The notes beneath the pieces were generated by a model, which had not been told where the DNA came from, did not search any database, and saw only the letters and a program-made list of their open reading frames with translations. From Rhizobium sp. L43 (GTDB taxonomy: Bacteria > Pseudomonadota > Alphaproteobacteria > Rhizobiales > Rhizobiaceae): DNA of 64,000 nucleotides. The first letter of the stretch is position 1. Each line of letters begins with the position of its first letter. This document shows, piece by piece, positions 1-64,000 of this stretch. Where the stretch lies: the NCBI RefSeq assembly GCF_002531725.1, contig NZ_NWSQ01000001.1, forward strand, positions 310,001 to 374,000, in the 5' to 3' direction. The translations under genes and the position numbers were made by a program.

Positions 1-1
1 C

Positions 2-1531
2 GGTCTGATCGGTTACACCGTCAGCGATCCCTATGGCCAGGCGACGCAGGGCGTCGTCGCCATTACCGTCTCGGCGGATGCCGGCGCCAAGCTCGCCCAG
101 CTCGAACAGCAAAAGCAGCTGCGGCTTGCCGATGCCGATGCCTATCTGAAGACCCTGCCACGCGACGTCGACACGACGATCGGCGTCGGCCCGGTTGAAG
201 CCGGCCTGCCTGCCGTTCCGGCATCGGCCGCGGAGATGACCTTCAAGGTCGCGGCCCTGCCCGACGAGGGCACGCTGCGCGCCGGAGACCGGGTGATCGG
301 GTTCGGCCATGTGCTTGAAGCCGCCGATATTCCGGCGCTTGCCTACGAGCCTCAGATCGGCACCGAAAACCAGCCTTTCGCCCTGACGCTGCAGGCCGCC
401 AATGATAATCTGCCGCCGGCCACCATCACCTTCAAGCCGGCGCTCGACGCCTGCGACACCGCAGCCGCAGCCCCGCTCGACCTGCAGGGCGTGACAGCAG
501 GCAAACTGCCGAACGAGATCGACCCCGATGATGCACTGCCGGCCTGTGCGGAGGCGATAAAGGCCTATCCCACGGTGGCGCGTTTCGTCTATCAGCTCGG
601 CCGCGCCCAGCTTGCCAACCGTGACGCCAAGACGGCTTTTGCGACAATCAAGAAGGCGATGGATGCCGGGCATGTCAGGGCGATCTACGAACTGTCGAGC
701 CTCTACGAATTCGGCGCCTCCGTCCCGCGCGACGCAGCCAAGGCAAGCGAGATCGCTAAGGGTGGTGCGGCCAAAGGCGATCCCTTTGCTCTCCACAGCT
801 ACGGCAAGGCGCTCTACTACGGCCGCGGCACCAAGGCCGATCAGCAGCTGGGGTTGCGCCTGATGCTGCAGGCCGCCGATCTCGGCCATACCTATGCGAT
901 GAATGAGCTCGGCTATATCTTCCTGAACGGCATCAACGTTCCGGCCGATCCGGAGCGGGCTATTCGATTCTACGAGGCCGGCGTCCAGCGCAACGATATC
1001 TATTCGCTGAACAATCTTGCCCTCGTCTACCGTTTCGGAAAAGGCGCTCCGGAGGATCTGCCGAAAGCGCTCGACCTTTTCACGCGGGCGGCAGAGGGCG
1101 GTCAGCCCTATGCTCCGACAAACCTCGGGCGCATGTACCGCGACGGCATCGGCGTTGCCGCGGACAAGGCGGAAGCGGTGAAGTGGCTGGAGATGGGCGC
1201 CGAACGCGGCGACTATTGGGGGGCGCTGGACCGCGCGATACTGGCGAAGGAAGACGCTGCCGAGGCTGACAGTCTTGCAACGGCAGCGCGTTATTTCGCG
1301 CTGGCAACCGCCATCAATATGCCGGGCAGCGGCGACCCGAAGAACCAGGCGAAGGCCGCACTCAAGACCTTGCCGAATGCTGCAAAGAAGAAAGCGGAGG
1401 AGACCTTTGCCGCCGAGCTGACCGCTCAGGAGAAAAAGGCGCTTCCGAAGACCAAGTCGCTCGACGACAGGCTCGTTCAGCTCGCCAAAGCGACATGGGT
1501 CAAGCGAAATCCGAGGTACGATCTGTTCTAA
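2..1531 (+). CDS. Sel1-repeat protein, 5' end outside the window
   Basis: The reading frame is already open at base 2, so the gene is cut by the window edge. An internal ATG at 236 is probably not the true start. The first ~60 residues read like the end of a beta-sandwich/cadherin-type domain and run into a charged helix. From roughly 700 to 1250 there are about five Sel1-like (TPR-type) repeats, each with an A..LG..Y..G.GV..D..KA pattern. Sel1 repeats are protein-protein interaction solenoids, common in envelope and signalling proteins. Two further secretory or envelope-type genes follow on the same strand. I cannot see the N-terminus, so localisation is unknown; a larger multidomain protein (for example a caspase-Sel1 architecture) is possible. 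Confidence 0.85.
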   Translation, partial: GLIGYTVSDPYGQATQGVVAITVSADAGAKLAQLEQQKQLRLADADAYLKTLPRDVDTTIGVGPVEAGLPAVPASAAEMTFKVAALPDEGTLRAGDRVIGFGHVLEAADIPALAYEPQIGTENQPFALTLQAANDNLPPATITFKPALDACDTAAAAPLDLQGVTAGKLPNEIDPDDALPACAEAIKAYPTVARFVYQLGRAQLANRDAKTAFATIKKAMDAGHVRAIYELSSLYEFGASVPRDAAKASEIAKGGAAKGDPFALHSYGKALYYGRGTKADQQLGLRLMLQAADLGHTYAMNELGYIFLNGINVPADPERAIRFYEAGVQRNDIYSLNNLALVYRFGKGAPEDLPKALDLFTRAAEGGQPYAPTNLGRMYRDGIGVAADKAEAVKWLEMGAERGDYWGALDRAILAKEDAAEADSLATAARYFALATAINMPGSGDPKNQAKAALKTLPNAAKKKAEETFAAELTAQEKKALPKTKSLDDRLVQLAKATWVKRNPRYDLF

Positions 1532-1555
1532 AACGGCGATCTGGGGGCGCCCGTC

Positions 1556-2188
1556 ATGACAAGAAAGCTCATCATTCGTGCTCTGCTTTGCTCGACCTTC
1601 CTTGCAGGCTCCGGCGCAATCTTGCAGAGTTGCATCTTCGACCCAGGCGCCAGGACGCTGTTCGCCAGTGAAGAGCCGGCCAGAAACGCTACTCCGGCCA
1701 GAAACGCTACGCCTGCCAGTAAAACCACGCCCACCGTCAGAAGGGTGGCCGCAAGGAGCACTCAACCGGCTTTCGTCCGCTCCGAGAATAGTTCCAGTGG
1801 GAATTCCAGCTCTGGCGGCGGCATGGGCGGCGGCGGCTCAAGCAGTTCATCGAGCTCCAGCGGCGGTTCGTGGTCCGATCGCCGCCTGAAGACCGATATC
1901 CGTCGGCTCGGCACCTCGGCCCAGGGCATACCGGCCTATGCCTTCCGCTACATCTGGGGCGGCCCGATGTTCGTCGGCACGATGGCGCAGGATCTTTTGG
2001 CGATCAGGCCTGAGGCGGTCATCGAAACCGGATCGGGTTATTATATGGTCGACTATGACAAGCTCGACATTGCGATGATTTCGCTGCCGGAGGATACGTC
2101 ACCGCTGACGGATGAAGCAGCCATGGCGCTTGCGGCGCGGGCATGCTCGCCGGTCTCTGCTCGGCATCCTTTCATTCAAGCGGTGTAA
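1556..2188 (+). CDS. Secreted protein with S74-type intramolecular chaperone domain
   Basis: A 210-residue protein. The N-terminus is a signal sequence ending near an LQSC lipobox-like site, so it may be a lipoprotein, although Gln is unusual there. It continues with a low-complexity linker containing a tandem PARNAT repeat (two 18-base DNA copies near 1675-1712) and a Gly/Ser-rich tract. The C-terminal half has the SDRRLKTDI...Y.FRY...VGTMAQDLL signature of the peptidase S74/endosialidase chaperone family. That family self-cleaves in phage tailspikes, but also occurs as stand-alone bacterial surface proteins. It starts 24 bases after the Sel1 gene, so co-transcription is likely. Its role here is unknown. 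Confidence 0.75.
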   Translation: MTRKLIIRALLCSTFLAGSGAILQSCIFDPGARTLFASEEPARNATPARNATPASKTTPTVRRVAARSTQPAFVRSENSSSGNSSSGGGMGGGGSSSSSSSSGGSWSDRRLKTDIRRLGTSAQGIPAYAFRYIWGGPMFVGTMAQDLLAIRPEAVIETGSGYYMVDYDKLDIAMISLPEDTSPLTDEAAMALAARACSPVSARHPFIQAV

Positions 2189-2205
2189 TCGAGGAAGCCG
2201 AGCGC

Positions 2206-3465
2206 GTGCCGATATCGCAGGACAGGGATACCGTTACCGGGAGCCCTCTCGTCAGTCAGGCTGCGACCCTTGCCGGCGTACTCATCGGCATTGCGCTCTC
2301 GACCTATCTGCAGCTTGAGCCCGGAAAGGCGATGGCGCTTGCCGTCACCTGCCTTCTCATGGCGTGGATCGTCGTCGAGGGAACGCCGGCCGTTCGTCGG
2401 GCCTGGGCAGCGCGCGAAAGACGGGACGAGACCCCCGCCGTGTTCTGGCAGCGCATCGGCACCAAGCTTGCCGGCCTTGCCGCGCTGCTTGGCGCGGTCG
2501 TCATTGCCTGTTCGGTCTTTCCGTTTTTCACGCAATCATCGGCGGTCCAATGGTTCATCGAGTCCGGCCACACGACCGTCATCATTTCCATCGTGCTTGC
2601 TGCGGCCACCATCCTCTACGTCGTCGCCACCGATCTCGTCGCCGAAGAGCCTGACGATTATCTCAATCAGGTCGGGCGGGCGGTGCTGATGCAGGATTTT
2701 CGCGGGGAGGACGTGTTCTTCGCTTTGCGCCTGCTCGCAATCAAATGCTTCTTTCTCGTGCTGATGTTTTCAGCCGGCATGGCGGCTCTTTCCGACTTTG
2801 CCGACAAGCCTGCCTGGGCGTATCCGCCACTCTCGGCGGCCTGGTTCGAAGGCTTGATGCGGCTTGCCTTGCTTCTCGACGTCGTGCTTGCGGCCGGCGG
2901 CTATATCGCCACTTTCAAACTTTTCGGCTGGCATGTCAGGGCGACGGAGACGACGGCGCTCGGCTGGCTTGTCTGCCTCATCTGTTACGAGCCGTTCTTC
3001 TCGACCATTTCGCATGCTTTCGTGCCTTATGGCGACGGGCCGGGCTGGGAGACCGTGATCCGGGAGGGGTCGGCCGTCTTCATCCTCTGGAGCGTTGCGA
3101 CGCTGTTCTGCAGCGCCGTCTATGTCTGGGCGACCATCGCCTTCGGGCCGCGATTTTCCAACCTTACCCATCGCGGCATCATCACCTCCGGCCCCTACCG
3201 CTTCCTCAAACATCCGGCCTATGTCGCCAAGAACATCTCCTGGTGGCTGTTTGCGGCCCCCAGTTTCATCGCCAGCGGCCTTACGGAAGGGCTTGCCCGA
3301 GCCGGCATGCTGGCGATCGTCAGTCTGATCTACATCATGCGCGCCCGCGCCGAGGAGCGCATGCTGAGCCGGGATTCCGCCTATCTGGACTATGCCGAGA
3401 GCGTTGCCGCACATGGCCTTTTGGCGATGGCGAAGCGGCGGCTTGCATCCAGACCGGCGGCGTGA
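2206..3465 (+). CDS. Multi-pass membrane protein with ICMT-like methyltransferase domain
   Basis: I chose the GTG at 2206 because GAGGAAG lies eight bases upstream. An ATG at 2143 is also in frame but would overlap the preceding gene. The 419-residue protein has about eight hydrophobic segments. Near the C-terminus it reads ITSGPYRFLKHPAYVAKN, the hallmark of isoprenylcysteine carboxyl methyltransferase-like/phospholipid methyltransferase (PEMT) proteins. In these the GPY...HP.Y motif contributes to S-adenosylmethionine binding. A C-terminal ERML...Y..Y segment also matches. The substrate is unknown; bacterial ICMT-like proteins often act on lipids or small molecules. It is likely part of the same transcript as the two upstream genes. 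Confidence 0.75.
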   Translation: MPISQDRDTVTGSPLVSQAATLAGVLIGIALSTYLQLEPGKAMALAVTCLLMAWIVVEGTPAVRRAWAARERRDETPAVFWQRIGTKLAGLAALLGAVVIACSVFPFFTQSSAVQWFIESGHTTVIISIVLAAATILYVVATDLVAEEPDDYLNQVGRAVLMQDFRGEDVFFALRLLAIKCFFLVLMFSAGMAALSDFADKPAWAYPPLSAAWFEGLMRLALLLDVVLAAGGYIATFKLFGWHVRATETTALGWLVCLICYEPFFSTISHAFVPYGDGPGWETVIREGSAVFILWSVATLFCSAVYVWATIAFGPRFSNLTHRGIITSGPYRFLKHPAYVAKNISWWLFAAPSFIASGLTEGLARAGMLAIVSLIYIMRARAEERMLSRDSAYLDYAESVAAHGLLAMAKRRLASRPAA

Positions 3466-3477
3466 CGCCCCGGCCGT

Positions 3478-5085
3478 TCAGCCATCGAGCCCCCTGAAAC
3501 GCACCGGCTGGTAGCCGCGCATCAGCAGGCTGCCGAGCGAATAGGTGTTGCGGCAGACGCGGCCCTTGCAGGCGTTCGGCGAGGCCTCCATCACTTCCAC
3601 CTTGCGGTCGTCGGTGAAGCGCATGAACAAGAGCACATGCGAGCCCGGCTTGTTCAGCGCGTCGCCCGGCCGCAGCGACCAGGGGTCGGAGAGGCGTTTG
3701 GTGATGCCGGGAATGGCGCGCGTCGTCACATGCATCTTCAGGCCCCAGGCGTCGCTGACGAAGCCGGAGCAGTCGACGCCGAGGATGTTGGATTGCGGCG
3801 CGCTCTTGGTGCAGACATTGCCGGCGGTCTGGCCCTTCTCGACGCCGCCGATGAAATTCTCGAGCGGCGTCTTGCAGCCCCAGCAATAGGGGACACCTTT
3901 CACCGTCTGGCCGCGCTTGCCGATCAGGTAGATCGGGCGGCGCAGCCGGTTCATGTTGAGGCAGCCGGGGCCGGGATCCCGGCCATAGGCGGTCGGCGTC
4001 ACCAGCCAGTTCAGCGTCTCGAAGCCGATCGCCCGCTCGATGACGTCGCCCCGCGATTTCGGCACGATCGCCACCTTCGGCGCCTTGCCGGGCTTGCCGG
4101 CAATCGGCTGTTTGGCCGGCCTGGCGACGGCAAGCTTGCGGCCGGGCTCCCGGCCGTCGAGCCGCAGCACCTGCGCCCGGCCTTCCCCGGAGTTGAGATA
4201 GAGCACGTCGCCGCGCGGGCCGATCGCCACGAAACGCCTGGAGAAGACCGTTCCAGGGTCGATCGGCAGGTCGTAGGCCCGGTCCATCGCCCCGTTCGGG
4301 GTAAAGCGCACCACCAGCATGCCGGTGCGCTCCGGCCGGTCGGCGGGCACCAGCTCGACCAGCGCATAGGGCCTGCCCGTCGTGTCGATGTCGAGCAGTT
4401 CGACGGTACCGATCCGCCCTTCGGCGGTCAGCTGCAGCGACAGGAAATTCTCCTCCGAGCTGCTGCGCCGCAACAGGATCTCTGCCTTGTCGTTGGCAGC
4501 CGAGACCTCGGCGACGATATCGCCGAGCCCGCGGCTCGGCACATATTGCATGACCGGCGGGCGGGCCTCGGGCCGGCTCACGCTGCGGCCGATCTCGTCG
4601 ATGATGCTGTTCAGCGGACCCGGCGAGACCGAGCCCATCGAGGCGAAGACCGAGCGGGTATAGTCGTCGGCATCGCCGCCGCCGTCGACGGCGCGCAGCG
4701 TCTGCGACCGGCCGTCGGCCTCGGTGGAGCGCTCGAGCGGCACGACGCCATCGGACCAGAGGTAGAGTTCGTTGTGAACGACGGCGAGATCCTCGGGCGC
4801 GGCATTCTCCGGCAGCGGCAGGATCTCGGGCTCAGCCTGCGAGCGTTCGGCGTCGACGGCGAGCACGCGGCCATTGTTCTGGTCGAGAATATAGATGATG
4901 CCGTCGTCGCCGACGGTGATCGCCGCCGGCCCCGATGCCTCGACTTCCTCATTGGCGGAAATGATGCCGACCGAACGCGCGCCGTCGCCGCTTGGAAGTT
5001 CGATGATCGCAGTGTCTTTGGCAAGAACTGGCGAGGCGACCGTAAGTGCCGCGGCAAACAGAATATGCGACCCCAAACCACGCAT
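3478..5085 (-). CDS. Secreted propeller-NlpC/P60-like cysteine peptidase
   Basis: The start at 5085 gives a clean signal peptide (MRGLGSHILFAAALTVASPVLA) and has GAGG upstream. The frame stays open further 5', but there it only shadows the next gene. Residues ~30-300 carry NHL/beta-propeller-type strands such as DDGIIYILDQNNGRVLAVD. The C-terminal ~130 residues contain GVDCSGFVSDAWG, the catalytic-Cys motif of NlpC/P60 (CHAP-like) peptidases, and a downstream GSHVLLFM that supplies the His. Such enzymes cleave peptidoglycan stem peptides or similar amide bonds. The gene converges with the ICMT-like gene, with only a 12-base gap between stops. The substrate is unproven. Confidence 0.8.
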   Translation of the reverse strand: MRGLGSHILFAAALTVASPVLAKDTAIIELPSGDGARSVGIISANEEVEASGPAAITVGDDGIIYILDQNNGRVLAVDAERSQAEPEILPLPENAAPEDLAVVHNELYLWSDGVVPLERSTEADGRSQTLRAVDGGGDADDYTRSVFASMGSVSPGPLNSIIDEIGRSVSRPEARPPVMQYVPSRGLGDIVAEVSAANDKAEILLRRSSSEENFLSLQLTAEGRIGTVELLDIDTTGRPYALVELVPADRPERTGMLVVRFTPNGAMDRAYDLPIDPGTVFSRRFVAIGPRGDVLYLNSGEGRAQVLRLDGREPGRKLAVARPAKQPIAGKPGKAPKVAIVPKSRGDVIERAIGFETLNWLVTPTAYGRDPGPGCLNMNRLRRPIYLIGKRGQTVKGVPYCWGCKTPLENFIGGVEKGQTAGNVCTKSAPQSNILGVDCSGFVSDAWGLKMHVTTRAIPGITKRLSDPWSLRPGDALNKPGSHVLLFMRFTDDRKVEVMEASPNACKGRVCRNTYSLGSLLMRGYQPVRFRGLDG

Positions 5086-5235
5086 TGCCTCGACCTCAAA
5101 AAGACTGCCAAGCCATTCAAAATGGTAAGATAGATGCGCCTCATCAGCAAGCTGTTGCTTTCCAAACGATTTGGAGATCGGAGCCGGCGATAGTACAAGA
5201 TCATCGTCTCGAAGATTTGCTGGCAGGAAATGCTG

Positions 5236-5826
5236 ATGCTGGAATGGAACGGTGACGAACTGGCGCTCGACATCAGCCTGCTGGAGCAGGTTCGCGCCGC
5301 ACGGATCGGTTTCTCCGATCGCGTCTGCGCGGCGTCGGCCAGCAAGGACGACAAGCATCTGGCGCAGCTGCGCTCCGAGCCGACCTATCTGATGGCCGAG
5401 TTCCTCTATTCGATGAAGGTCTTCGGCATCAGCACGGCGGAAGATATCGAACGCTTCGCCGATCTGCACAATGATTACGTCGTGTCGCTCACCCGCGATC
5501 CGGCCAAGCTGCAGCGCCTGGGGCTGTCGCAGGATCGGGCGCTCGCCTCGATGTTCACCGCCGACACCAAGCCGAGGCTGATCCAGAACTGGGCGGAGAA
5601 ATCAGGAGCGATCGACCAGTCCAATCTCGCCCGTTTCCTGGTCGCGGTGATGTCGAGCGAGACCTGCCGCAAGACGCTGATCGATTTCGAGACGGCGGGT
5701 TTCATGCAGCGCAAGCGCTCGCCCTACGGCACCATGGTCGTCTGGTCGACGGGCATGATCGAGGAGATCTTCGGCGAGATGCTGCGCGATCTGCGCCTCA
5801 GCCTGCAGCAATTGAAGATCCTCTAA
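5236..5826 (+). CDS. Conserved-looking hypothetical helical protein
   Basis: The start at 5236 has AGGA seven bases upstream; an ATG at 5230 is in frame but too close to it. The 196-residue product is predominantly helical and soluble, with no signal peptide and no motif I recognise. Codon use matches the neighbours, and the frame is the only sensible one here. It is divergent from the propeller-NlpC gene, with about 150 bases between the starts. Function unknown. Confidence 0.65.
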   Translation: MLEWNGDELALDISLLEQVRAARIGFSDRVCAASASKDDKHLAQLRSEPTYLMAEFLYSMKVFGISTAEDIERFADLHNDYVVSLTRDPAKLQRLGLSQDRALASMFTADTKPRLIQNWAEKSGAIDQSNLARFLVAVMSSETCRKTLIDFETAGFMQRKRSPYGTMVVWSTGMIEEIFGEMLRDLRLSLQQLKIL

Positions 5827-5957
5827 CCTCCGCTGCCAGAACCTCCGCTGCCAGCCGATTTCAACCCTCCCAATCGATTGGCACTGAGCGCCGTTGCCAT
5901 CCCCCAGGCCTCTCCCTATTGTCGTGCAATAGCGCCAACGGGACGGATGTGACGACG

Positions 5958-6335
5958 ATGACGAAATCCTGGCTCATACCCCTGTCGATCGGCCTGCTGC
6001 TGGCGCTGCAGGTGCCTGAACTTGGCCATGCCGGCCCGGTCGAGGATGCGCTGGCAGCGCGAAACCCCGCGCTGGCGGCGCTGCGCCAGCATGACGAAAA
6101 GGCCTTTGCTGCGGCGACCGCGATCATCGCCAAACACGAAAGCGCCGAGGGGCTGGCGCCCGGCGAGAGCAAGCTGCCCGATGCGACTTCGCCCGGCCGC
6201 GACATGGGCTCCGGCCCCGGCAAGGAATTCGCGATCGACAATCCGGATATTCTCTGGCTCTACAATTCCTCGCCCGAGGGAATGAGCGACCTGATCTCGA
6301 TTTTGAAATCAGCCGGGCAGAAACCCAAGAACTAA
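5958..6335 (+). CDS. Small secreted hypothetical protein
   Basis: The start at 5958 gives a 125-residue protein with a standard signal peptide (MTKSWLIPLSIGLLLALQ, cleavage probably after GHA). The mature part has an Ala-rich helix, a Gly/Pro-rich middle and an acidic NPDILWLYNSSPEG segment near the C-terminus. An ATG at 5919 is in frame but lies before the signal sequence. It probably acts in the periplasm; family unknown to me. It precedes the DUF4384-OmpA gene by about 210 bases. Confidence 0.6.
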   Translation: MTKSWLIPLSIGLLLALQVPELGHAGPVEDALAARNPALAALRQHDEKAFAAATAIIAKHESAEGLAPGESKLPDATSPGRDMGSGPGKEFAIDNPDILWLYNSSPEGMSDLISILKSAGQKPKN

Positions 6336-6547
6336 CCGTCATCTTGCAGTCGAATGGGACTATAACAGCCGCCGGATATTGCCGGTCGTGAGTCTTGCTC
6401 ACCTCTTTGCCTGGGCAGATTCTTTCGGGTTCCAAATAATTTGTAACCCTCCCTCAAGCAAGACAGGCCAAGCCATCCCAATTTCGCCGGTCAGTGCTAT
6501 TCTCATCTTCAACACAGTGTGAGATTGTTCGAAGAGGAGGTTTTCCA

Positions 6548-8482
6548 ATGCTGAACCGCAAAGCCATCCTAGCCGCAGCCACCTTCCTTTCGCTCTTTTC
6601 GATGGTTCCCGCCGTCGAGGCGCAGAACGAACGCACACTGACCGAAGCGCCGGCGCAGACCGGCCCCGTCAGCATCACCTTCGATCGCGCCGAGGCCAAA
6701 TACGCCATCGGCGAAGTGGTCGGCCTCTTCATCCAGTCGAGCGAAAACGCCTATGTCACGGTGCTGAACGTCTCGCCGAACGGCTCCGTGGTGAAGCTTT
6801 TCCCGAACAAGTACCAGACCGATGCGCTGGTCGGCGCCGGCAAGCGCGTGCAGGTGCCGGATCCGGCAAGCGGCGCCCGGCTGCAGGTCTCCGGCCCGGT
6901 CGGCCAGGAGCAGATCAAGGTCTTCTATTCCTCCAAGCCGCTCAACATCTTCGCCGATCTCGGCGGCAGCGGCAGCGGCATGTTCCGCTCGATCGACGGC
7001 GGCATGGATGCCGTTTCCCGCAGCCTTGAAGAGGCCCGCAGCCTCGGCACCAAGATCAGCAGCAAGACGCTGATGCTGACGACGGTCGATAGTCCGACGG
7101 CCCTGCCGTCCTCCGCGACCCCTCCCGTTGCAGCCGCGCCTGCCGCAAAACCCGCGCCGGTCGAGCAGGCGGCCAAGCCGCCCGTGGCGCCGAAACCGAA
7201 GCCGGTGACGAAACAGGAAGTCGCCAAGAAGCCGGAAACGGTGGTGGAAAAACCGAAGCCCGTTGCCCCGAAAAAAGTGGCGCCGAAGCCTGTCGAGCAG
7301 GCCACGACGCAGCCGCCGAAGAAATATAAGATCGTCACCAATCTGGCCCCCGGCCAGGAGCTGGCCGCCGACGAACTGGAACTGATCGGCCCCGCCGACA
7401 CCACCTCATCGACCCGGCCGACGCAGTATAAGCAGCCGGCCCAGTCTTCGCAGACCAAGATGCCGAAACTGCCGATGCCGCAGATCAAGATGCCGCAATT
7501 CAAGCTGCCCGGCGGCTTCAGCATCAAGATGCCGCAGCTGAACCTCGGCCGCTCGGCCGAACCGGAGCAGGCCGGCGAGGAGATCGAGGTTGCCAACACC
7601 GACACGCCCGCCTGCACCGCCCTTCTCGACAAGCTGAACACCGCCGTTGCCGCCAAGGATATCCCGGCTGCCGCTTCCGAAGCCGATGCGATTGCCGTCA
7701 GCGCCGATTGCGGCCAGTTCCAGATAAACGCCCAGCGCCGCGTCGCGGCCCTTAGGCTTACCGCCGCCCAGGAAATGATGGCAGACAACAAGCCGGTCGC
7801 CGATTACGAGCCGCTGCTGGTCGCCGCCGACAGCCCGCAGGTGCTGTGGCAGGCTTCCGCCACGCTCGGCGAGATCTATTTCTCCGCCCGCCGCTTCGCC
7901 GATGCCGCCGCCGATTACCAGCAGGCGATCGAGATCATCAAGAACGAGACCCGCACGCCGAAGGCGCCGCCGGCCGAGACGATTTCCGATCTCATCCAGC
8001 GCGCCGCCCAGGCCCGCATCCTGGCCGCCAACCCGACCAGCGACAATCCGCAAGGCAGCTTCGTGCCGGCCGAGAAGGATCACCGCAGCGGCGTGCTCGG
8101 CGGCATCTATTCCGAGAATGTGCGCGGCATCGTGCCGGTCTCCATTCCGGTGCCGATCACCTTCGATTTCGACAAGTCGAGCTTCACCTCGATCGGCACC
8201 GAGGCCGCCGAGGAATTGCTGGAAGCGCTGAAGGAGCAGAAGCCCGGCCGCATCATCCTCGTCGGCCATACCGACCGGCGCGGCGGTGACGATTATAATC
8301 AGAAGCTCTCCGAGCGCCGCGCCCAGGCCGTCGCCGATTTCCTGAAGAGCCACGGCATCGACGCGACGATCGACGCTGAAGGCCGCGGCGCCTCCGAGCC
8401 GGTCGACGTCACCGCCACCGCAAACCTCACCGAAGACGATGTCGATGCGCTGAACCGGCGTGTCGAATGGCGCCGCGAATAG
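6548..8482 (+). CDS. DUF4384 - OmpA-like envelope protein
   Basis: The start at 6548 follows a strong GAGGAGG. The 644-residue protein has, in order: a signal peptide; a DUF4384 domain (~residues 35-130, with the typical YVTVLNVSPNG...LFPNKY); and a long Pro/Lys/Ala linker. A KMPKLPMPQIKMPQFKLP-type repeat follows (~300-330), then a TPR-like helical part, and a C-terminal OmpA domain (~540-644) with TFDFDKS and GHTDRRG peptidoglycan-binding signatures. It should anchor to peptidoglycan in the periplasm. It is the first gene of a tightly packed five-gene run, and DUF4384 recurs in the next two products, which suggests a common partner or shared assembly. Confidence 0.88.
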   Translation: MLNRKAILAAATFLSLFSMVPAVEAQNERTLTEAPAQTGPVSITFDRAEAKYAIGEVVGLFIQSSENAYVTVLNVSPNGSVVKLFPNKYQTDALVGAGKRVQVPDPASGARLQVSGPVGQEQIKVFYSSKPLNIFADLGGSGSGMFRSIDGGMDAVSRSLEEARSLGTKISSKTLMLTTVDSPTALPSSATPPVAAAPAAKPAPVEQAAKPPVAPKPKPVTKQEVAKKPETVVEKPKPVAPKKVAPKPVEQATTQPPKKYKIVTNLAPGQELAADELELIGPADTTSSTRPTQYKQPAQSSQTKMPKLPMPQIKMPQFKLPGGFSIKMPQLNLGRSAEPEQAGEEIEVANTDTPACTALLDKLNTAVAAKDIPAAASEADAIAVSADCGQFQINAQRRVAALRLTAAQEMMADNKPVADYEPLLVAADSPQVLWQASATLGEIYFSARRFADAAADYQQAIEIIKNETRTPKAPPAETISDLIQRAAQARILAANPTSDNPQGSFVPAEKDHRSGVLGGIYSENVRGIVPVSIPVPITFDFDKSSFTSIGTEAAEELLEALKEQKPGRIILVGHTDRRGGDDYNQKLSERRAQAVADFLKSHGIDATIDAEGRGASEPVDVTATANLTEDDVDALNRRVEWRRE

Positions 8483-8504
8483 CCGGGGCGAGGGGAGTTT
8501 GGCC

Positions 8505-10121
8505 ATGTCCGCATCCGTTTCCATGGCCGCCGCATTTGCCCTCCTCACTTTGGCGGCGACCGACAGCCTGGCAAGGACGATCGAAGCGCCCGAGCGCGGC
8601 GCCGTCCGGGCGGTGCTGATCGGCATCGACCTCTACCGCAATGTCCCGCCGCTGCACGGCGCCGTCGCCGATGCCGAGGATCTCTCCCTCTCACTGCGCT
8701 CGGTCGGCGTCGAAGACATGACGCTCTTGAAGAATGGTGCCGCCGACCGCGAGGGCATCTTCCACGCGATCGAGGCCGTCACCGAGCGGGCAGGGCCCGG
8801 CGACCTCGTCGTGCTCGGCATTGCCGGTCACGGATCGAGCGAGCCGGAGCGCGTCAAGGGCTCGAAACCGAGTGGCCGCGACGAGGTCTATGTACTCGCC
8901 GGCTTCGACACCCGGCTGCCGGGATCGCGCGAGCGCATCTTCGGCGACGAGTTCAAGGTGCTGATCCGCAACCTGGAAGCCAAGGGCGCCGATGTCGTCT
9001 TCATCGCCGATACCTGCCATGCCGGCGGCATGACCCGCGACGTCGATCCGCGCGGCGCCGAAATCACCTGGCGCCAGGCGCCCTCCTATACGATCGAGGA
9101 GGACGACCTTGCGCCGATCTCGACGACATCAGATGCGCTCTCCACCGGCTTCGATTACAAACGGCTGACCTTTCTTGCCGCCGTCGACGACAACACCAAA
9201 TCGCCCGAGATCGCAATTCCCGGCATTCCGCAGAAACGCGGCGCACTGAGTTATGCCACCGCCCGCGCCTTCGAAGGCGCTGCCGACCGCAACGGCGACG
9301 GCACTGTGACCCGCCGCGAACTCTTCGAATATGTGCGCCAGTCGGTCTATCAGTTCACCGACCAGCGGCAGAACATTTTTACCGAAAGCCCGCCGGGAAC
9401 CGATCTCGACCGCGCCGTCGTCTATACCTACGACGGTGCAGCCACGACGTCGGCGGCAGCGAAATCAACCGTTCCCCCGCCGGCCGAGCCCGCGCCGATC
9501 AGCGTCGCCGCCCTCGGCGCCGAGCCGGTGCTGCAGGGGATCGACCCGGCCGTCACCCCGTTCAAGCTGACCGAGGGAGCCGATGCCGAACTGGTCTTCG
9601 ATCCCGAAAAGCGCGAGGCGATTGCCGGCGGCGATGTCGTCGCCTCCGCCGTCGGCGCCGGCGACATGCCTTTCGTCGTCGACCGGATGGCCGCGCTCGA
9701 CACGCTGAAGCGGCTGTCGGAGACAAGCCCACAGACCGTGCGCGTGACGCCCTCCGATACCGTCCACCGCGAAGGCGAGCGCGTCGGCGTCACGGTTTCG
9801 GATCTATCCGGCCGCAAGCTGGTGCTCTTCGACGTCACCGGCGATGGCACCGTGCAGTTCCTCTATCCCGGCGAAAGGGATGGCGAGACCGAGATGTCCC
9901 AGACCTTCGATCTCGATCTTTCCGTCGTCGCCCCCTTCGGCACCGACCTGCTCGTCGCCGTCACCTCGGAAAGCCCGGTGCCGCAACTTGTGGAGTTTCT
10001 GAAGCAGAACGACAGGCGCCGCACCGCCGGCAATATCGCCAGGCGCCTCGGCGAATTCCTGCCCGAAGGCGCACGCGTCGGCTTCACCGTCCTCTATACC
10101 TCCGCCGGAGCCAAGCTATGA
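8505..10121 (+). CDS. Caspase-family (C14) peptidase with EF-hand loop and DUF4384
   Basis: The start at 8505 has GAGGGGAG upstream and gives a signal peptide. The 538-residue protein carries a caspase/metacaspase fold. The catalytic His is residue 109 in GIAGHGSSE, and the catalytic Cys is residue 171 in ADTCHAGG, both intact. Residues 261-272 form a canonical 12-residue EF-hand loop (DRNGDGTVTRRE), a feature that fits Ca2+-dependent metacaspases. A Pro/Ala linker leads to a C-terminal DUF4384 domain (VLFDVTGDGTVQFLYPGE). Bacterial caspases usually cleave after Arg/Lys. The predicted location is periplasmic. The stop overlaps the next start by ATGA, so translation is coupled to the trypsin-caspase gene. 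Confidence 0.9.
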   Translation: MSASVSMAAAFALLTLAATDSLARTIEAPERGAVRAVLIGIDLYRNVPPLHGAVADAEDLSLSLRSVGVEDMTLLKNGAADREGIFHAIEAVTERAGPGDLVVLGIAGHGSSEPERVKGSKPSGRDEVYVLAGFDTRLPGSRERIFGDEFKVLIRNLEAKGADVVFIADTCHAGGMTRDVDPRGAEITWRQAPSYTIEEDDLAPISTTSDALSTGFDYKRLTFLAAVDDNTKSPEIAIPGIPQKRGALSYATARAFEGAADRNGDGTVTRRELFEYVRQSVYQFTDQRQNIFTESPPGTDLDRAVVYTYDGAATTSAAAKSTVPPPAEPAPISVAALGAEPVLQGIDPAVTPFKLTEGADAELVFDPEKREAIAGGDVVASAVGAGDMPFVVDRMAALDTLKRLSETSPQTVRVTPSDTVHREGERVGVTVSDLSGRKLVLFDVTGDGTVQFLYPGERDGETEMSQTFDLDLSVVAPFGTDLLVAVTSESPVPQLVEFLKQNDRRRTAGNIARRLGEFLPEGARVGFTVLYTSAGAKL

Positions 10122-12628
10122 GCACGTCGATCAGCCGGGTCCTCACGATTGCCTCCGTCATGCTGCTTCTGGCTGCTCCCGTCCTGGCGCAGCAGGATAC
10201 CGATTTCGCCGGCGAGGATGGCGGGCGCGTCATCGGCGGCCAGGCGGCGAAAAAGGGCGAATGGCCCTGGCAGGTAAAAATCCTGGCGCCCGATCCCGAG
10301 CAGCGCGGCCGCTTCGGCGGCCATTGCGGCGGCGCGCTGGTTGCGCCGCGCTGGATCCTGACGGCCGCCCATTGCGTCACCAGCGGCCGCTCCGGCAAGC
10401 AGGATCTCTTCGCCCGCGATCTCTTGATCGTCGAGGGCAAGTCGAAGATCGACAAGGTGATCGCGGTCGACGGGCCCGACAAGCCGGGCCTTGCCGTGGA
10501 TGACGTGATCATTCACGAGGATTTCGACCGCAAGGTCTTCGCCAACGACATCGCCCTGATCAAGCTCGCCGAACCCGCCAAATCGAAGCCTGCGGTCCTC
10601 GCCTCGGCCTCGGACGAGGCGGTGGAGGCCGCCGGCCACAAGGCCGTCGTCACCGGCTGGGGTTACACCAAAGCCGATCACGGCTGGGACGACAAATATC
10701 TGCCGACCGAGCTGCAGGAAGTCGAGCTGCCGATCGTGCCCCGCGAGGACTGCCGCGCCGCCTATCGCGACAGCTCGATGCGGATGAACCCGATCGACGA
10801 GCGCAATGTCTGCGCCGGTTATGCCGAAGGCGGCAAGGATGCCTGCCAGGGCGATAGCGGCGGGCCGCTGGTTGCCCAGCGTCCCGACAAAAGCTGGATC
10901 CAGCTCGGCATCGTCAGCTGGGGTGCCGGCTGCGCCGAGGCCCAACATTACGGCGTCTATACCCGCGTCGCCGCCTTCCGCGACTGGATCGCCGCCAAGA
11001 CCGACGGCGATGTGCCAAATGTTGAAGCGCCCGCCGGTGATCAGGTCGCATCAACCACCATCGGTGCCGGGGCAAAACAGAAACAGTCCGGGCAGGAAGA
11101 AGCCAACCTCGCCATCACCTCGCCGCCGACCGGCGATAGCGCTCCGGCCGGCACGACCGGAACGCCAAGCCCCGACATCCCGGCCGACAAGCCTGTCACC
11201 GACGAACCCGCCGTCCAGTCCCCGACCGTCCAGACGCCGATGATCCAAAGCTCCCCCGGCGACCGCGCGCTGCTGATCGGCATCGACGATTATGACATGC
11301 GCGAAGCCAAGTTGACCGGCTCCGCCAGCGATGTGAAGGCGATGCAGCTCTTCCTCGCCAAGACGCTCGCCTACCGCCCGGAACAGATCCACACGCTGAC
11401 CAACCGCAAGGCGACCCGCGAGGCGATCCTGGCCGAAATCGACGACTGGCTGGTGCGCCAGTCGACGCCGGGAAGCCGGATCTTTCTCTATTTCAGCGGC
11501 CAGGGTTCGGAGGAAATGGGCGCCGAGGAAACGACGAGCCCGACGCTGGTCGCAGCCGACGCCAAGCTGGTGCGCGAGGGCGGCAAGGTGACGGTCACCA
11601 ACCAGATCCGCGAAACCGAAATCGCCGCGAGGCTGAACAGCCTCAAGGACCGTCGCGTCACCCTGCTGATCGACGCCTGCCATGTCGGCCCCGGCAGCCG
11701 CAGCGCCGTCGCCGCACCTTCCGGCACCGTGCGCTGCCTCGGCCCGGCGCTGGCAGCGCTCGAACCGCCGAACAAATCAGGCAAGGAAGCGAAATTCTCC
11801 TTCGGCGGCGAAAACGCCATGGTCTGGTCGGCGGTCAACTCAGGCCAGTGGGCGCTCGTCGACCGCGAGGCCAAGCCGGCGCTCGGCGTTTTCACCCGCA
11901 ATTTCATCGAAGGCGTGGAAAATGGCGTGGCGCGCGCCGCCGACAAGCCTGACGTCAGCAATGCCGCTTTGCTCGATTACGTCAGGCGCAAATCGGACGA
12001 ATATTGCCGGACGCATGCGGGTGACTGCCGCTTCACGCCCGTGCCGCAATTCTACGGCCAGCCGGATGCGCTCGGCCGCGACGTGATCACCGGCGAGGAG
12101 GCGAAGACGGCGGTCGCCGCCGTCGAGAACACGCTGAAGAGCGACAATGAGGCCGGCGTCGCCGTCGACATGCTGCCCGGCACCTCGGTCGGCATCGGCG
12201 ACAAGGTGGCGATGCGCGTCTCCACCAAGAAATCCGGTTACCTGATCCTCGTCGATATCGACGCCGCCGGCAAACTCACCCAGCTTTACCCCAACAAGCG
12301 CTCGATGGGCCTGAAGCCGACGGCCAAGACAGGCGATAACCGGCTCGATCCGGCCCGGCCGGTCGTCGTGCCCGATGCGCGCAATCCCTATATCGGCTTC
12401 GAATATCAGGTGGAGGGACCGGCCGGCGTCGGCATGGTCGTCGCCATTCTCAGCGACAAGCCGATCGAGGTGCTCGACCTGCCGGATGTGCCGACACCGC
12501 TGGTCGGCCAGCGCGCCGCCTTCAACTATGTCTACGATCTCGCCCGCAGCCTCCGGATCGTCGGCGACGACGAGACCGGCGCCCAGGGCAAATGGTCGTT
12601 CGATTCCAAATTCTATCGCATCCGCTGA
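10118..12628 (+). CDS. Trypsin - caspase-like - DUF4384 fusion, caspase His replaced by Gln
   Basis: This 836-residue protein has a signal peptide (cleavage near VLAQQ) and then an S1 trypsin domain starting at RVIGGQ. The full triad is visible: H85 in AAHC, D144 in NDIALIK and S247 in GDSGGP. An Asp six residues before the Ser (DACQGDS) predicts cleavage after Arg/Lys. A second catalytic-type domain from ~385 is caspase-like (ALLIGIDDYDM), with C521 in DACHVG. The usual catalytic His position reads FSGQGSE (Q462), so this caspase domain is probably inactive or altered. The C-terminal ~150 residues are DUF4384. It overlaps the active caspase gene by four bases and is followed by a serpin gene. 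Confidence 0.9.
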   Translation: MSTSISRVLTIASVMLLLAAPVLAQQDTDFAGEDGGRVIGGQAAKKGEWPWQVKILAPDPEQRGRFGGHCGGALVAPRWILTAAHCVTSGRSGKQDLFARDLLIVEGKSKIDKVIAVDGPDKPGLAVDDVIIHEDFDRKVFANDIALIKLAEPAKSKPAVLASASDEAVEAAGHKAVVTGWGYTKADHGWDDKYLPTELQEVELPIVPREDCRAAYRDSSMRMNPIDERNVCAGYAEGGKDACQGDSGGPLVAQRPDKSWIQLGIVSWGAGCAEAQHYGVYTRVAAFRDWIAAKTDGDVPNVEAPAGDQVASTTIGAGAKQKQSGQEEANLAITSPPTGDSAPAGTTGTPSPDIPADKPVTDEPAVQSPTVQTPMIQSSPGDRALLIGIDDYDMREAKLTGSASDVKAMQLFLAKTLAYRPEQIHTLTNRKATREAILAEIDDWLVRQSTPGSRIFLYFSGQGSEEMGAEETTSPTLVAADAKLVREGGKVTVTNQIRETEIAARLNSLKDRRVTLLIDACHVGPGSRSAVAAPSGTVRCLGPALAALEPPNKSGKEAKFSFGGENAMVWSAVNSGQWALVDREAKPALGVFTRNFIEGVENGVARAADKPDVSNAALLDYVRRKSDEYCRTHAGDCRFTPVPQFYGQPDALGRDVITGEEAKTAVAAVENTLKSDNEAGVAVDMLPGTSVGIGDKVAMRVSTKKSGYLILVDIDAAGKLTQLYPNKRSMGLKPTAKTGDNRLDPARPVVVPDARNPYIGFEYQVEGPAGVGMVVAILSDKPIEVLDLPDVPTPLVGQRAAFNYVYDLARSLRIVGDDETGAQGKWSFDSKFYRIR

Positions 12629-12641
12629 GGGAGAGCGAACC

Positions 12642-13823
12642 ATGCCGAAATCCACTCTGCTGGCCGGTCTTGCCGCTTCCCTGATGGCGCTAGCGCCCGC
12701 CCATGCCGGCAATGCCGGCGACGGCAAGGCGATGCTGACAGCGCAGGCCGGGCTTGCCGCCGAACTGATCGACCGCACCCTGGCAAAGGAGGGTGCCGCC
12801 AATATCATCGTGTCGCCGGCAAGCCTTGCCGCCGCCCTCGGTCTCGCCAGCCTCGGCGCCTCAGATCAAGGCAAGGCGGCAATCGCCAAAAGCCTCGGCT
12901 TCGGCGGCGAGGTGAAGGGACCGGAGACGGTGCTTGACGCCATGAGAGGGGAAAACCCGGCAGCGGCTGATGCGCCTTTGGCGACGGCGGTCGCGATCGT
13001 CTTCGACGACAGGCTGGTGCTCGTCCCCGATGCGCTTGCGATGCTCGCCGGCCACCGGATCAAGCCGTCGATCGAGGATCTCGACGGACCGACGTCGGTC
13101 GAGCACATCAATGGCTGGGTCAAGGACGCCACGAGGGGCGCCATCCCCACGATCCTCGACGCCCCGCCCGGCGGCGGCTTCATCAGCCTCGGCGCACTCT
13201 CTTTCAAAGCGCGCTGGAAGACATCCTTCGATCGGGAAAGCCCGGCAAGCCCGTTTCAGCGCCCTGATGGCTCGACGGTCTCGGTGCCGATGATGCATCT
13301 TGCCGGCGACGGGCAAAAATTCCGCTCCGACGCAAAATTCTCCGCCGTCGACCTTGCCTACACAGGCGAGAGCTACAGCATGGTCGTGGTGGCCGCGCGC
13401 TCCGGCAAGGGTGTCGGCGGCGCCGACCTGAAGGCGCTCGCCTCCTGGCTGCAAGGCGAGAAATTCGAACCCGCCAAGGGAGAAATCTTCCTGCCCCGCT
13501 TTTCCCTGAACGACGGGCGTGATTTGATGCCGGTGCTGAATGCGATGGGCGTGGCGCCGGAAAAGGCCAAGCATGCGGGTTTTCCGGGTTTCACCAGGGA
13601 AAACATCCGCTTGTCCCATGTCCTGCAGAAGACCATGATTAGGGTTGACGAAAACGGCACGGAGGCAGCGGCAGCCACGGCTGTCATCACGGAACGCAGC
13701 ATCGATCCGAAGCTCATTCGCGTCGTCGCCGATGCCCGTTTTGCCTTCGCGCTTCGCAATACGAGGACTGGCCTGCTGCTCGCCGCAGGCCTGATCGGTG
13801 ACCCACTTCTGGCGGGCGAATAG
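12642..13823 (+). CDS. Secreted serpin (serine/cysteine protease inhibitor)
   Basis: The start at 12642 has GAGGGAGAG upstream and gives a signal peptide ending AHA. The 393-residue product is a full-length serpin: NIIVSPASLAAALGLASLGA near the N-terminus, FKARWKTSF in the middle, and a hinge GTEAAAATAV of the inhibitory type. Aligning the segment after the loop with known serpins places R352-S353 at the P1-P1' bond. Counting from the hinge puts that Arg at P2, so the register has a one-residue uncertainty. An Arg at the bait position suits a trypsin-like or metacaspase-type target, and genes for both lie directly upstream. Serpins are rare in proteobacteria; location next to its likely target suggests control of the cascade. 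Confidence 0.92.
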   Translation: MPKSTLLAGLAASLMALAPAHAGNAGDGKAMLTAQAGLAAELIDRTLAKEGAANIIVSPASLAAALGLASLGASDQGKAAIAKSLGFGGEVKGPETVLDAMRGENPAAADAPLATAVAIVFDDRLVLVPDALAMLAGHRIKPSIEDLDGPTSVEHINGWVKDATRGAIPTILDAPPGGGFISLGALSFKARWKTSFDRESPASPFQRPDGSTVSVPMMHLAGDGQKFRSDAKFSAVDLAYTGESYSMVVVAARSGKGVGGADLKALASWLQGEKFEPAKGEIFLPRFSLNDGRDLMPVLNAMGVAPEKAKHAGFPGFTRENIRLSHVLQKTMIRVDENGTEAAAATAVITERSIDPKLIRVVADARFAFALRNTRTGLLLAAGLIGDPLLAGE

Positions 13824-13860
13824 AATTCGGTTTCATGAATGAATGCAGGGGGACACGTGC

Positions 13861-16263
13861 ATGAGAAGCGATCTGATCGCCCGCTACACGATCGGCGAGC
13901 CGATCTATGAAAACGAATTCATCGTCTATCCCGCTCAGGACAAGCGGATGGACCATGCGGTCTCCATCGTCACGCCGGATGTGGCGCTGAAGCTGGACAA
14001 GGCGCGCTTCGAGCGGGTCTGGACCTCGATCAACGAGGCCAAATCGCTGACGGCGCGGCGCTTCGTCGAAATCGAGGACCTCATTCCGCCGTCGCCTGAT
14101 GATGACAATTTCTATATCGTCGAGAAGCGGCCATCGAAAACGCTGCACCAGTATCTCGACGAAACGGAGATGGTGGCCTACGAGCGCGCCGTCGAGATCG
14201 GCCGCCACATCCTCGAAGGCCTGGCGACGCTGCACGGCGCCGGTTACGCCCACAATGCCCTGACCGACCAGTGCATCTACGTCTCCGAGGATTATTCCGG
14301 CCTGTCGGTGCGGATCGGCAACCTGCACCTGATCTCGAAGATCGGCGAACACATCATCCCGCCCTATGTGCCGGAATTCGGGGCGCCGGAGATCTATGCC
14401 AGCGGCACCTTTTCCGCTTCGCCGGCGCTCGACATCTACGCCATGGGCATGATCGCCTACAAACTCTTCCTGCCGCGGCAGACCTATGCCAGCGTCTTCG
14501 ACAGCGTCATGGTCTGGGAAGACGAGCACCAGCGCGAGCAGAGCTGGAAGAACATCCATCTCGACCCTTCCAACATCTTTCCCCGCCTGGACGTGCTGAT
14601 CCCCGGTTTTCCCGAGGGTCTTGCCAGTCTGGTGGAAAGAATGCTGAGCCGCGACCCGGCCGGGCGACCGCGCACGGGCGCCGATGCGCTCGGCGAATTC
14701 GCCCGTGTGACCACGGGCATCCAGCCGATGTCGTGGGATCCGCGCGGCGGCATGCAGCAGCCGGAACCGCCGAAGCCGAAAAAGTGGACGCTGGCCAAGC
14801 TCTCGATGATCGGGGCGCTGCTCCTGATCTGCATCGGCGTCGGCGTCGTCACCATCCCGAAACTGCTCGCCCCGGATCCGAAACTCGTCGCCGATGTCGG
14901 CACCTGGAAGAAGGAGGCCGAAAGCCGCAAACAGAAGGCGATCGCCGCCAAGGCGCCGGAGCGCCCTTCCGGTGACCAGGCGAAACTCGCCTATGACACG
15001 GGTGCTGCGGCGCTGACCTCGGCCGATGCCCTGCTGAAAGACGAAGACTACGAAAAGGCCCTTCCGGGCTATCAGACCGCCGCCATCAATCTCGGCAACG
15101 CGCTGATCGCCATTTCGAAGGAGAATGCCGAAAAGGCGAAGGCCGCCGCCTCTGCCGCCGGCGGCGACAAGGCGCCTGCCTTTGCCGAGGCCGACGCCAA
15201 GATGAAGACTGCCGCCGAGGCGGCCACGGCAAAGCAGATGCACGCCGCCGTCGGCGCCTATGACGAGGCGAAAACGACGTTTGACGATCTCGCCAAGGCG
15301 CTGACCGCACTGGCGGCCGCCGAAAAGGACGCGGCAGCCAAACGCGAAACCGTCAACCGCATCAGCACCGGCGATAGCCCCGACGTCGCCAAGGCGAGCG
15401 GGCTGATGGCGGATGCCAAGACCAAGGCGGAGCAATGGCAGATGCCGGCCGCGACCTCAGCCTATGGCGACGCCGCCAAACTGTTCGACGCCGTCATCGC
15501 CGATGTCATGGCGGCAAAGGACGAGGCGACGGCGCTGAAACAGAAGGTCACCGATCTCAACGCCTCGATCGCCACCCGCGCCGGTGCCGCCGAGCCGACG
15601 CTGGCAGCACTCGCCCCGAAGATCGGCGAGGCCGACGGCCGCTACACGGCGCAAGCCTACAAGCTGGCGCTCGCAGCCTACCAGCCGATCCTGGCCGATC
15701 TCGAAGCGCTGTCGGCGCGCGGCTTCTGCCCGGTGTCGCAGACCCTTGCCTTCGAGACCGTCCCGGCCGGAAGTTATTCGCTGGAGAATGTCCGGCTGAT
15801 GACGTCCTCGATGAAGGAGCTCGGCGGCATGCTCGGCGTCGCCAATGGCGCGGTGAAGATCGACAAGTCCTTCTGCATGCAGACCAAGGCCGTCACCCGC
15901 GCCGAGATGGCGGAATATTACACCGCCAATTCCGATCCCGCCGCGGCTGAGGCCTATGCCGACAACCCGCAGCAGCCGGCCGACGACGTGCCGCTCGCCG
16001 TCGCCCAGAACTATACCGCCTGGCTGTCGAAACAGCTGAACGCCCCCGTCCACCTGCCGTCGGCAACCGAATGGATGGCCAGCGCGACAAAAATCCCCAC
16101 CGAAAAACTGCCCGACAACGGCGACATCATCCTGCAATGGAGCGCCACCCCCTGCGAAGCCGGCGGCAACGTCGCCTTCATGGCCCAGGAAGGCTCGACC
16201 TTCGTCGTCTGCTCGGATGCATCGGCGGGTGGGATTTTTCGGGTTACGGCGGAGTTGCGGTGA
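13861..16263 (+). CDS. Pseudokinase - TM - coiled coil - FGE/sulfatase-modifying-factor-like protein
   Basis: The start at 13861 has AGGGGG about nine bases upstream. The 800-residue protein has a kinase fold at ~1-300. The glycine loop is absent; the HRDLKP..N motif reads HNALTDQC (from H131), so catalytic Asp, Lys and Asn are all lost; and the DFG Asp is Asn (N154 in GNLH). An APE motif (GAPEIY) remains. A single TM helix lies at ~314-336, followed by a long Ala/Lys-rich coiled coil. The C-terminal domain (~631-800; FETVPAGSY...LPSATEWMA) resembles formylglycine-generating-enzyme/SUMF1-type domains, often used for binding. It looks like a transmembrane receptor or scaffold for the upstream protease set. 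No catalytic activity is predicted from the kinase part. Confidence 0.85.
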   Translation: MRSDLIARYTIGEPIYENEFIVYPAQDKRMDHAVSIVTPDVALKLDKARFERVWTSINEAKSLTARRFVEIEDLIPPSPDDDNFYIVEKRPSKTLHQYLDETEMVAYERAVEIGRHILEGLATLHGAGYAHNALTDQCIYVSEDYSGLSVRIGNLHLISKIGEHIIPPYVPEFGAPEIYASGTFSASPALDIYAMGMIAYKLFLPRQTYASVFDSVMVWEDEHQREQSWKNIHLDPSNIFPRLDVLIPGFPEGLASLVERMLSRDPAGRPRTGADALGEFARVTTGIQPMSWDPRGGMQQPEPPKPKKWTLAKLSMIGALLLICIGVGVVTIPKLLAPDPKLVADVGTWKKEAESRKQKAIAAKAPERPSGDQAKLAYDTGAAALTSADALLKDEDYEKALPGYQTAAINLGNALIAISKENAEKAKAAASAAGGDKAPAFAEADAKMKTAAEAATAKQMHAAVGAYDEAKTTFDDLAKALTALAAAEKDAAAKRETVNRISTGDSPDVAKASGLMADAKTKAEQWQMPAATSAYGDAAKLFDAVIADVMAAKDEATALKQKVTDLNASIATRAGAAEPTLAALAPKIGEADGRYTAQAYKLALAAYQPILADLEALSARGFCPVSQTLAFETVPAGSYSLENVRLMTSSMKELGGMLGVANGAVKIDKSFCMQTKAVTRAEMAEYYTANSDPAAAEAYADNPQQPADDVPLAVAQNYTAWLSKQLNAPVHLPSATEWMASATKIPTEKLPDNGDIILQWSATPCEAGGNVAFMAQEGSTFVVCSDASAGGIFRVTAELR

Positions 16264-16325
16264 GGAAGCGGAAGGGTGGAGATCGAACTGGGTGCCGCTG
16301 ACTATGCGCCAAAGGCGGCCTCCCT

Positions 16326-16345
16326 CTTCTCCCCTCGGGGAGAAG
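16326..16345. repeat. Perfect 9-bp palindrome within a rhizobial-type intergenic element
   Basis: CTTCTCCCC and GGGGAGAAG are separated by two bases, and the hairpin is followed by a GC-rich tail to about 16372. The wording (CTCCCC...GGGGAG...GGCCCGAAGGG) resembles palindromic elements common between rhizobial genes. It lies downstream of the pseudokinase-FGE gene and could also act as its terminator. The rest of 16264-16510 holds nothing else I can identify. Confidence 0.6.
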
Positions 16346-16510
16346 GTGGCCCGAAGGGTCGGATGAGGGGGCCACACGGCACGCCGTTCATTGGCCCTTT
16401 TAGCTGCTTCCATTTGCTACAGACCATACGTGATGCAAACATTTGGTTGAGGGAACTACTGAATCAGCCAGCTTAAGTTTGGGGTCTATCAATCGCCACG
16501 GAGCTTCGAC

Positions 16511-17263
16511 ATGCCTGAACTACGCTCACCACGTCTTGCGGTTCTTATCGATGCTGACAACGCCTCCGCGAAGATCGTTGACGGTCTATTCGAGGAAATA
16601 GCCAAGATTGGTGAAGCGAGCGTTCGGCGGATCTATGGCGACTTCGCTAGTGCTCGCTCGAAGGCATGGATCGACGTCCTTGCAAAACACGCGATAATTC
16701 CTCAACAACAGTTTGCCTACACCACAGGTAAGAACGCGTCCGACATCACGCTTGTCATCGATGCGATGGACTTACTGCATAGTGGCCGCTTCGACGGTTT
16801 CTGCTTGGTGTCGTCCGATAGCGATTTCACTCGCCTCGCCTCACGCATTCGCGAACAAGGGATCGATGTCTTCGGATTCGGGGAACAGAAGACGCCGGAG
16901 AGCTTCCGCCAAGCATGCCGGCGGTTTATCTACACGGAAAATCTGGCTCCTTCGGTCATATCGAACGGAGCGGACGCCGTACAGGCTGCGTCTTCGCTAC
17001 GACCACCCAGCGCCGCAACACCGATTATCAAAAGGGTGATCGCGCAGATGGAGACCGAGGATGGATGGATCCCGCTTGGTGTAGTTGGAAAGCAACTTGC
17101 CAATCTGGCATCTGACTTCGACCCGCGGACTTTCGGATTCAAGAAGTTGAGCGATCTGGTAAAGAAGACGAACTCCTTCGAGGTAGATCATGCCGAAGGC
17201 CGTCCGGTTCGTATCCGCCTGAAACCCCAACCAACGAAAAACAGCGTGAAACCGGCAACCTGA
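16511..17263 (+). CDS. NYN-domain (PIN-like) putative RNase with C-terminal OST-HTH/LOTUS domain
   Basis: A 250-residue protein. The N-terminal ~150 residues are a NYN/LabA-type (DUF88) PIN-like domain with the acidic residues of the metal site: LIDADNAS near the start, SDITLVIDAMDLL in the middle and SSDSDFTRLA. The C-terminal ~85 residues (VIAQMETEDGWIPLGVVGKQL) match the OST-HTH/LOTUS domain, an RNA- (often G-quadruplex-) binding winged helix. The family is expected to be cytoplasmic and to cleave or bind structured RNA. It stands alone between two long intergenic regions, and its base composition is somewhat lower in GC than the upstream cluster, so it may be a later arrival. Confidence 0.88.
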   Translation: MPELRSPRLAVLIDADNASAKIVDGLFEEIAKIGEASVRRIYGDFASARSKAWIDVLAKHAIIPQQQFAYTTGKNASDITLVIDAMDLLHSGRFDGFCLVSSDSDFTRLASRIREQGIDVFGFGEQKTPESFRQACRRFIYTENLAPSVISNGADAVQAASSLRPPSAATPIIKRVIAQMETEDGWIPLGVVGKQLANLASDFDPRTFGFKKLSDLVKKTNSFEVDHAEGRPVRIRLKPQPTKNSVKPAT

Positions 17264-17380
17264 CGATTGTGTTTCGCGGGGCAAATCTCAGTGATAGTGG
17301 GCGCAGTCTCTTTGACATTGATCGGCCATGAACTCGCAGGCAGCCCGCATGCTTGAGCACGGGCTTCTTAGGAGGGAAGG

Positions 17381-17689
17381 GTGACAAAGCGCGTAAGTAT
17401 TATCTGTCTAGCAAGCTTCACCCTCTGCTTTCTTGGCGTGGTTGTCCTAGGAATTTTCAGTGGAGGCGTGGAGTATATGCGTGGGTTCGTCCTATATGCA
17501 TACGATATTCTTTGGACGCTTCTTGCAATACTATTCCTGCCGGGCCTCGTGAGTTATTTATTTTCGCGGTCGTGGCCGGAATTTCGAAAGGATAAAGCCA
17601 ATAGAGAATTCGTGCTCAAGAACCCATTGTTGACATTTTTTATTTGGCGCGAAATCAGGGATGAAGGGATAGACAATGGGCAGCATTAG
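17381..17689 (+). CDS. Small two-helix membrane protein, function unknown
   Basis: The GTG start at 17381 is preceded by GGAGGG. The 102-residue product has two hydrophobic helices (~5-27 and ~35-57) and a charged cytoplasmic-looking tail (FRKDKANREF...). I recognise no family. Base composition is lower in GC than the neighbours, as for the NYN gene, so both may belong to an acquired segment. Confidence 0.6.
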   Translation: MTKRVSIICLASFTLCFLGVVVLGIFSGGVEYMRGFVLYAYDILWTLLAILFLPGLVSYLFSRSWPEFRKDKANREFVLKNPLLTFFIWREIRDEGIDNGQH

Positions 17690-17713
17690 TAGCGGCCATG
17701 CGGATTTGTTTGA

Positions 17714-17863
17714 AGGTAACCGCGCCTCCGCCGAGGTGCGCTCGTCATCGCCGACAACGCCGACGATTGCCCCGATTATCTCGAATACGTGAGATCTTCG
17801 GTGAACGGCTATATCTCGACGCCCTTCGCCGGGGATATCGACCTTTCCATGCGCGCCGCCTGA
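17714..17863 (+). pseudogene. C-terminal remnant of an O-methyltransferase
   Basis: From about 17726 the frame reads LRRGALVIADNADD and continues to a stop at 17861-17863, ending IDLSMRAA. This is the C-terminal strand-helix pattern of class I (caffeoyl-CoA-type) O-methyltransferases, typically LRPGGLIVADN...DYL..VR. The frame is stopped upstream at 17711 and no start or N-terminal part is present. It is therefore a decayed tail of about 45 codons. It sits beside the duplicated HAD tail at 17976. Confidence 0.6.
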
Positions 17864-17975
17864 CACGCTGGTCTGGCGCGCCGGATGCGCGGGATGATCC
17901 GCCGGCCTTACGGCGATGGTGCAATGTCGATCGATGGGCATTGTCCCGTTCGGGCCGCGTCGCGATCAGTCAGGC

Positions 17976-18033
17976 TGATGGCGACCAAATCCCGAACGGC
18001 GTGCAGGTCCGCCAATGCGCAAGCGCAGCGGCC
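17976..18033. repeat. Direct repeat copy 1: orphan tail of the HAD hydrolase gene
   Basis: This 58-base stretch matches 18649-18706 at about 51 of 58 positions. On the minus strand it encodes GRCACALADLHAVRDLVAIS, the C-terminus of the HAD protein at 18619-19308 (GRCACILADLHAVRDLIAIS), but without the rest of the gene. The acetyltransferase gene lies between the two copies. Between this copy and 17863 I see no gene. Confidence 0.8.
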
Positions 18034-18039
18034 AAGATT

Positions 18040-18519
18040 CTAGCCGCGGGCAAACGCCGCCAGCGTCTCTCCGGCCATCCGATAGCGGATCCATTCCTTC
18101 TGCGGCTCCGCGCCGATCGCCTCATAGACGCGGATCGAAGGTTCGTTCCAGTCGAGCACACTCCATTCAAAGCGGCCGCAGCCCTTCTCCAGCGCGATCT
18201 GTGCCAGGCGCCGCAGCAGCGCCTTGCCGGCCCCCGAGCCGCGCGCCTCCGGTGTTACGTAGAGATCTTCCAGATAAACGCCGTTCTTCGCCTGCCAAGT
18301 CGAATAGCTGAAGAAATAGACCGCCATGCCGATCGCTTGGCCTTCGCGTTCGCAGATCAGCGCATGCGTGACCGAACCGTCGCCGAAGATCGCCGCACGC
18401 GTGCTCTCCTCGGTCGCCTCGACCTCGTGGATCGCCTTTTCATAGTCGGCCAATTCGCGGACAAATCGCAGGATCGTTGCCGCGTCTAAAGGCGTCGCGG
18501 GGCGTATGGTAAGGGTCAT
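18040..18519 (-). CDS. GNAT acetyltransferase, diamine (SSAT)-like
   Basis: The start at 18519 has AGGAG eight bases upstream and gives 159 residues beginning MTLTIRPATP. It is a single GNAT domain: YLEDLYVTPEARGSGAGKALL contains the acetyl-CoA pyrophosphate-binding R/Q-x-x-G-x-G/A loop, followed by RFEWSVLDWNEPSIRVYEAIGA. That layout is characteristic of spermidine/spermine (diamine) N-acetyltransferase-like proteins. The substrate is not proven. The gene is bracketed by two copies of the HAD-gene tail, which suggests it was inserted or rearranged as a unit. Confidence 0.85.
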   Translation of the reverse strand: MTLTIRPATPLDAATILRFVRELADYEKAIHEVEATEESTRAAIFGDGSVTHALICEREGQAIGMAVYFFSYSTWQAKNGVYLEDLYVTPEARGSGAGKALLRRLAQIALEKGCGRFEWSVLDWNEPSIRVYEAIGAEPQKEWIRYRMAGETLAAFARG

Positions 18520-18618
18520 GTGAGAGGCTCCTGATCTGCGCTCCAGATGAAAGAACCGTCCCGGCCTGTCAACTGCATGAAGGGCAGAGTGCATCTCTAG
18601 GCCTGCAGTTTTGTTCCC

Positions 18619-19308
18619 TCACGGCTCCACGGCGGCTCCCACCATCGAGATGGCGATCAAGTCCCGAACGGCGTGAAGATCCGCCAAGATGCAAGCGCAG
18701 CGGCCGGGAATATCCGGAGCCGGCTGAACCAGATCCGGCACCATGATGGTCATCGCGCCGGCGCCTGATGCGGAGAGAACCCCATTTCGGGAGTCTTCCA
18801 GGGCGACGCATTCCGATATGGGCAGGCTGAGCCGCTCGGCGGCCAGCAGGTATGGCGCGGGATGCGGTTTTCCCACGCTGTAATCGCCATAGGCAACAAT
18901 GGTTTGGAACCGGCCTTGCAGCCCGGTTGCCGAAAGATGCGCCTCGACGGCAGTCCGATCCGATGAGGTGACGATGGCCGAAGGGATCCGCGCCGCTTCG
19001 AGGAAGGATAGAATTCCCGGCAAGCCGGCTTTCACTCGCAAATCCGTTTGCACCATCTGCGCGAAGAGTTGCGAAGCCTGCTCCCAGAGATCCTCCAGAA
19101 GGGCCTCCCTGCCGAACCGGGCCAACAAGAGTTTGCGGACACTGGAAGCCGGCAAACCAATGGTTTCAAGATAGGCCGGCAGAGGCAATTCGAAGCCGGC
19201 ATTGCGTGCAGCCGTGATCGTCGCATCTCGATACAGAGCTTCGGTGTCGAACATCAAACCGTCCATGTCGAACAGAACGGCTTTGGGGGCACGGGGCAGG
19301 CGCTGCAT
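18619..19308 (-). CDS. HAD-superfamily hydrolase (beta-phosphoglucomutase-like)
   Basis: The start at 19308 begins MQRLPRAPKAVLFDMDGL; 229 residues. HAD motif I is FDMDGLMFD (DxD nucleophile), motif II IVTSSDR, motif III GKPHPAPYL and motif IV ALEDSRNGV. The helical cap between motifs I and II is of the C1 type, so it is a subfamily IA phosphatase/phosphomutase. The substrate is unknown. Its last ~20 codons are duplicated beyond the adjacent acetyltransferase gene (17976-18033). Confidence 0.88.
   Translation of the reverse strand: MQRLPRAPKAVLFDMDGLMFDTEALYRDATITAARNAGFELPLPAYLETIGLPASSVRKLLLARFGREALLEDLWEQASQLFAQMVQTDLRVKAGLPGILSFLEAARIPSAIVTSSDRTAVEAHLSATGLQGRFQTIVAYGDYSVGKPHPAPYLLAAERLSLPISECVALEDSRNGVLSASGAGAMTIMVPDLVQPAPDIPGRCACILADLHAVRDLIAISMVGAAVEP
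18649..18706. repeat. Direct repeat copy 2, inside the 3' end of the HAD gene
   Basis: This is the functional counterpart of the repeat at 17976-18033, same orientation, about 88% identical. It encodes the C-terminus of the intact HAD hydrolase. Confidence 0.8.
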
Positions 19309-19401
19309 TGATGGCTTTCGACAATGGGGATCGCTTGAGTGTATCCTGTCTTGCCGTGACTGCACCACGAAAACACAAAGCGGATTGTCCCCGCCCTATC
19401 A

Positions 19402-19629
19402 TCAAGGGCTGCGTCGCTGTGCTTTTGCCAGAGCTTCGTCAAGCCATCTGTCATGCACGATCATGCGGTCGCAGTTTGGATAGTAGCACCTCCTAAACTC
19501 ATAGGTGAAGCGGCTCCGATCCATCCCTTCGAGCGACAGATTGCTTAGCGAATAAGCCCCGGCCAAGCATCCAAAGAGGCCGAGCAGAATTGCCGCGAAG
19601 GTGAAGTGACGTGTTGTGATCAATCGCAC
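19402..19629 (-). CDS. Possible small membrane-anchored protein
   Basis: An ATG at 19629 opens 75 codons: an N-terminal hydrophobic stretch (FAAILLGLFGCLAGAYSL) and then a polar tail with two Cys (CYYPNC) and HDRWLDEAL. The N-terminal helix and plausible composition argue for a real gene. There is no recognisable family and no strong ribosome binding site. Confidence 0.4.
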   Translation of the reverse strand: MRLITTRHFTFAAILLGLFGCLAGAYSLSNLSLEGMDRSRFTYEFRRCYYPNCDRMIVHDRWLDEALAKAQRRSP

Positions 19630-20022
19630 AGCTCCAAAGCCGCAAGCTTACAGGAAGGCTGTTTTTAGTTTCGTCACCAAAGTCGTTAAAATCACAAAAT
19701 AACTCACCGCTCGATGTGCAGGGTCGCTTTGGCCCCCCATTACGGTGAGCGATCTGAAGAGTGGAGACCAAAAAGGGGAGCGGTGTGCCGATGACACGGG
19801 GCAGGATAATCTGTTGCGAACCCTATAATGCGTCTATCAGTGCAACGCCTCTCGACGCAACGCAGGGCGCTCCGACATAGCGTCGCAGGCGCCCTTTCTT
19901 CTTGATTCCACAGCCTCGCGTTCAAGCGGTGCCTCTCGATAGTTTTCAATTCCAAATTTCAAAATACGCGCGTATATTGATCGCGGGGACTGTAGTACCC
20001 GTGCCTTGAGGGGTCGAGGACA
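19630..20022. other. Intergenic region, no gene seen
   Basis: I find no convincing reading frame. The sequence is less GC-rich than its surroundings towards the right end (19940-20000) and holds a 12-base perfect palindrome described separately. It probably contains the promoter of the DUF982 gene. Confidence 0.5.
19964..19975. promoter_or_regulatory. 12-bp perfect palindrome upstream of the DUF982 gene
   Basis: ATACGCGCGTAT lies 47 bases before the ATG at 20023, in an AT-rich stretch that looks like a promoter. A dimeric repressor site is a reasonable guess; no regulator can be named. Confidence 0.35.
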
Positions 20023-20334
20023 ATGTGCTGGAATACATCATCAGCATTTACGCCGGTCGGATTCGCTTTGCGAGGACCGGCATCTCGCAAGATCGTATGG
20101 ACGCTGGGCGACGCGGCGCGTCTCCTGATCAACGACTGGCCTTGCGATGACGGCGAGGAATATGTGGCTGCCGTGAAAGCCTGCGTCGACGCATTGAGCG
20201 GGAAGATTGCCCCGGAACAATTCCGGGAAGCGCTTCTGCGTGCGGCCGATGAGGCGGGGATCGCGGCTCTATCGCTCGTCCCGCGGGGACTGGGAGAGCG
20301 GCGGCCGGACCTTCCTCCGATGATGCTAACCTAG
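20023..20334 (+). CDS. DUF982 family protein
   Basis: A 103-residue protein with the DUF982 pattern: TLGDAARLLINDWPCDDGEEYVAAVKACVDALSG followed by a helical FREALLRAADEAGI. These are short, soluble rhizobial proteins, often in many copies per genome, with no assigned function. The gene stands alone. Confidence 0.8.
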   Translation: MCWNTSSAFTPVGFALRGPASRKIVWTLGDAARLLINDWPCDDGEEYVAAVKACVDALSGKIAPEQFREALLRAADEAGIAALSLVPRGLGERRPDLPPMMLT

Positions 20335-20388
20335 GCCGTACCTCCAGCGGCGACCTGCCTATCGACGTCAGGTTTGCGCCGACGCGCT

Positions 20389-21132
20389 TTAGACCGCTCG
20401 AACTTCGGCAAGTCGCTGTTTCGCGTATTCGTCATCCCAACAGACGGCGGCTTCCCATGCGGCCGATGCTTGCGCGGCGATGTCATAGGCCCCGGCTTCC
20501 AGATCGGCAGCATTATGCGGCAAGACGAGGTCGAGGTCGGGAACGTCGATATGCGACTCGTCCCAGTCGATCAGGGCGACGCGGTCCGCGGTCATGCGGA
20601 TATTGGCAGGGTTGTTGGGATTGCCGTGGACGACGCTTGTCTCACGTCCGACAAGCCGCGCCCACGCCGCGCGGCATCGAGCGACGTCATCCGGCGGCAT
20701 CGCCGCAAGGTCGATCCTCGTCCCCGTCTCGGCATGCAGGAGGTCCGTCGAGGATCGCCACCCCGGGCGCTGCGGCCAGCCTTGCGTCAAACGATGCAGT
20801 TCGCGGAGGGTCTCGGCGACGCGACGCCAGTCACCCTCGGTCTCGGGTGGTCCGCCATGCATGTATTTCATAACCATCAGGCCATCCGCGAAGAGCCGGC
20901 CGTCGTCGGCCGGGATCGGCACCGGCACGCTCAGACCTGCACGGTCGAGGTGCCGGAGGAGTTCAACCTCCCAGGCCAGATCAGCGTTGCTCCTGGTACC
21001 CAGACGACCGACTGCAAGTTGCCCGTGGATGTGCACGCTCCAGACGTCATTGGCGACCCCGCCGGCGAGCCGTTCGATGCGAACCGCGTCCTTGCCCCAC
21101 AGCTCCAGTGCTTCCCATCCCACGCGCAGCAT
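20389..21132 (-). CDS. Aminoglycoside-phosphotransferase-fold protein with altered catalytic loop
   Basis: A 247-residue APH/choline-kinase fold. The N-lobe includes GGVANDVWSV (nucleotide loop); the hinge is MVMKYMHGG. The catalytic loop reads VVHGNPNNPANI, where the family normally has HGD...N, so the catalytic Asp is Asn here. The DFG equivalent is intact (LIDWDESH). It could be a distinct substrate class or have weakened activity. The family phosphorylates small molecules; the substrate is unknown. The start at 21132 has only a weak AAGG upstream. Confidence 0.75.
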   Translation of the reverse strand: MLRVGWEALELWGKDAVRIERLAGGVANDVWSVHIHGQLAVGRLGTRSNADLAWEVELLRHLDRAGLSVPVPIPADDGRLFADGLMVMKYMHGGPPETEGDWRRVAETLRELHRLTQGWPQRPGWRSSTDLLHAETGTRIDLAAMPPDDVARCRAAWARLVGRETSVVHGNPNNPANIRMTADRVALIDWDESHIDVPDLDLVLPHNAADLEAGAYDIAAQASAAWEAAVCWDDEYAKQRLAEVRAV

Positions 21133-21199
21133 CCTTGATCAACCCGATTGAGACTTGGGTAAACCAAGCACGGGATCGGGACAACGTGGATCAGCTGGG

Positions 21200-22174
21200 T
21201 TACGAGGCTTTGGTCGCCTCCGCTCTGGTCGCTGGCTTCAGCAGGATGATGAGCAGCAAGCCGGCGACGATGAGTGCCGCGCCTTCGAGATGATAGCGTT
21301 GCAACTGTTCGCCGAGAAACAGATAGGCGAGCACGGCGATAAAGATCGTCTGGATGTAAAGCAGCACGCCCGCCCGCGCCGCCCCCAGGGCCTCGATGCT
21401 GCGATTGAAGAGATAATACATCACCGCGCCGCCCGGGATCGCGACATAGCCGAGCGCGATAAGGCCGCTGGCATTCAGCGTCGAGCGCTCGTCGGAGACA
21501 AGCTCAAAGAGGTAGAAGGGCAGCGCCGTCAGCACCGCCGCACCGAGGAGGAGTACCAGCAGCGCAAGGCGATTGAGATCGAATTTCGCCCGGCGGAGCA
21601 GGACGGTATAGAGGCTGAAACAGAACGCGCCGGCGACGATCCACAACTCTCCGGGATTGAGGTCGAGATGCAAGAGCGCAGCCGGGCTGCCCTTGACGAT
21701 AATGACCACGATGCCGAGAAAGGCGAGGATCGATCCGATCACCTGCCAGCGTCCCATCGGCTCAGCCAGAATGAAGCGGGCAAGGATCATGGTGATGATC
21801 GGGATCAGGGCGATGATGATGCCGGCGGTCGTGGCATCGGCATGTTCGAGGCCGACAAAAATCAGGCCCTGGCAGACGCCAAGCCCCACACCGCCGATGG
21901 CGAGCAGCTCGAGGCCGCGCGCCCGCACGAGCGCGACCATGGCGCCGAAATGCCGGTACACGATCGGCATCAGGATCGCCCAGGCGATCAGCACGCGCCA
22001 GAAGCAAAGCGCCCAGGGCGGCATCTCCGAAGAAACCCATTTCGCGGCGATATAGACCCCGGCCGACAGCAGCCAGCAGAAAACCCCCACGGAATAGGCA
22101 ACTGCAAGCGAACCGCCCGCCGCCTGTTCCGTCCCGACCGTGTCGCGATGGACCGCCAAGACATGTATCGCCAT
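21200..22174 (-). CDS. EamA/DMT-family transporter
   Basis: The start at 22174 (MAIHVLAVH) gives 324 residues and avoids a polar 24-residue extension from an earlier in-frame start. About ten TM helices are arranged as two EamA repeats: SEMPPWALCFWRVLIAW in the first half and NPGELWIVAGAFCFSLYTVLLR in the second. The family exports or exchanges metabolites such as amino acids in the inner membrane. Specificity cannot be read from sequence. Confidence 0.85.
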   Translation of the reverse strand: MAIHVLAVHRDTVGTEQAAGGSLAVAYSVGVFCWLLSAGVYIAAKWVSSEMPPWALCFWRVLIAWAILMPIVYRHFGAMVALVRARGLELLAIGGVGLGVCQGLIFVGLEHADATTAGIIIALIPIITMILARFILAEPMGRWQVIGSILAFLGIVVIIVKGSPAALLHLDLNPGELWIVAGAFCFSLYTVLLRRAKFDLNRLALLVLLLGAAVLTALPFYLFELVSDERSTLNASGLIALGYVAIPGGAVMYYLFNRSIEALGAARAGVLLYIQTIFIAVLAYLFLGEQLQRYHLEGAALIVAGLLLIILLKPATRAEATKAS

Positions 22175-22346
22175 CGCCCAGTTATGCCACAATTCCCGTG
22201 CACTGCACAGATGAAGGCGGCGGTATCCCCGGTTGCGAAGCGCCATGAGCGGTCATTGCTGGCGTCGCAAAACTGCTTATTCTGCGGCATCGTAGAAATC
22301 GGAAAAACGAGTGTCGCTTTAATCGGGACTTTCGCGACAGGAATCT

Positions 22347-23231
22347 ATGGAGTTGGTTCTGCCGATGACACCGGACGAATTGAAGATCGTGCGTCGAGCG
22401 TATGCGAAGCAGATCACGGCGGCTGTGAGGATTGTCGATGAGGGTGTTGAAACGGCTTTTGCCGAAGTACCGCGAGAAGATTTCCTTGGTCCCGGTCCGT
22501 GGCCGATCTTCCGAATGCGAAAAGCCTATGTTCCAACCCCGACCGCCGATCCGGTCTACCTTTATACGGATGACATTGTTGGCATCGTCCCCGAGCGCCA
22601 CATCAACAACGGGCAGCCGTCACTTCATGCCTTCCTGCTTTCGCAAGCTGCGCCGCGAGCAGGCGATCATATCGTGCATGTTGGTGCTGGTTCCGGGTAC
22701 TATTCTGCGATCATGGCGAACCTCGTTGCCGCATCCGGCAAGGTGACGGCGATCGAGTTCGAGCCGGAGCTTGCCGCACGCGCGAAAGCAAATCTCGCTC
22801 CCTATCCGAACGTTTCCGTGGTTCAGGGAGATGGCAGCTCCGTGGCTTTCGATTCAGCCGATGTGATCTATGTGAACGCTGGCGCAACCCGACCAGCGGG
22901 TATCTGGCTGGATCGGCTCAATAATGGTGGAAGGCTGATCCTACCGCTTACCACCGATCTTGGATTTACCCGCAGCAATTGGAGCAACATGCATCTTCGT
23001 GGGGCGGTGTTCCTAGTGACGCGTAGGGGTGAGGAATTTCACGCGCAATGGATTTCGCCGGTGGCCATCTTCCCCTGTGAAGGAATGCGCGATGAGGAAT
23101 CGGAAAAAGCGCTCGCGGCGGCATTCGAGAGCGGAGAGCACAAGAGGGTGACGCGGCTGTATCGTACGGATGAGGTGCCGGCCGAGCTATGTTGGGTTCG
23201 CGCTCCCGGCTGGTGCTTGGCCTATGCTTAA
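22347..23231 (+). CDS. Protein-L-isoaspartate O-methyltransferase-like protein
   Basis: The start at 22347 has AGGA five bases upstream; 294 residues. It is a PCMT-type class I methyltransferase: the SAM-binding motif I is HVGAGSGYYSA and motif II is VTAIEFEPELAARA. A PREDFLGP segment precedes and INNGQPSLHAFLL matches the isoaspartate-binding region. The last ~80 residues extend beyond the minimal fold. It is predicted to methylate damaged isoaspartyl residues or a related carboxyl substrate in the cytoplasm. Confidence 0.82.
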   Translation: MELVLPMTPDELKIVRRAYAKQITAAVRIVDEGVETAFAEVPREDFLGPGPWPIFRMRKAYVPTPTADPVYLYTDDIVGIVPERHINNGQPSLHAFLLSQAAPRAGDHIVHVGAGSGYYSAIMANLVAASGKVTAIEFEPELAARAKANLAPYPNVSVVQGDGSSVAFDSADVIYVNAGATRPAGIWLDRLNNGGRLILPLTTDLGFTRSNWSNMHLRGAVFLVTRRGEEFHAQWISPVAIFPCEGMRDEESEKALAAAFESGEHKRVTRLYRTDEVPAELCWVRAPGWCLAYA

Positions 23232-23449
23232 GCAACCGTTCGGCATCATACCGTCGCGCAATTCCTAACATTTGCGAGGTTTCGGTTCTTCTGGAAACAC
23301 GAGTAGAATTCGTCGCGAAGCTCACTCGCAAAGTTTCACGACCGATTTTTGCGACGACCTATGACCACTTTGGGCCGAGAGCAGCCATTGAACCGATGGT
23401 CACAAAGAGGCATTGTGCAAGCCTTCGCAAGATATCGAGAGATCATTGC

Positions 23450-23860
23450 ATGCTCCGAAAAGCGGTTCCGAGTGACCTCTTGGCGCTGAAAGCTGTCCGT
23501 TCGTCAGTTGTCGAAAACATGTTGAGCGACCCCACAAAGGTTACCGATGATGATTACGATTGGTATGTTGCCAACCCGGGAGTGGCCGTTTGGGAAGAGA
23601 ACGGCGACGTCGTCGGCTTTTCTGCGGCCGACCCACGCAACGGAAACATTTGGGCGCTTTTCGTGGCTCCCGGATTTGAACGAAATGGGATCGGCTCCAT
23701 TCTGCTGGCCGAAGCCTGTGCCTGCCTCAAGGTCGCGGGCATCGGACGCGCCTGGCTCACCACCGATCCAAACACCCGAGCCGAGAAATTCTATCGAGCG
23801 GCTGGTTGGGAACATGTCGGCGAAAAGGACAACGAGCTTCTTTTCGAACGATCGCTCTGA
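23450..23860 (+). CDS. GNAT acetyltransferase
   Basis: The start at 23450 (MLRKAVPSDLLALKAVRSS) gives a 136-residue single GNAT domain, shorter than a longer open frame from 23189. ALFVAPGFERNGIGSILL carries the R/N-x-x-G-x-G acetyl-CoA loop and AEKFYRAAGWEHVG is the C-terminal strand-helix. The substrate is unknown. A VOC gene follows 40 bases downstream. Confidence 0.82.
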   Translation: MLRKAVPSDLLALKAVRSSVVENMLSDPTKVTDDDYDWYVANPGVAVWEENGDVVGFSAADPRNGNIWALFVAPGFERNGIGSILLAEACACLKVAGIGRAWLTTDPNTRAEKFYRAAGWEHVGEKDNELLFERSL

Positions 23861-23900
23861 AGCTTGCGCGATTCCGGCAGAAAAGAAAGGCAAGCCCCAG

Positions 23901-24278
23901 GTGCAACTGAGTTTGGAACTATTCGTCGAAACGCCTGAGAAATCGCTCGATTTCTATCAGCGGGTCCTGGGCTTTGAAGTCCAGGGCGCGGCGAGCGCGG
24001 CATACACGATGTTGAAAAACGGTGACACCGTGATCGCGATCAATTCGCGAAGCGTCCTTTCGACCGATCATCCGTTGCGGATCGAAACCGGCGAAAGGGT
24101 TGGCCTCGGCGTCGAGATCGTGTTGAAGGTCCCTGATGTTGAGGATGCCTATCGCGCGGCAAAGGAGAGCGGCTGGCCGGTCTCCGATCTTGCTCGACAA
24201 CCCTGGGGGCTGCGTGACTTTCGCCTTATCGATCCCGACGGCTATTATGTCAGAGTGACCAGCCGTCATACGAGCTGA
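23901..24278 (+). CDS. VOC (glyoxalase/bleomycin-resistance) family protein
   Basis: The coding region begins close to a GTG at 23901 (AAAGG upstream at longer than ideal spacing). 125 residues with one VOC beta-alpha-beta-beta-beta unit pair: LELFVETPEKSLDFYQRVLG then LRDFRLIDPDGYYVRV. The expected metal-binding Glu near the end is not obvious. The likely role is binding or detoxifying a small molecule; the start is uncertain. Confidence 0.72.
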   Translation: MQLSLELFVETPEKSLDFYQRVLGFEVQGAASAAYTMLKNGDTVIAINSRSVLSTDHPLRIETGERVGLGVEIVLKVPDVEDAYRAAKESGWPVSDLARQPWGLRDFRLIDPDGYYVRVTSRHTS

Positions 24279-24349
24279 TGCCAGTCCGGGCGCGGTTGCA
24301 ACCTCGCGGGGGCGACGGCAGCCAGTGAAGTCAGTCCGTCGCCGTCCGC

Positions 24350-24376
24350 CAGCACGGGAGCCGAGTGCCGGCTCCC
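24350..24376. repeat. 27-bp direct repeat copy A with hairpin core
   Basis: This stretch is identical to 27842-27868. Its core GGGAGCCG...CGGCTCCC is an 8-bp stem with a five-base loop and may terminate the adjacent tautomerase (copy B) and its remnant (copy A). The two copies bracket the serA-like and esterase genes. Confidence 0.85.
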
Positions 24377-24378
24377 CC

Positions 24379-24470
24379 CAATACCTTGGCGATCTCCGTG
24401 ATCAGGATTTCCAGCGATTCCGGCGGGAACGCCAGGGTTTCGACAGCGGCCTCGACCGCTTCGCGCCAGT
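24379..24470 (-). pseudogene. Remnant of a 4-oxalocrotonate-tautomerase-like gene
   Basis: The minus strand encodes REAVEAAVETLAFPPESLEI followed by LITEIAK, nearly the same as the central part of the intact tautomerase at 27929-28114 (REATKAAVETLACPPESLEI). The N-terminal Pro-1 region is missing. Compared with the intact locus, the sequence between the hairpin repeat and the coding part is shortened by about 95 bases. The rest of 24279-24738 holds no gene that I can see. Confidence 0.75.
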
Positions 24471-24738
24471 TGCTGTCATTCCGCTCTTATGAAGTGAGCG
24501 GGAGACCAAGCATCAGCTTCGGCCGCAACACCTTTCAAGCGCGAGCACGCAGCTCGCGACGTCATGGTATCGACTTGCGCAATTGGGGATCGACCGCCGA
24601 GACACATCCAGCAGCAGCAGAGAATATTGGGATTTGTGCTTGCACTGTTTGTCGGATAGTCGCAAAGCCGTATCATTGCGCCAGGATGGCCTACAGACCA
24701 CATCTTCTTCTGAAAACTAGGAAAACGAAAGTCTATCT

Positions 24739-25977
24739 ATGCCTCCTCAGCTTTCCCTCCCGCGTGACCGAATTTCCGTGCTTCTGCTTGAAGGCATCAG
24801 CCAGAGCGCCGTGGACTATTTTTCGTCTTGCGGATACACCAATCTCGTGCATCTGCCTAAAGCGCTTGATGACAGGGATCTCAAAAGCCATATCGCTGAT
24901 GCGCATATCATCGGCATTCGTTCCCGAACGCAACTGACAGAAGAAACTTTCGAATCTGCCAAGAAGCTGATTGCGGTCGGCTGTTTTTCCGTGGGCACGA
25001 ACCAGGTCGATCTGGAAGCGGCACGCCGCCGCGGGATACCGGTGTTTAACGCGCCTTATTCGAACACCCGCTCGGTGGCCGAACTTGTGATCGGCGAGAT
25101 CATCATGCTGACGCGGCAAATCTTCCCACGCTCGGCGTCGGCGCACCAGGGCGGATGGGAGAAATCCGCTGTCGGCAGCCGGGAAGTCCGCGGAAAAACC
25201 CTCGGCATCGTCGGCTACGGCAATATCGGCTCGCAACTGAGTGCTCTTGCGGAAAGCATGGGCATGGTGGTGCGCTATTTCGATCTCTCCGATAGGCTGC
25301 GCCGCGGCAATTCGGAATCGATGGCTTCGCTCGGCGAGCTTCTGGAAATCTCGGATTATGTGACGATGCACGTTCCGGAAACGCCATCGACGCACAATAT
25401 GATCACCGAAACCGAACTGCGCCGTATGAAGAAAGGCGCGATCTTCATCAACAATTCCCGCGGCACGGTGGTCGATCTCGACGCGCTTGCGAAAGTCTTG
25501 AAAGAGGGCCATCTGGCAGGTGCTGCGGTCGATGTGTTTCCCAGGGAGCCGGCATCGAACAAAGAGCGTTTCGAAACACCGCTGCAGGGCTTGAGCAATG
25601 TCATTCTGACGCCGCACATCGGAGGCTCGACAGAAGAGGCCCAGGAGCGCATCGGCGGAGAAGTCTCGAGAAAGCTGGTCGAATATTCCGACATCGGCTC
25701 AACAATGGGCGCCGTCAACTTTCCGCAGGTCCAGCTGCCTGAACGCCCGACCGGTACACGCTTCATCCATGTTCACCAAAACCGCCCCGGCATGCTCATC
25801 CAATTGAACGAGGTCTTCTCGTCGCGTGGGCTGAATATCGTCGCCGAATTCCTACAGACCCATGGCGATACGGGTTATGTGGTTATCGAGGTCGAGGACG
25901 CGTCCCAGACAGCTGACAACATTCTAGGGGCGCTACGCGATATACCGGGAACGATCAGAACGCGATTGCTCTACTGA
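24739..25977 (+). CDS. serA: D-3-phosphoglycerate dehydrogenase (short, E. coli-type)
   Basis: A 412-residue enzyme with substrate domain, Rossmann domain (GKTLGIVGYGNIGSQ, then acidic D in YFDLSD) and a C-terminal ACT-like domain (IVAEFLQTHGDTGYVVIEVE). Catalytic residues are visible: NSRG Arg, the Glu in VDVFPREP, and His in TPHIGGSTEEAQ. It oxidises 3-phosphoglycerate to 3-phosphohydroxypyruvate, the first step of serine synthesis. Its length and layout match the E. coli-type enzyme (about 410 residues) rather than the ~530-residue form usual in rhizobia, so it may be a second copy acquired by transfer. The gene lies between the two tautomerase copies. Confidence 0.88.
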   Translation: MPPQLSLPRDRISVLLLEGISQSAVDYFSSCGYTNLVHLPKALDDRDLKSHIADAHIIGIRSRTQLTEETFESAKKLIAVGCFSVGTNQVDLEAARRRGIPVFNAPYSNTRSVAELVIGEIIMLTRQIFPRSASAHQGGWEKSAVGSREVRGKTLGIVGYGNIGSQLSALAESMGMVVRYFDLSDRLRRGNSESMASLGELLEISDYVTMHVPETPSTHNMITETELRRMKKGAIFINNSRGTVVDLDALAKVLKEGHLAGAAVDVFPREPASNKERFETPLQGLSNVILTPHIGGSTEEAQERIGGEVSRKLVEYSDIGSTMGAVNFPQVQLPERPTGTRFIHVHQNRPGMLIQLNEVFSSRGLNIVAEFLQTHGDTGYVVIEVEDASQTADNILGALRDIPGTIRTRLLY

Positions 25978-26144
25978 CGCATCAAGCAACGGTGTATCGC
26001 CATTGAGACCGGCAGAATGAAACACGCAATGTCCGGGATGCGCCAATAGCGGACTTTGGTCGACGTCGGACGGACTCTTCTCGTTGCCGCTATATGGGAG
26101 TATTTTGCTCTGAAACCGTTTCAACTTTGGCGGTGGAGAGTGAA

Positions 26145-27713
26145 GTGTTTGTGAACCGCAGTCACAAGTTTCTGCTCTTCTTGGCGGTCGCATCGATGAC
26201 GTTCGCGCCACGATTGGGTGCGGCAGACGACACCGTTAAAATCGACAGCGGAATGCTGCAGGGTGAGAGATCAGGCACGGTCGTCGGCTTCAAAGGCATA
26301 CCTTACGCCGCACCTCCGGTTGGTGATCTGAGATGGCGCAATCCGAGGCCAATGAAGCCATGGATTGGCACCAGGGATGCAAGCAATTTCGGTCCGTCCT
26401 GCATGCAGACCGATGATCTGCCGAAGTCAGAGGATTGTTTGACCGTCAATGTCTGGACACCCGCCAAGCGCTCCAAAACGCCCCTCCCGGTAATGGTTTG
26501 GATTTACGGCGGCGCCCTTGTCCATGGAAACACCCCTCAATATCCCGGTGGCCAGCTGGCCGCCCGCAGAGTTGTGTTCGTCAGCATGAACTACCGCATG
26601 GGACGGCTCGGTTACTTTGCCCATCCTGCGCTGATAAGGGAATCCCCTGACGAGCCCGTCGGCAACTATGGTTACATGGACCAGCTGGCAGCCTTGAAAT
26701 GGGTCCAGCAAAATATCGAAGCCTTCGGCGGCGATCCGAAGAAAGTGACGATATTCGGAGAGTCGGCCGGTGGCGGCTCGGTGATGGCGCACATGGTATC
26801 GCCGTTGTCACGGGGGCTGTTCCGCGGCGCCATTCTCCAGTCACCAGGTATGCCTACCGCGCGTGCGCAGAGCACGCCTTTGTCACCTTTAAAAGCGGCA
26901 GAGAAAACCGCGTTGGACTATGCGGCTTCTCTGGGAATCAATGGGAGCGATGCCGACGCTCTCGCCGCCCTTCGGGCGTTGCCTGCGAAAAAGCTGACCG
27001 AAGGTGCATCGGCACAAGAGGTGCTGGCAGGAATGTCGGCAGGCGAGCCCGTCATCGGCATCTCCGGCCCGATTATTGACGGGCGGTTTTTGCTCGAAAC
27101 GCCGGAAGCGGCTTTTGCGGCAGGCCGTCAAGCGCCGGTTCCCGTCATCGTCGGGGCAAATAATCGTGATCTCGGCATCGGTCAGGCAGCGACGAAAGAC
27201 GATCTCTTTGCGCTCTTCGGGAACCATGCAGCCGAAGCCCGGACGCTCTACGATCCCACAGGCCAACAGACGCTCGATGAGTTGAGGCAGCAGGTTCTGG
27301 CCGACAAAACGGTTGTTGAACCATCTCGCCACCTCGCTGACGAGATGATCCGCGCTGGTCAGCCGACGTGGTGGTATCGTTTCTCCTATGTCGCCGAGGC
27401 TCTCCGCAACGATCCGACATGGAAAGGCACCCTGCACGGCTTCGAAATTCCGTATACGTTCAACATTCCAAACGCACTGGTGAAAGACAAGGTGACACCT
27501 GCCGACTGGGCCATGGCCACATTGGCGAGTGCTTACTGGGTCGAATTTGCAACGAGCGGTGACCCCAATGGAGGCTCACGGCCAAAATGGCCTCACCACG
27601 ACCCATCCGTCCACAGGGTCACCGACTTCACCAATCACGGCGTGACGGTCGGAGCCGATACGCTAAAGCCCAGGCTCGACCTCTGGCAAAGCTATTGGGC
27701 GGAAAAGAAGTGA
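26145..27713 (+). CDS. Secreted type B carboxylesterase
   Basis: The start is chosen at GTG 26145 after GGAGAG; a GTG at 26151 or ATG 26094 are alternatives. A signal peptide ends near RLGAAD. The family signature is complete: FKGIPYAAPPVGDLRW, EDCLTVNVW, the oxyanion loop YGGA, the nucleophile elbow FGESAGGGS and the His in HGFEIPYTFN. About 520 residues, typical for the family. It hydrolyses carboxylic esters, probably in the periplasm or outside. The natural substrate is unknown. Confidence 0.88.
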   Translation: MFVNRSHKFLLFLAVASMTFAPRLGAADDTVKIDSGMLQGERSGTVVGFKGIPYAAPPVGDLRWRNPRPMKPWIGTRDASNFGPSCMQTDDLPKSEDCLTVNVWTPAKRSKTPLPVMVWIYGGALVHGNTPQYPGGQLAARRVVFVSMNYRMGRLGYFAHPALIRESPDEPVGNYGYMDQLAALKWVQQNIEAFGGDPKKVTIFGESAGGGSVMAHMVSPLSRGLFRGAILQSPGMPTARAQSTPLSPLKAAEKTALDYAASLGINGSDADALAALRALPAKKLTEGASAQEVLAGMSAGEPVIGISGPIIDGRFLLETPEAAFAAGRQAPVPVIVGANNRDLGIGQAATKDDLFALFGNHAAEARTLYDPTGQQTLDELRQQVLADKTVVEPSRHLADEMIRAGQPTWWYRFSYVAEALRNDPTWKGTLHGFEIPYTFNIPNALVKDKVTPADWAMATLASAYWVEFATSGDPNGGSRPKWPHHDPSVHRVTDFTNHGVTVGADTLKPRLDLWQSYWAEKK

Positions 27714-27841
27714 CGGGGGGGCGCCGGTCGCTCGGTGTGTTGCCTCTCCCATGGGGGAACCGCTGTGGCGCATAGAACGGAAACACGCTTGTCATTGTCA
27801 TCCGCCTTGGGGCGGCCAGTAAAATCAACCAGTCGCCCCCT

Positions 27842-27868
27842 CAGCACGGGAGCCGAGTGCCGGCTCCC
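27842..27868. repeat. 27-bp direct repeat copy B with hairpin core
   Basis: Identical to 24350-24376. It lies downstream of the intact tautomerase gene (transcribed leftwards), where an 8-bp GC-rich stem would fit a terminator. Confidence 0.85.
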
Positions 27869-27928
27869 TGCCCAATACCATCGCGGTGGCGTCCCGCAGC
27901 TCGAGCCCTCGACACTGCGGATCGTCCC

Positions 27929-28114
27929 TCAGGCCTCGGATTTGAGCCTGCCGCCAACCGCCCAGGAATCCTTGGCAATCTCCGTGATCAGAATTTCCAG
28001 CGATTCCGGCGGGCACGCCAGGGTTTCGACGGCGGCCTTGGTCGCTTCGCGCGCGAAGGCGCGTTTCTGATCGTCGGTGCGGCCGGGATGCATCTGCAGG
28101 TGAAGAATGGGCAT
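27929..28114 (-). CDS. 4-oxalocrotonate tautomerase family protein
   Basis: A 61-residue protein beginning MPILHLQMHPGRTDDQKR. After Met removal the catalytic Pro-1 is exposed, and the size is typical of 4-OT subunits. Arg residues expected for substrate binding are present near positions 12 and 39-like. AGGAGA lies just upstream. Such enzymes ketonise dienols in aromatic catabolism. It is divergent from a LysR-type gene at 28240 that is frameshifted, so its regulation may be lost. Confidence 0.85.
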   Translation of the reverse strand: MPILHLQMHPGRTDDQKRAFAREATKAAVETLACPPESLEILITEIAKDSWAVGGRLKSEA

Positions 28115-28239
28115 GGTTTCTCCTGGGTCATGGTTGGTAATGCCGTCGCCTTGGCGCGGGCATGACGACTATGTTGTAAATGCTCCGGTTGATAAATAAG
28201 CTTGAGGTATCGTCATTCGAAACCGACAGGTAGGCAATC

Positions 28240-29119
28240 ATGGACAAGCTGGCCGGCATGGCGATGTTCGTCAGGGTCATCGACAATGGCAGTTTCGCGG
28301 CGGCCGCGGAGATCGCACAGGTGTCGCCGGCCATGGTTGCCAAGCACATCAAGACCATCGAGACCCGGCTCGGGGCGAAGCTGATCCATCGCACGACGCG
28401 CCGCCATCAGCTGACAGAGGTCGGCCAGCTCTATTACGAGCGGTGCAAACGCGCGCTGTCCGAAGTGGCGCTGGCCGAGGCTTCGGCAAGCGAGGTCGGC
28501 GCCGCGCGGCCGGCTTCGGCTGGTGGCACCCGTCAGCTTCGGGACGCAAGTCCTGGTGCCGGCGCTGATCGAATACCAGAACGCCTATCCCGACGTCAGC
28601 ATCGAGCTGTCGCTCGACAACAATGTCCATGACCTCGTCGGCGAGGGTTTCGAGCTCGGTATCCACATCGGACCGCTCGCCGACAGCAGCCTGGTCGCCC
28701 GCCCGCTCACGCCCTACCGGCGGATTCTCGCCGCCGCGCCGGACTATCTTGCCCGCCATGGCCGGCCGGCCTCGCCGGAAGCTCTGACGAACCATCTCTG
28801 CCTCGGCCACTCCTATTGGCGCATGCAGGATCGCTGGCACCTGGTCGGGCCGGGCGGCGAACTGCGCGATGTGTTGATTTCCGGAAAATTCTCGACCAAC
28901 CAGGGAGCGGCGCTGCGCATGGCAGCACTCAGCGGCGCCGGAATCGTGCTTCAGCCGGAACTGCTGCTCGCCGCCGATATCGCCGAAGGCCGGCTTGAGC
29001 AGGTGCTGCCGGAATGGTCCTACAAGCCTGTACCGATGTCCCTCATCTACGCCCCCAACCGGCGACCGACAGCGATGTTACGCACGGTGATCGATTTCCT
29101 GGTGGAACGGTTTGGCTGA
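28240..29119 (+). pseudogene. LysR-type regulator broken by a frameshift
   Basis: The N-terminal part (28240 to about 28500) encodes a LysR HTH, MDKLAGMAMFVRVIDNGSFA...ETRLGAKLIHRTTRR. The effector-binding part continues from about 28495 in the next frame, SAPRGRLRLVAPVSFGTQ to the stop at 29119. The switch happens near 28490-28505, consistent with one inserted base or two deleted. Together the two parts would make a normal ~293-residue regulator. It is divergent from the tautomerase gene. It may be a genuine pseudogene or a sequencing error. Confidence 0.85.
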
Positions 29120-29617
29120 CAACGCTCGGTCGAGGCCGATATCGCTTACGGTTCAGCCTTGAGCTCTGTCCCCGGCTGCGGCCTTAAGAATTATGAGAGC
29201 TTTGGCCCGTTTGAGTTCGAACGCACGCAGTACGAACAGGTCGTTGAGGCACTGGTTCGTCGTGACTGATGATGACGTTGGCCGTTTCTTGCCTGATATG
29301 CATGTCGCGAATGAAGAACGGCCGGATTTTGCAAGAACCACAACCTGAAAGTATTCGCTCAACGGATAGTGGGGATAACGCGGAAAAGGCGTTCGAGCCA
29401 TCTCGGGAGTGATCGCGACTACCCATAACAGGTGTTCAGTGTGCATCTCGGTGGGGCGCGTCATCAAACCAGAGCGGCCTCCAACATGTGACGATGACTC
29501 AAATCCAGGCCCCAGCCGACAGAGACGATAACGCTGAAAGGCACTGCTCATCTCATCGATCAAAGCTGTGGCTGGCAATGTCAGCCCTCTGCGCGTCCGG
29601 CTTATACCGAAACAAAA
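29120..29617. other. Intergenic region, no gene seen
   Basis: Short open frames occur on both strands, but none has a ribosome binding site together with plausible composition. Nothing structured stands out. Confidence 0.5.
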
Positions 29618-29869
29618 TTATGGCGCTGCCCAGAGTAACCACCCTAACAGCGATATGTCCGCGATCAAGGCGATCAGGAGAGCCCAAACGATAAGCGCCC
29701 GTCGTCTTGCTGTTTTCTTGGATATAACCTGGAAAGCCGTTTTTTGCGCTTTTTCAGCCTGACGACTCAAGTTTCCTGGCTCCAAATATCTTTTGGGGCC
29801 AACATAACCGACGAGGCCGCCGACTATCATAACGAGAAAGAGAATCAGATATGAAAGCATCGGGACCAT
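29618..29869 (-). CDS. Small two-helix membrane protein
   Basis: The start at 29869 gives 83 residues: a first TM helix (LSYLILFLVMIVGGLVGYV), a basic loop containing KKTARRR, and a second TM helix (ALIVWALLIALIADISLLGW). No family is recognised. It is divergent from the broken serine hydrolase at 29962. Confidence 0.5.
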   Translation of the reverse strand: MVPMLSYLILFLVMIVGGLVGYVGPKRYLEPGNLSRQAEKAQKTAFQVISKKTARRRALIVWALLIALIADISLLGWLLWAAP

Positions 29870-29961
29870 CGTTGTCGACGAGAAATTCCTTGCTGGCATA
29901 GGGATAGCATCGGTCGGCTCTCAACGCCACCAAGGCCCGCTTAATGTGCTTCGGAGGAGCC

Positions 29962-30972
29962 ATGGCTTCGAACGACGTCCTATCGGCTGCGAAAAACCAT
30001 GTTGTTCCCGACAACGAATGGCACGAGTTGCCAGCGGCAAGTCAAGGCTGGTCATCGGAAGGTCTTGCCGCTCTCGCCCTCGAGCTAGCGAACGGGCACT
30101 CAACAGCATTCATGATCGTCCAATGAGGGCACCTGGTTTTCCAGTGGGGTGATATAGCTCTCAAATCGAGCATCGCATCTGTGCGAAAGAGCCTGATCAA
30201 CATCCTGTACGGAATTTACATTGCCGAGGGCAGGGTCGACCCGCATGCGACGCTCGCAGAGCTGGGCATCGATGACAATGAGCCTCTGACGCCGGCCGAG
30301 CGACAAGCAACGGTTATGGACCTCCTGATGGCGCGGTCAGGCATCTATCTACCGTCGGTCTTCAATACCGAGGCCGGGCGACCGCCGCGAGGCAGCTATC
30401 CGCCCGGGGCCCATTGGTTCTACAACAACTGGGACTTCAATGTCCTCGGCACGATCGTCGAGCGCACGACAGGTCAAAACGTATTCGACGGACTTGTGTC
30501 GCGCCTCGTCATTCCACTTGGCATGCAGGATTGCGAGCCGGGTGATGGATGGTTTCAGCATGGTCCGGAGTCGTCGCACCCAGTGTATAAAATTCGCATG
30601 TCGGCCCGTGATCTTGCGCGGGTTGGTCTGCTTTACCTGCGTCAGGGGCGTTGGGGAACTAAACAGCTCGTACCTGAAAGCTGGGTTCGCGATAGCACGC
30701 TTCCTCATTCCGAGGTCGGAGCAGGGCATGGTTACGGTTACCTGTGGTGGGCTACGGCGGCGAACGCTCCCGGTGACAGCATGGCCACTCACGCACCCAT
30801 GTTCTACGCCAGCGGGTGGGGAGGGCAGTACATCATTGTCATACCTGAGCTTGATCTCGTCGTAGTGCACAGATCAGCACCCTCATCGGTTGGTACCGGC
30901 GTAAGCCATGTTCGAATGGGTGAAATTCTACGGCTTGCCCTCGCGGCCTGCACAAACCGCGATATCGTCTAG
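29962..30972 (+). pseudogene. Serine hydrolase (class C beta-lactamase fold) with in-frame TGA
   Basis: ATG 29962 follows GGAGGAG. The frame encodes MASNDVLSAAKNHVV...STAFMIVQ and then TGA at 30124, and continues without a shift as GHLVFQWGDIALKSSIASVRKSL to the stop at 30972. The SVRK is the SxxK active-site motif; YNNWDFNVLG gives the YxN. Family members read MIVQ-R-G...LVFEWGD here, so CGA to TGA is the likely change. Without it the protein would have ~336 residues. A shorter protein restarting after the stop would still include SxxK but lack the N-terminal strand. Confidence 0.85.
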
Positions 30973-31101
30973 TCCCGCTGGTGAAAGCCGCGGCCTGAAC
31001 CTTGAGACTATCGGGAAGGCGTAACGGATCGGCGAACTCTACCGCATCGAAGCCGAGTTGCGCTGTTAAGGGATTGTTCAAACACAAGTCGGAGGCGGGG
31101 A

Positions 31102-31563
31102 ATGATGGTTCAGATCAGCCTAGCGCAGCATGATGATGTAGCACCCTGGCTGCGGCTGGCTGAGGACGTTGTCCCGTTGTTTGGCCCTATGCCGGGCTTT
31201 GATGCTGTTCTTATCCGGAAGATCACCCGGCAGCAGGCCTTCAGCGCAAGAACAGACATGGGAAGCACAGGATTCATAGGAGGAATTCTAATAGGTGGCA
31301 GCGACTCGAAACACGCGATCCGCTGGCTTGCAGTCTCTTCAGAGTTTCAAAGGCTTGGCGTCGGCAAGATGCTTGTCGAGGCTGCCCTTTCCAGCATCCC
31401 ATCTGACTCCACCGTTCATGTCGATAGCTTCGTCGCAGGGAGTCCAGGAGCGGAAGCAACCAAGCGACTCTATGAGGGCTGCGGCTTCATTCCCTTGGAA
31501 GTCTGGAGAGAGGGTGAGGTGGTTCGCCAACGATATATGCGACCGCCGTTAAAGCGGCCGTAG
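31102..31563 (+). CDS. GNAT acetyltransferase
   Basis: ATG 31102 (or 31105) follows GGAGGCGGGG; 153 residues. The acetyl-CoA loop is SSEFQRLGVGKMLVEAAL and the C-terminal part is EATKRLYEGCGFIPLE. It is a single GNAT domain with unknown substrate. Downstream is the operator of the toxin-antitoxin pair. Confidence 0.82.
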   Translation: MMVQISLAQHDDVAPWLRLAEDVVPLFGPMPGFDAVLIRKITRQQAFSARTDMGSTGFIGGILIGGSDSKHAIRWLAVSSEFQRLGVGKMLVEAALSSIPSDSTVHVDSFVAGSPGAEATKRLYEGCGFIPLEVWREGEVVRQRYMRPPLKRP

Positions 31564-31641
31564 TATCTACGATCGCCAATGGCGCGAAGCTGCCGTCCCC
31601 GTCATAGCGGCGGTCCTCGGTCTGAAGCACGAAAGAAACAG

Positions 31642-31656
31642 ATACACATTGTGTAT
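31642..31656. promoter_or_regulatory. Likely TacA operator: perfect 7-bp inverted repeat
   Basis: ATACACA and TGTGTAT flank a single T, 35 bases before the antitoxin start. Ribbon-helix-helix antitoxins of the DUF1778 family bind short inverted repeats like this at their own promoter, so autoregulation is expected. Confidence 0.65.
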
Positions 31657-31691
31657 GCGACTATGGTAGGCTGATCTTGAAGGAAAATACT

Positions 31692-31976
31692 ATGGCCAAC
31701 AAAAACGCGACCGACACCCATAAACGCGCCGTCAATTTGAAGGTTCGTGACGACATTCGCGGCCTGATCGACCGTGCGGCCAAGACTCACGGGAAAACCC
31801 GCTCGGATTTCATGATCGACGCCTCGCGCCGCGCCGCCGAAGACGCCCTTCTCGACCAGACATTGGTGCAAGTCGATCCGGACAGCTATGAACACTATCT
31901 CGCCGTCCTCGACCAGCCGCCAAGCGGCGAAGGTTTCGAACGGCTGATGAATGCTCCCAAACCCTGGCAGCCGTGA
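31692..31976 (+). CDS. tacA: DUF1778 (TacA-like) antitoxin
   Basis: The start at 31692 gives 94 residues. The N-terminal half is a ribbon-helix-helix DNA-binding unit (RAVNLKVRDDIRGLIDRAAK, then KTRSDFMIDASRRAAEDALL). The C-terminal tail (FERLMNAPKPWQP) is the toxin-neutralising segment typical of this family. It is predicted to bind its GNAT toxin and to repress the operon through the palindrome at 31642. The stop overlaps the toxin start as TGATG. Confidence 0.9.
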   Translation: MANKNATDTHKRAVNLKVRDDIRGLIDRAAKTHGKTRSDFMIDASRRAAEDALLDQTLVQVDPDSYEHYLAVLDQPPSGEGFERLMNAPKPWQP

Positions 31977-32452
31977 TGTTGTCAGCGCCGGCGCTTCTCG
32001 GGGAAGCGCACGCTCTCCAACTATTCGACAGCGGACACGATAGTCTCGATGAATGGCTGCGCCGCCGCGCGCGGGCCAATCAGGTCAGCGGCGCATCGCG
32101 AACCTATGTGGTCTGCGACGGCGTGCGTGTCATCGGTTATTATTGCCTGTCATCGGGGGCGCTCGCGGTCGTGGATGCGCCGGGAGCTGTCCGACGCAAT
32201 ATGCCGGACCCCGTTCCCATGGCAGTGCTTGGTCGTCTGGCTATCGATCGGAACTGGCAAAGAAAAGGCATTGGAGCCGCGCTGTTGCAAGACGCCGTGC
32301 TGCGCACCGGACAGGCGGCACATATCATGGGCATTCGCGGCCTTCTGGTTCACGCAATCTCCGACGAAGCCAAGGCCTTTTATGAGCATTATGGGTTCGT
32401 CGCGTCGCCGGCCAACCCTATGACCTTGGTGTTATCGTTGAAGGCACGCTAA
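31976..32452 (+). CDS. tacT: GNAT toxin (TacT-like, tRNA-acetylating)
   Basis: 158 residues from ATG 31976 (a GTG at 31973 is also in frame). GNAT fold: LGRLAIDRNWQRKGIGAALLQDAV holds the acetyl-CoA loop and FYEHYGFVASPANPMTLVL the C-terminal strand with the family's conserved Tyr. TacT-type toxins acetylate the amino group of charged tRNAs and stop translation. It is coupled to the antitoxin gene, a classic type II pair. Confidence 0.9.
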   Translation: MLSAPALLGEAHALQLFDSGHDSLDEWLRRRARANQVSGASRTYVVCDGVRVIGYYCLSSGALAVVDAPGAVRRNMPDPVPMAVLGRLAIDRNWQRKGIGAALLQDAVLRTGQAAHIMGIRGLLVHAISDEAKAFYEHYGFVASPANPMTLVLSLKAR

Positions 32453-32530
32453 GGCCTCGATTGATCCGCAAAAATCGCCCGATGCATGAATATTACCAAT
32501 AGACATTCGAGCGCGCCGTCCCCGTGCGGT

Positions 32531-32938
32531 CTATTTGACGACGTTGAGGTCGAAAGTCACGTCGCGAACAACCCCGTCTCCGTAGGACTCCCTGAAAGTT
32601 GCTTTGTCAGGGCCGACATATCCGGCTGCGGAGGTGTAGTAAACAACCATGCCTGGGGTTTTCACCCCAGCACATTTGGGAAACTTCTTCGAATTCGCGA
32701 CTACGTCTTCCGGTACGATTTCGAGTTTCCCATGAGCTGGCGGAGAAACTGTTCGAACGTTCGGACGGCTTAATTGTGAGCAATCGGCTTTGAGGTGCCA
32801 GGTCTGCCCCAGTCGCGTCCGCTCAGCGCTGACTGCAGTCAGGCTCTTGTTCTCCGTAGCAATGCCACCCGAGGTCGTCGTACAACTCGCCAGCATTGGA
32901 AGTAGCAGAGCGGAAATTGCTGCAGCCAAAGTTCGCAT
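32531..32938 (-). CDS. Small putative lipoprotein
   Basis: The start at 32938 (or 32941) has GGAG upstream. 135 residues: a signal sequence with lipobox LASC (MLASCTTTS), then a mature part with several short beta-type segments (VRTVSPPAHGKLEIVPED, TFRESYGDGVVRDVTFDLNV). It should be anchored by lipid to the envelope. The fold resembles small Ig/cadherin-like modules, but I cannot name a family. Confidence 0.75.
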   Translation of the reverse strand: MRTLAAAISALLLPMLASCTTTSGGIATENKSLTAVSAERTRLGQTWHLKADCSQLSRPNVRTVSPPAHGKLEIVPEDVVANSKKFPKCAGVKTPGMVVYYTSAAGYVGPDKATFRESYGDGVVRDVTFDLNVVK

Positions 32939-33075
32939 CATTGGTCTCCTGTTGCTGAGGAGCATGCGTATCGATGGCCTCTAAAAGCGTCAATCGCGTG
33001 AGGCATTGAGCCGCAGGAGCAGGCCCCGCTGACGAGTGCAGGGCTCTTTGGGCCCGCATAAGCGTCCGCTCGGCC

Positions 33076-33849
33076 TCAGGCGACGGACCATCCACCGTCC
33101 ACCAGCAGGTTCGCGCCGGTGATCAGGCTGGCAGCCGGCGATGCCAGGAAGACGACGGCGCCCACCACATCATCGGTTTCACCGATCCGGCCGAGGGGAA
33201 TGCGATCGAGTGTCGCTTTGCGATTGGCGGCGTCGGATAGAAAGGGTGCTGTACCATCCGTGTGGATGAAAGTCGGCGATACGGTGTTTACGGTGACATT
33301 GTAGCGTGCCCATTCGGCTGCAAGGCAGCGCGTCAGGTGATTGATCGCCGCCTTGCTCATGCAATAGATTGCCTCACCGCGAAGCGCCACGGTGCCGGCC
33401 TGTGAGCTGATGCTGATGATCCGGCCGCCATTGCGCTTGATCATGTGACGCCCGACTGCCTGCGTCATCAGGAAGGTGCCCTTGATGTTGACATCGAGGA
33501 TCTCGTCAAGGTCCTTCTCTTCGACGAGTTCGGCGAGATTGCCTGGAGCCACGCCGACATTGTTGACGAGGACGTCGATCCGACCAAATGTCGTCAACGC
33601 TGCGTCGACAGCTTGTGCGATATGGGCTTTGTTGGGAATGTCCAGCTCAACAGCGAGGACTTTTCGTCCCGCGCCCTCGAGTTCGGCGACCAGATCCGCC
33701 GACGCTGCGACATTGCGGACCCCCAAGACAATATCGGAGCCTGCCGCAGCACAGGCAAGCGCGCAAGCTCGACCGATGCCACGGCTCGCTCCTGTTACCA
33801 AAGTCACCTTGCCCTCAAGGCTGAAGTCCGGCGCATTCCTCTGCATCAT
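33076..33849 (-). CDS. SDR-family oxidoreductase
   Basis: The start at 33849 has GGAGG five bases upstream; 257 residues. It is a classical short-chain dehydrogenase: TGASRGIG cofactor loop, NNVG, catalytic Ser in SISSQAG, YCMSK Tyr-Lys pair, and C-terminal ITGANLLVDGGWS. The cofactor preference is not evident. It oxidises or reduces a hydroxyl/keto group of unknown substrate. Confidence 0.9.
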   Translation of the reverse strand: MMQRNAPDFSLEGKVTLVTGASRGIGRACALACAAAGSDIVLGVRNVAASADLVAELEGAGRKVLAVELDIPNKAHIAQAVDAALTTFGRIDVLVNNVGVAPGNLAELVEEKDLDEILDVNIKGTFLMTQAVGRHMIKRNGGRIISISSQAGTVALRGEAIYCMSKAAINHLTRCLAAEWARYNVTVNTVSPTFIHTDGTAPFLSDAANRKATLDRIPLGRIGETDDVVGAVVFLASPAASLITGANLLVDGGWSVA

Positions 33850-33963
33850 GGTGCCTCCCTTGATGAAATCATTTATGGCAGGGTCGGCGGGCGGATGCCA
33901 GATTTTGCGCGCATGCTCGACCCTGTGCGACGCCATGCATTGCTGCCTGACCCTATCCGCGAC

Positions 33964-34079
33964 GTCATCCCAGGCCTTGTGCCGAGGATCTCAGCCGTTC
34001 CAATTAAGCATCTGAAAACAAACATTTTCCTGCCAAGAAATTGCGGTGGTCAGATGCTCGGCACAAGGCCGAGCATGAC
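33964..34079. repeat. Inverted repeat of ~29-bp arms, rhizobial-type element
   Basis: The arms at 33964-33992 and 34051-34079 are imperfect reverse complements (core GGCCTTGTGCCGAG). The right arm is itself a perfect hairpin, ATGCTCGGC-ACAAG-GCCGAGCAT (34054-34076). The layout resembles mobile palindromic elements common in rhizobial intergenic DNA. The region 33850-34153 otherwise holds no gene. Confidence 0.65.
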
Positions 34080-34153
34080 GGAGGAGAAGTCGCCAACGGC
34101 TCACCAATCTGCACGTGGCCGTCGACGATGGCGACGAGGCAGCAGAGCCCTGA

Positions 34154-35029
34154 TCAGCGCCGCGCCGGCGGCTTCGTGGCGGCTCGCCGTTGCAGCGCGA
34201 AACGCGCCGCCGAGCAGTTGACGTCGGGCACGAGATCGTAGGTCTGCTGGTAGAGGTTCTGCGCCAGCGTATTGTTGCCGCGGGTTTCCGAGGCGAAGGC
34301 GGCGAGCGCCGTGCGCTTGTAGGCTTCGACGATCGGTTCGGCGGCTTTTGCGAGTGCTGCGTCATCCGATGGCTCGGCGGCCAGCGAAAGCGCGGCATAG
34401 GTTGCATCGCCATCCCGGCCGACGCGGCCGCCGACGGCGCCGTTGAAGCTTTGCTCGGAAACCTGGCGCATGCGCCGGGCATTCTTGATGCATGTCGGGA
34501 TGCGGGCGGCTTCGGCATGGATGCGCTCGGCCGTCGGCCCACCCTCCGTGCTGCCGCTGTCCGACAGGATCACGTAGCCGATGATGCCGACGATGGCGAG
34601 ATAGATGACCCCCATGCCGGCCAGGAAGGCCGGCTGCTTGAGGAGCGGCTTCTTCGGCTTGGTCTCGCCGGCCTTGGCAGCCTCCTTCTTCGGCGCCTCC
34701 TTGGCGGCTGACTTGACGACGAACTGGAATTCGACATCCTTGCCGAGACGGAAACTGTCGCCGGCTTTCAGCGAGGCCGTCTGCAACAGCGCTTCGCCGC
34801 GCAGCATGATCGGGTTCAGCCCCATGCGGCGGATGATGAAGCCGCCGTCGCTCTGCCGTTCGATGCGGGCATGGATCGGCGCCAGGAACGGATCGTCGAC
34901 GACGATATCGGCATTGGAAGCCCGGCCGATCGACATTTCCGGCCGGTCGAGCACATGGCTGCGGCTCTGGCCACCGGGGCCGGTCTGCAGCAGGCTTGGT
35001 TTGTTTCCGCGAAAGAAGGAAAAAGCCAT
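34154..35029 (-). CDS. FHA-domain membrane protein of the Tad cluster
   Basis: 291 residues. An FHA domain covers ~20-105 (SIGRASNADIVVDDPFLAPIHARIE with GR and H of the phospho-Thr-binding site, then LNPIML). It is followed by a Lys/Ala linker, one TM helix (FLAGMGVIYLAIVGIIGYVI) and a helical extracytoplasmic part. FHA domains bind phosphothreonine peptides, so this suggests regulation of the pilus by Ser/Thr phosphorylation. It starts two bases from the tadC stop, clearly the same operon. Confidence 0.85.
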   Translation of the reverse strand: MAFSFFRGNKPSLLQTGPGGQSRSHVLDRPEMSIGRASNADIVVDDPFLAPIHARIERQSDGGFIIRRMGLNPIMLRGEALLQTASLKAGDSFRLGKDVEFQFVVKSAAKEAPKKEAAKAGETKPKKPLLKQPAFLAGMGVIYLAIVGIIGYVILSDSGSTEGGPTAERIHAEAARIPTCIKNARRMRQVSEQSFNGAVGGRVGRDGDATYAALSLAAEPSDDAALAKAAEPIVEAYKRTALAAFASETRGNNTLAQNLYQQTYDLVPDVNCSAARFALQRRAATKPPARR

Positions 35030-35031
35030 GA

Positions 35032-35937
35032 TCAGAACATCCCACTCGACATCATCTCGACAATTGCCGGCGCCAGCACCAGAAGCAGGATCGACACGAC
35101 GATCATCATCGCCGGCATGACGATCTTGGCCTTCAGCTTTTCACTGGCCCTGTCGGCCTTTTCCCAGCGGCGGAAGCGCAGGTCGCGCGCATGTTCGCGC
35201 AACAGCTCCACACGATTGCTGCCCTCGACCTCGCCCTGGATCACCGCGCGGATGACGCGCACCACCTCCTCGGCGGTCATGCGGCGCTCCAGCCGCTGCA
35301 GCGCCTCGACCATGCCGGTGCCGAGCGCCACGTCTTTCAGCGTCTGGTCGATCTCCTCGCTCATGACGGTGCCGGGTGCGGCCTCGGCATAGAGCCGCAG
35401 GCTTTCCGGCAAGGTCGCCTGCGCCTGCTGCGTCATGACGACGAGATCGAGGAAATAGGGAAATTCGCGCGAGATGCGCTCCTTGCGGTCCTGCATCTTG
35501 TCGTCGGCGACGACCCAGAAATAGATGGCCGGGATCAGGCCGAGGATCAGCCCTGCCACCAGCCCGCCGATGACGCTGCCGCTGGCAATACCGAATAGCA
35601 GGCCGAGCACGACGAAACCGAACAGGCTCAAGACCACGAGAAGGGCGATATATTCCCGCCCCGTGACGCCGCCGAAGGGCCGGCCGCCATAGATCAGCTT
35701 CTGCTCGAGCTGTGCGCCGTAATCGGCCAGCAGCGGCTCGAAATGCGCCAGCACGAATTCGACCGGCGTGCGCATGCCGATACTGTCGACGATGTTCGGC
35801 GGCGGGCCGTCGCCGCCGACGGACCGGCGCACCACCTGAATGCTGCCGAGCAGATCGCCGATCCACCAGACGAACAGCGCCGCGGTGATGCCGGCAAAAA
35901 CGACGGCGATCGGGGCGAGGGGGATATGCGACATCAT
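35032..35937 (-). CDS. tadC: Tad pilus inner-membrane platform protein TadC
   Basis: 301 residues from ATG 35937, overlapping the tadB stop as ATGA; a frame open further upstream is only a shadow of tadB. Type II secretion F domain: EFPYFLDLVVMTQQAQATLPESLRLY, several TM helices, and a C-terminal hydrophobic end (IVMPAMMIVVSILLLVLAPAI). It forms the membrane platform with TadB that couples the ATPase to pilin assembly. Confidence 0.88.
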   Translation of the reverse strand: MMSHIPLAPIAVVFAGITAALFVWWIGDLLGSIQVVRRSVGGDGPPPNIVDSIGMRTPVEFVLAHFEPLLADYGAQLEQKLIYGGRPFGGVTGREYIALLVVLSLFGFVVLGLLFGIASGSVIGGLVAGLILGLIPAIYFWVVADDKMQDRKERISREFPYFLDLVVMTQQAQATLPESLRLYAEAAPGTVMSEEIDQTLKDVALGTGMVEALQRLERRMTAEEVVRVIRAVIQGEVEGSNRVELLREHARDLRFRRWEKADRASEKLKAKIVMPAMMIVVSILLLVLAPAIVEMMSSGMF

Positions 35938-36797
35938 ACCGACACCTTCATCATCGCGCGCATCCAGAAGAAACCGGTGGCATAAAGAATGGCGCCGACG
36001 ATGGCGATGACGATGCCGATAGCGTTGCCGAACACCTTGTCGATCAGCTCCGGCTGGCCGAAGAAGATCATCAGGATCATGAACAGCGCGCCGCCGTTGA
36101 CGACGCGGAAGTTCATCCGCGCCTGCGACGACGAGGTGGTGATCTTCTGATCGAGCTTCCAGATCTCCTTGAAGGATTTCGACATTTCCGTCAGCGGCTC
36201 GGAAATGTCGCCGCCCTGGCGGGCAAACAGGCCGAGCGCCGCATCGACCATCTTGAAATGCAGGCTCGGCACGTTGCGGCCGTGGCGGTCGAGCGCCTCG
36301 ACCAGGCCGATGCCGAGCTTCTGCTCGCGGGCGATGCGCTCGAATTCGCGGGAGGCCGGCATCTGGCCGGTATCGGCCACCGCATTGACGGCGATGGCGA
36401 GCGGCTTGCCGGTGCGCACTGCCGAGACGATCTGGTCGACGGCGTAGGGAAGCTGCGATTCGATCTGCAGCCAGCGGCGTTGCAGGAAATAGCGGATGAT
36501 CGCTTTGGGCAGGAAGAAGGCGACCGGGATGGCGACGACGATGCCGACGATCGGCCCGAAGATCAGCGAGACCACTGTGAAAACGACGATCGCGGTGATG
36601 CCGTAGGCAAGGATCATCGTATAGGGCGGAACGGCATCGCGGCCGAAGACCTGGGCCGCCTCGCTGGCGAGTGCAATGTCGCGTTCGGTCGCCCGCAGCA
36701 GCGGCGCCGGCCAGCGCACCGGCGCGCCCCAGACGAGCAGTCCCGCCGTCACCGCGCCGAGGGCGACCGTAAAGATCTGCAGAATGCTGATATCCAT
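35934..36797 (-). CDS. tadB: Tad pilus inner-membrane platform protein TadB
   Basis: The start at 36797 has GGGGGAAG upstream; 287 residues. There is an N-terminal TM helix, a pair of TM helices at ~60-95, a cytoplasmic T2SSF domain (LPYAVDQIVSAVRTGKPLA...GLFARQGGDISEPL) and two C-terminal TM helices. It pairs with TadC in the platform. The upstream gap to the ATPase gene contains a strong palindrome. Confidence 0.88.
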   Translation of the reverse strand: MDISILQIFTVALGAVTAGLLVWGAPVRWPAPLLRATERDIALASEAAQVFGRDAVPPYTMILAYGITAIVVFTVVSLIFGPIVGIVVAIPVAFFLPKAIIRYFLQRRWLQIESQLPYAVDQIVSAVRTGKPLAIAVNAVADTGQMPASREFERIAREQKLGIGLVEALDRHGRNVPSLHFKMVDAALGLFARQGGDISEPLTEMSKSFKEIWKLDQKITTSSSQARMNFRVVNGGALFMILMIFFGQPELIDKVFGNAIGIVIAIVGAILYATGFFWMRAMMKVSV

Positions 36798-36862
36798 GGC
36801 TTCCCCCGGTTTTCCCAGGCAAAGCGCGAAGCGCTTTTGCCAGGAATTGCGTAAAAACAAAA

Positions 36863-36892
36863 GTCTAGAGCGGTTCTGGAACCGCTCTAGAC
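36863..36892. terminator. 14-bp-arm palindrome overlapping the end of the ATPase gene
   Basis: GTCTAGAGCGGTTC and its exact reverse complement flank two bases. The right arm includes the stop and last codon of the FHA-ATPase gene. No T-run follows, so it may act as an mRNA-processing or partial-termination hairpin between the ATPase and tadB genes, or be a repetitive element. The TCTAGAGCGGTTC core is frequent in rhizobial genomes. Confidence 0.6.
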
Positions 36893-38785
36893 GAACATGT
36901 CCAATTTTTCGATTTCGCCATCGTCGTTGAACTCCACGAGTTCGGCGACGAAGCTCGGCAGGTAGCCGGTGAAGGCATGCACGGCCTGGCCGCCGGCGCG
37001 GCCGACGAGATGGAAGATCGGCTCGACGATAACCAAGCCGGTATCCGGATCGATGCCGATCACCTCGGAGATCTCGGTGACGGCGCGCCGGCCGTTCGCC
37101 AGGCGGTTGAGCTGCACGACGAGTTCGACGGCGGCAACGATCTGCTGGCGGATCGCCATGACCGGCAGCGAGCTCTGACCTTGCAGCACCATCACCTCCA
37201 GGCGGGTCATCATGTCCTGCGGCGTGTTGGCATGCGCCGTCGTCATCGAGCCGGCATGGCCGGTGTTCATCGCCTGCAGCATGTCGATTGCCTCGGCACC
37301 GCGGCACTCGCCGACGATGATGCGGTCGGGGCGCATGCGCAGCGCGTTGCGCACCAGGTCGCGGATGGTGACGCTGGTTTCGGATTCCGCCGTCTTCGGC
37401 CGCGATTGCAGGTAGACGACATGGATACCGTCGAGCTGCAGTTCCGACGTGTCTTCGACGGCCACCACGCGCTCGCCGACCGGGATAAATTGCGACAGGC
37501 TGTTCAGCAGCGTCGTCTTGCCGGAGCCGGTACCACCTGAGACGACAATGTTCTTGCGCGAGCGGACGGCAGCCTCGAGGAAGGCGCGCATCGGCTCGCT
37601 GAGCGCGCCGGCGGTCACCAGCTTGCTGATATCGAGCCGCGACTTGCCGCCGAATTTGCGGATGGTCAGGCAGGCGCCCTTCACCGCCAGCGGCGGAATG
37701 ACGGCGTTGACACGTGAGCCATCCGGCATGCGGAAATCGGCCATCGCCTCGCTCTCGTTGATCGAGCGGTTGGAATCGACGGCGATGCGCTCGATCACCT
37801 TCATCAGCTGCCGCTCATTGGCGAAGGCGAAGGGATAGCGCTCGAGCAGGCCGAATTTTTCGACATAGATCTCGTCGTAACGCGTCACCATGATTTCCGA
37901 GATGACGTCGAGATCCATCAGTTCCGAGATTGTCCCCCAGCGATACATCAGCTCCTCGATATTGGAGCGCAGGTGCATATGGGCGACCTCGTAACGGTCG
38001 CCGGCATTGAAAAGCGCCTGCCGGGACTGGAAGGCGGCGCTGAAACGCGTGTCGAGCTGGGCGAAGTCCGAGCGGGTGGATTCGAAGTTGAGCTTCAATT
38101 GCAGGGCCGAGATCAGCGCCTTGCCGACATCGAACAGGCGGCGATTGTCCTGCTCCTCACGCGAGAGGCTTGCGGCATTCGACGAGGCGTCGCGCCGGCC
38201 GGTGCGGGCGATGCGTTTGGCCAGCCAGCGGTAGACGGCGTTCTTGATGACGAGGATGACCAGATCCTGGGGTGCCGCGTCCAGCGCCTCCTTGATGAAC
38301 ATGTCGAGCCGCTCGCGGATGCGGCCTCGCGTCTCCTCGCGGCCGAAATCGGAGGACTTCACCAGCCGGTCATATTGCGTGTCTTTTAGCAATCGCTCAT
38401 GGATCTCCATCTGCAGCGCCAGCACCCGCTCCTGGTCCGGAAACTGCGTCACCGCTTCGGCGGCAGCGGCCGGCTCGACCAGTTCGATCGTGACGTTCGG
38501 CACCCAGATCGACATGCCGGCCGACACCGCCACCGGCGTCCCGGCCCGCAGCGGCTGGTCGTCGACCCGCGTCGGGTTGCGCCCATGATGCTGCACCGAC
38601 CAGCCCTGGCCCGATTTCCGCAGCACGAATTGCGGCGAAGAGACGTGGCTGCCGCGCAGCCGAACGACACCCGCGCCGGCCGGCAGCGTCAACGTGCTGC
38701 TCTCGCCGACGAAATAGGTCTCGTTCGAAGAAAGCGGGATCACCTCCCGCCCGCTGCCGTCCTCATAGGAAATCTTCAACAGCAT
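36887..38785 (-). CDS. tadA: FHA-fused TadA/CpaF secretion ATPase
   Basis: 632 residues. The first ~110 look like an FHA-type beta sandwich ([20 protein letters not shown]), followed by a helical linker and a CpaF/TadA ATPase domain from ~270. Walker A is [12 protein letters not shown], the Asp/Glu box [12 protein letters not shown], Walker [15 protein letters not shown], and the His box [12 protein letters not shown]. It powers pilin polymerisation at the inner membrane. Usual TadA proteins are ~430-500 residues; the added N-terminus makes it unusual, and a second FHA protein lies in the same operon. Confidence 0.9.
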
Positions 38786-38805
38786 GGCTCATTCCCCCGC
38801 GACGG

Positions 38806-39741
38806 TTACATGCGCGTCCAGTTGATGCTCGGCAGGTCCTCGACGGTATTGTCGGCGGGATTGCGCAGCACGAGGTTGAGGCTGCCGTTCGACTGGCCGA
38901 GGGCGAAAATCAGCATTTCGGCTTCCGCCGGCGTCACTTCGACGGTCACGTTGTTGTAAGTGCTGTTGGCCTTGGTGACGGCACCCTCCGCCGTCGTCGC
39001 CGCGCCGACGGCCAGCACTTTGACATTCTGCAGGAAGGTGCGGGTGACGACGCGGGTGCGCGAGCTGATGCCGAGCTTATAATCCTGCGCCTGTTTGCGG
39101 TAGGCGTTGACGTCATTCTCGTCGGCGCCGGGATATTGGGTGAGATAGTTCTTCAGCATTTGCTCGACCGGCGATCGCGGCTGGGCCGGAGCCGGCGGCT
39201 GTCCGGTCGCGGCAGGCTGCTGGCCCGGAACGGCAGGTTGGCCCGGCGCTCCCGGCTGCGCCACCGCGGCCGGCGCCACCGGCTCGACCGGTTCGTCGAC
39301 CGTGCCGAGGATATCGACATAGCTGCCGGGCTCGACGAAGTGGCCGACGGCCGCGGCGGCGTTGACGGGAAGGGTGAGCGCGCGCTTGCCGGGCGCGATC
39401 ATCGTCGTCAGCCGCCCGCCGTCATTGTCATCGAAATACTGGAAGAGCAGCACCGAGCCCGCCGGAATGTCGGCGGCGGCCGTCCGGTCCTTCAGCCATT
39501 CCTGATAGGCGCTGGCAGCGGGAACCGCGAGCTTGGCGAGCGCCCCGAAACTTTCCGGCAGCATCACCGGTTCGGCGAGCATATCGGGCGTGATCGCCTG
39601 TCCCCGCGTCACCTTCCGGTCGGGCTGGAGCCGCATGAAGGCGTAAGCCACCTGCTCGTTCTTGACGCTCTCGGTCCAGAAGTAGAGCAGAACGCCGGTG
39701 ATGAGCCCGACGATGACGGCCGCAATGAGCTTCCAGTTCAT
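38806..39741 (-). CDS. cpaB: CpaB/RcpC-type pilus assembly protein
   Basis: 311 residues with an N-terminal TM anchor, an SAF-type domain (VTRGQAITPDMLAEPVMLP), GKRALTLPVNAAAAVGHFVEPGSYVDILG (the RcpC/CpaB hallmark), and a Pro/Ala/Gln-rich low-complexity insert. The domain pair supports secretin or cell-wall interaction in Tad systems. The start overlaps the previous stop by ATGA. Confidence 0.85.
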   Translation of the reverse strand: MNWKLIAAVIVGLITGVLLYFWTESVKNEQVAYAFMRLQPDRKVTRGQAITPDMLAEPVMLPESFGALAKLAVPAASAYQEWLKDRTAAADIPAGSVLLFQYFDDNDGGRLTTMIAPGKRALTLPVNAAAAVGHFVEPGSYVDILGTVDEPVEPVAPAAVAQPGAPGQPAVPGQQPAATGQPPAPAQPRSPVEQMLKNYLTQYPGADENDVNAYRKQAQDYKLGISSRTRVVTRTFLQNVKVLAVGAATTAEGAVTKANSTYNNVTVEVTPAEAEMLIFALGQSNGSLNLVLRNPADNTVEDLPSINWTRM

Positions 39742-40652
39742 GGTGTGATTCCTTCGACGAAGGGTTGCCGGATTTGAATGACCTCGACGGTCCTGCCGTC
39801 GGTCTTGCTTCTGACGTACAAAACATTGGCCTCGACGCTGCCGCGCCGGCCGTAAAGGGCGGTGACCCTGCCGCGCTGAGCCGGCGGCGTCTCGATGGTG
39901 AAGCCGTCGCGGGCAAGCAGATCGGCGCGCTGATCGGACCAGCGCGCGGCAGACAGCGTGCCCTTCGACACGACCGTGCGCGAGGTGTGGCCCTTGTCGC
40001 GATCGCCGATATCGCTCAGCACCTCGACCCCGGCCGGCGGACGCAGCGACATCGGCAGCTTGCTGACATCGGCAGGCGCCGCGAAGGCCGGCAGCGTCGA
40101 GGCGACATCGTCGAAGCGGCTCATCAGCACCTCTGTCGTCGGCGCATCGGCGGGGCGGCGGATCATGATCGAAACGCCGGGGATCGGCGCTCTTGCCGAC
40201 GGATTTGCCGGGTCCTGCCGTCTGAGATAATCGAGGGCGGCCTCGCCGTCGCCGTCGAAGAAGCGGACGACCACGGCAAGGTCGTCGCGGATGCGGCTTA
40301 CCTTTGGGACGATCAGCATATTGGCGGCGATGACGGCGGTCAGCTCTTGCCTGTCATTGCTCTTGGGAAGGGCAGGCCTGGTATTGACGGCCAGCACCCG
40401 CAGCCATTCGTCGGTGATATCGGAAATGCTGCGATCGCTCTGGTAGGGCGTGAACTCCAGCGGCTGGCCGTTGATGACGAGATCGCGCGGCGCGCGCTCC
40501 GGCGCGCCGAGGATGCCGGCCAGCATCGAATTCAACGTCGCCCTCAGATCCTTGTAGACCTCCGCACGGCCCGGTGTCGCCATGGTGACAGCGAGCCCGA
40601 TGACCAAGGCCAAGCCAGTGAGATGAAAGGAGATGCGCGCGCGCTGTCCCAT
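39738..40652 (-). CDS. Secreted hypothetical protein of the Tad operon
   Basis: 304 residues from ATG 40652, two bases after the upstream stop. The signal peptide ends near TPGRAE. The rest alternates short strands and helices without a recognised domain; I see no secretin repeat. It occupies the place where a periplasmic partner such as CpaC/CpaD would be expected. Overlap with cpaB and strict operon spacing make it a pilus component. Function unknown. Confidence 0.7.
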   Translation of the reverse strand: MGQRARISFHLTGLALVIGLAVTMATPGRAEVYKDLRATLNSMLAGILGAPERAPRDLVINGQPLEFTPYQSDRSISDITDEWLRVLAVNTRPALPKSNDRQELTAVIAANMLIVPKVSRIRDDLAVVVRFFDGDGEAALDYLRRQDPANPSARAPIPGVSIMIRRPADAPTTEVLMSRFDDVASTLPAFAAPADVSKLPMSLRPPAGVEVLSDIGDRDKGHTSRTVVSKGTLSAARWSDQRADLLARDGFTIETPPAQRGRVTALYGRRGSVEANVLYVRSKTDGRTVEVIQIRQPFVEGITP

Positions 40653-40653
40653 C

Positions 40654-41334
40654 TCATTTCGCTCCCGGAAAGACGCCGTCGAAGAGATCGCCGGAATCGT
40701 CGGCGACATCGCGGATTTCCCGGCGCAGCGTCGGATCGTAGCCGCGGCGCGTGGTCTCGTTGTTGTGCGAGGCAAACAGCGTTGCGTCGTCCACCGTGAA
40801 CGCATCCTTCCAGCGGAGGCTTCTGATCGTATCGAGATCGTCGGAATCCCTGAACTTGTAGACGCGGTCGGCGGTCGCCGTGACCAGCTGCGGCTTCTCA
40901 TCGGCGAGGTCGCCGACCATGTCGCCGAAGTCGCGGCCGTCGCTCTTCAGGGTGTTCTGCACGTCGTCCCAGACAAAGCTACGCTGCGGATCGCCGCCGC
41001 CTTCATGCGACGGGGTGCGCGAACAGCTCATGGCGTCGCGTCCGGGCAGCGCCGGCAGGGCCGGGATCGGGAAGACGTTCGAGAAATCCGACGTGCAGTC
41101 CAGCCCATTCGCCTCGGCGAAGGCGGCGTTGCGCATCGCGAGCATCGTGCCGACCTTCTTGGTGGAAATCCTGTTCGCATGGATGACGAAAATCACGATC
41201 AGCAGGATGACCGGCGCCGCGAGCACGAATTCGATCGAGGCAAGCCCGCGCCTGTCGCGGTGCAGCCGCATCATCAGGCCGCCGGCCGGCGCGCCGCCTG
41301 CATGTTCAGTGTGTGTTGACGGCAGCCCAGGCAT
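40654..41334 (-). CDS. TadE-like minor pilin
   Basis: The start at 41334 is set by GGGAGGAG just upstream and overlaps the preceding gene by 29 bases; an ATG at 41274 is less likely. 226 residues: a short basic leader (HRDRRG), then a single hydrophobic helix starting ASIEFVLAAPVILL, the TadE/prepilin arrangement with Glu-5-like residue, and a long extracytoplasmic domain with two Cys. It is probably processed by the prepilin peptidase encoded at 43746. Confidence 0.8.
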   Translation of the reverse strand: MPGLPSTHTEHAGGAPAGGLMMRLHRDRRGLASIEFVLAAPVILLIVIFVIHANRISTKKVGTMLAMRNAAFAEANGLDCTSDFSNVFPIPALPALPGRDAMSCSRTPSHEGGGDPQRSFVWDDVQNTLKSDGRDFGDMVGDLADEKPQLVTATADRVYKFRDSDDLDTIRSLRWKDAFTVDDATLFASHNNETTRRGYDPTLRREIRDVADDSGDLFDGVFPGAK

Positions 41335-42946
41335 TGGCTCCTCCCTGGTCGAAGACACGGGTCAGGCCGGTATAACTGTCGGCGGCCGGGCTCTGCTTGA
41401 TGGTGTTCGAAACCGCGCCGATATCGTCGGCGAGCGTGGCCGGGGCGAGCGATGCGAGCCAGTCCTGGGTGTAGAGATCGAAGGCCGTGTAATTGTGGAC
41501 CCAGCTCTGCGCGAACGCATAGGCGGACGGTGTCTTGTCCTTGAAGATGCGGATCTGCAGCCGGGCACGGGGCGCGCGCGAAACGATCGCCAGGGTCTGA
41601 TAGTCGTCGAGTTGCTCGCCGCCGAAGGGCGTGAAGTTGAACGGGACGCGTCCCTTCAGCCAGTAAGGCTTGGGGAAGGAGACCACAGGCAGGCTAGCAC
41701 CCGCCACCGAGATCGCGCCGCCCGCCGGGCCGCAGACCTGGTTCCAGATCATGTCGAACTTGCGGGTGAAATCGTTCTCGTCTTTTGTCTGCTTGTCGGA
41801 ATAGCGCGGTGGCACGTCGATCGGCAGCTGGAAGGGGTTTACGATGCCGAATTCGATGCCGAAGAATTCCTCCGCGACAAAGAAGCTGCCATCGAGCAGA
41901 AGTTCCTGCCACCAGCTGAGATCGGCATATTGCTCGATGATCGCCTTGAACGGGATCTTGCTCAGATAGGCCGGGCCGAAGGCTTCATAGAAGATGTAGA
42001 ACTCCACCAGCTGATCGTCGATGCCGCTCTCGTGGTTGACCCAGTCGCGGATATGGCTGCCGTCGACGCCGCCGGCCGTCAGCGGACCCTTGCCGTTGGG
42101 GAAGCCGCGGTTGGCGAACTCGCCGCGCATGAGCAGCGGATCCTGTCCCTGGGTGCCATTGGCCATGGCAAGGCACATTTCGGCATAGGCCGAGGCGGGA
42201 TTGATGCCGTCACGATCGACCGGCAGGTTGCCGCCCGCACCCTCTCCGGCGTCGTTGCAGGACTCGCACGGCGGATGGAAGACGACATGATCCGACTTGT
42301 TCAGGCGCACCAGATGCAGGGCCTCGTTGCCGACCCGCTGCGGGAAGCTCTCGACGAGGTAATCGTTGAGGTCGTTCATCGCATCGATGATGTCGCTGGA
42401 CTTGTTGATGAGACCCCAGGGATCGTATTTGACTTGCGCCGCCACCGTATATGCAATCGCCTTGGTGGCCTCCGTCGCCCGGAATCCCTGGAACGCCAGG
42501 CAAGCGCCGTAGATGATGCCGCCGACGATCGGGACCTTTTGCCAGCCGGGGCAATAGGGCATGGGCGGCATCGGCGGCAGCAGCGATGCCGGGCCGAAGC
42601 CTTCCGTGAAGGAATATTCGGCGAGTTTCGCCAGAATGACACCCGAGCGCAGGGCCAATTCCGCCGTCGTAAGCTGGTAGGCGACCGACGTCGCCATGAC
42701 GACGGTTGCTTGCGAGGAAGCGACGTTGTTCATCGCCATGATGTTGAGATAGCGGGCTTCCCAGTCGGCATGGACGAGAGCGGCGGCGTCGGCGGTATCC
42801 TGCGTGCGCTGCTTGTCGTAGATCATCTGTCCGGTATTCAGGATCCAGACGATCATCAATGCCAGCGCGATCGTCATGTAGAGGATGATCGGCGAGAGGA
42901 AGCCGCGTTCGTCGCGGTGCAGACGTTTGATGAGGGTCGGTGTCAT
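41306..42946 (-). CDS. TadG-like pilus-assembly protein
   Basis: 546 residues from ATG 42946, overlapping the upstream stop as ATGA. A leader HRDERGFLSPIILYMTIALALMI (cleavage-type Gly then hydrophobic helix) matches Tad pseudopilin/TadG N-termini, followed by DTADAAALVHADWEARYLNI (TadG-type). A long extracytoplasmic part with many aromatic residues and several Cys follows, unlike the shorter usual TadG. I see no von Willebrand MIDAS motif. It is likely a tip or anchor component. Confidence 0.75.
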   Translation of the reverse strand: MTPTLIKRLHRDERGFLSPIILYMTIALALMIVWILNTGQMIYDKQRTQDTADAAALVHADWEARYLNIMAMNNVASSQATVVMATSVAYQLTTAELALRSGVILAKLAEYSFTEGFGPASLLPPMPPMPYCPGWQKVPIVGGIIYGACLAFQGFRATEATKAIAYTVAAQVKYDPWGLINKSSDIIDAMNDLNDYLVESFPQRVGNEALHLVRLNKSDHVVFHPPCESCNDAGEGAGGNLPVDRDGINPASAYAEMCLAMANGTQGQDPLLMRGEFANRGFPNGKGPLTAGGVDGSHIRDWVNHESGIDDQLVEFYIFYEAFGPAYLSKIPFKAIIEQYADLSWWQELLLDGSFFVAEEFFGIEFGIVNPFQLPIDVPPRYSDKQTKDENDFTRKFDMIWNQVCGPAGGAISVAGASLPVVSFPKPYWLKGRVPFNFTPFGGEQLDDYQTLAIVSRAPRARLQIRIFKDKTPSAYAFAQSWVHNYTAFDLYTQDWLASLAPATLADDIGAVSNTIKQSPAADSYTGLTRVFDQGGANAWAAVNTH

Positions 42947-43740
42947 AGCAGGTTCACCTCCGCCGTCGAGATCGTGTAGTAGCGGCCGTCCTTCCGCTGG
43001 CCGCGGGCAAAGACCCAGCCGGCATATTCGAGCAGCAGGAAGCGCGCTTCCACCTTGGCGGTAACCGGCACGTGCGGCGAACGGTTGATGGCGGCATAGA
43101 GCGCCATCGGCGCGCGGTCGACGGTGACGGTGACGTTCTGCGGGTCGAACATGTAGCGGGCCTGGTTGCGCATCGCGCGCCAGTTCTTCGAAAGGCCCGA
43201 GGCATCGGCAAGGCTTTTCAGCGCCTCTTCCGGCGGCTGGCAGGCGCCGACGCATTTCAGCTGGTCGTAGGGTGCGGCCGGGATCAGCGCCAGGCGGGCG
43301 GCAAGATCGGCCTTGCCGGCAGCGGCATCGTCATCGCAGGTCTTGGCGTCGATTAGGCTGCGGATGGTGATCGGCAGGGCCGGGCAGAAATAGACGCGGG
43401 CGCTGCGCGCCGCCGCATAGGCGGCATAATGGGTGAAGAGGTGGTTCTTGGCTAGGATCGTGAACTGGAAGACCACGAACATGAAGAAGACGAAGACCGG
43501 CGTGACGAGCACGAAATCCATCATCGTCGTGCTGCCGGATGTATCGCCGTGCAGCTCCGATATCCGACGCCGGCGGGCGGAAAGTCGCGGCAGCAGCAGC
43601 ATCGAGGCAAGCAGCATCATAGCGATCGCAAAGGTGCCGAAGAGCGCGCCGTGATCCTCAGGGATCCAGAAGGTCCGCGAGTGCAGGATCGAACTCCAGA
43701 AGGCACCGTCGAAGAGGGGGCGTTCGAGTTCCGCGCGCAT
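42943..43740 (-). CDS. TadE-like pilus protein with extra N-terminal TM
   Basis: 265 residues. It begins with a hydrophobic segment (FAIAMMLLASMLLLPRL), a basic loop (RRRRISELHGDTSG) and then a second helix (TTMMDFVLVTPVFVFFMFVVF) of the TadE type. The extracytoplasmic part has four Cys. The stop overlaps the next gene; the start is five bases from the prepilin peptidase stop. Confidence 0.78.
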   Translation of the reverse strand: MRAELERPLFDGAFWSSILHSRTFWIPEDHGALFGTFAIAMMLLASMLLLPRLSARRRRISELHGDTSGSTTMMDFVLVTPVFVFFMFVVFQFTILAKNHLFTHYAAYAAARSARVYFCPALPITIRSLIDAKTCDDDAAAGKADLAARLALIPAAPYDQLKCVGACQPPEEALKSLADASGLSKNWRAMRNQARYMFDPQNVTVTVDRAPMALYAAINRSPHVPVTAKVEARFLLLEYAGWVFARGQRKDGRYYTISTAEVNLL

Positions 43741-43745
43741 TGCCG

Positions 43746-44309
43746 TTACCTCACGAGTGAAAGAGGGGTGAAATCAGGCATGAAAAGGCACCAGAGAAGT
43801 CCGAGCGCAGCGGCAACGCCGAAGCGGACGGTATGATGGGTTTCGCGCGGCTTCAGCACCGAAGCGGCATCGCGGAAACCGGCGGGCAGGAGCAGCGCGA
43901 ACAGTCCGACCGTTCGGGCCAGCACGCTCCACTGAACACGCCGCGCCATGGAGAAAACGGCGATCACGCCGCCGACCATCAGCGATGCAAGGGTGACGTC
44001 GATGGCGGGCCACAGGCCGAGAATGGCGCCGAGCGCCGCCATCAGCTTGACGTCGCCGCCGCCGCAGCTTCCGGCTGCGAAGGCGATGATGAAGATCAGG
44101 CCTGAAGCAAGCAGGCCGGCAAAGGCAAGGCCGATCCCCGCCAGACCGCCGCTGACGGCTGCCAGCATGAAGCCGGTAAGCAGGCAGGGATAGGTCACGG
44201 CGTTCGGGATGTGACCATGGCGGTGATCGAGCACCGCCGCGGTCATGGTGCAGGCGACGGCAAGCGCCGCCGCTGCAGGCATCAGGGTCAGATCATAGGT
44301 GGTATCCAT
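43746..44309 (-). CDS. tadV: TadV/CpaA-type prepilin peptidase
   Basis: 187 residues from ATG 44309. It is a type IV leader peptidase (A24) core with first Asp in AVLDHRHGHIPN and the second in GGGDVKLMAALG, both catalytic aspartates. About five TM helices. The N-terminal methylase domain is absent, as usual for Tad systems. It cleaves the leader of the pilin and TadE-type proteins next door. Confidence 0.88.
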   Translation of the reverse strand: MDTTYDLTLMPAAAALAVACTMTAAVLDHRHGHIPNAVTYPCLLTGFMLAAVSGGLAGIGLAFAGLLASGLIFIIAFAAGSCGGGDVKLMAALGAILGLWPAIDVTLASLMVGGVIAVFSMARRVQWSVLARTVGLFALLLPAGFRDAASVLKPRETHHTVRFGVAAALGLLWCLFMPDFTPLSLVR

Positions 44310-44322
44310 GATCCCGGTCCAC

Positions 44323-44526
44323 TTATTGACCCGGCTCGGGAATTCTCTCGGCATCCGAGAGCGCCGTGTTCTTTTCGTTGAACCATTCGCCGATCTGTTT
44401 GCCGAATGCGAGCAGGAGCAGCATCAGCGGAATGACGATCAGCGCGACGGCCAGGACGATCTGGGCCATGTCGCCGCGTTCGTCCTTGTGAAGTGCAATT
44501 GCGAGAGTCTTGAGTTTTCCAAACAT
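44323..44526 (-). CDS. Flp-like major pilin candidate
   Basis: 67 residues from ATG 44526. A basic leader (ALHKDERG) precedes a hydrophobic helix (MAQIVLAVALIVIPLMLLLLAF) and a short polar tail. Processing after the Gly would leave a ~45-residue mature protein, the size of Flp pilins. The typical EY pair after the cleavage site is not present, so it may be a divergent pilin or an assembly factor. It is the first gene of the leftward Tad operon. Confidence 0.65.
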   Translation of the reverse strand: MFGKLKTLAIALHKDERGDMAQIVLAVALIVIPLMLLLLAFGKQIGEWFNEKNTALSDAERIPEPGQ

Positions 44527-45035
44527 CTGCGTATTCCTCGTTCCTAGGTTTGTTTCGGATCGAAGACCTTCGTGAAGATGAAGCAAGCATACGCTATCGA
44601 TCCGAACCAGCACGTTGCTCGTTCCAATGATATTTTCTGCTTCAGCTTATCTTCCCCGGCGGCCAACGCTTGTTGAGCAACACCATTAAGACCCAAGAGT
44701 GCGCCCAAGGCCAGCCCTCCGTCAAGCAAACGAAACGAAGGGTTCCAATTGTCTTGGAGGCATCGCTGGCAGAATCGCAGTTGACGCCGGATATTCTTAA
44801 CTAACCGTTTGAACCGGCTGCAGTTTTACCGGCGGAAACGAAGTTTTGGGCGGCCTTGTGCGGCTTCGTCTACTGCTCCATAATTGGTCAATTCTTTCAA
44901 AGCGATAGAAGAAATGGCGCGCCGCGCGCACAAAGGCTGCCTTCGCGGAGCCCAACCATGGCGTTATTTGAGGATCTGGATTAAGCTTTCCTCAAATGGC
45001 GGGCATGGTCCGCCAGTCGATCCGGAGAGAAAACG
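44527..45035. other. Divergent promoter region of the Tad cluster
   Basis: I find no convincing gene here. It separates the leftward pilin operon from the rightward 43-residue gene and CpaF pair. AT content rises between 44780 and 44900, which fits promoters in both directions. No clear operator is visible. Confidence 0.5.
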
Positions 45036-45167
45036 ATGGAAACGATGAGCAGCATCTTGATACTTGGATTGGTCCTCATTCCACTGATGATGTTCTTTCC
45101 GACCGCCGTTCAGATGATGGCGACACTGTTCGGCATGAGCTCGGTCCTGGTCGGGATGCCGCTCTGA
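45036..45167 (+). CDS. 43-residue membrane micropeptide coupled to CpaF
   Basis: GGAGAG lies about seven bases before ATG 45036. The frame encodes METMSSILILGLVLIPLMMF followed by a second hydrophobic part and a stop at 45165-45167 that overlaps the next ATG (TGATG). It is one long or two short TM helices. Translational coupling to the ATPase suggests a membrane dock or pilin-like partner. It is too short to classify. Confidence 0.6.
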   Translation: METMSSILILGLVLIPLMMFFPTAVQMMATLFGMSSVLVGMPL

Positions 45168-46315
45168 TGAAAGCCGTTTCCGACGATGCAGCCGAACAGG
45201 CAACCTTCCAGGTCCTGACCCGAGCGCTGGACAAGTTGCTCGGACCGATCCGTTTCCTCCTCGAAGATCCGAGCGTTTCCGAAATCCTGATCAACGGGAC
45301 ATCCGACATCTTCGTCGAAAGGCGCGGCAAGCTCGAACGCGCCGATGCGCGTTTCGCCAGCCGCGAGGACCTGGAATCGGCCGCACGCAGCATCGCGCAA
45401 TTCTCCGGCAAACGGCTGACGCCGGAGGAGCCGAGCGTCGAGGCCCGTTTGCCGGATGGCTCACGCGTGCAGATGATCCAGCCGCCTGCCGCCCGCACCG
45501 GGCTCTGCATCTCCATTCGCCGTTTTCTGAAGGAACATCGCAGCATTCGCGATCTCGTTACCCAGGGCAGCCTGACCGAGGAGTCGCTGTCGCTGCTGCA
45601 GGCGGCCGTCGGGCTACAGAAGAACGTCATCATCTCCGGCGGCACCGGCACCGGCAAGACGACGATGCTAAACGCGCTGTCGGAAGCCTTTGCCGACCAC
45701 GAGCGCATCATCGTCATCGAGGACACGTCGGAACTGCAGATCCGCAAGGAGCACGTCGTCTATCTCGAAGTGACGAAGCCCGACCGTTTCGGCCGCGGCG
45801 GCGCCAGCATCCGCGACCTGTTCCGCTCATCGCTGCGCATGCGGCCTGACCGCATCATCGTCGGCGAATGCCGCGGCGGCGAGGCGCTCGACATGATCCA
45901 GGCGATGACCTCGGGCCACAGCGGCAGCCTTTCGACGGTGCATGCGAACACGCCCTACGACGCGCTGCACCGGCTGGAAACCTTAGCGCTGATGTCCGAC
46001 ATCGATATGCCGCTGCGGCCGCTGCGCGCCCAGATCGCCTCGGCGGTCGACGTCGTCGTGCAGATCGCCCGCTTCAAGCGCACCGGCAGACGCCGGGTGA
46101 TCGAGATTTCCGAGATCAAGGGCCTCAACAATGACGGCCAGTATATCGTCGAAAGCATCTACAAGCTCGAGGGCGACGGCCATTCCAATTCCGATGGCGC
46201 ATTGCTGTGGACCGGCGTCGTCCCGAGCTTCGCCACCGACGCGATCGAAGAGCTGCAAGGCGCGGAGCGATCGGAGTGGATGAAGGCCGAAGCCGCGGTG
46301 CGGGCAACGGCTTGA
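45167..46315 (+). CDS. Second CpaF/TadA-type secretion ATPase
   Basis: 382 residues from ATG 45167; a longer upstream extension in the same frame overlaps the small gene and lacks a ribosome binding site. Walker A GGTGTGKTTMLN, Asp/Glu box IVIEDTSELQI, Walker [15 protein letters not shown] and His box GHSGSLSTVHAN are all intact. It lacks the FHA extension of the first ATPase. Having two CpaF-type motors in one cluster, transcribed divergently, is unusual. It could drive retraction, a different substrate, or be part of a chimeric locus. Confidence 0.88.
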   Translation: MKAVSDDAAEQATFQVLTRALDKLLGPIRFLLEDPSVSEILINGTSDIFVERRGKLERADARFASREDLESAARSIAQFSGKRLTPEEPSVEARLPDGSRVQMIQPPAARTGLCISIRRFLKEHRSIRDLVTQGSLTEESLSLLQAAVGLQKNVIISGGTGTGKTTMLNALSEAFADHERIIVIEDTSELQIRKEHVVYLEVTKPDRFGRGGASIRDLFRSSLRMRPDRIIVGECRGGEALDMIQAMTSGHSGSLSTVHANTPYDALHRLETLALMSDIDMPLRPLRAQIASAVDVVVQIARFKRTGRRRVIEISEIKGLNNDGQYIVESIYKLEGDGHSNSDGALLWTGVVPSFATDAIEELQGAERSEWMKAEAAVRATA

Positions 46316-46389
46316 AATCTATTGGCGGACGCCAACTGCATGATGCATTCGAGGGAAGGGAAGGCAAACCTGGTTGCCTTCCCCGGTGT

Positions 46390-47808
46390 TTACCGGCGCT
46401 TGTTGCGCCAAGGCGCGTTCTTCTGCCAGTCGCCGGCCATGATGCTCCCGTAGGGGATCACCTCGTCGACCACATCGGCGAGGCCGTAGTGCTCGATCTG
46501 CGCCCGCACGTTCGCAGCACTCTTGTAGGCACTCGGCAATTCCGACACATCGGCGAAACCGGAGAAGAACCGCGCGTCGAGACCGCTTGTTTCCTTCTCC
46601 AGAATAGCCGCGATGTTGTTCGGGCTCAGACCGCGCGAATCCGCCCCATATTCCGCAGACAGCTGCCTCATATGTGCGCTGCGCGAAAAGTTACGGCCGG
46701 CGCCATGCGGCGAGAAGCCGAGGCCATGGGCAGCGTTCGAGCCGCGAACGATCAGGATCGGTTCCGCCATATTGAGCGGAATGATGGTCAGATCGGTCGC
46801 GTCATGCGCCCAGTTGTCGAAGGCAGGGGTCGCACCCTTTCCGTGGTAGAACAGCCCGTCCGACTTCCGGAAGACGAAATTATGCTCGTTCCAGAAGCGG
46901 TCCGCGACCTTGGCCGAGAGCCTTTCCGCCGCCATGTCGTGAAGGACATAGTGGTTTTCTTTTGTCCACTGGCGGATCGTCTGCAGCGCCGACCAGTAGA
47001 AGTCACCTTCCTCGGTATCCGCCGGAATCCAGGCATTTTCCCGATGCGTCTCGGGCGAGATGCGTTCCCGAAACTGGTTGGCGACCTTCATGCCCTTGTC
47101 GTAGAGCCGCGCTCCCGGTGCCCGCGATCCATGATGGGTCACAAGCGCGGTTTCACCGGTCGATTTCATCGTTCCGACATAGGCGAAATGATTGCCGTCG
47201 CCCTGGGTGGCGAAATGCTCGATGCCGGCGCTCAGCACGCCGTCGCGCAGATAAGGATTCTGCTCGAAGGCCGAAAGCGTCGCCTCGGAAGGCTTCAGCT
47301 GCGCGCCGCGCGGACGACCGCCGGGACCGAAATGCGTCACGGCATGCACGGCATCCAGAAGCGACTTCGGGTCTGTGCCGGGAAAGATCGAGATCGCCAT
47401 GGAGCAGCAGATATCGGCCGAATGCATGCCGGGATGGATCGCTTCGGACGCGACTACGCCGCCGACCGGGATCGTTCCCACCGGGCCAGCCGGGCAAGCG
47501 TCCGGCATGATCGCCGCGGATCGGACGACGGGTGTGCGCACCAGCGCGCGCATCGTCGCATTGACCTTCTCGACATTGTCCTGCTCAAAGGCGTTCTCGG
47601 CACGGATATTGGAATAGATCTCGATATCGTTATCGGCCCTCAAGGCAAGCGTCGGCCCGGGCTGGAAGGCTTTTGCCGCTTCCAGCGCATCCGCCACCGA
47701 ACCACCCTTGCTCAAAACCGCGTTGGCCGCGTCGAGAGCCGGGCGAAACCACTTCCCCTGGCTCATGCCGGCATCGATCAAATCCTGTCCGCTCATTACC
47801 GCTATCAT
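46390..47808 (-). CDS. rtcB: RtcB RNA ligase
   Basis: 472 residues from ATG 47808 (ATG 47796 also possible). It is an RtcB family RNA ligase that joins 2',3'-cyclic phosphate or 3'-phosphate ends to 5'-OH ends through a GMP-His intermediate. Visible motifs: the metal-Cys region reads HSADICCSMAI (usual form D.GCGM), GDGNHFAYV, THHGSRAPGA, and the guanylylated His in SPHGAGRNFSR. The altered CCSM motif places it in a divergent RtcB subgroup. It is the last gene of the rsr-Y RNA-rtcB transcript. Confidence 0.92.
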   Translation of the reverse strand: MIAVMSGQDLIDAGMSQGKWFRPALDAANAVLSKGGSVADALEAAKAFQPGPTLALRADNDIEIYSNIRAENAFEQDNVEKVNATMRALVRTPVVRSAAIMPDACPAGPVGTIPVGGVVASEAIHPGMHSADICCSMAISIFPGTDPKSLLDAVHAVTHFGPGGRPRGAQLKPSEATLSAFEQNPYLRDGVLSAGIEHFATQGDGNHFAYVGTMKSTGETALVTHHGSRAPGARLYDKGMKVANQFRERISPETHRENAWIPADTEEGDFYWSALQTIRQWTKENHYVLHDMAAERLSAKVADRFWNEHNFVFRKSDGLFYHGKGATPAFDNWAHDATDLTIIPLNMAEPILIVRGSNAAHGLGFSPHGAGRNFSRSAHMRQLSAEYGADSRGLSPNNIAAILEKETSGLDARFFSGFADVSELPSAYKSAANVRAQIEHYGLADVVDEVIPYGSIMAGDWQKNAPWRNKRR

Positions 47809-47860
47809 TGTCTTTTCTGCGTCTGCAGTCCTTCTTGTTCCGTTGCTTCTCTTCACACCA

Positions 47861-47958
47861 CCTGGGCGACGAGCATTGCCGGAGATCTCTCTCGCCGCAC
47901 GCATTCCATGATCATGGCGCGATGCGGCCCCTGTAGTCACCGGTGGCATTCGCCCAGG
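47861..47958 (-). ncRNA. Y-RNA-like unit 5 (hairpin module, no tRNA mimic)
   Basis: The closing helix is CCTGGGCGA/TCGCCCAGG. The shared GAATGC and ACTACA elements and the 3' CTCGTCG are present, so it belongs to the same family. The interior lacks T- and D-arms. Instead GCCGCA...TGCGGC encloses the palindrome CCATGATCATGG, an ordinary hairpin. It ends 52 bases before the rtcB start. Confidence 0.75.
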
Positions 47959-47971
47959 GCCTTTCTTCATC

Positions 47972-48112
47972 ACCCCGGCGACGAGATGTGGCAGGACAAT
48001 TTACTGAGCTACGCGCTCCCTTCGGAAGCGCGGGATGATTTGAACACCCGACCTGCCCGCCGGAAATCCGACGGGCCGCTCTACCTGTAGTCCTGCCGGC
48101 ATTCGCCGGGGT
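47972..48112 (-). ncRNA. Y-RNA-like unit 4 (tRNA mimic permuted in the D-loop)
   Basis: Closing helix ACCCCGGCGA/TCGCCGGGGT; second helix GGCAGGAC/GTCCTGCC. The tRNA-like part reads, 5' to 3': GGTAGAGC (3' side of a D-arm), a 9-bp arm GCCCGTCGG-ATTT-CCGGCGGGC in anticodon-arm position, a T-arm with TTCAAAT loop, an acceptor-like stem closed by a GAA loop (CGCGCTTCC/GGGAGCGCG), then TAGCTCAG (5' side of the D-arm). All four tRNA arms are present but the chain is opened in the D-loop. Confidence 0.85.
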
Positions 48113-48138
48113 AGTTCGTTCCTGCAGGGCAGGAAGTT

Positions 48139-48267
48139 GCAGCGGCGACGAGGGTGGACGAAACCGGATGGCCCCGCTCGTGCCAGAGAGCGTATGCCCA
48201 GGAGGAGTCGAACCTGCCAGACCATCCAACGTTGGCGGCTGTAGTTCCGTCCGGCATTCGCCGCTGC
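48139..48267 (-). ncRNA. Y-RNA-like unit 3 (degenerate tRNA mimic)
   Basis: Closing helix GCAGCGGCGA/TCGCCGCTGC (10 bp); second helix GGACGGAAC/GTTTCGTCC. The inner module keeps a T-arm (loop TTCGACT, one mismatch in the stem) and a D-arm-like GCTC-TCTGGCAC-GAGC, but the acceptor stem is reduced to a few bases (TGGGCATAC). GAATGC and ACTACA are present. Confidence 0.82.
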
Positions 48268-48275
48268 ATTCGGCT

Positions 48276-48385
48276 ATGGCGACAACTGTCCGGGAAACAG
48301 CTTGCTCTACCAACTGAGCTACAGGACCAGGTCCTGGCGAGAATCGAACTCGCGACACAGATGTAGTTCCCCATGCATTCGCCAT
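48276..48385 (-). ncRNA. Y-RNA-like unit 2 (tRNA mimic with closed acceptor)
   Basis: Closing helix ATGGCGA/TCGCCAT; second helix GGGGAAC/GTTTCCC. The module order is T-arm (GCGAG-TTCGATT-CTCGC), acceptor-like hairpin CAGGA-CCTGG-TCCTG, then a D-arm TAGCTCAGTTGGTAGAGCA identical to that of ordinary tRNAs. There is no anticodon arm; the Y stem occupies its place. Confidence 0.87.
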
Positions 48386-48399
48386 GTCATTTCATTCGT

Positions 48400-48535
48400 C
48401 CGTGACGACGAGGTGTGGTGAAACAGCCTGCTCTATCCGCTGAGCTACGGGTCCATAAACTGGGGGACCCGACGGGATTCGAACCCGCGACCTGGAGATT
48501 TAACGATCTGTAGTTTCATCCGGCATTCGTCACGG
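48400..48535 (-). ncRNA. Y-RNA-like unit 1 (permuted tRNA mimic with encoded CCA)
   Basis: Closing helix CCGTGACGA/TCGTCACGG; second helix GGTGAAAC-type/GTTTCACC with one bulge. Inside, a small hairpin AGAT/ATCT is followed by a T-arm (GCGGG-TTCGAAT-CCCGT), then 3' acceptor CGGGTCC, CCCA, a six-base spacer, and 5' acceptor GGACCCG, then D-arm GCTC-AGCGGATA-GAGC. The acceptor halves pair over 7 bp. The discriminator-plus-CCA before the spacer is what a mature tRNA 3' end looks like. It starts about 50 bases after the rsr stop. Confidence 0.88.
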
Positions 48536-48584
48536 CTCCCCGCGCCGGTCACGGTGGCGCGAGGGTATTGCTTCTGCGAGCCCG

Positions 48585-50141
48585 TCAGAGCGCGATCGCC
48601 TCGATGGCTTTCACCCAGCCATCCGCTCCCTTGCTATTGGCCGCGAAAGCCGTGATCACTCCGTAGACGGCATCCGAGAAGCCGCCGATATTGAGCACGT
48701 CTTCCCGCGTCGGCGCCTGGGTCGTGGCATGGGGCTGGATGTCGAGGCAGACCAGCTTTGCAGCCGGGTTGACCCGCTTGATCCTGGCCCATTCCGTCAT
48801 GACAGCAGTCGGCTGTCCGCTCCCGCGCGCATCCACCCAGGACTCATTGTCCGAGATGAACACCACGAGATCGACCTTGGCCTTCTCGTTTGCCAGCCTC
48901 TTCAGCGGTGCGGAGCAGTTGGTTCCGCCGCCGCCGATTTTCGCCAGCTTGCCGGCATTGGTCATCACCGAATCCCGCTTGTTGAGGCTGACATGCACCA
49001 CGTCATTCTCGAACGGCAGCACCCGCGCCTTCGGGTTGCGCTGCAGGAACGCCGCGGTCATCAGACCGGCGACATCGATGCAGCGAACCGAGGACGTCGC
49101 ACCCTTGCGGTAACCGGTCACGGGCGAACCCATGGAACCCGACACGTCGGGGCACAGCACCACATTGCCCGTCAGGGACGGCACGTTGGCGATGGCGATA
49201 TCCATCGCCTCCTGAAGCGCATCCCGCACGGCATGGGGAAGCTGGCCGTCGACCATCTTCCACGCCATCATCAGCTGATAGGGGAAGACCTTTGCCTTGC
49301 GGATTTCCTCCGGATCGGCAAGCCGCGCCGCCAGCGCCTCGGCAAAACCCTCGACCTCGAACACGCCGTTGCGTGCAAAGGTGTTGAGGTTCTGCCGCAC
49401 CATCTGCCAGCCGCCCTTGCGGGCGATTTCAACCCAATGCTCCCGCGTCAGCGGCAGCGAGGTCAGCATCTGGAACGGGACGTCCGGCACTGGCACCGTC
49501 TGGTCACGCCGGAACGCTTCCAATGCCTTGACGAGCTCAGGCAGTGCCGCGTAGTCGTGCGGCTTGCTGATCGCCCAGGCATAAAGCGCCTTGCGCTCCT
49601 CCGTCGCCGGCTTCGGATGCACCATGCGGATGACGTCGGCGAGCGAAGGATCGTTTCCGACCATCGCACGCAGGATCTGCTCGGTGCTCGCCCGTTCGAG
49701 CCACGCCTGCACCACCTTCTTCGGGCGTGTGCCGAGGGACTTCCGACCCGTGGCGCCGGAGCGCATGACCTGCACGAAGCCGCGCAGCATCTTGCCGCTC
49801 TTCACCACCCGCGGGAATGCACGGGCGAAGGCGTCGCTCTGAAGGCTGGAGAGCATGGCGAGCAACGTCACCGGCATGTCCTTCATCTGCCCCTTCTCAG
49901 CGGCGTAAACAGCCACCTTGGCGAGAAATTCCGGCTCGACCTGAAGGGCAAGCGTCTTTATCGCGTCGAGCTGCTCGGCCCCATCCGCATAGAAGGTGCC
50001 GTTGAAGGTGCCGGTCACAGCATATTGCGCCAGCGCCTCGCGCGGCGTCAGCTGGTAGGCCGGAGCCGCTTCATGATTTTTTGTATCCGTTCCCGGAAGC
50101 AGTTTCCCGAGATAGGTTTTGAAGATCGCCTTGTTGACCAT
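48585..50141 (-). CDS. rsr: Rsr, bacterial Ro60 (TROVE-domain) RNA-binding protein
   Basis: 518 residues from ATG 50141 with AGAGG upstream; an earlier ATG at 50165 lies at or before the predicted transcription start. The N-terminal TROVE/HEAT ring (LTPREALAQYAVTGTFNGTFYADG, DMPVTLLAMLSSLQSDAFAR) is followed by a von Willebrand A domain with a full MIDAS: DVSGSMGSP, a Thr in GGGGTNCS and Asp in ISDNESW. Ro60 proteins bind Y RNAs on the outer surface and RNA 3' ends in the central hole, aiding RNA quality control. Its Y RNA partners are probably the five units encoded downstream. Confidence 0.92.
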   Translation of the reverse strand: MVNKAIFKTYLGKLLPGTDTKNHEAAPAYQLTPREALAQYAVTGTFNGTFYADGAEQLDAIKTLALQVEPEFLAKVAVYAAEKGQMKDMPVTLLAMLSSLQSDAFARAFPRVVKSGKMLRGFVQVMRSGATGRKSLGTRPKKVVQAWLERASTEQILRAMVGNDPSLADVIRMVHPKPATEERKALYAWAISKPHDYAALPELVKALEAFRRDQTVPVPDVPFQMLTSLPLTREHWVEIARKGGWQMVRQNLNTFARNGVFEVEGFAEALAARLADPEEIRKAKVFPYQLMMAWKMVDGQLPHAVRDALQEAMDIAIANVPSLTGNVVLCPDVSGSMGSPVTGYRKGATSSVRCIDVAGLMTAAFLQRNPKARVLPFENDVVHVSLNKRDSVMTNAGKLAKIGGGGTNCSAPLKRLANEKAKVDLVVFISDNESWVDARGSGQPTAVMTEWARIKRVNPAAKLVCLDIQPHATTQAPTREDVLNIGGFSDAVYGVITAFAANSKGADGWVKAIEAIAL

Positions 50142-50176
50142 GACGGCACCTCTTGTTGGGTTCATGCCAGATACAT

Positions 50177-50192
50177 TTCAAGACGCGTGCCA
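50177..50192 (-). promoter_or_regulatory. Sigma-54 promoter of rsr-Y RNA-rtcB
   Basis: On the minus strand TGGCACG-N4-TTGAA matches the -24/-12 consensus (TGGCACG-N4-TTGCW) except for one base in the -12 box. It lies 36 bases before the rsr start. It fits activation by RtcR, a sigma-54 enhancer-binding protein encoded divergently. Confidence 0.8.
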
Positions 50193-50217
50193 GTTTGGAG
50201 AAAAGAGCGAGGCATAC

Positions 50218-50290
50218 ACGAAACTTTCGTACATCTCTTTGTTTTAAAAAGAGAAATTTTTACGCCACATCGAACGCAATCATGAATTGC
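50218..50290. promoter_or_regulatory. Candidate RtcR upstream activator sites
   Basis: Three inverted repeats lie between the sigma-54 promoter and rtcR: ACGAAA-C-TTTCGT (50218-50230), TCTCTTT-N7-AAAGAGA (50234-50254) and GCAAT-N5-ATTGC (50276-50290). Enhancer-binding proteins use such palindromes 80-150 bases from the promoter. The AT-rich tract 50300-50340 probably holds the rtcR promoter. Confidence 0.5.
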
Positions 50291-50351
50291 GAAAATCCGT
50301 ATCCAGATTATATTATCGCATATTATATCACTTTATAATTCTGGATAAGAC

Positions 50352-51959
50352 ATGAAGCGCCGCGTCGCCATCAGCATATTGGGAACCACCCTGGATGCAG
50401 GGAAATGGGAAAACCGCTGGAGTCGCTGGCGGCCCAGTGTCGCGCTTTGCCAGCAGCCGGGCCTGTTCATCGACCGGCTGGAACTGATCCACGACAACCG
50501 CTCGCAAGCTCTCTGTCACCGTATCGTTGCCGACATCGAAACCGTGGCGCCGGCGACGGAGGTGCGGAGCAACGTCATCAACTTCCGGGACCCCTGGGAT
50601 TTTTCCGAGGTCTATACGAGCCTCAGGGACTTTGCCCGCAATTACAACTTCGACCCCGACACGGAAGACTATCTCGTCAACATCACCACCGGCACCCATG
50701 TGGCCCAGATCTGCTGGTTCCTGCTGACCGAAGCCCGCATCATTCCCGGCCAGCTGCTGCAGCTCTCGCCGCCGCGCGAGCGGGAACCGGAGCAGGATTT
50801 CGCCGGCACACATCGGATCATCGACCTCGACCTTTCCCGCTATGACGAGATCGCCAAGCGCTTCGCTTCCGAGCGGGAAGACGCCGCCTCTTTCCTGAAA
50901 TCGGGAATTTCGACCCGCAACGCCGCCTTCAACAGAATGATCGACGAGATCGAAAGGGTGGTGATCCGCTCGACGGCGCCCGTTCTCCTGACCGGCCCGA
51001 CCGGCGCCGGCAAGTCGCAACTTGCCCGCCGGATCTACGAGTTGAAGAAGAGCCAGCGCAAGGTCAGTGGCCCCTTCATCGAGGTCAACTGCGCGACGCT
51101 GCGCGGCGACCAGGCCATGTCTACCCTGTTCGGCCATGTGAAAGGCGCCTTTACCGGCGCTGCCGGCGAGCGTGCCGGCTTGCTCAAGTCCGCCGACAAA
51201 GGCGTGCTGTTCCTCGACGAGATCGGCGAACTCGGCCTCGACGAACAGGCCATGTGCCTGCGCGCGATCGAGGAAAAGAAGTTCCTGCCCATGGGCGCCG
51301 ATCGGGAAGTGACGGCGGACTTTCAGCTGCTGGCCGGCACCAATCGCGATCTTGGCGAGGATGTCCGAAAGGGAAGGTTCCGCGAAGATCTCTATGCCCG
51401 CCTGAACCTCTGGACGTTCCAGCTGCCGGCCCTGCGCGAGCGCAAGGAGGACATCGAGCCCAATCTCGACTTCGAGCTGAGGCGTTATCTGGAACGAGAA
51501 GGCGAAAATGTCACCTTCAACAAGGAAGCACGCCAACGCTATCTTGCTTTCGCAACCGGCCCGCAAGCCGTCTGGAGCGCCAATTTTCGCGACCTGTCGG
51601 CTTCGGTGACCCGCATGGCGACCCTCGCGCCGCATGGGCGCATCACGACCGACGTCGTTGACGATGAAGTCCGACGGCTGAATGCGTTTTGGCGCAGCTC
51701 AAGCGACGACGGCAGGGTGGATCTGATCCTTGAAGAGGTGCTGGGTGCAGAGACTGCCGCTCGCCTCGATCGCTTCGACGCAGCACAGCTTGCCGCGGTT
51801 CTGCACACCTGCCGTCAACATGCAACGGCAAGCGCGGCGGGCAGAGCCTTGTTTGCGATCTCACGCTTGGAGAAAAAGAGCAGCAACGACGCCGATCGCC
51901 TGAGCAAATATCTCGCGCGCTTCAGTCTCAGATTCGAGGATATCAAGAGACCTGAATAA
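50352..51959 (+). CDS. rtcR: RtcR, sigma-54-dependent activator of RNA repair
   Basis: 535 residues. The N-terminal ~170 residues (MKRRVAISILGTTLDAG, ITTGTHVAQICWFLLTEAR) are the CARF-type Rossmann sensor known for this family. The AAA+ core has Walker A GPTGAGKS, the sigma-54 contact loop KGAFTGA and Walker B LFLDEIGEL, then an Arg-finger region. The C-terminal part is helical and should contain the DNA-binding HTH. It is inactive until the sensor binds an RNA-damage-related ligand, then drives rsr-Y RNA-rtcB. Confidence 0.92.
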   Translation: MKRRVAISILGTTLDAGKWENRWSRWRPSVALCQQPGLFIDRLELIHDNRSQALCHRIVADIETVAPATEVRSNVINFRDPWDFSEVYTSLRDFARNYNFDPDTEDYLVNITTGTHVAQICWFLLTEARIIPGQLLQLSPPREREPEQDFAGTHRIIDLDLSRYDEIAKRFASEREDAASFLKSGISTRNAAFNRMIDEIERVVIRSTAPVLLTGPTGAGKSQLARRIYELKKSQRKVSGPFIEVNCATLRGDQAMSTLFGHVKGAFTGAAGERAGLLKSADKGVLFLDEIGELGLDEQAMCLRAIEEKKFLPMGADREVTADFQLLAGTNRDLGEDVRKGRFREDLYARLNLWTFQLPALRERKEDIEPNLDFELRRYLEREGENVTFNKEARQRYLAFATGPQAVWSANFRDLSASVTRMATLAPHGRITTDVVDDEVRRLNAFWRSSSDDGRVDLILEEVLGAETAARLDRFDAAQLAAVLHTCRQHATASAAGRALFAISRLEKKSSNDADRLSKYLARFSLRFEDIKRPE

Positions 51960-52209
51960 GGGTTTGGTTGGATGAACGCCAATCATCTCTTTCGCTCATA
52001 GGACAACCGTTGGCCGTTGCCGGGCTACCGAAGGGTATCGCCTTTGCAACACTCGCTCTGCCTTCGCGTTCGTTTCGAAATGGACTACCCCTGAGTCATA
52101 TGCGAATACATATCGACGTAAACAGTGGCTCCGTCGCCGATTTTCCACTGAACCTGCGCGTCTTGTCGTCCAAAACTCGTCTGAGGATTTCTTTTCGAAC
52201 CTGGTCCCA

Positions 52210-52560
52210 TTATTTCTGGCCTCTCGACATATCCACAAATTCAACCTGCCCGCGAACACCGAACGCCACCGAGAGAGCAATGGGGTCTGCCGAAAGCGGC
52301 TCCTTAACCTCGCACCCAATATAGAAGCTCACATTTGGAAGCCACTCGGTTTCTGACTTTTCGATTTTGGAGCAATTCGCAAAACGCATTCGATCGACTT
52401 CTCCGGATTCAGTAAGGTATTTTTTCAATATATCTCTCGCCTGCTCGTCCGGACTCTTATGTGATTGTAGAGTTTCTCCGTACATATAAATAGCCATCAT
52501 ACAAAATACGAAGGACACTACTATCCTGCGATATAGAGCCTTACCAGACTGAAAATTCAT
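52210..52560 (-). CDS. Small membrane-anchored hypothetical protein
   Basis: 116 residues with an N-terminal TM helix (IVVSFVFCMMAIYMYGETL), then a soluble domain with two Cys (FANCSKIEK, FYIGCEVKE). Base composition is AT-richer than the flanking genes, which suggests transfer. The family is unknown. The region 51960-52209 between it and rtcR has no evident gene. Confidence 0.55.
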   Translation of the reverse strand: MNFQSGKALYRRIVVSFVFCMMAIYMYGETLQSHKSPDEQARDILKKYLTESGEVDRMRFANCSKIEKSETEWLPNVSFYIGCEVKEPLSADPIALSVAFGVRGQVEFVDMSRGQK

Positions 52561-52914
52561 TCTGTACCTGTAGATGCGACTGATTATCCTGGCGCTACCT
52601 TCCCTAACTCCGGTGTAAACCTCAAGTCAACTTGCTTAGATCTGCCAAGCAACAAAACGGGCTCGTTAGCTAGCGGCTATATTCACACCGACCTAACATC
52701 TTCCGCTCCGAACGGACCTTTGCCGAAACAGCAGGGTTTTTGCCGGTGATCCCGTGAACTCGATCTCCACGGCCGAAAAGTTTCGCCCCCATCCTCTCCG
52801 CTGTCGCGAATTCTCGTGTTGGCTCGATGGTCAACGGTTGCGTGCCACCGCGCCGGAAAGTTGAACCTTCCAGCTAATTTCGCTCAATCGTCGATCTTTG
52901 TACCGGCCTGGCCC
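52561..52914. other. Intergenic region, no gene seen
   Basis: The left part is AT-rich and may hold the promoter of the small leftward gene; the right part is GC-rich and lies downstream of the sox operon. I see no structured element. Confidence 0.5.
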
Positions 52915-53460
52915 TCATGCGCCGTCCTTTTCAGCGCTGGCCGCCATATGGGTGAGATCGTCCCAGAGGCTTTCGGCAAAACTGCGCAGAACCGTGAGTT
53001 CGAAGCTGTCGTCGCCGGTGCGGACGATCTGTACGGAGAGATGACCGACCATGATCATGGCCGCATGGCCTTCCGGGAAGACAGCGGGATCGAGATCGAC
53101 GGCGGTGCCCCTCGAGAGAAGCGCCCGCGAAGAGAGGCCGGAGACGCCGATGCGCACACGCCCGTGGCTCTGGTCCATGACGTAGGCCTTTCCCGCAAGT
53201 GCGACTGCGAGAGCATCGAGGCCGGCGGGGCTAAGCGGCTCGTCGCCGGCGATGAACCATTGGCGGAAGCCCGCCTTGCGGATCGAACTTTTCGCAAAGC
53301 CTGCCTTAGCCAATTCCGCGGCGAGCGCGGTGGGCTCGATTGCGCCGAGCACATGCAGGAGATGGCCCTCCGGCAAGGCTTCCAGCCGGATGCCCGCCCC
53401 TGAGATGCCGGTATATCTAGTCCCGGCCAGAACCGGTTTGTGTTGCGGAAGATCAGGCAT
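52915..53460 (-). CDS. soxG: Sarcosine oxidase gamma subunit
   Basis: 181 residues from ATG 53460, overlapping the soxA stop by eight bases. The SoxG signature is spread over the protein: LPEGHLLHVLG, LSSRALLSRGTAVDLDPAVFP, and WDDLTHMA near the C-terminus, all typical of the GcvT-like gamma subunit. The heterotetrameric enzyme demethylates sarcosine to glycine, with methylene passed to tetrahydrofolate. It is the last gene of soxBDAG. Confidence 0.88.
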   Translation of the reverse strand: MPDLPQHKPVLAGTRYTGISGAGIRLEALPEGHLLHVLGAIEPTALAAELAKAGFAKSSIRKAGFRQWFIAGDEPLSPAGLDALAVALAGKAYVMDQSHGRVRIGVSGLSSRALLSRGTAVDLDPAVFPEGHAAMIMVGHLSVQIVRTGDDSFELTVLRSFAESLWDDLTHMAASAEKDGA

Positions 53461-56410
53461 GGAGCTTCTCGTTTTCGGGATCGATGAAGACGGGATGGCA
53501 GAGCACCGCATCGGTGAATTCGTTGCGCAGACCGTTCCAGATCGTCACCTTCTCACCGATGCGCTCCGGCCCGCGCCGGACGAGCGCCAGGCCGATCGTA
53601 TGGCCGAGCGTCGGCGAGAAAGCACTCGATGTGACGTAGCCCTGATCGTTTTCGAGCGTCGCCGCAGCGCCCTCGGCAAGGATATGCGAACCGGTGCGGA
53701 AGCCGCTTGCCGGATTGAGCGGCTTGACGCCGACGAGGCGAGGGCGCTCGGGGTCCTGCAGGCCGTCGCGGGCGAGCATCGCCTTGCCGATGAAATCCGG
53801 CTTGGTCGATGAAACCATGCGGCCGAAACCGAGATCGCCTGGGGTGACCGTGCCGTTGATCTCGGCATGGGTGACGTGGCCCTTTTCGATGCGCATGACG
53901 CCGAGCGCTTCGGCGCCATAGGCTGATATGCCATGTTTCTCGCCTGATGCCATGATCGCGTCGGCAACGCCTTCGCCGTAACCGGCCGGCACCGCCAGCT
54001 CGTAGGCGAGTTCGCCGGAGAAGGAAATTCGGAAGAGCCGGCCTTCGAGCCGGCCGCCGAAAAGGGAGACCTTGCGGGCGCTCATGAAGGGGAAGGCTGC
54101 ATCCGACAGATCCTCGTCGACGATCTCGGAGAGGATGGCGCGCGACTTCGGTCCGGCAACGGCCATCTGTGCCCATTGATCGGTCGAAGAGGCGAAGCAG
54201 ACGTCGAGCTCCGGCCAGAGCGTCTGGGCGCAGAATTCGAGATGGGTCAGCACGCCGGCGGCGAGCGCCGTCGTCGTCGTCATGAAGAAATGATCGTCGC
54301 TGAAGCGACTGGTGGTGCCGTCATCATAGATGAAGCCGTCCTCGCGCAGCATGATGCCGTAACGCGCCTTGCCAACCGCAAGCTTGGCGAAGCCGTTGCA
54401 ATAGATGCGATCGAGGAAAGTCGCGGCATCCTTCCCGAAGATTTCGATCTTGCCGAGCGTCGAGACATCGCAGAGACCGGCATTTTTGCGGATGTTCAAT
54501 ACTTCGCGGTCGACGCTTTCGCGCCACGTCGCCTCACCGGCGCGCGGGAACCAGGAAGAGCGATACCAGAGGCCGGTTTCGACGAAGACCGCGCCGTTCT
54601 TTTCAGCCCAGCCATGCAGCGGCGATTTGCGCGCCGGCTGGAAATCTTTGCCGCGCGATGCCCCGGTCAAAGCGCCGAAGGAAACCGGCGTATAGAAGGG
54701 CCGAAAGGTCGTCGTTCCCACCTCGGCGGGCGACACGCCACGCGCCTCGGCGAGGATGCCGATGGCGTTGATGTTGGAAAGCTTGCCCTGGTCTGTCGCC
54801 ATGCCTGATGTGGTGTAGCGCTTGGCGAGTTCGACGTGGCCGTAGCCTTCGCGGACGGCGAGACCGAGATCCTTCAAATGCACGTCGTTCTGGTAATCGA
54901 CGAAAGCCTTGCCCTTCGAGCCCTTGACCGACCAGAGCGGCTTTGCCTGTGCATCCGCCTCGGAAGCAGCAGCAAAGGCCGGCTCCGCCGCTGCAAAGCC
55001 GATCGCCTTCAACGCCGCCGCCGCCTTTGCGGCGCCATCACCGAGGCAGGCCGTGGTTTGCCCCATGCCGGCAGCCGAGCCGGCAACGGCAAGGCCCTCC
55101 TGCTGGACAGGCGCCAGAAACGCCGAGGCCTCGTCCGACCATTGCGGCTTCGCACCGCGATGGCAGGCAAGGTGGATGATCGGGCTCCAGCCGCCCGACA
55201 TGGCAAGCGCATCCGCTTCGATCCGGCGAAGGCCGTCTTTGGTTTCAACGCTGACGCCGCGCAGGCGCTGGCCGCCGAACGCATCGATGACCCGGGCGCC
55301 CTTCAGCACTTCGGCGCGGCCCTGCCAGCCCTTGCCCGCATCCGCGCGGCTATCGACGATCGCCGCGACGGCGAGGCCGGCCGCTTCAAGGTCGGCGGCG
55401 GTGCGGTATCCGGCATCGTTGGTGGTGAAGATGACCGTGCTTCTGCCGGGCGCGACCGCCTGCCGGTTGAGATAGCTGCGCATGGCGCCTGCCATCATCA
55501 CACCGGGAATATCGTTGCCGCCGAAGACGAGCGGCCGCTCCTCGGCGCCGGTCGCCAGGATCGCCTGGCGGGCGACGATGCGCCACAGCCGTTCGACCGG
55601 GCGATCCGGATCGGGCATCGCCACATGTTTCTGCACCCGCTCGACGGCGCCGAAGACATTGTCGTCGTACCGGCCGAACACCGTCATGCGCGGCAGGCGG
55701 CGCACGTTCTCCAGGCCCTCCAGTTCGGTAAGCAGTTCTTCGAGAAGAGCGCCCGCCGGCTTGCCGTCGACAGAAACGTTGTCGGAAAGCAGGCTGCCGC
55801 CGAGTTCGGGGCCTTCATCGGCGAGGATGACGCGCGCGCCGGCGCGGCCGGCCGTCAGCGCTGCGGCCAGACCGGCAGGGCCGGCGCCGATCACCAGCAG
55901 GTCGCAATGCGCCCAGCATTTTTCATAGGAATCGGGATCGGCTTCGTAGGAGGCTCTGCCGAGGCCCGCCGCCTTGCGGATCACCGGCTCGTAGAGCTTC
56001 TCCCAGAGGGCCGCCGGCCACATGAAGGTCTTGTAGTAAAAACCGGCGCTGAGGAAGGGCGACAGCAGCCCGTTGACCGCGCCGACATCGAAGCCGAGCG
56101 ACGGCCAGCGGTTCTGGCTCCTTGCCGTCAGCCCCTGATAAAGCTCGATCATCGTGGCGCGCGTGTTCGGTTCGGTGCGCCCGCCGCTGCCTGTCGTCAC
56201 CAGCGCGTTCGGTTCGGCGGCTCCCGCCGTCAGGATGCCGCGCGGGCGGTGATATTTGAAGCTGCGGCCGACGAGCTGGATACCATTGGCAAGCAGCGCC
56301 GAGGCGAGCGTGTCGCCCGGATGGCCCGCGAGCGCCCTGCCGTCGAAGCTGAAGCCGAGCGACGTGGAGCGGTCGATGCGGCCGCCGGAGGAAAGACGGA
56401 AGCTCGTCAT
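53453..56410 (-). CDS. soxA: Sarcosine oxidase alpha subunit
   Basis: 985 residues. The N-terminal ~90 residues form a 2Fe-2S-like fold without the iron Cys set (FSFDGRALAGHPGDTLASALL). Next comes an NAD/FAD-binding region with DLLVIGAGPAGLAAALTAGRAG and ILATGAEERPLVFGGNDIPGV. The C-terminal half is a GcvT-type folate-binding domain (DVSTLGKIEIFGKDAATFLDRI). Full family length, no truncation. The start overlaps the soxD stop by ATGA. Confidence 0.93.
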   Translation of the reverse strand: MTSFRLSSGGRIDRSTSLGFSFDGRALAGHPGDTLASALLANGIQLVGRSFKYHRPRGILTAGAAEPNALVTTGSGGRTEPNTRATMIELYQGLTARSQNRWPSLGFDVGAVNGLLSPFLSAGFYYKTFMWPAALWEKLYEPVIRKAAGLGRASYEADPDSYEKCWAHCDLLVIGAGPAGLAAALTAGRAGARVILADEGPELGGSLLSDNVSVDGKPAGALLEELLTELEGLENVRRLPRMTVFGRYDDNVFGAVERVQKHVAMPDPDRPVERLWRIVARQAILATGAEERPLVFGGNDIPGVMMAGAMRSYLNRQAVAPGRSTVIFTTNDAGYRTAADLEAAGLAVAAIVDSRADAGKGWQGRAEVLKGARVIDAFGGQRLRGVSVETKDGLRRIEADALAMSGGWSPIIHLACHRGAKPQWSDEASAFLAPVQQEGLAVAGSAAGMGQTTACLGDGAAKAAAALKAIGFAAAEPAFAAASEADAQAKPLWSVKGSKGKAFVDYQNDVHLKDLGLAVREGYGHVELAKRYTTSGMATDQGKLSNINAIGILAEARGVSPAEVGTTTFRPFYTPVSFGALTGASRGKDFQPARKSPLHGWAEKNGAVFVETGLWYRSSWFPRAGEATWRESVDREVLNIRKNAGLCDVSTLGKIEIFGKDAATFLDRIYCNGFAKLAVGKARYGIMLREDGFIYDDGTTSRFSDDHFFMTTTTALAAGVLTHLEFCAQTLWPELDVCFASSTDQWAQMAVAGPKSRAILSEIVDEDLSDAAFPFMSARKVSLFGGRLEGRLFRISFSGELAYELAVPAGYGEGVADAIMASGEKHGISAYGAEALGVMRIEKGHVTHAEINGTVTPGDLGFGRMVSSTKPDFIGKAMLARDGLQDPERPRLVGVKPLNPASGFRTGSHILAEGAAATLENDQGYVTSSAFSPTLGHTIGLALVRRGPERIGEKVTIWNGLRNEFTDAVLCHPVFIDPENEKLHA

Positions 56411-56688
56411 GCCGGTTCTCCGCCGAGCTTGGAAAGGGCAGCATCCCTGACGCCGTGGACCGCATGGGTGACGGTGTCGCGCTCGACGATCAGCCAGCGG
56501 CGGCAGCCAGAGGCGTGGTGCCAGTATTCGCTGTGCCGGCCACGCGGATTGTCACGGAGATAGACATAGTCGTACCAGGCATCCGCGCCGGCATCCGGCG
56601 CCGGCCGGACAAGCTTCGCATCGCCGCGGATCGAGAATTCTTCCTTCGGCCGGGCGCCGCAATGGGGACAGGAAATCAGGCTTGCCAT
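56407..56688 (-). CDS. soxD: Sarcosine oxidase delta subunit
   Basis: 93 residues. Zinc ligands are visible: CPHCGARP near the N-terminus and HASGCRRWL near the middle. The SoxD hallmark RDNPRGRHSEYWHH is present. It is a small structural subunit of the heterotetramer, encoded 12 bases after soxB. Confidence 0.92.
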   Translation of the reverse strand: MASLISCPHCGARPKEEFSIRGDAKLVRPAPDAGADAWYDYVYLRDNPRGRHSEYWHHASGCRRWLIVERDTVTHAVHGVRDAALSKLGGEPA

Positions 56689-56700
56689 GGTAGAATGTCC

Positions 56701-57951
56701 TCAGTGCAGATTGGGCTGGGCGCCGACGCCCTTTTCGTCGATCGGATAGCCGCGCGCGAAACGGTCGAGCCGGAAGGCGCGGGCAGTCTGATGCGGCGTG
56801 TTGCGGGCGATCAGATGGGCGTAGCAGAAGCCGGAAGCGGGGGTCGCCTTGAAGCCGCCGTAACACCAGCCGGCGTTGAGATAGAGATTGTCGATATGGG
56901 TGCGGTCGATGATCGGCGAGCCGTCCATGCTCATATCCATCACCCCGCCCCAGGAGCGCAGATAACGCACGCGCGACAGCGAAGGGATCATCGCCAGCCC
57001 GGCTTCGGCGACATGCTCGACCGAAGCCAGATTGCCGCGCTGGGCATAGGAATTATAGCCGTCGATATCGCCGCCGAAGACGAGGCCGCCCTTATCCGAC
57101 TGGGAGACGTAGAAATGCCCGGCGCCGAAGGTGACGACATTGTCGATGAAGGGTTTCAGCCCTTCGGAGACGAAGGCCTGCAGCACATGGCTTTCGATCG
57201 GCAGCCGAAGGCCGGCCATATCGGCGACGACGGTGGAATTGCCGGCCGCCGCCAGCGCCAGCTTGCCGCAGCCGATGAAGCCCCTGTTGGTCTCGACGCC
57301 GGTCACCTGACCGTTCTCGCGGCGGATGCCGGTCACCTCGCACTGGGTGATGATGTCGACGCCGCGGCTGTCTGCGCCGCGGGCATAACCCCAGGCGACC
57401 GCGTCGTGACGCACCGTGCCGCCGCGCGGCTGGAACAAGCCGCCCATAATGGGGAAACGGGCATTGTCGAAATCGAGGAAGGGCAATTTCCGGCGCACCG
57501 CCTGCCGGTCGAGCAGCTCGGCGTCGACGCCGTGCAGCCGCATGGCGTTGCCGCGGCGCGTATAGGCGTCACGCTGGGCGTCGGAATGGAAAAGGTTGAG
57601 CACGCCGCGCTGCGAGACCATGGCGTTGAAGTTGAAATCCTGTTCCAGCCCCTCCCAGAGCTTCATCGACAGTTCGTAGAAGGGGTTATTACCAGGCAGC
57701 AGATAGTTCGAACGGATGATCGTCGTGTTCCTGCCGATATTGCCGGAGCCGAGATAGCCCTTTTCGAGGACGGCGACATTGGTGACGCCGAACTCCTTGG
57801 CGAGATAATAGGCGGTGGCAAGACCATGGCCGCCGCCACCGACGATGATGACGTCGTAATGCGGCTTCGGCGCCGGATCGCGCCAGGCAGGCGCCCAGCC
57901 TTTGTTGCCGCGAAGGCCGTTCAGGAAAATCGAAAGAGCGGAATAGCGCAT
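56701..57951 (-). CDS. soxB: Sarcosine oxidase beta subunit
   Basis: 416 residues. It is a DAO-type flavoenzyme: dinucleotide fold YDVIIVGGGGHGLATAYYLA and the His-containing flavin region near GNIGRNTTIIRSNYLLP. The C-terminal WCYGGFKATPASG and NTPHQTARAFRLDRF match SoxB. It carries the sarcosine-oxidising site and covalent FMN. It is the first gene of the leftward sox operon and divergent from glxA, with an 86-base shared promoter region. Confidence 0.93.
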   Translation of the reverse strand: MRYSALSIFLNGLRGNKGWAPAWRDPAPKPHYDVIIVGGGGHGLATAYYLAKEFGVTNVAVLEKGYLGSGNIGRNTTIIRSNYLLPGNNPFYELSMKLWEGLEQDFNFNAMVSQRGVLNLFHSDAQRDAYTRRGNAMRLHGVDAELLDRQAVRRKLPFLDFDNARFPIMGGLFQPRGGTVRHDAVAWGYARGADSRGVDIITQCEVTGIRRENGQVTGVETNRGFIGCGKLALAAAGNSTVVADMAGLRLPIESHVLQAFVSEGLKPFIDNVVTFGAGHFYVSQSDKGGLVFGGDIDGYNSYAQRGNLASVEHVAEAGLAMIPSLSRVRYLRSWGGVMDMSMDGSPIIDRTHIDNLYLNAGWCYGGFKATPASGFCYAHLIARNTPHQTARAFRLDRFARGYPIDEKGVGAQPNLH

Positions 57952-58037
57952 GAGTCACCCGGAAAGAACAGGGGCATGATGCCAGAAAGAAGCAAGCGGA
58001 CTTGCACAATAGGGACATAAATCGATAAGGATGAGAC

Positions 58038-58997
58038 ATGTCGTTGGTTGATACCAGAAATGTCCAGACGATCGGCTTCATCCTCATCCCGGGATTTGCG
58101 CTGATGTCCTATGCCTCGGCGACGGAGCCGCTCAGGGCGGCAAACCTTCTGGCCGGCCGCGAGATCTATCGGCTGCGGATCTTCTCGCCGGATGGCGCGC
58201 CGGCGCTTTCCTCCTCGGGTGTCGGCGTCCCCGCCGAACCTCTGCCCGTCAGGGGCTCGGGGCTTGGAACGGCTTTCGTCTGCGCCGGCGGCTTGCCGCG
58301 CGACTGGCGGTATCCCAGCGTGCTTGCCTGCTTGCGGCAGCTGTCGCGCGAAGGGGTGCGGATCGGCGGCATTTCGGGCGGCCCCTATCTGATGGCCGCG
58401 GCCGGGCTGCTCAGCGGCCGCGACTTCACCATTCACTGGGAGCATGCGGCCGCCCTTCTCGAAGCCTTCCCGGAGCTCACGCCGCGCCAGGCGCGATTCA
58501 TGATCGACGGCAACCGGATCACCTGCGGCGGCGGCATCGCGCCGCTCGACATGATGCATGTGCTGATCGCCGAGCGCATGGGGCCGGATTTCGCCCGCCG
58601 GGTCAGCGACTGGTATCTTCATACGGAGGTCAACGAGCCCGCAGCACCGCAGCGCGCCTCGCTGGCGCAGCGTTACGGCGTCCATCATCCGGGACTGCTC
58701 AGCGTTCTCGAACGGATGGAGGAGACGATCGAGATGCCGCTCGAGCGTGCCGCCATGGCGCGCATCGCCGGCGTCACCGCCCGCCATCTCGGCCGGCTCT
58801 TTGCCGCCCATCTCGGCACCACCTTTCTCGATCAGTACCGCAGGATCAGGCTGCAGCATGCCCATCGCCTGCTGAAGCAGAGCCCGCTTTCCGTCTCGGA
58901 GATCGCGGTCGCCACCGGTTTTTCCAGTCTCAGCCACTTTTCCCGGATGTTCCGCACCGTCTACGGCATCGCTCCGCGTGCGGCGCGGCGGGAATAG
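58038..58997 (+). CDS. glxA: GlxA-family AraC-type regulator with DJ-1/PfpI domain
   Basis: 319 residues: an N-terminal DJ-1/PfpI-like domain (VQTIGFILIPGFALMSYAS...GISGGPYLMAAAGLL, ITCGGGIAPLDMMHVLI) followed by two AraC helix-turn-helix units (MARIAGVTARHLGRLFAAHL, SVSEIAVATGFSSLSHFSRM). Such regulators control glycine betaine/sarcosine or methylamine catabolism (GbdR-like). It is divergent from soxB, so it likely activates the sox and/or glx operons. The substrate it senses is not deducible. Confidence 0.88.
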   Translation: MSLVDTRNVQTIGFILIPGFALMSYASATEPLRAANLLAGREIYRLRIFSPDGAPALSSSGVGVPAEPLPVRGSGLGTAFVCAGGLPRDWRYPSVLACLRQLSREGVRIGGISGGPYLMAAAGLLSGRDFTIHWEHAAALLEAFPELTPRQARFMIDGNRITCGGGIAPLDMMHVLIAERMGPDFARRVSDWYLHTEVNEPAAPQRASLAQRYGVHHPGLLSVLERMEETIEMPLERAAMARIAGVTARHLGRLFAAHLGTTFLDQYRRIRLQHAHRLLKQSPLSVSEIAVATGFSSLSHFSRMFRTVYGIAPRAARRE

Positions 58998-59075
58998 TTT
59001 TCTTCACGGTTGAGAAATTTTCACTATGGCGATAGGGTTGCCTCAGATCAAAGAGAAGGCAGCAGTGAAAATCCG

Positions 59076-59759
59076 ATGAAAGCCAAAGGTGAAGCGGCAG
59101 ATCAACCGGAACAGGCGCATGGTGGACGCGCGCCCTTTTCCCAGGACCCGCACGCCGTTCGGGAGCCGAAGGAAAACAACCTCGAAATGGCGATCGGCCA
59201 TGAGGTGCGCGCCTACCGCAAGAAACTCGGCATCACGGTGACCGATCTGGCGGCCGCGACCGGCATTTCGCTCGGCATGCTGTCGAAGATCGAAAACGGC
59301 AATATCTCGCCGTCGCTGACGACGCTGCAATCGCTGTCGCGGGCGCTCGGCGTGCCGCTGACGTCCTTCTTCCGCCGCTTCGAGGAACCGCGCAATGCCG
59401 TCTTCGTCAAGGCGGGGCAGGGCATCGAGCTCGAACGACGCGGCACGCGCGCCGGCCATCAATATAATCTGCTCGGCCATATCGACAACAATACCAGCGG
59501 CGTCATCGTCGAGCCTTATCTGATCACGCTGACGGCCGATTCCGACATCTTCCCGACCTTCCAGCACGAGGGCATGGAGTTTCTCTACATGCTCGAAGGC
59601 GAAGTGGTTTACCGCCACGGCGACCAGCTTTTCCAGATGCAGCCGGGCGACAGCCTGTTCTTCGACGCCGATGCGCCGCATGGGCCGGAACAGCTGGTGA
59701 AACTGCCGAGCAAATACCTCTCGATCATCAGTTATCCCCAGCAGAGCTCCAGGGGCTGA
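59076..59759 (+). CDS. XRE-cupin transcriptional regulator
   Basis: The start at 59076 gives 227 residues and removes a polar extension. An HTH of the XRE type (ITVTDLAAATGISLGMLSKI) is followed by a C-terminal cupin (FLYMLEGEVVYRHGDQLFQM). These regulators are common near amine and methylamine catabolic genes. It likely controls the glx/glnT genes downstream. The ribosome binding site is weak. Confidence 0.85.
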   Translation: MKAKGEAADQPEQAHGGRAPFSQDPHAVREPKENNLEMAIGHEVRAYRKKLGITVTDLAAATGISLGMLSKIENGNISPSLTTLQSLSRALGVPLTSFFRRFEEPRNAVFVKAGQGIELERRGTRAGHQYNLLGHIDNNTSGVIVEPYLITLTADSDIFPTFQHEGMEFLYMLEGEVVYRHGDQLFQMQPGDSLFFDADAPHGPEQLVKLPSKYLSIISYPQQSSRG

Positions 59760-59848
59760 TTTGCCTTAGAAGAAAATTTTATTCTTCCCAGTTGATGTCC
59801 TGATATAGACCTGCTAGTCCTTTCTCAACATGAACGGAGGCACGCGCT

Positions 59849-60754
59849 ATGTGCGGCATTGTAGGACTGTTCCTCAAGGACAAGAGCCTTGAACCTCAGC
59901 TGGGAAGTCTGCTCTCGGATATGCTGATCACCATGACGGATCGCGGACCGGATTCAGCCGGTATCGCAATCTATGGCGGCACGGCCGAGGGCAGGGCGAA
60001 AATCACCATCCAGTCCGCCAATCCGGGCGTGGACTTCGACGGCCTGGCCGGCGACCTCGAAAAGGCCGGCATCAAAGCCGATGTATCGGTCAAGAGCACG
60101 CATGCGGTCATCGAGCTGGACGCGTCCAAGCTTGGAGAGGTGCGCAAGGCGCTCGAAGAGATCCGCCCGGCAGTCCGCCTGATGGGATCGGGCGAAAGCG
60201 TCGAGATCTACAAGGAAATCGGCCTTCCGAAAGAGGTCGTGGCGCGCTTCGGCGTCCGCTCGATGAGCGGAACCCACGGCATCGGCCATACCCGCATGGC
60301 GACGGAATCGGCCGTTACCACGCTCGGCGCCCATCCATTCTCGACCGGCGCCGACCAGTGCCTCGTGCACAACGGCTCGCTGTCCAACCACAACAACCTG
60401 CGCCGCGAACTGGTGCGCGAAGGCATGACCTTCGAGACGCAGAACGATTCCGAAGTCGCCGCCGCCTATCTGACGGCCGAAATGGCCAAGGGCAAGGATC
60501 TCGGCCAGGCGCTGACCGGCGCGCTCGACGATCTCGACGGCTTCTTCACCTTCGTCGTCGGCACCAAGTCCGGCTTCGGGGTGGTGCGCGACCCGATCGC
60601 CTGCAAGCCTGCTGTCATGGCCGAGACGGAGCAGTATGTCGCCTTCGGTTCGGAATACCGCGCACTGGTCAACCTTCCCGGCATCGAGAATGCCCGTGTC
60701 TGGGAGCCGGAGCCGGCAACCGTTTACTTCTGGGATCACGACAAGGCCGCCTGA
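59849..60754 (+). CDS. glxB: GlxB, glutamine amidotransferase-type subunit (MgsA-like)
   Basis: 301 residues. MCGIVGLFL exposes Cys-2, the N-terminal nucleophile of class II amidotransferases; GIGHTRMATES and HNGSLSNHNNLRREL complete the glutamine site. It corresponds to the small subunit of N-methylglutamate synthase-like enzymes, transferring ammonia from glutamine, or methylamine from gamma-glutamylmethylamide, to the GlxC-GlxD partners. Confidence 0.9.
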   Translation: MCGIVGLFLKDKSLEPQLGSLLSDMLITMTDRGPDSAGIAIYGGTAEGRAKITIQSANPGVDFDGLAGDLEKAGIKADVSVKSTHAVIELDASKLGEVRKALEEIRPAVRLMGSGESVEIYKEIGLPKEVVARFGVRSMSGTHGIGHTRMATESAVTTLGAHPFSTGADQCLVHNGSLSNHNNLRRELVREGMTFETQNDSEVAAAYLTAEMAKGKDLGQALTGALDDLDGFFTFVVGTKSGFGVVRDPIACKPAVMAETEQYVAFGSEYRALVNLPGIENARVWEPEPATVYFWDHDKAA

Positions 60755-60824
60755 GGGGCGCCTGAAAGCCGAGAGCCGGCGCGGACCGTCTCCCAGATCA
60801 ACAAGGATTCCCAACGAGGAATAA

Positions 60825-61511
60825 ATGCCCATATTCGATCTTTCCAATACCCCTCTTCGCGAACTGAACAGCGCGCTGCACGCCCTTTCGCAAGGGGCCA
60901 ACGACACGGAATTCGAAGTCGTCAACCCGCGCGGCAGCCATGCCGTTGCCGTTGGCATCGACAGCCCCGTCACGGTCGCGGTCAGAGGATCGGTCGGCTA
61001 TTACTGCGCTGGCATGAATGACGGCGGCAGGGTGACGGTTCATGGCTCGGCCGGTCCCGGCGTTGCCGAAAACATGATGTCCGGCACCGTCGTCATCGAG
61101 GGCGACGCCAGCCAGTATGCCGGCGCCACCGGCCGCGGCGGCCTGCTGGTCATCAAGGGCAACGCGGCGTCGCGCTGCGGCATTTCGATGAAGGGCATCG
61201 ACATCGTCGTTCATGGCAGCATCGGCCACATGTCGGCCTTCATGGGCCAGTCCGGCCATCTCGTCGTGCTCGGCGACGCCGGCGATGCGCTGGGGGATTC
61301 GCTCTACGAAGCCAAGCTGTTCATCCGCGGCGAGGTCAAGAGCCTCGGCTCCGACTGCATCGAGAAAGAGATGCGGCCGGAGCATCTGGACAAGCTTGCC
61401 GAGCTGCTCGAGCGCGCCGGGGTCACGGGCGTCAGGCCCGAAGAGTTCAAGCGCTACGGCTCGGCCCGCAAGCTCTACAATTTCAACATCGACAACGCCG
61501 ACGCGTATTGA
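60825..61511 (+). CDS. glxC: GlxC, GXGXG-domain subunit (glutamate synthase domain-3-like)
   Basis: 228 residues. It is built of repeated beta-helix turns (GSAGPGVAENMMSGTVVIEG, GATGRGGLLVIKGN) of the GltB C-terminal GXGXG type. Alone it is non-catalytic and supports the amidotransferase and FMN subunits. It sits 70 bases after glxB and 14 before glxD. Confidence 0.9.
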   Translation: MPIFDLSNTPLRELNSALHALSQGANDTEFEVVNPRGSHAVAVGIDSPVTVAVRGSVGYYCAGMNDGGRVTVHGSAGPGVAENMMSGTVVIEGDASQYAGATGRGGLLVIKGNAASRCGISMKGIDIVVHGSIGHMSAFMGQSGHLVVLGDAGDALGDSLYEAKLFIRGEVKSLGSDCIEKEMRPEHLDKLAELLERAGVTGVRPEEFKRYGSARKLYNFNIDNADAY

Positions 61512-61525
61512 GGCGAGGGACATCC

Positions 61526-62854
61526 ATGAGCTATCACAACCCCTACACCCCGCCGCGCAAATCCGCGACGTTCGATGACTATACGCTCGCCGAAATCCGC
61601 CGTGCGGCTGCGACCGGTATCTATGATATCCGCGGCGCCGGCACCAAGCGCAAGGTTCCGCATTTCGACGATCTGCTGTTTCTCGGCGCCTCGATCTCGC
61701 GCTATCCGCTCGAAGGCTACCGCGAGAAGTGCGACACGACAGTGGTGCTCGGCTCCCGTTTCGCCAAGAAACCGATCACGCTGAAGACGCCGATCACCAT
61801 TGCCGGCATGAGCTTCGGCGCGCTGTCCGGCAATGCCAAGGAAGCGCTCGGTCGCGGCGCAACAATCGCCGGCACGTCGACCACGACAGGCGACGGCGGC
61901 ATGACGGATGAGGAACGCGGTCATTCGCAGACGCTGGTCTACCAATATCTGCCGTCGCGCTACGGCATGAACCCTAGGGATTTGCGCCGCGCCGATGCGA
62001 TCGAAGTCGTGGTCGGCCAAGGCGCCAAGCCCGGCGGCGGCGGCATGCTGCTCGGCCAGAAGATCTCCGACCGCGTCGCCAATATGCGCAATCTGCCGAA
62101 GGGCATCGACCAGCGCTCGGCCTGCCGCCATCCTGACTGGACCGGTCCCGATGATCTGGAAATCAAGATCATGGAGCTGCGCGAGATCACCGATTGGGAA
62201 AAACCGATCTACGTCAAGGTCGGTGGCGCGCGTCCATATTACGACACCGCTCTTGCGGTAAAGGCTGGCGCCGACGTCGTCGTGCTCGACGGCATGCAGG
62301 GCGGCACGGCGGCGACGCAGGACGTCTTCATCGAGAATGTCGGCATGCCGACACTTGCCTGCATTCGTCCGGCCGTCCAGGCGCTGCAGGATCTCGGCAT
62401 GCACCGCAAGGTGCAGCTGATCGTTTCCGGCGGCATCCGCTCGGGCGCCGACGTTGCCAAGGCGCTGGCGCTCGGCGCCGATGCGGTGGCGATCGGCACG
62501 GCGGCGCTCGTCGCCATCGGCGACAACGACCCGCATTGGGAAGAGGAATATCAGAAGCTCGGCACCACGGCCGGCGCCTATGACGACTGGCATGAAGGCA
62601 AGGATCCGGCCGGCATCACCACCCAGGATCCGGAGCTCGCAAAACGCCTCGACCCGGTTGCGGCCGGCCGCCGCCTCGCCAACTACCTCAAGGTCATGAC
62701 GCTCGAGGCTCAGACGATCGCGCGTGCCTGCGGCAAGAACCACCTGCACAATCTCGAGCCGGAAGACCTGGTCGCACTGACGATCGAGGCATCGGCCATG
62801 GCGCAGGTGCCGCTCGCCGGCACCAACTGGATTCCCGGCAAGGGAGGCTTCTGA
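61526..62854 (+). CDS. glxD: GlxD, FMN-binding glutamate synthase-like subunit
   Basis: The start at 61526 has GAGGGA upstream; 442 residues. It is a glutamate synthase catalytic core with FMN barrel motifs (TIAGMSFGALSGNAKEALG, VVLDGMQGGTAATQDVF, IVSGGIRSGADVAKAL). Cys ligands of the iron-sulfur cluster are probably in QRSACRHPDW and the C-terminal part. It would reduce 2-oxoglutarate with an amine to form glutamate or N-methylglutamate. It acts with GlxB and GlxC. Confidence 0.9.
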   Translation: MSYHNPYTPPRKSATFDDYTLAEIRRAAATGIYDIRGAGTKRKVPHFDDLLFLGASISRYPLEGYREKCDTTVVLGSRFAKKPITLKTPITIAGMSFGALSGNAKEALGRGATIAGTSTTTGDGGMTDEERGHSQTLVYQYLPSRYGMNPRDLRRADAIEVVVGQGAKPGGGGMLLGQKISDRVANMRNLPKGIDQRSACRHPDWTGPDDLEIKIMELREITDWEKPIYVKVGGARPYYDTALAVKAGADVVVLDGMQGGTAATQDVFIENVGMPTLACIRPAVQALQDLGMHRKVQLIVSGGIRSGADVAKALALGADAVAIGTAALVAIGDNDPHWEEEYQKLGTTAGAYDDWHEGKDPAGITTQDPELAKRLDPVAAGRRLANYLKVMTLEAQTIARACGKNHLHNLEPEDLVALTIEASAMAQVPLAGTNWIPGKGGF

Positions 62855-62861
62855 TTTCTAC

Positions 62862-62884
62862 CGGCCGGGCAAAAGTCCCGGCCG
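62862..62884 (+). terminator. GC-rich hairpin between glxD and glnT
   Basis: CGGCCGGG and CCCGGCCG form a perfect 8-bp stem with a seven-base loop. It lacks a clean U-tract, so it may be a weak terminator or mRNA-stability element that lowers glnT relative to glxD. Confidence 0.5.
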
Positions 62885-62934
62885 TCTCATATCCATAACC
62901 TAAGTGTCTCCAAGAAATCCAAAGGGGAACGAGA

Positions 62935-64000
62935 ATGACACTGGACCTTGCTGCTTTTGCCAGAGACAAAGGCATCAAATATTTCATGATCAGCTACACG
63001 GACCTGTTCGGCGGTCAACGCGCCAAACTGGTCCCGGCTGAAGCCATTGCCGACATGCAGAAGGATGGCGCCGGTTTCGCGGGCTTCGCGACCTGGCTCG
63101 ATCTGACGCCGGCCCATCCCGACCTGTTTGCGGTTCCCGATGCTTCCTCCGTCATCCAGCTCCCATGGAAGAAGGACGTCGCCTGGGTTGCCGCCGACTG
63201 CGTCATGGACGATCAGCCGGTCGAACAGGCACCGCGCGTGCTGCTGAAAAGACTGGTCGCCGAAGCTGCGAAAGAAGGGCTCCGGGTAAAAACCGGCGTC
63301 GAGCCCGAGTTCTTTCTCATCTCATCCGACGGCTCGGTGATTTCAGATCAGTTCGATACCGCCGAGAAGCCTTGCTACGATCAGCAGGCGGTGATGCGCC
63401 GCTACGATGTCATCGCCGAGATTTGCGATTACATGCTCGAGCTCGGCTGGAAGCCCTATCAGAACGACCACGAGGACGCGAACGGCCAGTTCGAGATGAA
63501 CTGGGAATATGACGACGCGCTCCAGACGGCGGACAAGCACTCCTTCTTCAAGTTCATGGTCAAGTCGGTCGCCGAAAAGCACGGCCTTCGCGCCACCTTC
63601 ATGCCGAAGCCGTTCAAGGGCCTGACCGGAAACGGCTGCCATGCCCACATCTCGGTCTGGGACGTCGACGGCAAGGTCAACGCCTTCGCCGACAAGGAAA
63701 TGGCCTTCGGGCTCTCCGCCCAGGGTAAAACCTTCCTCGGCGGCATCATGAAACATGCCTCCGCATTGGCCGCGATCACCAATCCGACGGTCAATTCCTA
63801 CAAGCGCATCAACGCACCGCGCACCACATCGGGCGCTACCTGGTCGCCGAACACCGTCACCTGGACGGGCAACAACCGCACCCACATGGTGCGCGTGCCG
63901 GGGCCGGGACGTTTCGAGCTGCGCCTGCCGGATGGTGCGGTCAACCCGTACCTCTTACAGGCGATCATTATCGCCGCCGGCCTCGACGGTATCCGCAGCC
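62935..64000 (+). CDS. glnT: GlnT, type III-like glutamine synthetase / gamma-glutamylmethylamide synthetase, 3' end outside
   Basis: ATG 62935 follows AAAGGGGA; the frame stays open to the window end (355 codons). Glutamine synthetase motifs are intact: EPEFFLISSDG (Glu ligands), HEDANGQFEMNWEY, NGCHAHISVW and KRINAPRTTSGATWSPN. It matches the GlnT/GmaS branch encoded next to glxBCD, which ligates ammonia or methylamine to glutamate with ATP. The neighbouring N-methylglutamate synthase-like genes favour the methylamine role, but this is inference. Confidence 0.9.
   Translation, partial: MTLDLAAFARDKGIKYFMISYTDLFGGQRAKLVPAEAIADMQKDGAGFAGFATWLDLTPAHPDLFAVPDASSVIQLPWKKDVAWVAADCVMDDQPVEQAPRVLLKRLVAEAAKEGLRVKTGVEPEFFLISSDGSVISDQFDTAEKPCYDQQAVMRRYDVIAEICDYMLELGWKPYQNDHEDANGQFEMNWEYDDALQTADKHSFFKFMVKSVAEKHGLRATFMPKPFKGLTGNGCHAHISVWDVDGKVNAFADKEMAFGLSAQGKTFLGGIMKHASALAAITNPTVNSYKRINAPRTTSGATWSPNTVTWTGNNRTHMVRVPGPGRFELRLPDGAVNPYLLQAIIIAAGLDGIRS

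What the first reader, a model, noticed from the sequence alone, without database searches (positions are those of the whole stretch)
47861..48535. Array of five tandem Y-RNA-like genes between rsr and rtcB
On the minus strand, five units of 98-141 nt share GAATGC-N7/8-ACTACA near the 5' end and (except a near match in unit 2) CTCGTCG near the 3' end. Helix 1 sequences all differ yet pair perfectly in each unit (for example GCAGCGGCGA/TCGCCGCTGC versus CCTGGGCGA/TCGCCCAGG). Helix 2 also covaries (GGCAGGAC/GTCCTGCC versus GGGGAAC/GTTTCCC). Unit spacing is 8-27 nt. That is compensatory evidence for real structured RNAs. Tandem bacterial Y RNAs beside rsr are known, but an array of five with this much internal diversity looks notable.
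Basis: partly seen in the sequence, partly recalled or inferred. Interest (0 to 1): 0.95.

Follow-up and report, generated by a model that had tools for sequence, protein, structure and literature searches.

The report
Two differently permuted tRNA-mimic Y RNAs
Between two RNA-repair genes of a Rhizobium-type bacterium lie five tandem units that resemble bacterial Y RNAs; two have the layout already known for such RNAs, while a third is predicted to fold into a whole tRNA cut open at a different place, so the cell likely presents tRNA look-alikes in two orientations to its tRNA-handling enzymes.

Summary
The array is real: five units at 47861-48535 (minus strand) between rsr and rtcB share the stem motifs described. 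Its size is ordinary; one relative (L034) shows eight plus-strand model matches. What is unusual is unit 4 (47974-48111). Units 1 and 2 have the known YrlA layout (T arm, capped acceptor, D arm), a tRNA opened at the anticodon. Unit 4 has all arms of a cloverleaf (D arm, anticodon-position hairpin, 5-nt variable loop, T arm, hairpin-capped acceptor) opened in the D-loop, with the Rsr-type stem inserted between G15 and G18. A model built from 36 such units finds 39 copies (3 of them new) in 29 of 42 sources, well apart from all other matches (103.8 bits or more versus 52.1 or less). The arms covary. With the pieces put back in tRNA order, ARAGORN of 45 as tRNAs, against 0 of 45 in native order and 0 of 450 shuffles. 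In 15 loci tested, Rfam's YrlA model called no class-D copy. Rsr binding and a role in tRNA damage or repair are inferred from studied relatives. I rate it a new structural variant of a known RNA kind; whether the 2014 survey of bacterial Y RNAs already described it could not be checked.

The parts
48585..50141 (-). rsr (Ro60/Rsr orthologue); the open frame reaches 50165, but the annotated start of the homologue in Rhizobium etli pA (CP001075) corresponds to 50141
   Evidence: Pfam vWA_Ro60 3.6e-20, TROVE 1.6e-5; PDB 2nvo Rsr 2.9e-25; start
50178..50192 (-). sigma-54-type promoter-like element TGGCACGCGTCTTGA upstream of rsr
   Evidence: sequence; the pattern is found upstream of rsr in 39 of 41 homologous loci; consensus recalled, function not tested
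48400..48535 (-). Yrl unit 1: anticodon-permuted tRNA mimic (T arm, 7-bp acceptor, NCCA, linker, D arm)
   Evidence: Rfam YrlA 60.2 bits, below the gathering score; similar to tRNA-Arg 45-77 then 1-27; CCA kept in 34 of 41 regions
48276..48385 (-). Yrl unit 2: canonical YrlA
   Evidence: Rfam YrlA 95.7 bits, gathering 69
48138..48268 (-). Yrl unit 3: T-like and D-like arms in YrlA order, no clear acceptor stem
   Evidence: 36 homologous units found by pattern, 26 of them aligned, RNAalifold with 5 doubly changed pairs of 37
47971..48113 (-). Yrl unit 4: D-loop-permuted complete tRNA mimic (class D)
48078..48081 (-). unit 4, D-stem 3' strand GAGC (tRNA 22-25), preceded by GGTA (18-21)
48055..48076 (-). 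unit 4, anticodon-position hairpin (7 bp or more, no conserved anticodon)
   Evidence: 7 of 7 pairs with double changes in the family
48050..48054 (-). unit 4, variable loop AGGTC (tRNA 44-48)
48033..48049 (-). unit 4, T arm (5 bp, loop TTCAAAT)
48012..48032 (-). unit 4, acceptor stem next to the T arm, closed by a GAA loop
   Evidence: 8 of 9 pairs with double changes in the family
48006..48011 (-). unit 4, U8-A9 and D-stem 5' strand GCTC (tRNA 8-13)
47861..47958 (-). Yrl unit 5: long hairpin, no T or D arm
   Evidence: 18 homologous units, 3 doubly changed pairs of 22; helix 2 not found by RNAalifold
46390..47796 (-). rtcB (RNA ligase); start 47796 or 47808, as two annotated homologues differ
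   Evidence: Pfam RtcB 3.9e-27; starts
50352..51959 (+). rtcR, divergent sigma-54 activator with RtcR sensor domain
   Evidence: Pfam RtcR 3.3e-80, Sigma54_activat 2.5e-50

Best explanation
The stretch between rsr and rtcB holds five Y-RNA-like units, of which units 1 and 2 have tRNA elements in the order of a tRNA opened at the anticodon and unit 4 has them in the order of a full cloverleaf opened in the D-loop; all five would be bound by Rsr through their shared stem and likely hold tRNA-shaped handles, in two different orientations, out to tRNA-handling enzymes. Shown here by sequence: the order of the elements, consensus spacing as in tRNA, conserved tRNA core nucleotides, covariation in the arms, and the link to rsr. 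Inferred: the fold itself, transcription from the sigma-54-type promoter when RtcR senses cleaved tRNA, processing into separate RNAs, Rsr binding by helix 1, and recruitment or competition at tRNA-binding proteins (PNPase, tRNA-modifying enzymes, anticodon nucleases). In unit 4 the acceptor is predicted to be closed by a hairpin and the anticodon-position loop is not conserved, so it should be neither charged nor decode. Its conserved face is the elbow, from which the Rsr stem would leave. In canonical YrlA the stem leaves at the anticodon end and the elbow is free. The two classes should therefore suit different partners.
For: Unconstrained RNAalifold of 36 class-D units gives the D-loop-opened cloverleaf, 20 of 37 pairs doubly changed. 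With the named structure 94.6% of cells pair and 21 of 41 pairs are doubly changed, 0 of 500 shuffles as high and all slid structures lower. With 49 units, 36 of them the same, 28 of 41 pairs and 196 cells against 47.6 in shuffles. Unit 4 alone has this fold as its minimum, z -7.34. Core features U8, A14, G15, G18G19, A21, Y48, G53-C61, T54, T55, C56, A58: each present in 43-45 of the 45 units that parse, of 53 tried; the parser favours them, but of 1060 shuffles 278 parse and none reaches 8 of 11. Restored to tRNA order, ARAGORN of 45; native units 0 of 53, same letters in native order 0 of 45, shuffles 0 of 450. The model built from these RNAs also scores genuine tandem tRNAs at 36-43 bits. 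Similarity to the genome's own tRNAs: unit 1 to 45-77 then 1-27; unit 4 to 18-61 and 47-76, then 7-17. Context: the 15 of 397 genomes with a hit of 68.8 bits or more are all among the 29 with an Rsr match at E 1e-84 or better, and the best copy lies 119-669 nt downstream of rsr on the same strand.
Against: No transcript, binding or structure data. 8 of 53 class-D units fail the parser and one more (L034:6455) parses in a poor register; three distant ones lack a normal T-loop. 13 of 42 sources have no class-D copy (one, L035, ends just after rsr), so it is dispensable. The shuffle control ignores relatedness, and the alignment behind one search was fitted to the model. BLAST matches of unit 4 to single tRNAs are weak (E 0.005, 0.014 and 0.74). 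Restoring tRNA order needed removal of helices 1-2 and part of the D-loop and an added ACCA tail, and 13 of 45 were still not called. rtcA, important for induction in Salmonella (PMC7790460, passages), was not found in this genome, so the sensing route may differ.
Confidence: 0.62

Rival explanations
1. All five are ordinary YrlA RNAs of one architecture; the D-loop permutation of unit 4 is an over-reading of a generic multibranch fold.
For: Rfam YrlA aligns to unit 4 end to end at 31.2 bits; units share helix 1 and, more or less, helix 2.
Against: In that alignment helices 1-2 match while the T and D arms fall on broken pairs. A class-D model separates cleanly: 39 copies at 103.8 bits or more, next 52.1. 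Rearrangement controls 32/45 versus 0/45 and 0/450.
Confidence: 0.06
2. Unit 4 is mainly a decoy: a capped, uncleavable tRNA look-alike that occupies an anticodon nuclease or another tRNA-attacking enzyme, rather than a tether between Rsr and an effector.
For: PMC7790460 (passages read) raises competitive inhibition of the anticodon nuclease as a possibility for YrlA. Unit 4 has an anticodon-position hairpin and lies in an operon of the tRNA-damage type.
Against: The anticodon-position loop has no conserved sequence or length, which fits poorly with mimicry of a nuclease target; helix 1 is kept as for Rsr binding.
Confidence: 0.2
3. The array is a cis element or debris: tRNA-gene fragments between two genes that only space, process or stabilise the rsr-rtcB transcript.
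For: tRNA-like sequence in tandem; variable unit number among relatives; a conserved CTGC-N4-GCAG pattern before rtcB shows that cis elements may exist here.
Against: Compensatory changes in all six helices of class D and near-invariant core bases; separate classes each conserved. In other bacteria YrlA is described as an RNA that works in a complex with Rsr and PNPase (PMC8394870, passages read).
Confidence: 0.1

Closest known systems
YrlA (Rfam RF02553; Salmonella YrlA structure 6CU1)
   Same: Beside rsr, long basal stem, tRNA-like module with T, acceptor and D arms; unit 2 is called by Rfam and unit 1 aligns end to end below the threshold.
   Different: YrlA has the order T, acceptor, D, a tRNA opened at the anticodon. 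Unit 4 is opened in the D-loop, has an anticodon-position hairpin and a 5-nt variable loop, and scores 31.2 against a gathering score of 69.
Bacterial Y RNA as circular permutation of tRNA (ARTEMIS, PMC11472068, passages read)
   Same: Circular permutation relative to tRNA is documented for 6CU1.
   Different: A second cut point is not mentioned in the passages read.
rsr-yrlBA-rtcBA RNA repair operon of Salmonella (PMC7790460, passages read)
   Same: rsr, Y RNAs, rtcB, divergent RtcR.
   Different: Two Y RNAs there, five units here; rtcA not found in this genome.
Permuted tRNA genes of red algae and two-piece alphaproteobacterial tmRNA (recalled, not tested)
   Same: 3' part of a tRNA encoded before its 5' part.
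   Different: Those are processed into translation RNAs; in unit 4 the acceptor is capped and the anticodon-position loop is not conserved.

Membership tests
YrlA RF02553 | Score above Rfam gathering (69 bits) | tested here: not met
   Met by 1 of 5 units: unit 2 (95.7); units 1 (60.2) and 4 (31.2) below, units 3 and 5 not listed
YrlA RF02553 | tRNA module in order T arm, acceptor, D arm | tested here: not met
   Met in units 1-2; not met in unit 4, where the two D-stem strands enclose all other arms
bacterial Y RNA (wider sense) | Encoded next to an Ro60 orthologue | tested here: met
bacterial Y RNA (wider sense) | 5'-3' end basal stem with conserved motifs | tested here: met
   helix 1 in 5 of 5 units
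bacterial Y RNA (wider sense) | Binds Rsr and tethers an effector | not testable with these tools
   needs pull-down
tRNA | Cloverleaf spacing and tertiary-core nucleotides | tested here: met
   45 of 53 class-D units parse, 44 of these with 9 or more of 11 core features
tRNA | Linear order recognised as a tRNA gene | tested here: not met
   ARAGORN 0 of 53 native units; 32 of 45 only after reordering
tRNA | Anticodon loop and free CCA end | tested here: not met
   loop length and sequence vary; acceptor closed by a predicted hairpin
tmRNA RF00023 | Score above Rfam gathering (47 bits) | tested here: not met
   16.3 bits for a match that overlaps unit 1

The most novel reading that the evidence does not exclude
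Bacterial Y RNAs have made tRNA mimics by two different circular permutations, one cut at the anticodon and one cut in the D-loop before position 18, and both sit side by side in one Rsr array. Class D is a separate RNA family with all four tRNA arms, tethered to Rsr by its elbow. Both cuts can be read as different registers on an ancestral tandem tRNA repeat, and they would give Rsr two tRNA handles that present opposite faces to enzymes.
Probability: 0.7. Interest if true: 0.75.

Novelty: new variant of a known kind. Interest (0 to 1): 0.62.

Why it matters
Why Ro60 proteins carry several Y RNAs, and what the tRNA-like part is for, are open questions. An array that offers the same mimic in two connectivities is a natural experiment: partners that need a free elbow should prefer the canonical units, and partners that need free anticodon and acceptor ends should prefer class D. 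It also gives a case of two circular permutations of one RNA fold, and a ready covariance model for a class that Rfam's YrlA model did not call in the 15 loci tested.

Tried and rejected
Regex and pairing scans for units merged or missed some units and overcounted starts (one search gives 6 for the window, true 5), so no array-size table is claimed. The first strict parser accepted 37 of 56 entries (one of them, L052, in a false register) and 2 of 2800 shuffles; four of the 19 that failed (L060-L063) are other Yrl units, not class D. It was replaced. A scan of all loci by the first parser gave 50 of 13,476 windows, not sorted into known copies and others. Hits of model R1 below about 65 bits were not counted as class D: those I looked at were other Yrl units or adjacent tRNA-Ile/tRNA-Ala genes, but most low hits were not opened. 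The genome searches with R1 used stricter filters that lose weak matches. No terminator-like or sigma-70-like site was found on the minus strand of 46300-50500. tmRNA, TB6Cs1H1 and Erse hits are below gathering and were set aside. Papers asked for by id but not held: among them the 2014 bacterial Y RNA survey, the YrlA structure paper and two reviews, so prior description of class D in them is unchecked. A guessed id was an unrelated paper. Paper searches; two searches listed only 15 and 10 of 31 papers each.

Full report
What was checked. They lie between rsr and rtcB, with rtcR divergent, and a sigma-54-type pattern stands upstream of rsr in 39 of 41 homologous loci. The nearest named relatives of Rsr are Rhizobium species (97% identity). 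Near matches to 47800-50200 lie in 48 plasmid records, 45 Rhizobium and 3 Shinella. In the two records that I opened nothing is annotated over the array, but that gene table leaves out RNA genes, so this says little.

Classes. Rfam's YrlA model calls unit 2 above threshold, unit 1 below it, and unit 4 weakly; units 3 and 5 are not listed. Forty-one rsr loci were fetched; one, L035, ends just after rsr, so regions were read in the window and 40 loci. Unit-1-type copies were collected by pattern in 39 places, unit-3-type in 36 and unit-5-type in 18. I aligned 28 of 39, 26 of 36 and 18 of 18, leaving out near copies and the long-linker forms. RNAalifold found 7 of 33, 5 of 37 and 3 of 22 pairs doubly changed. 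For unit 5 it found helix 1 and the hairpin but not helix 2.

Unit 4. Thirty-six copies were collected by pattern from 41 regions and aligned. RNAalifold, without guidance, gave helix 1, helix 2, a 4-bp D stem, 1 nt, a hairpin, 5 nt, a 5-bp T arm with a 7-nt loop, an acceptor stem directly next to it, 2 nt, and the other D strand. These are the spacings of tRNA; single copies vary (two nt before the hairpin, or a shorter acceptor). The pair counts beat all 500 shuffles on all five measures and beat the slid structures; the shuffles do not allow for relatedness. The D stem is GAGC/GCTC in 40 of 45 parsed units, GCGC/GCGC in three, GCGC/GCGT and GAGC/GCTT in one each, and three distant unparsed copies read GAAC/GTTC by eye (printed). 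The anticodon-position stem has double changes at 7 of 7 pairs and the acceptor at 8 of 9, though 10 and 18 cells are unpaired at the worst pair of each. The window's own unit 4 folds this way by itself with z -7.34.

Specificity. Model R1, run over the window and 41 loci, finds 39 copies at 103.8 bits or more in 29 of 42 sources. Thirty-six of these were in the training set and three were new. The next match scores 52.1. At Rfam's gathering score, 15 of the 41 loci gave 10 YrlA calls in 9 loci, none on a class-D copy.

Spread. Of 397 genomes of the order, 45 reach E 0.001, but only 15 reach 68.8 bits. All 15 are among the 29 with an Rsr match at E 1e-84 or better, and the best class-D copy lies 119-669 nt downstream of rsr on the same strand. 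Copies from ten of the 15 parse as D-loop-permuted tRNA (two of these through L009 and L043, whose contigs have the same lengths); the best copies of G283, G247, G121, G198 and G150 do not parse and were read by eye. In 385 genomes of the class, one genome of another order, G438, has a copy at 83.7 bits that parses. In 398 genomes of the phylum no further genome above 60 bits appeared.

tRNA nature. Of 53 units, 45 parse; 44 of the 45 keep 9 or more of 11 tRNA core features. The parser rewards these features; under the same scoring 278 of 1060 shuffles parse and none reaches 8. Put back into tRNA order, 32 of 45 are called tRNA by ARAGORN and 13 are not. Native units give 0 of 53, the same letters in native order 0 of 45, shuffles 0 of 450. 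The anticodons called vary and many are irregular. R1 also scores adjacent tRNA-Ile and tRNA-Ala genes in rRNA operons, which fits the idea that such RNAs correspond to a window on a tandem tRNA repeat. BLAST to tRNA genes of this genome (38 ARAGORN entries with repeats, from 30 of 43 tRNA places) shows unit 1 similar to tRNA-Arg 45-77 (85%) then 1-27 (93%), and unit 4 to tRNA-Val 18-61 (67%, E 0.014) and tRNA-Met 47-76 (80%, E 0.005), then 7-17 (11 bases, E 0.74). The unit 4 matches are weak.

Known and new. The circular permutation of a bacterial Y RNA (6CU1) against tRNA is in print (PMC11472068, passages read). In the YrlA matches here that cut is at the anticodon. A second cut, in the D-loop, was not seen in what the searches listed (titles and starts of abstracts) or in the passages read of PMC7790460, PMC8394870, PMC11472068, PMC13355120 and PMC7824862. 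The main survey of bacterial Y RNAs was not held, so priority is open.

Mechanism. A review says that YrlA binds Rsr by its basal stem and PNPase by its tRNA-like domain and is a substrate of DusA and TruB (PMC8394870, passages read), and the Salmonella operon is activated when tRNA fragments accumulate (PMC7790460, passages read). By extension, unit 4 would be held by Rsr through a stem that leaves the D-loop. As encoded it should be neither charged nor decode. Which partner it serves is not known. The tether reading and the decoy reading are separable by experiment.

Noticed in passing
window 47817-47833, minus strand: A hairpin-like pattern AAGGACTGC-N4-GCAG (N6 in one) lies between the array and the rtcB start in 41 of 41 regions, the window's included. 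It could be a translation control of rtcB.
   Followed up: partly
window 48461-48464, minus strand (unit 1): Unit 1 type keeps discriminator plus CCA after the acceptor 3' strand in 34 of 41 regions, like an encoded tRNA 3' end; if RNase P and Z cut the linker, a CCA-ended acceptor would form.
   Followed up: partly
L026:5027-5176: Rfam calls a tRNA (34.7 bits, gathering 29) that spans two neighbouring Yrl units, a likely source of misannotation.
   Followed up: no
L027:5622-5791 and L040:5622-5792: Unit-1 type with an insert of about 40 nt in the acceptor linker.
   Followed up: no
whole genome G000: No rtcA (PF01137) match at E 0.001 in this genome although rtcR and rtcB are present.
   Followed up: partly
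window 39868-39954: ARAGORN tRNA-Phe call overlapping open reading frames; the RF00005 search of the genome does not list it, so it is probably false.
   Followed up: partly
phage collection: 380 phage records hold an Rsr relative by tblastn, mostly Mycobacterium (195) and Streptomyces (126) phages; whether they carry class-D RNAs was not tested.
   Followed up: no
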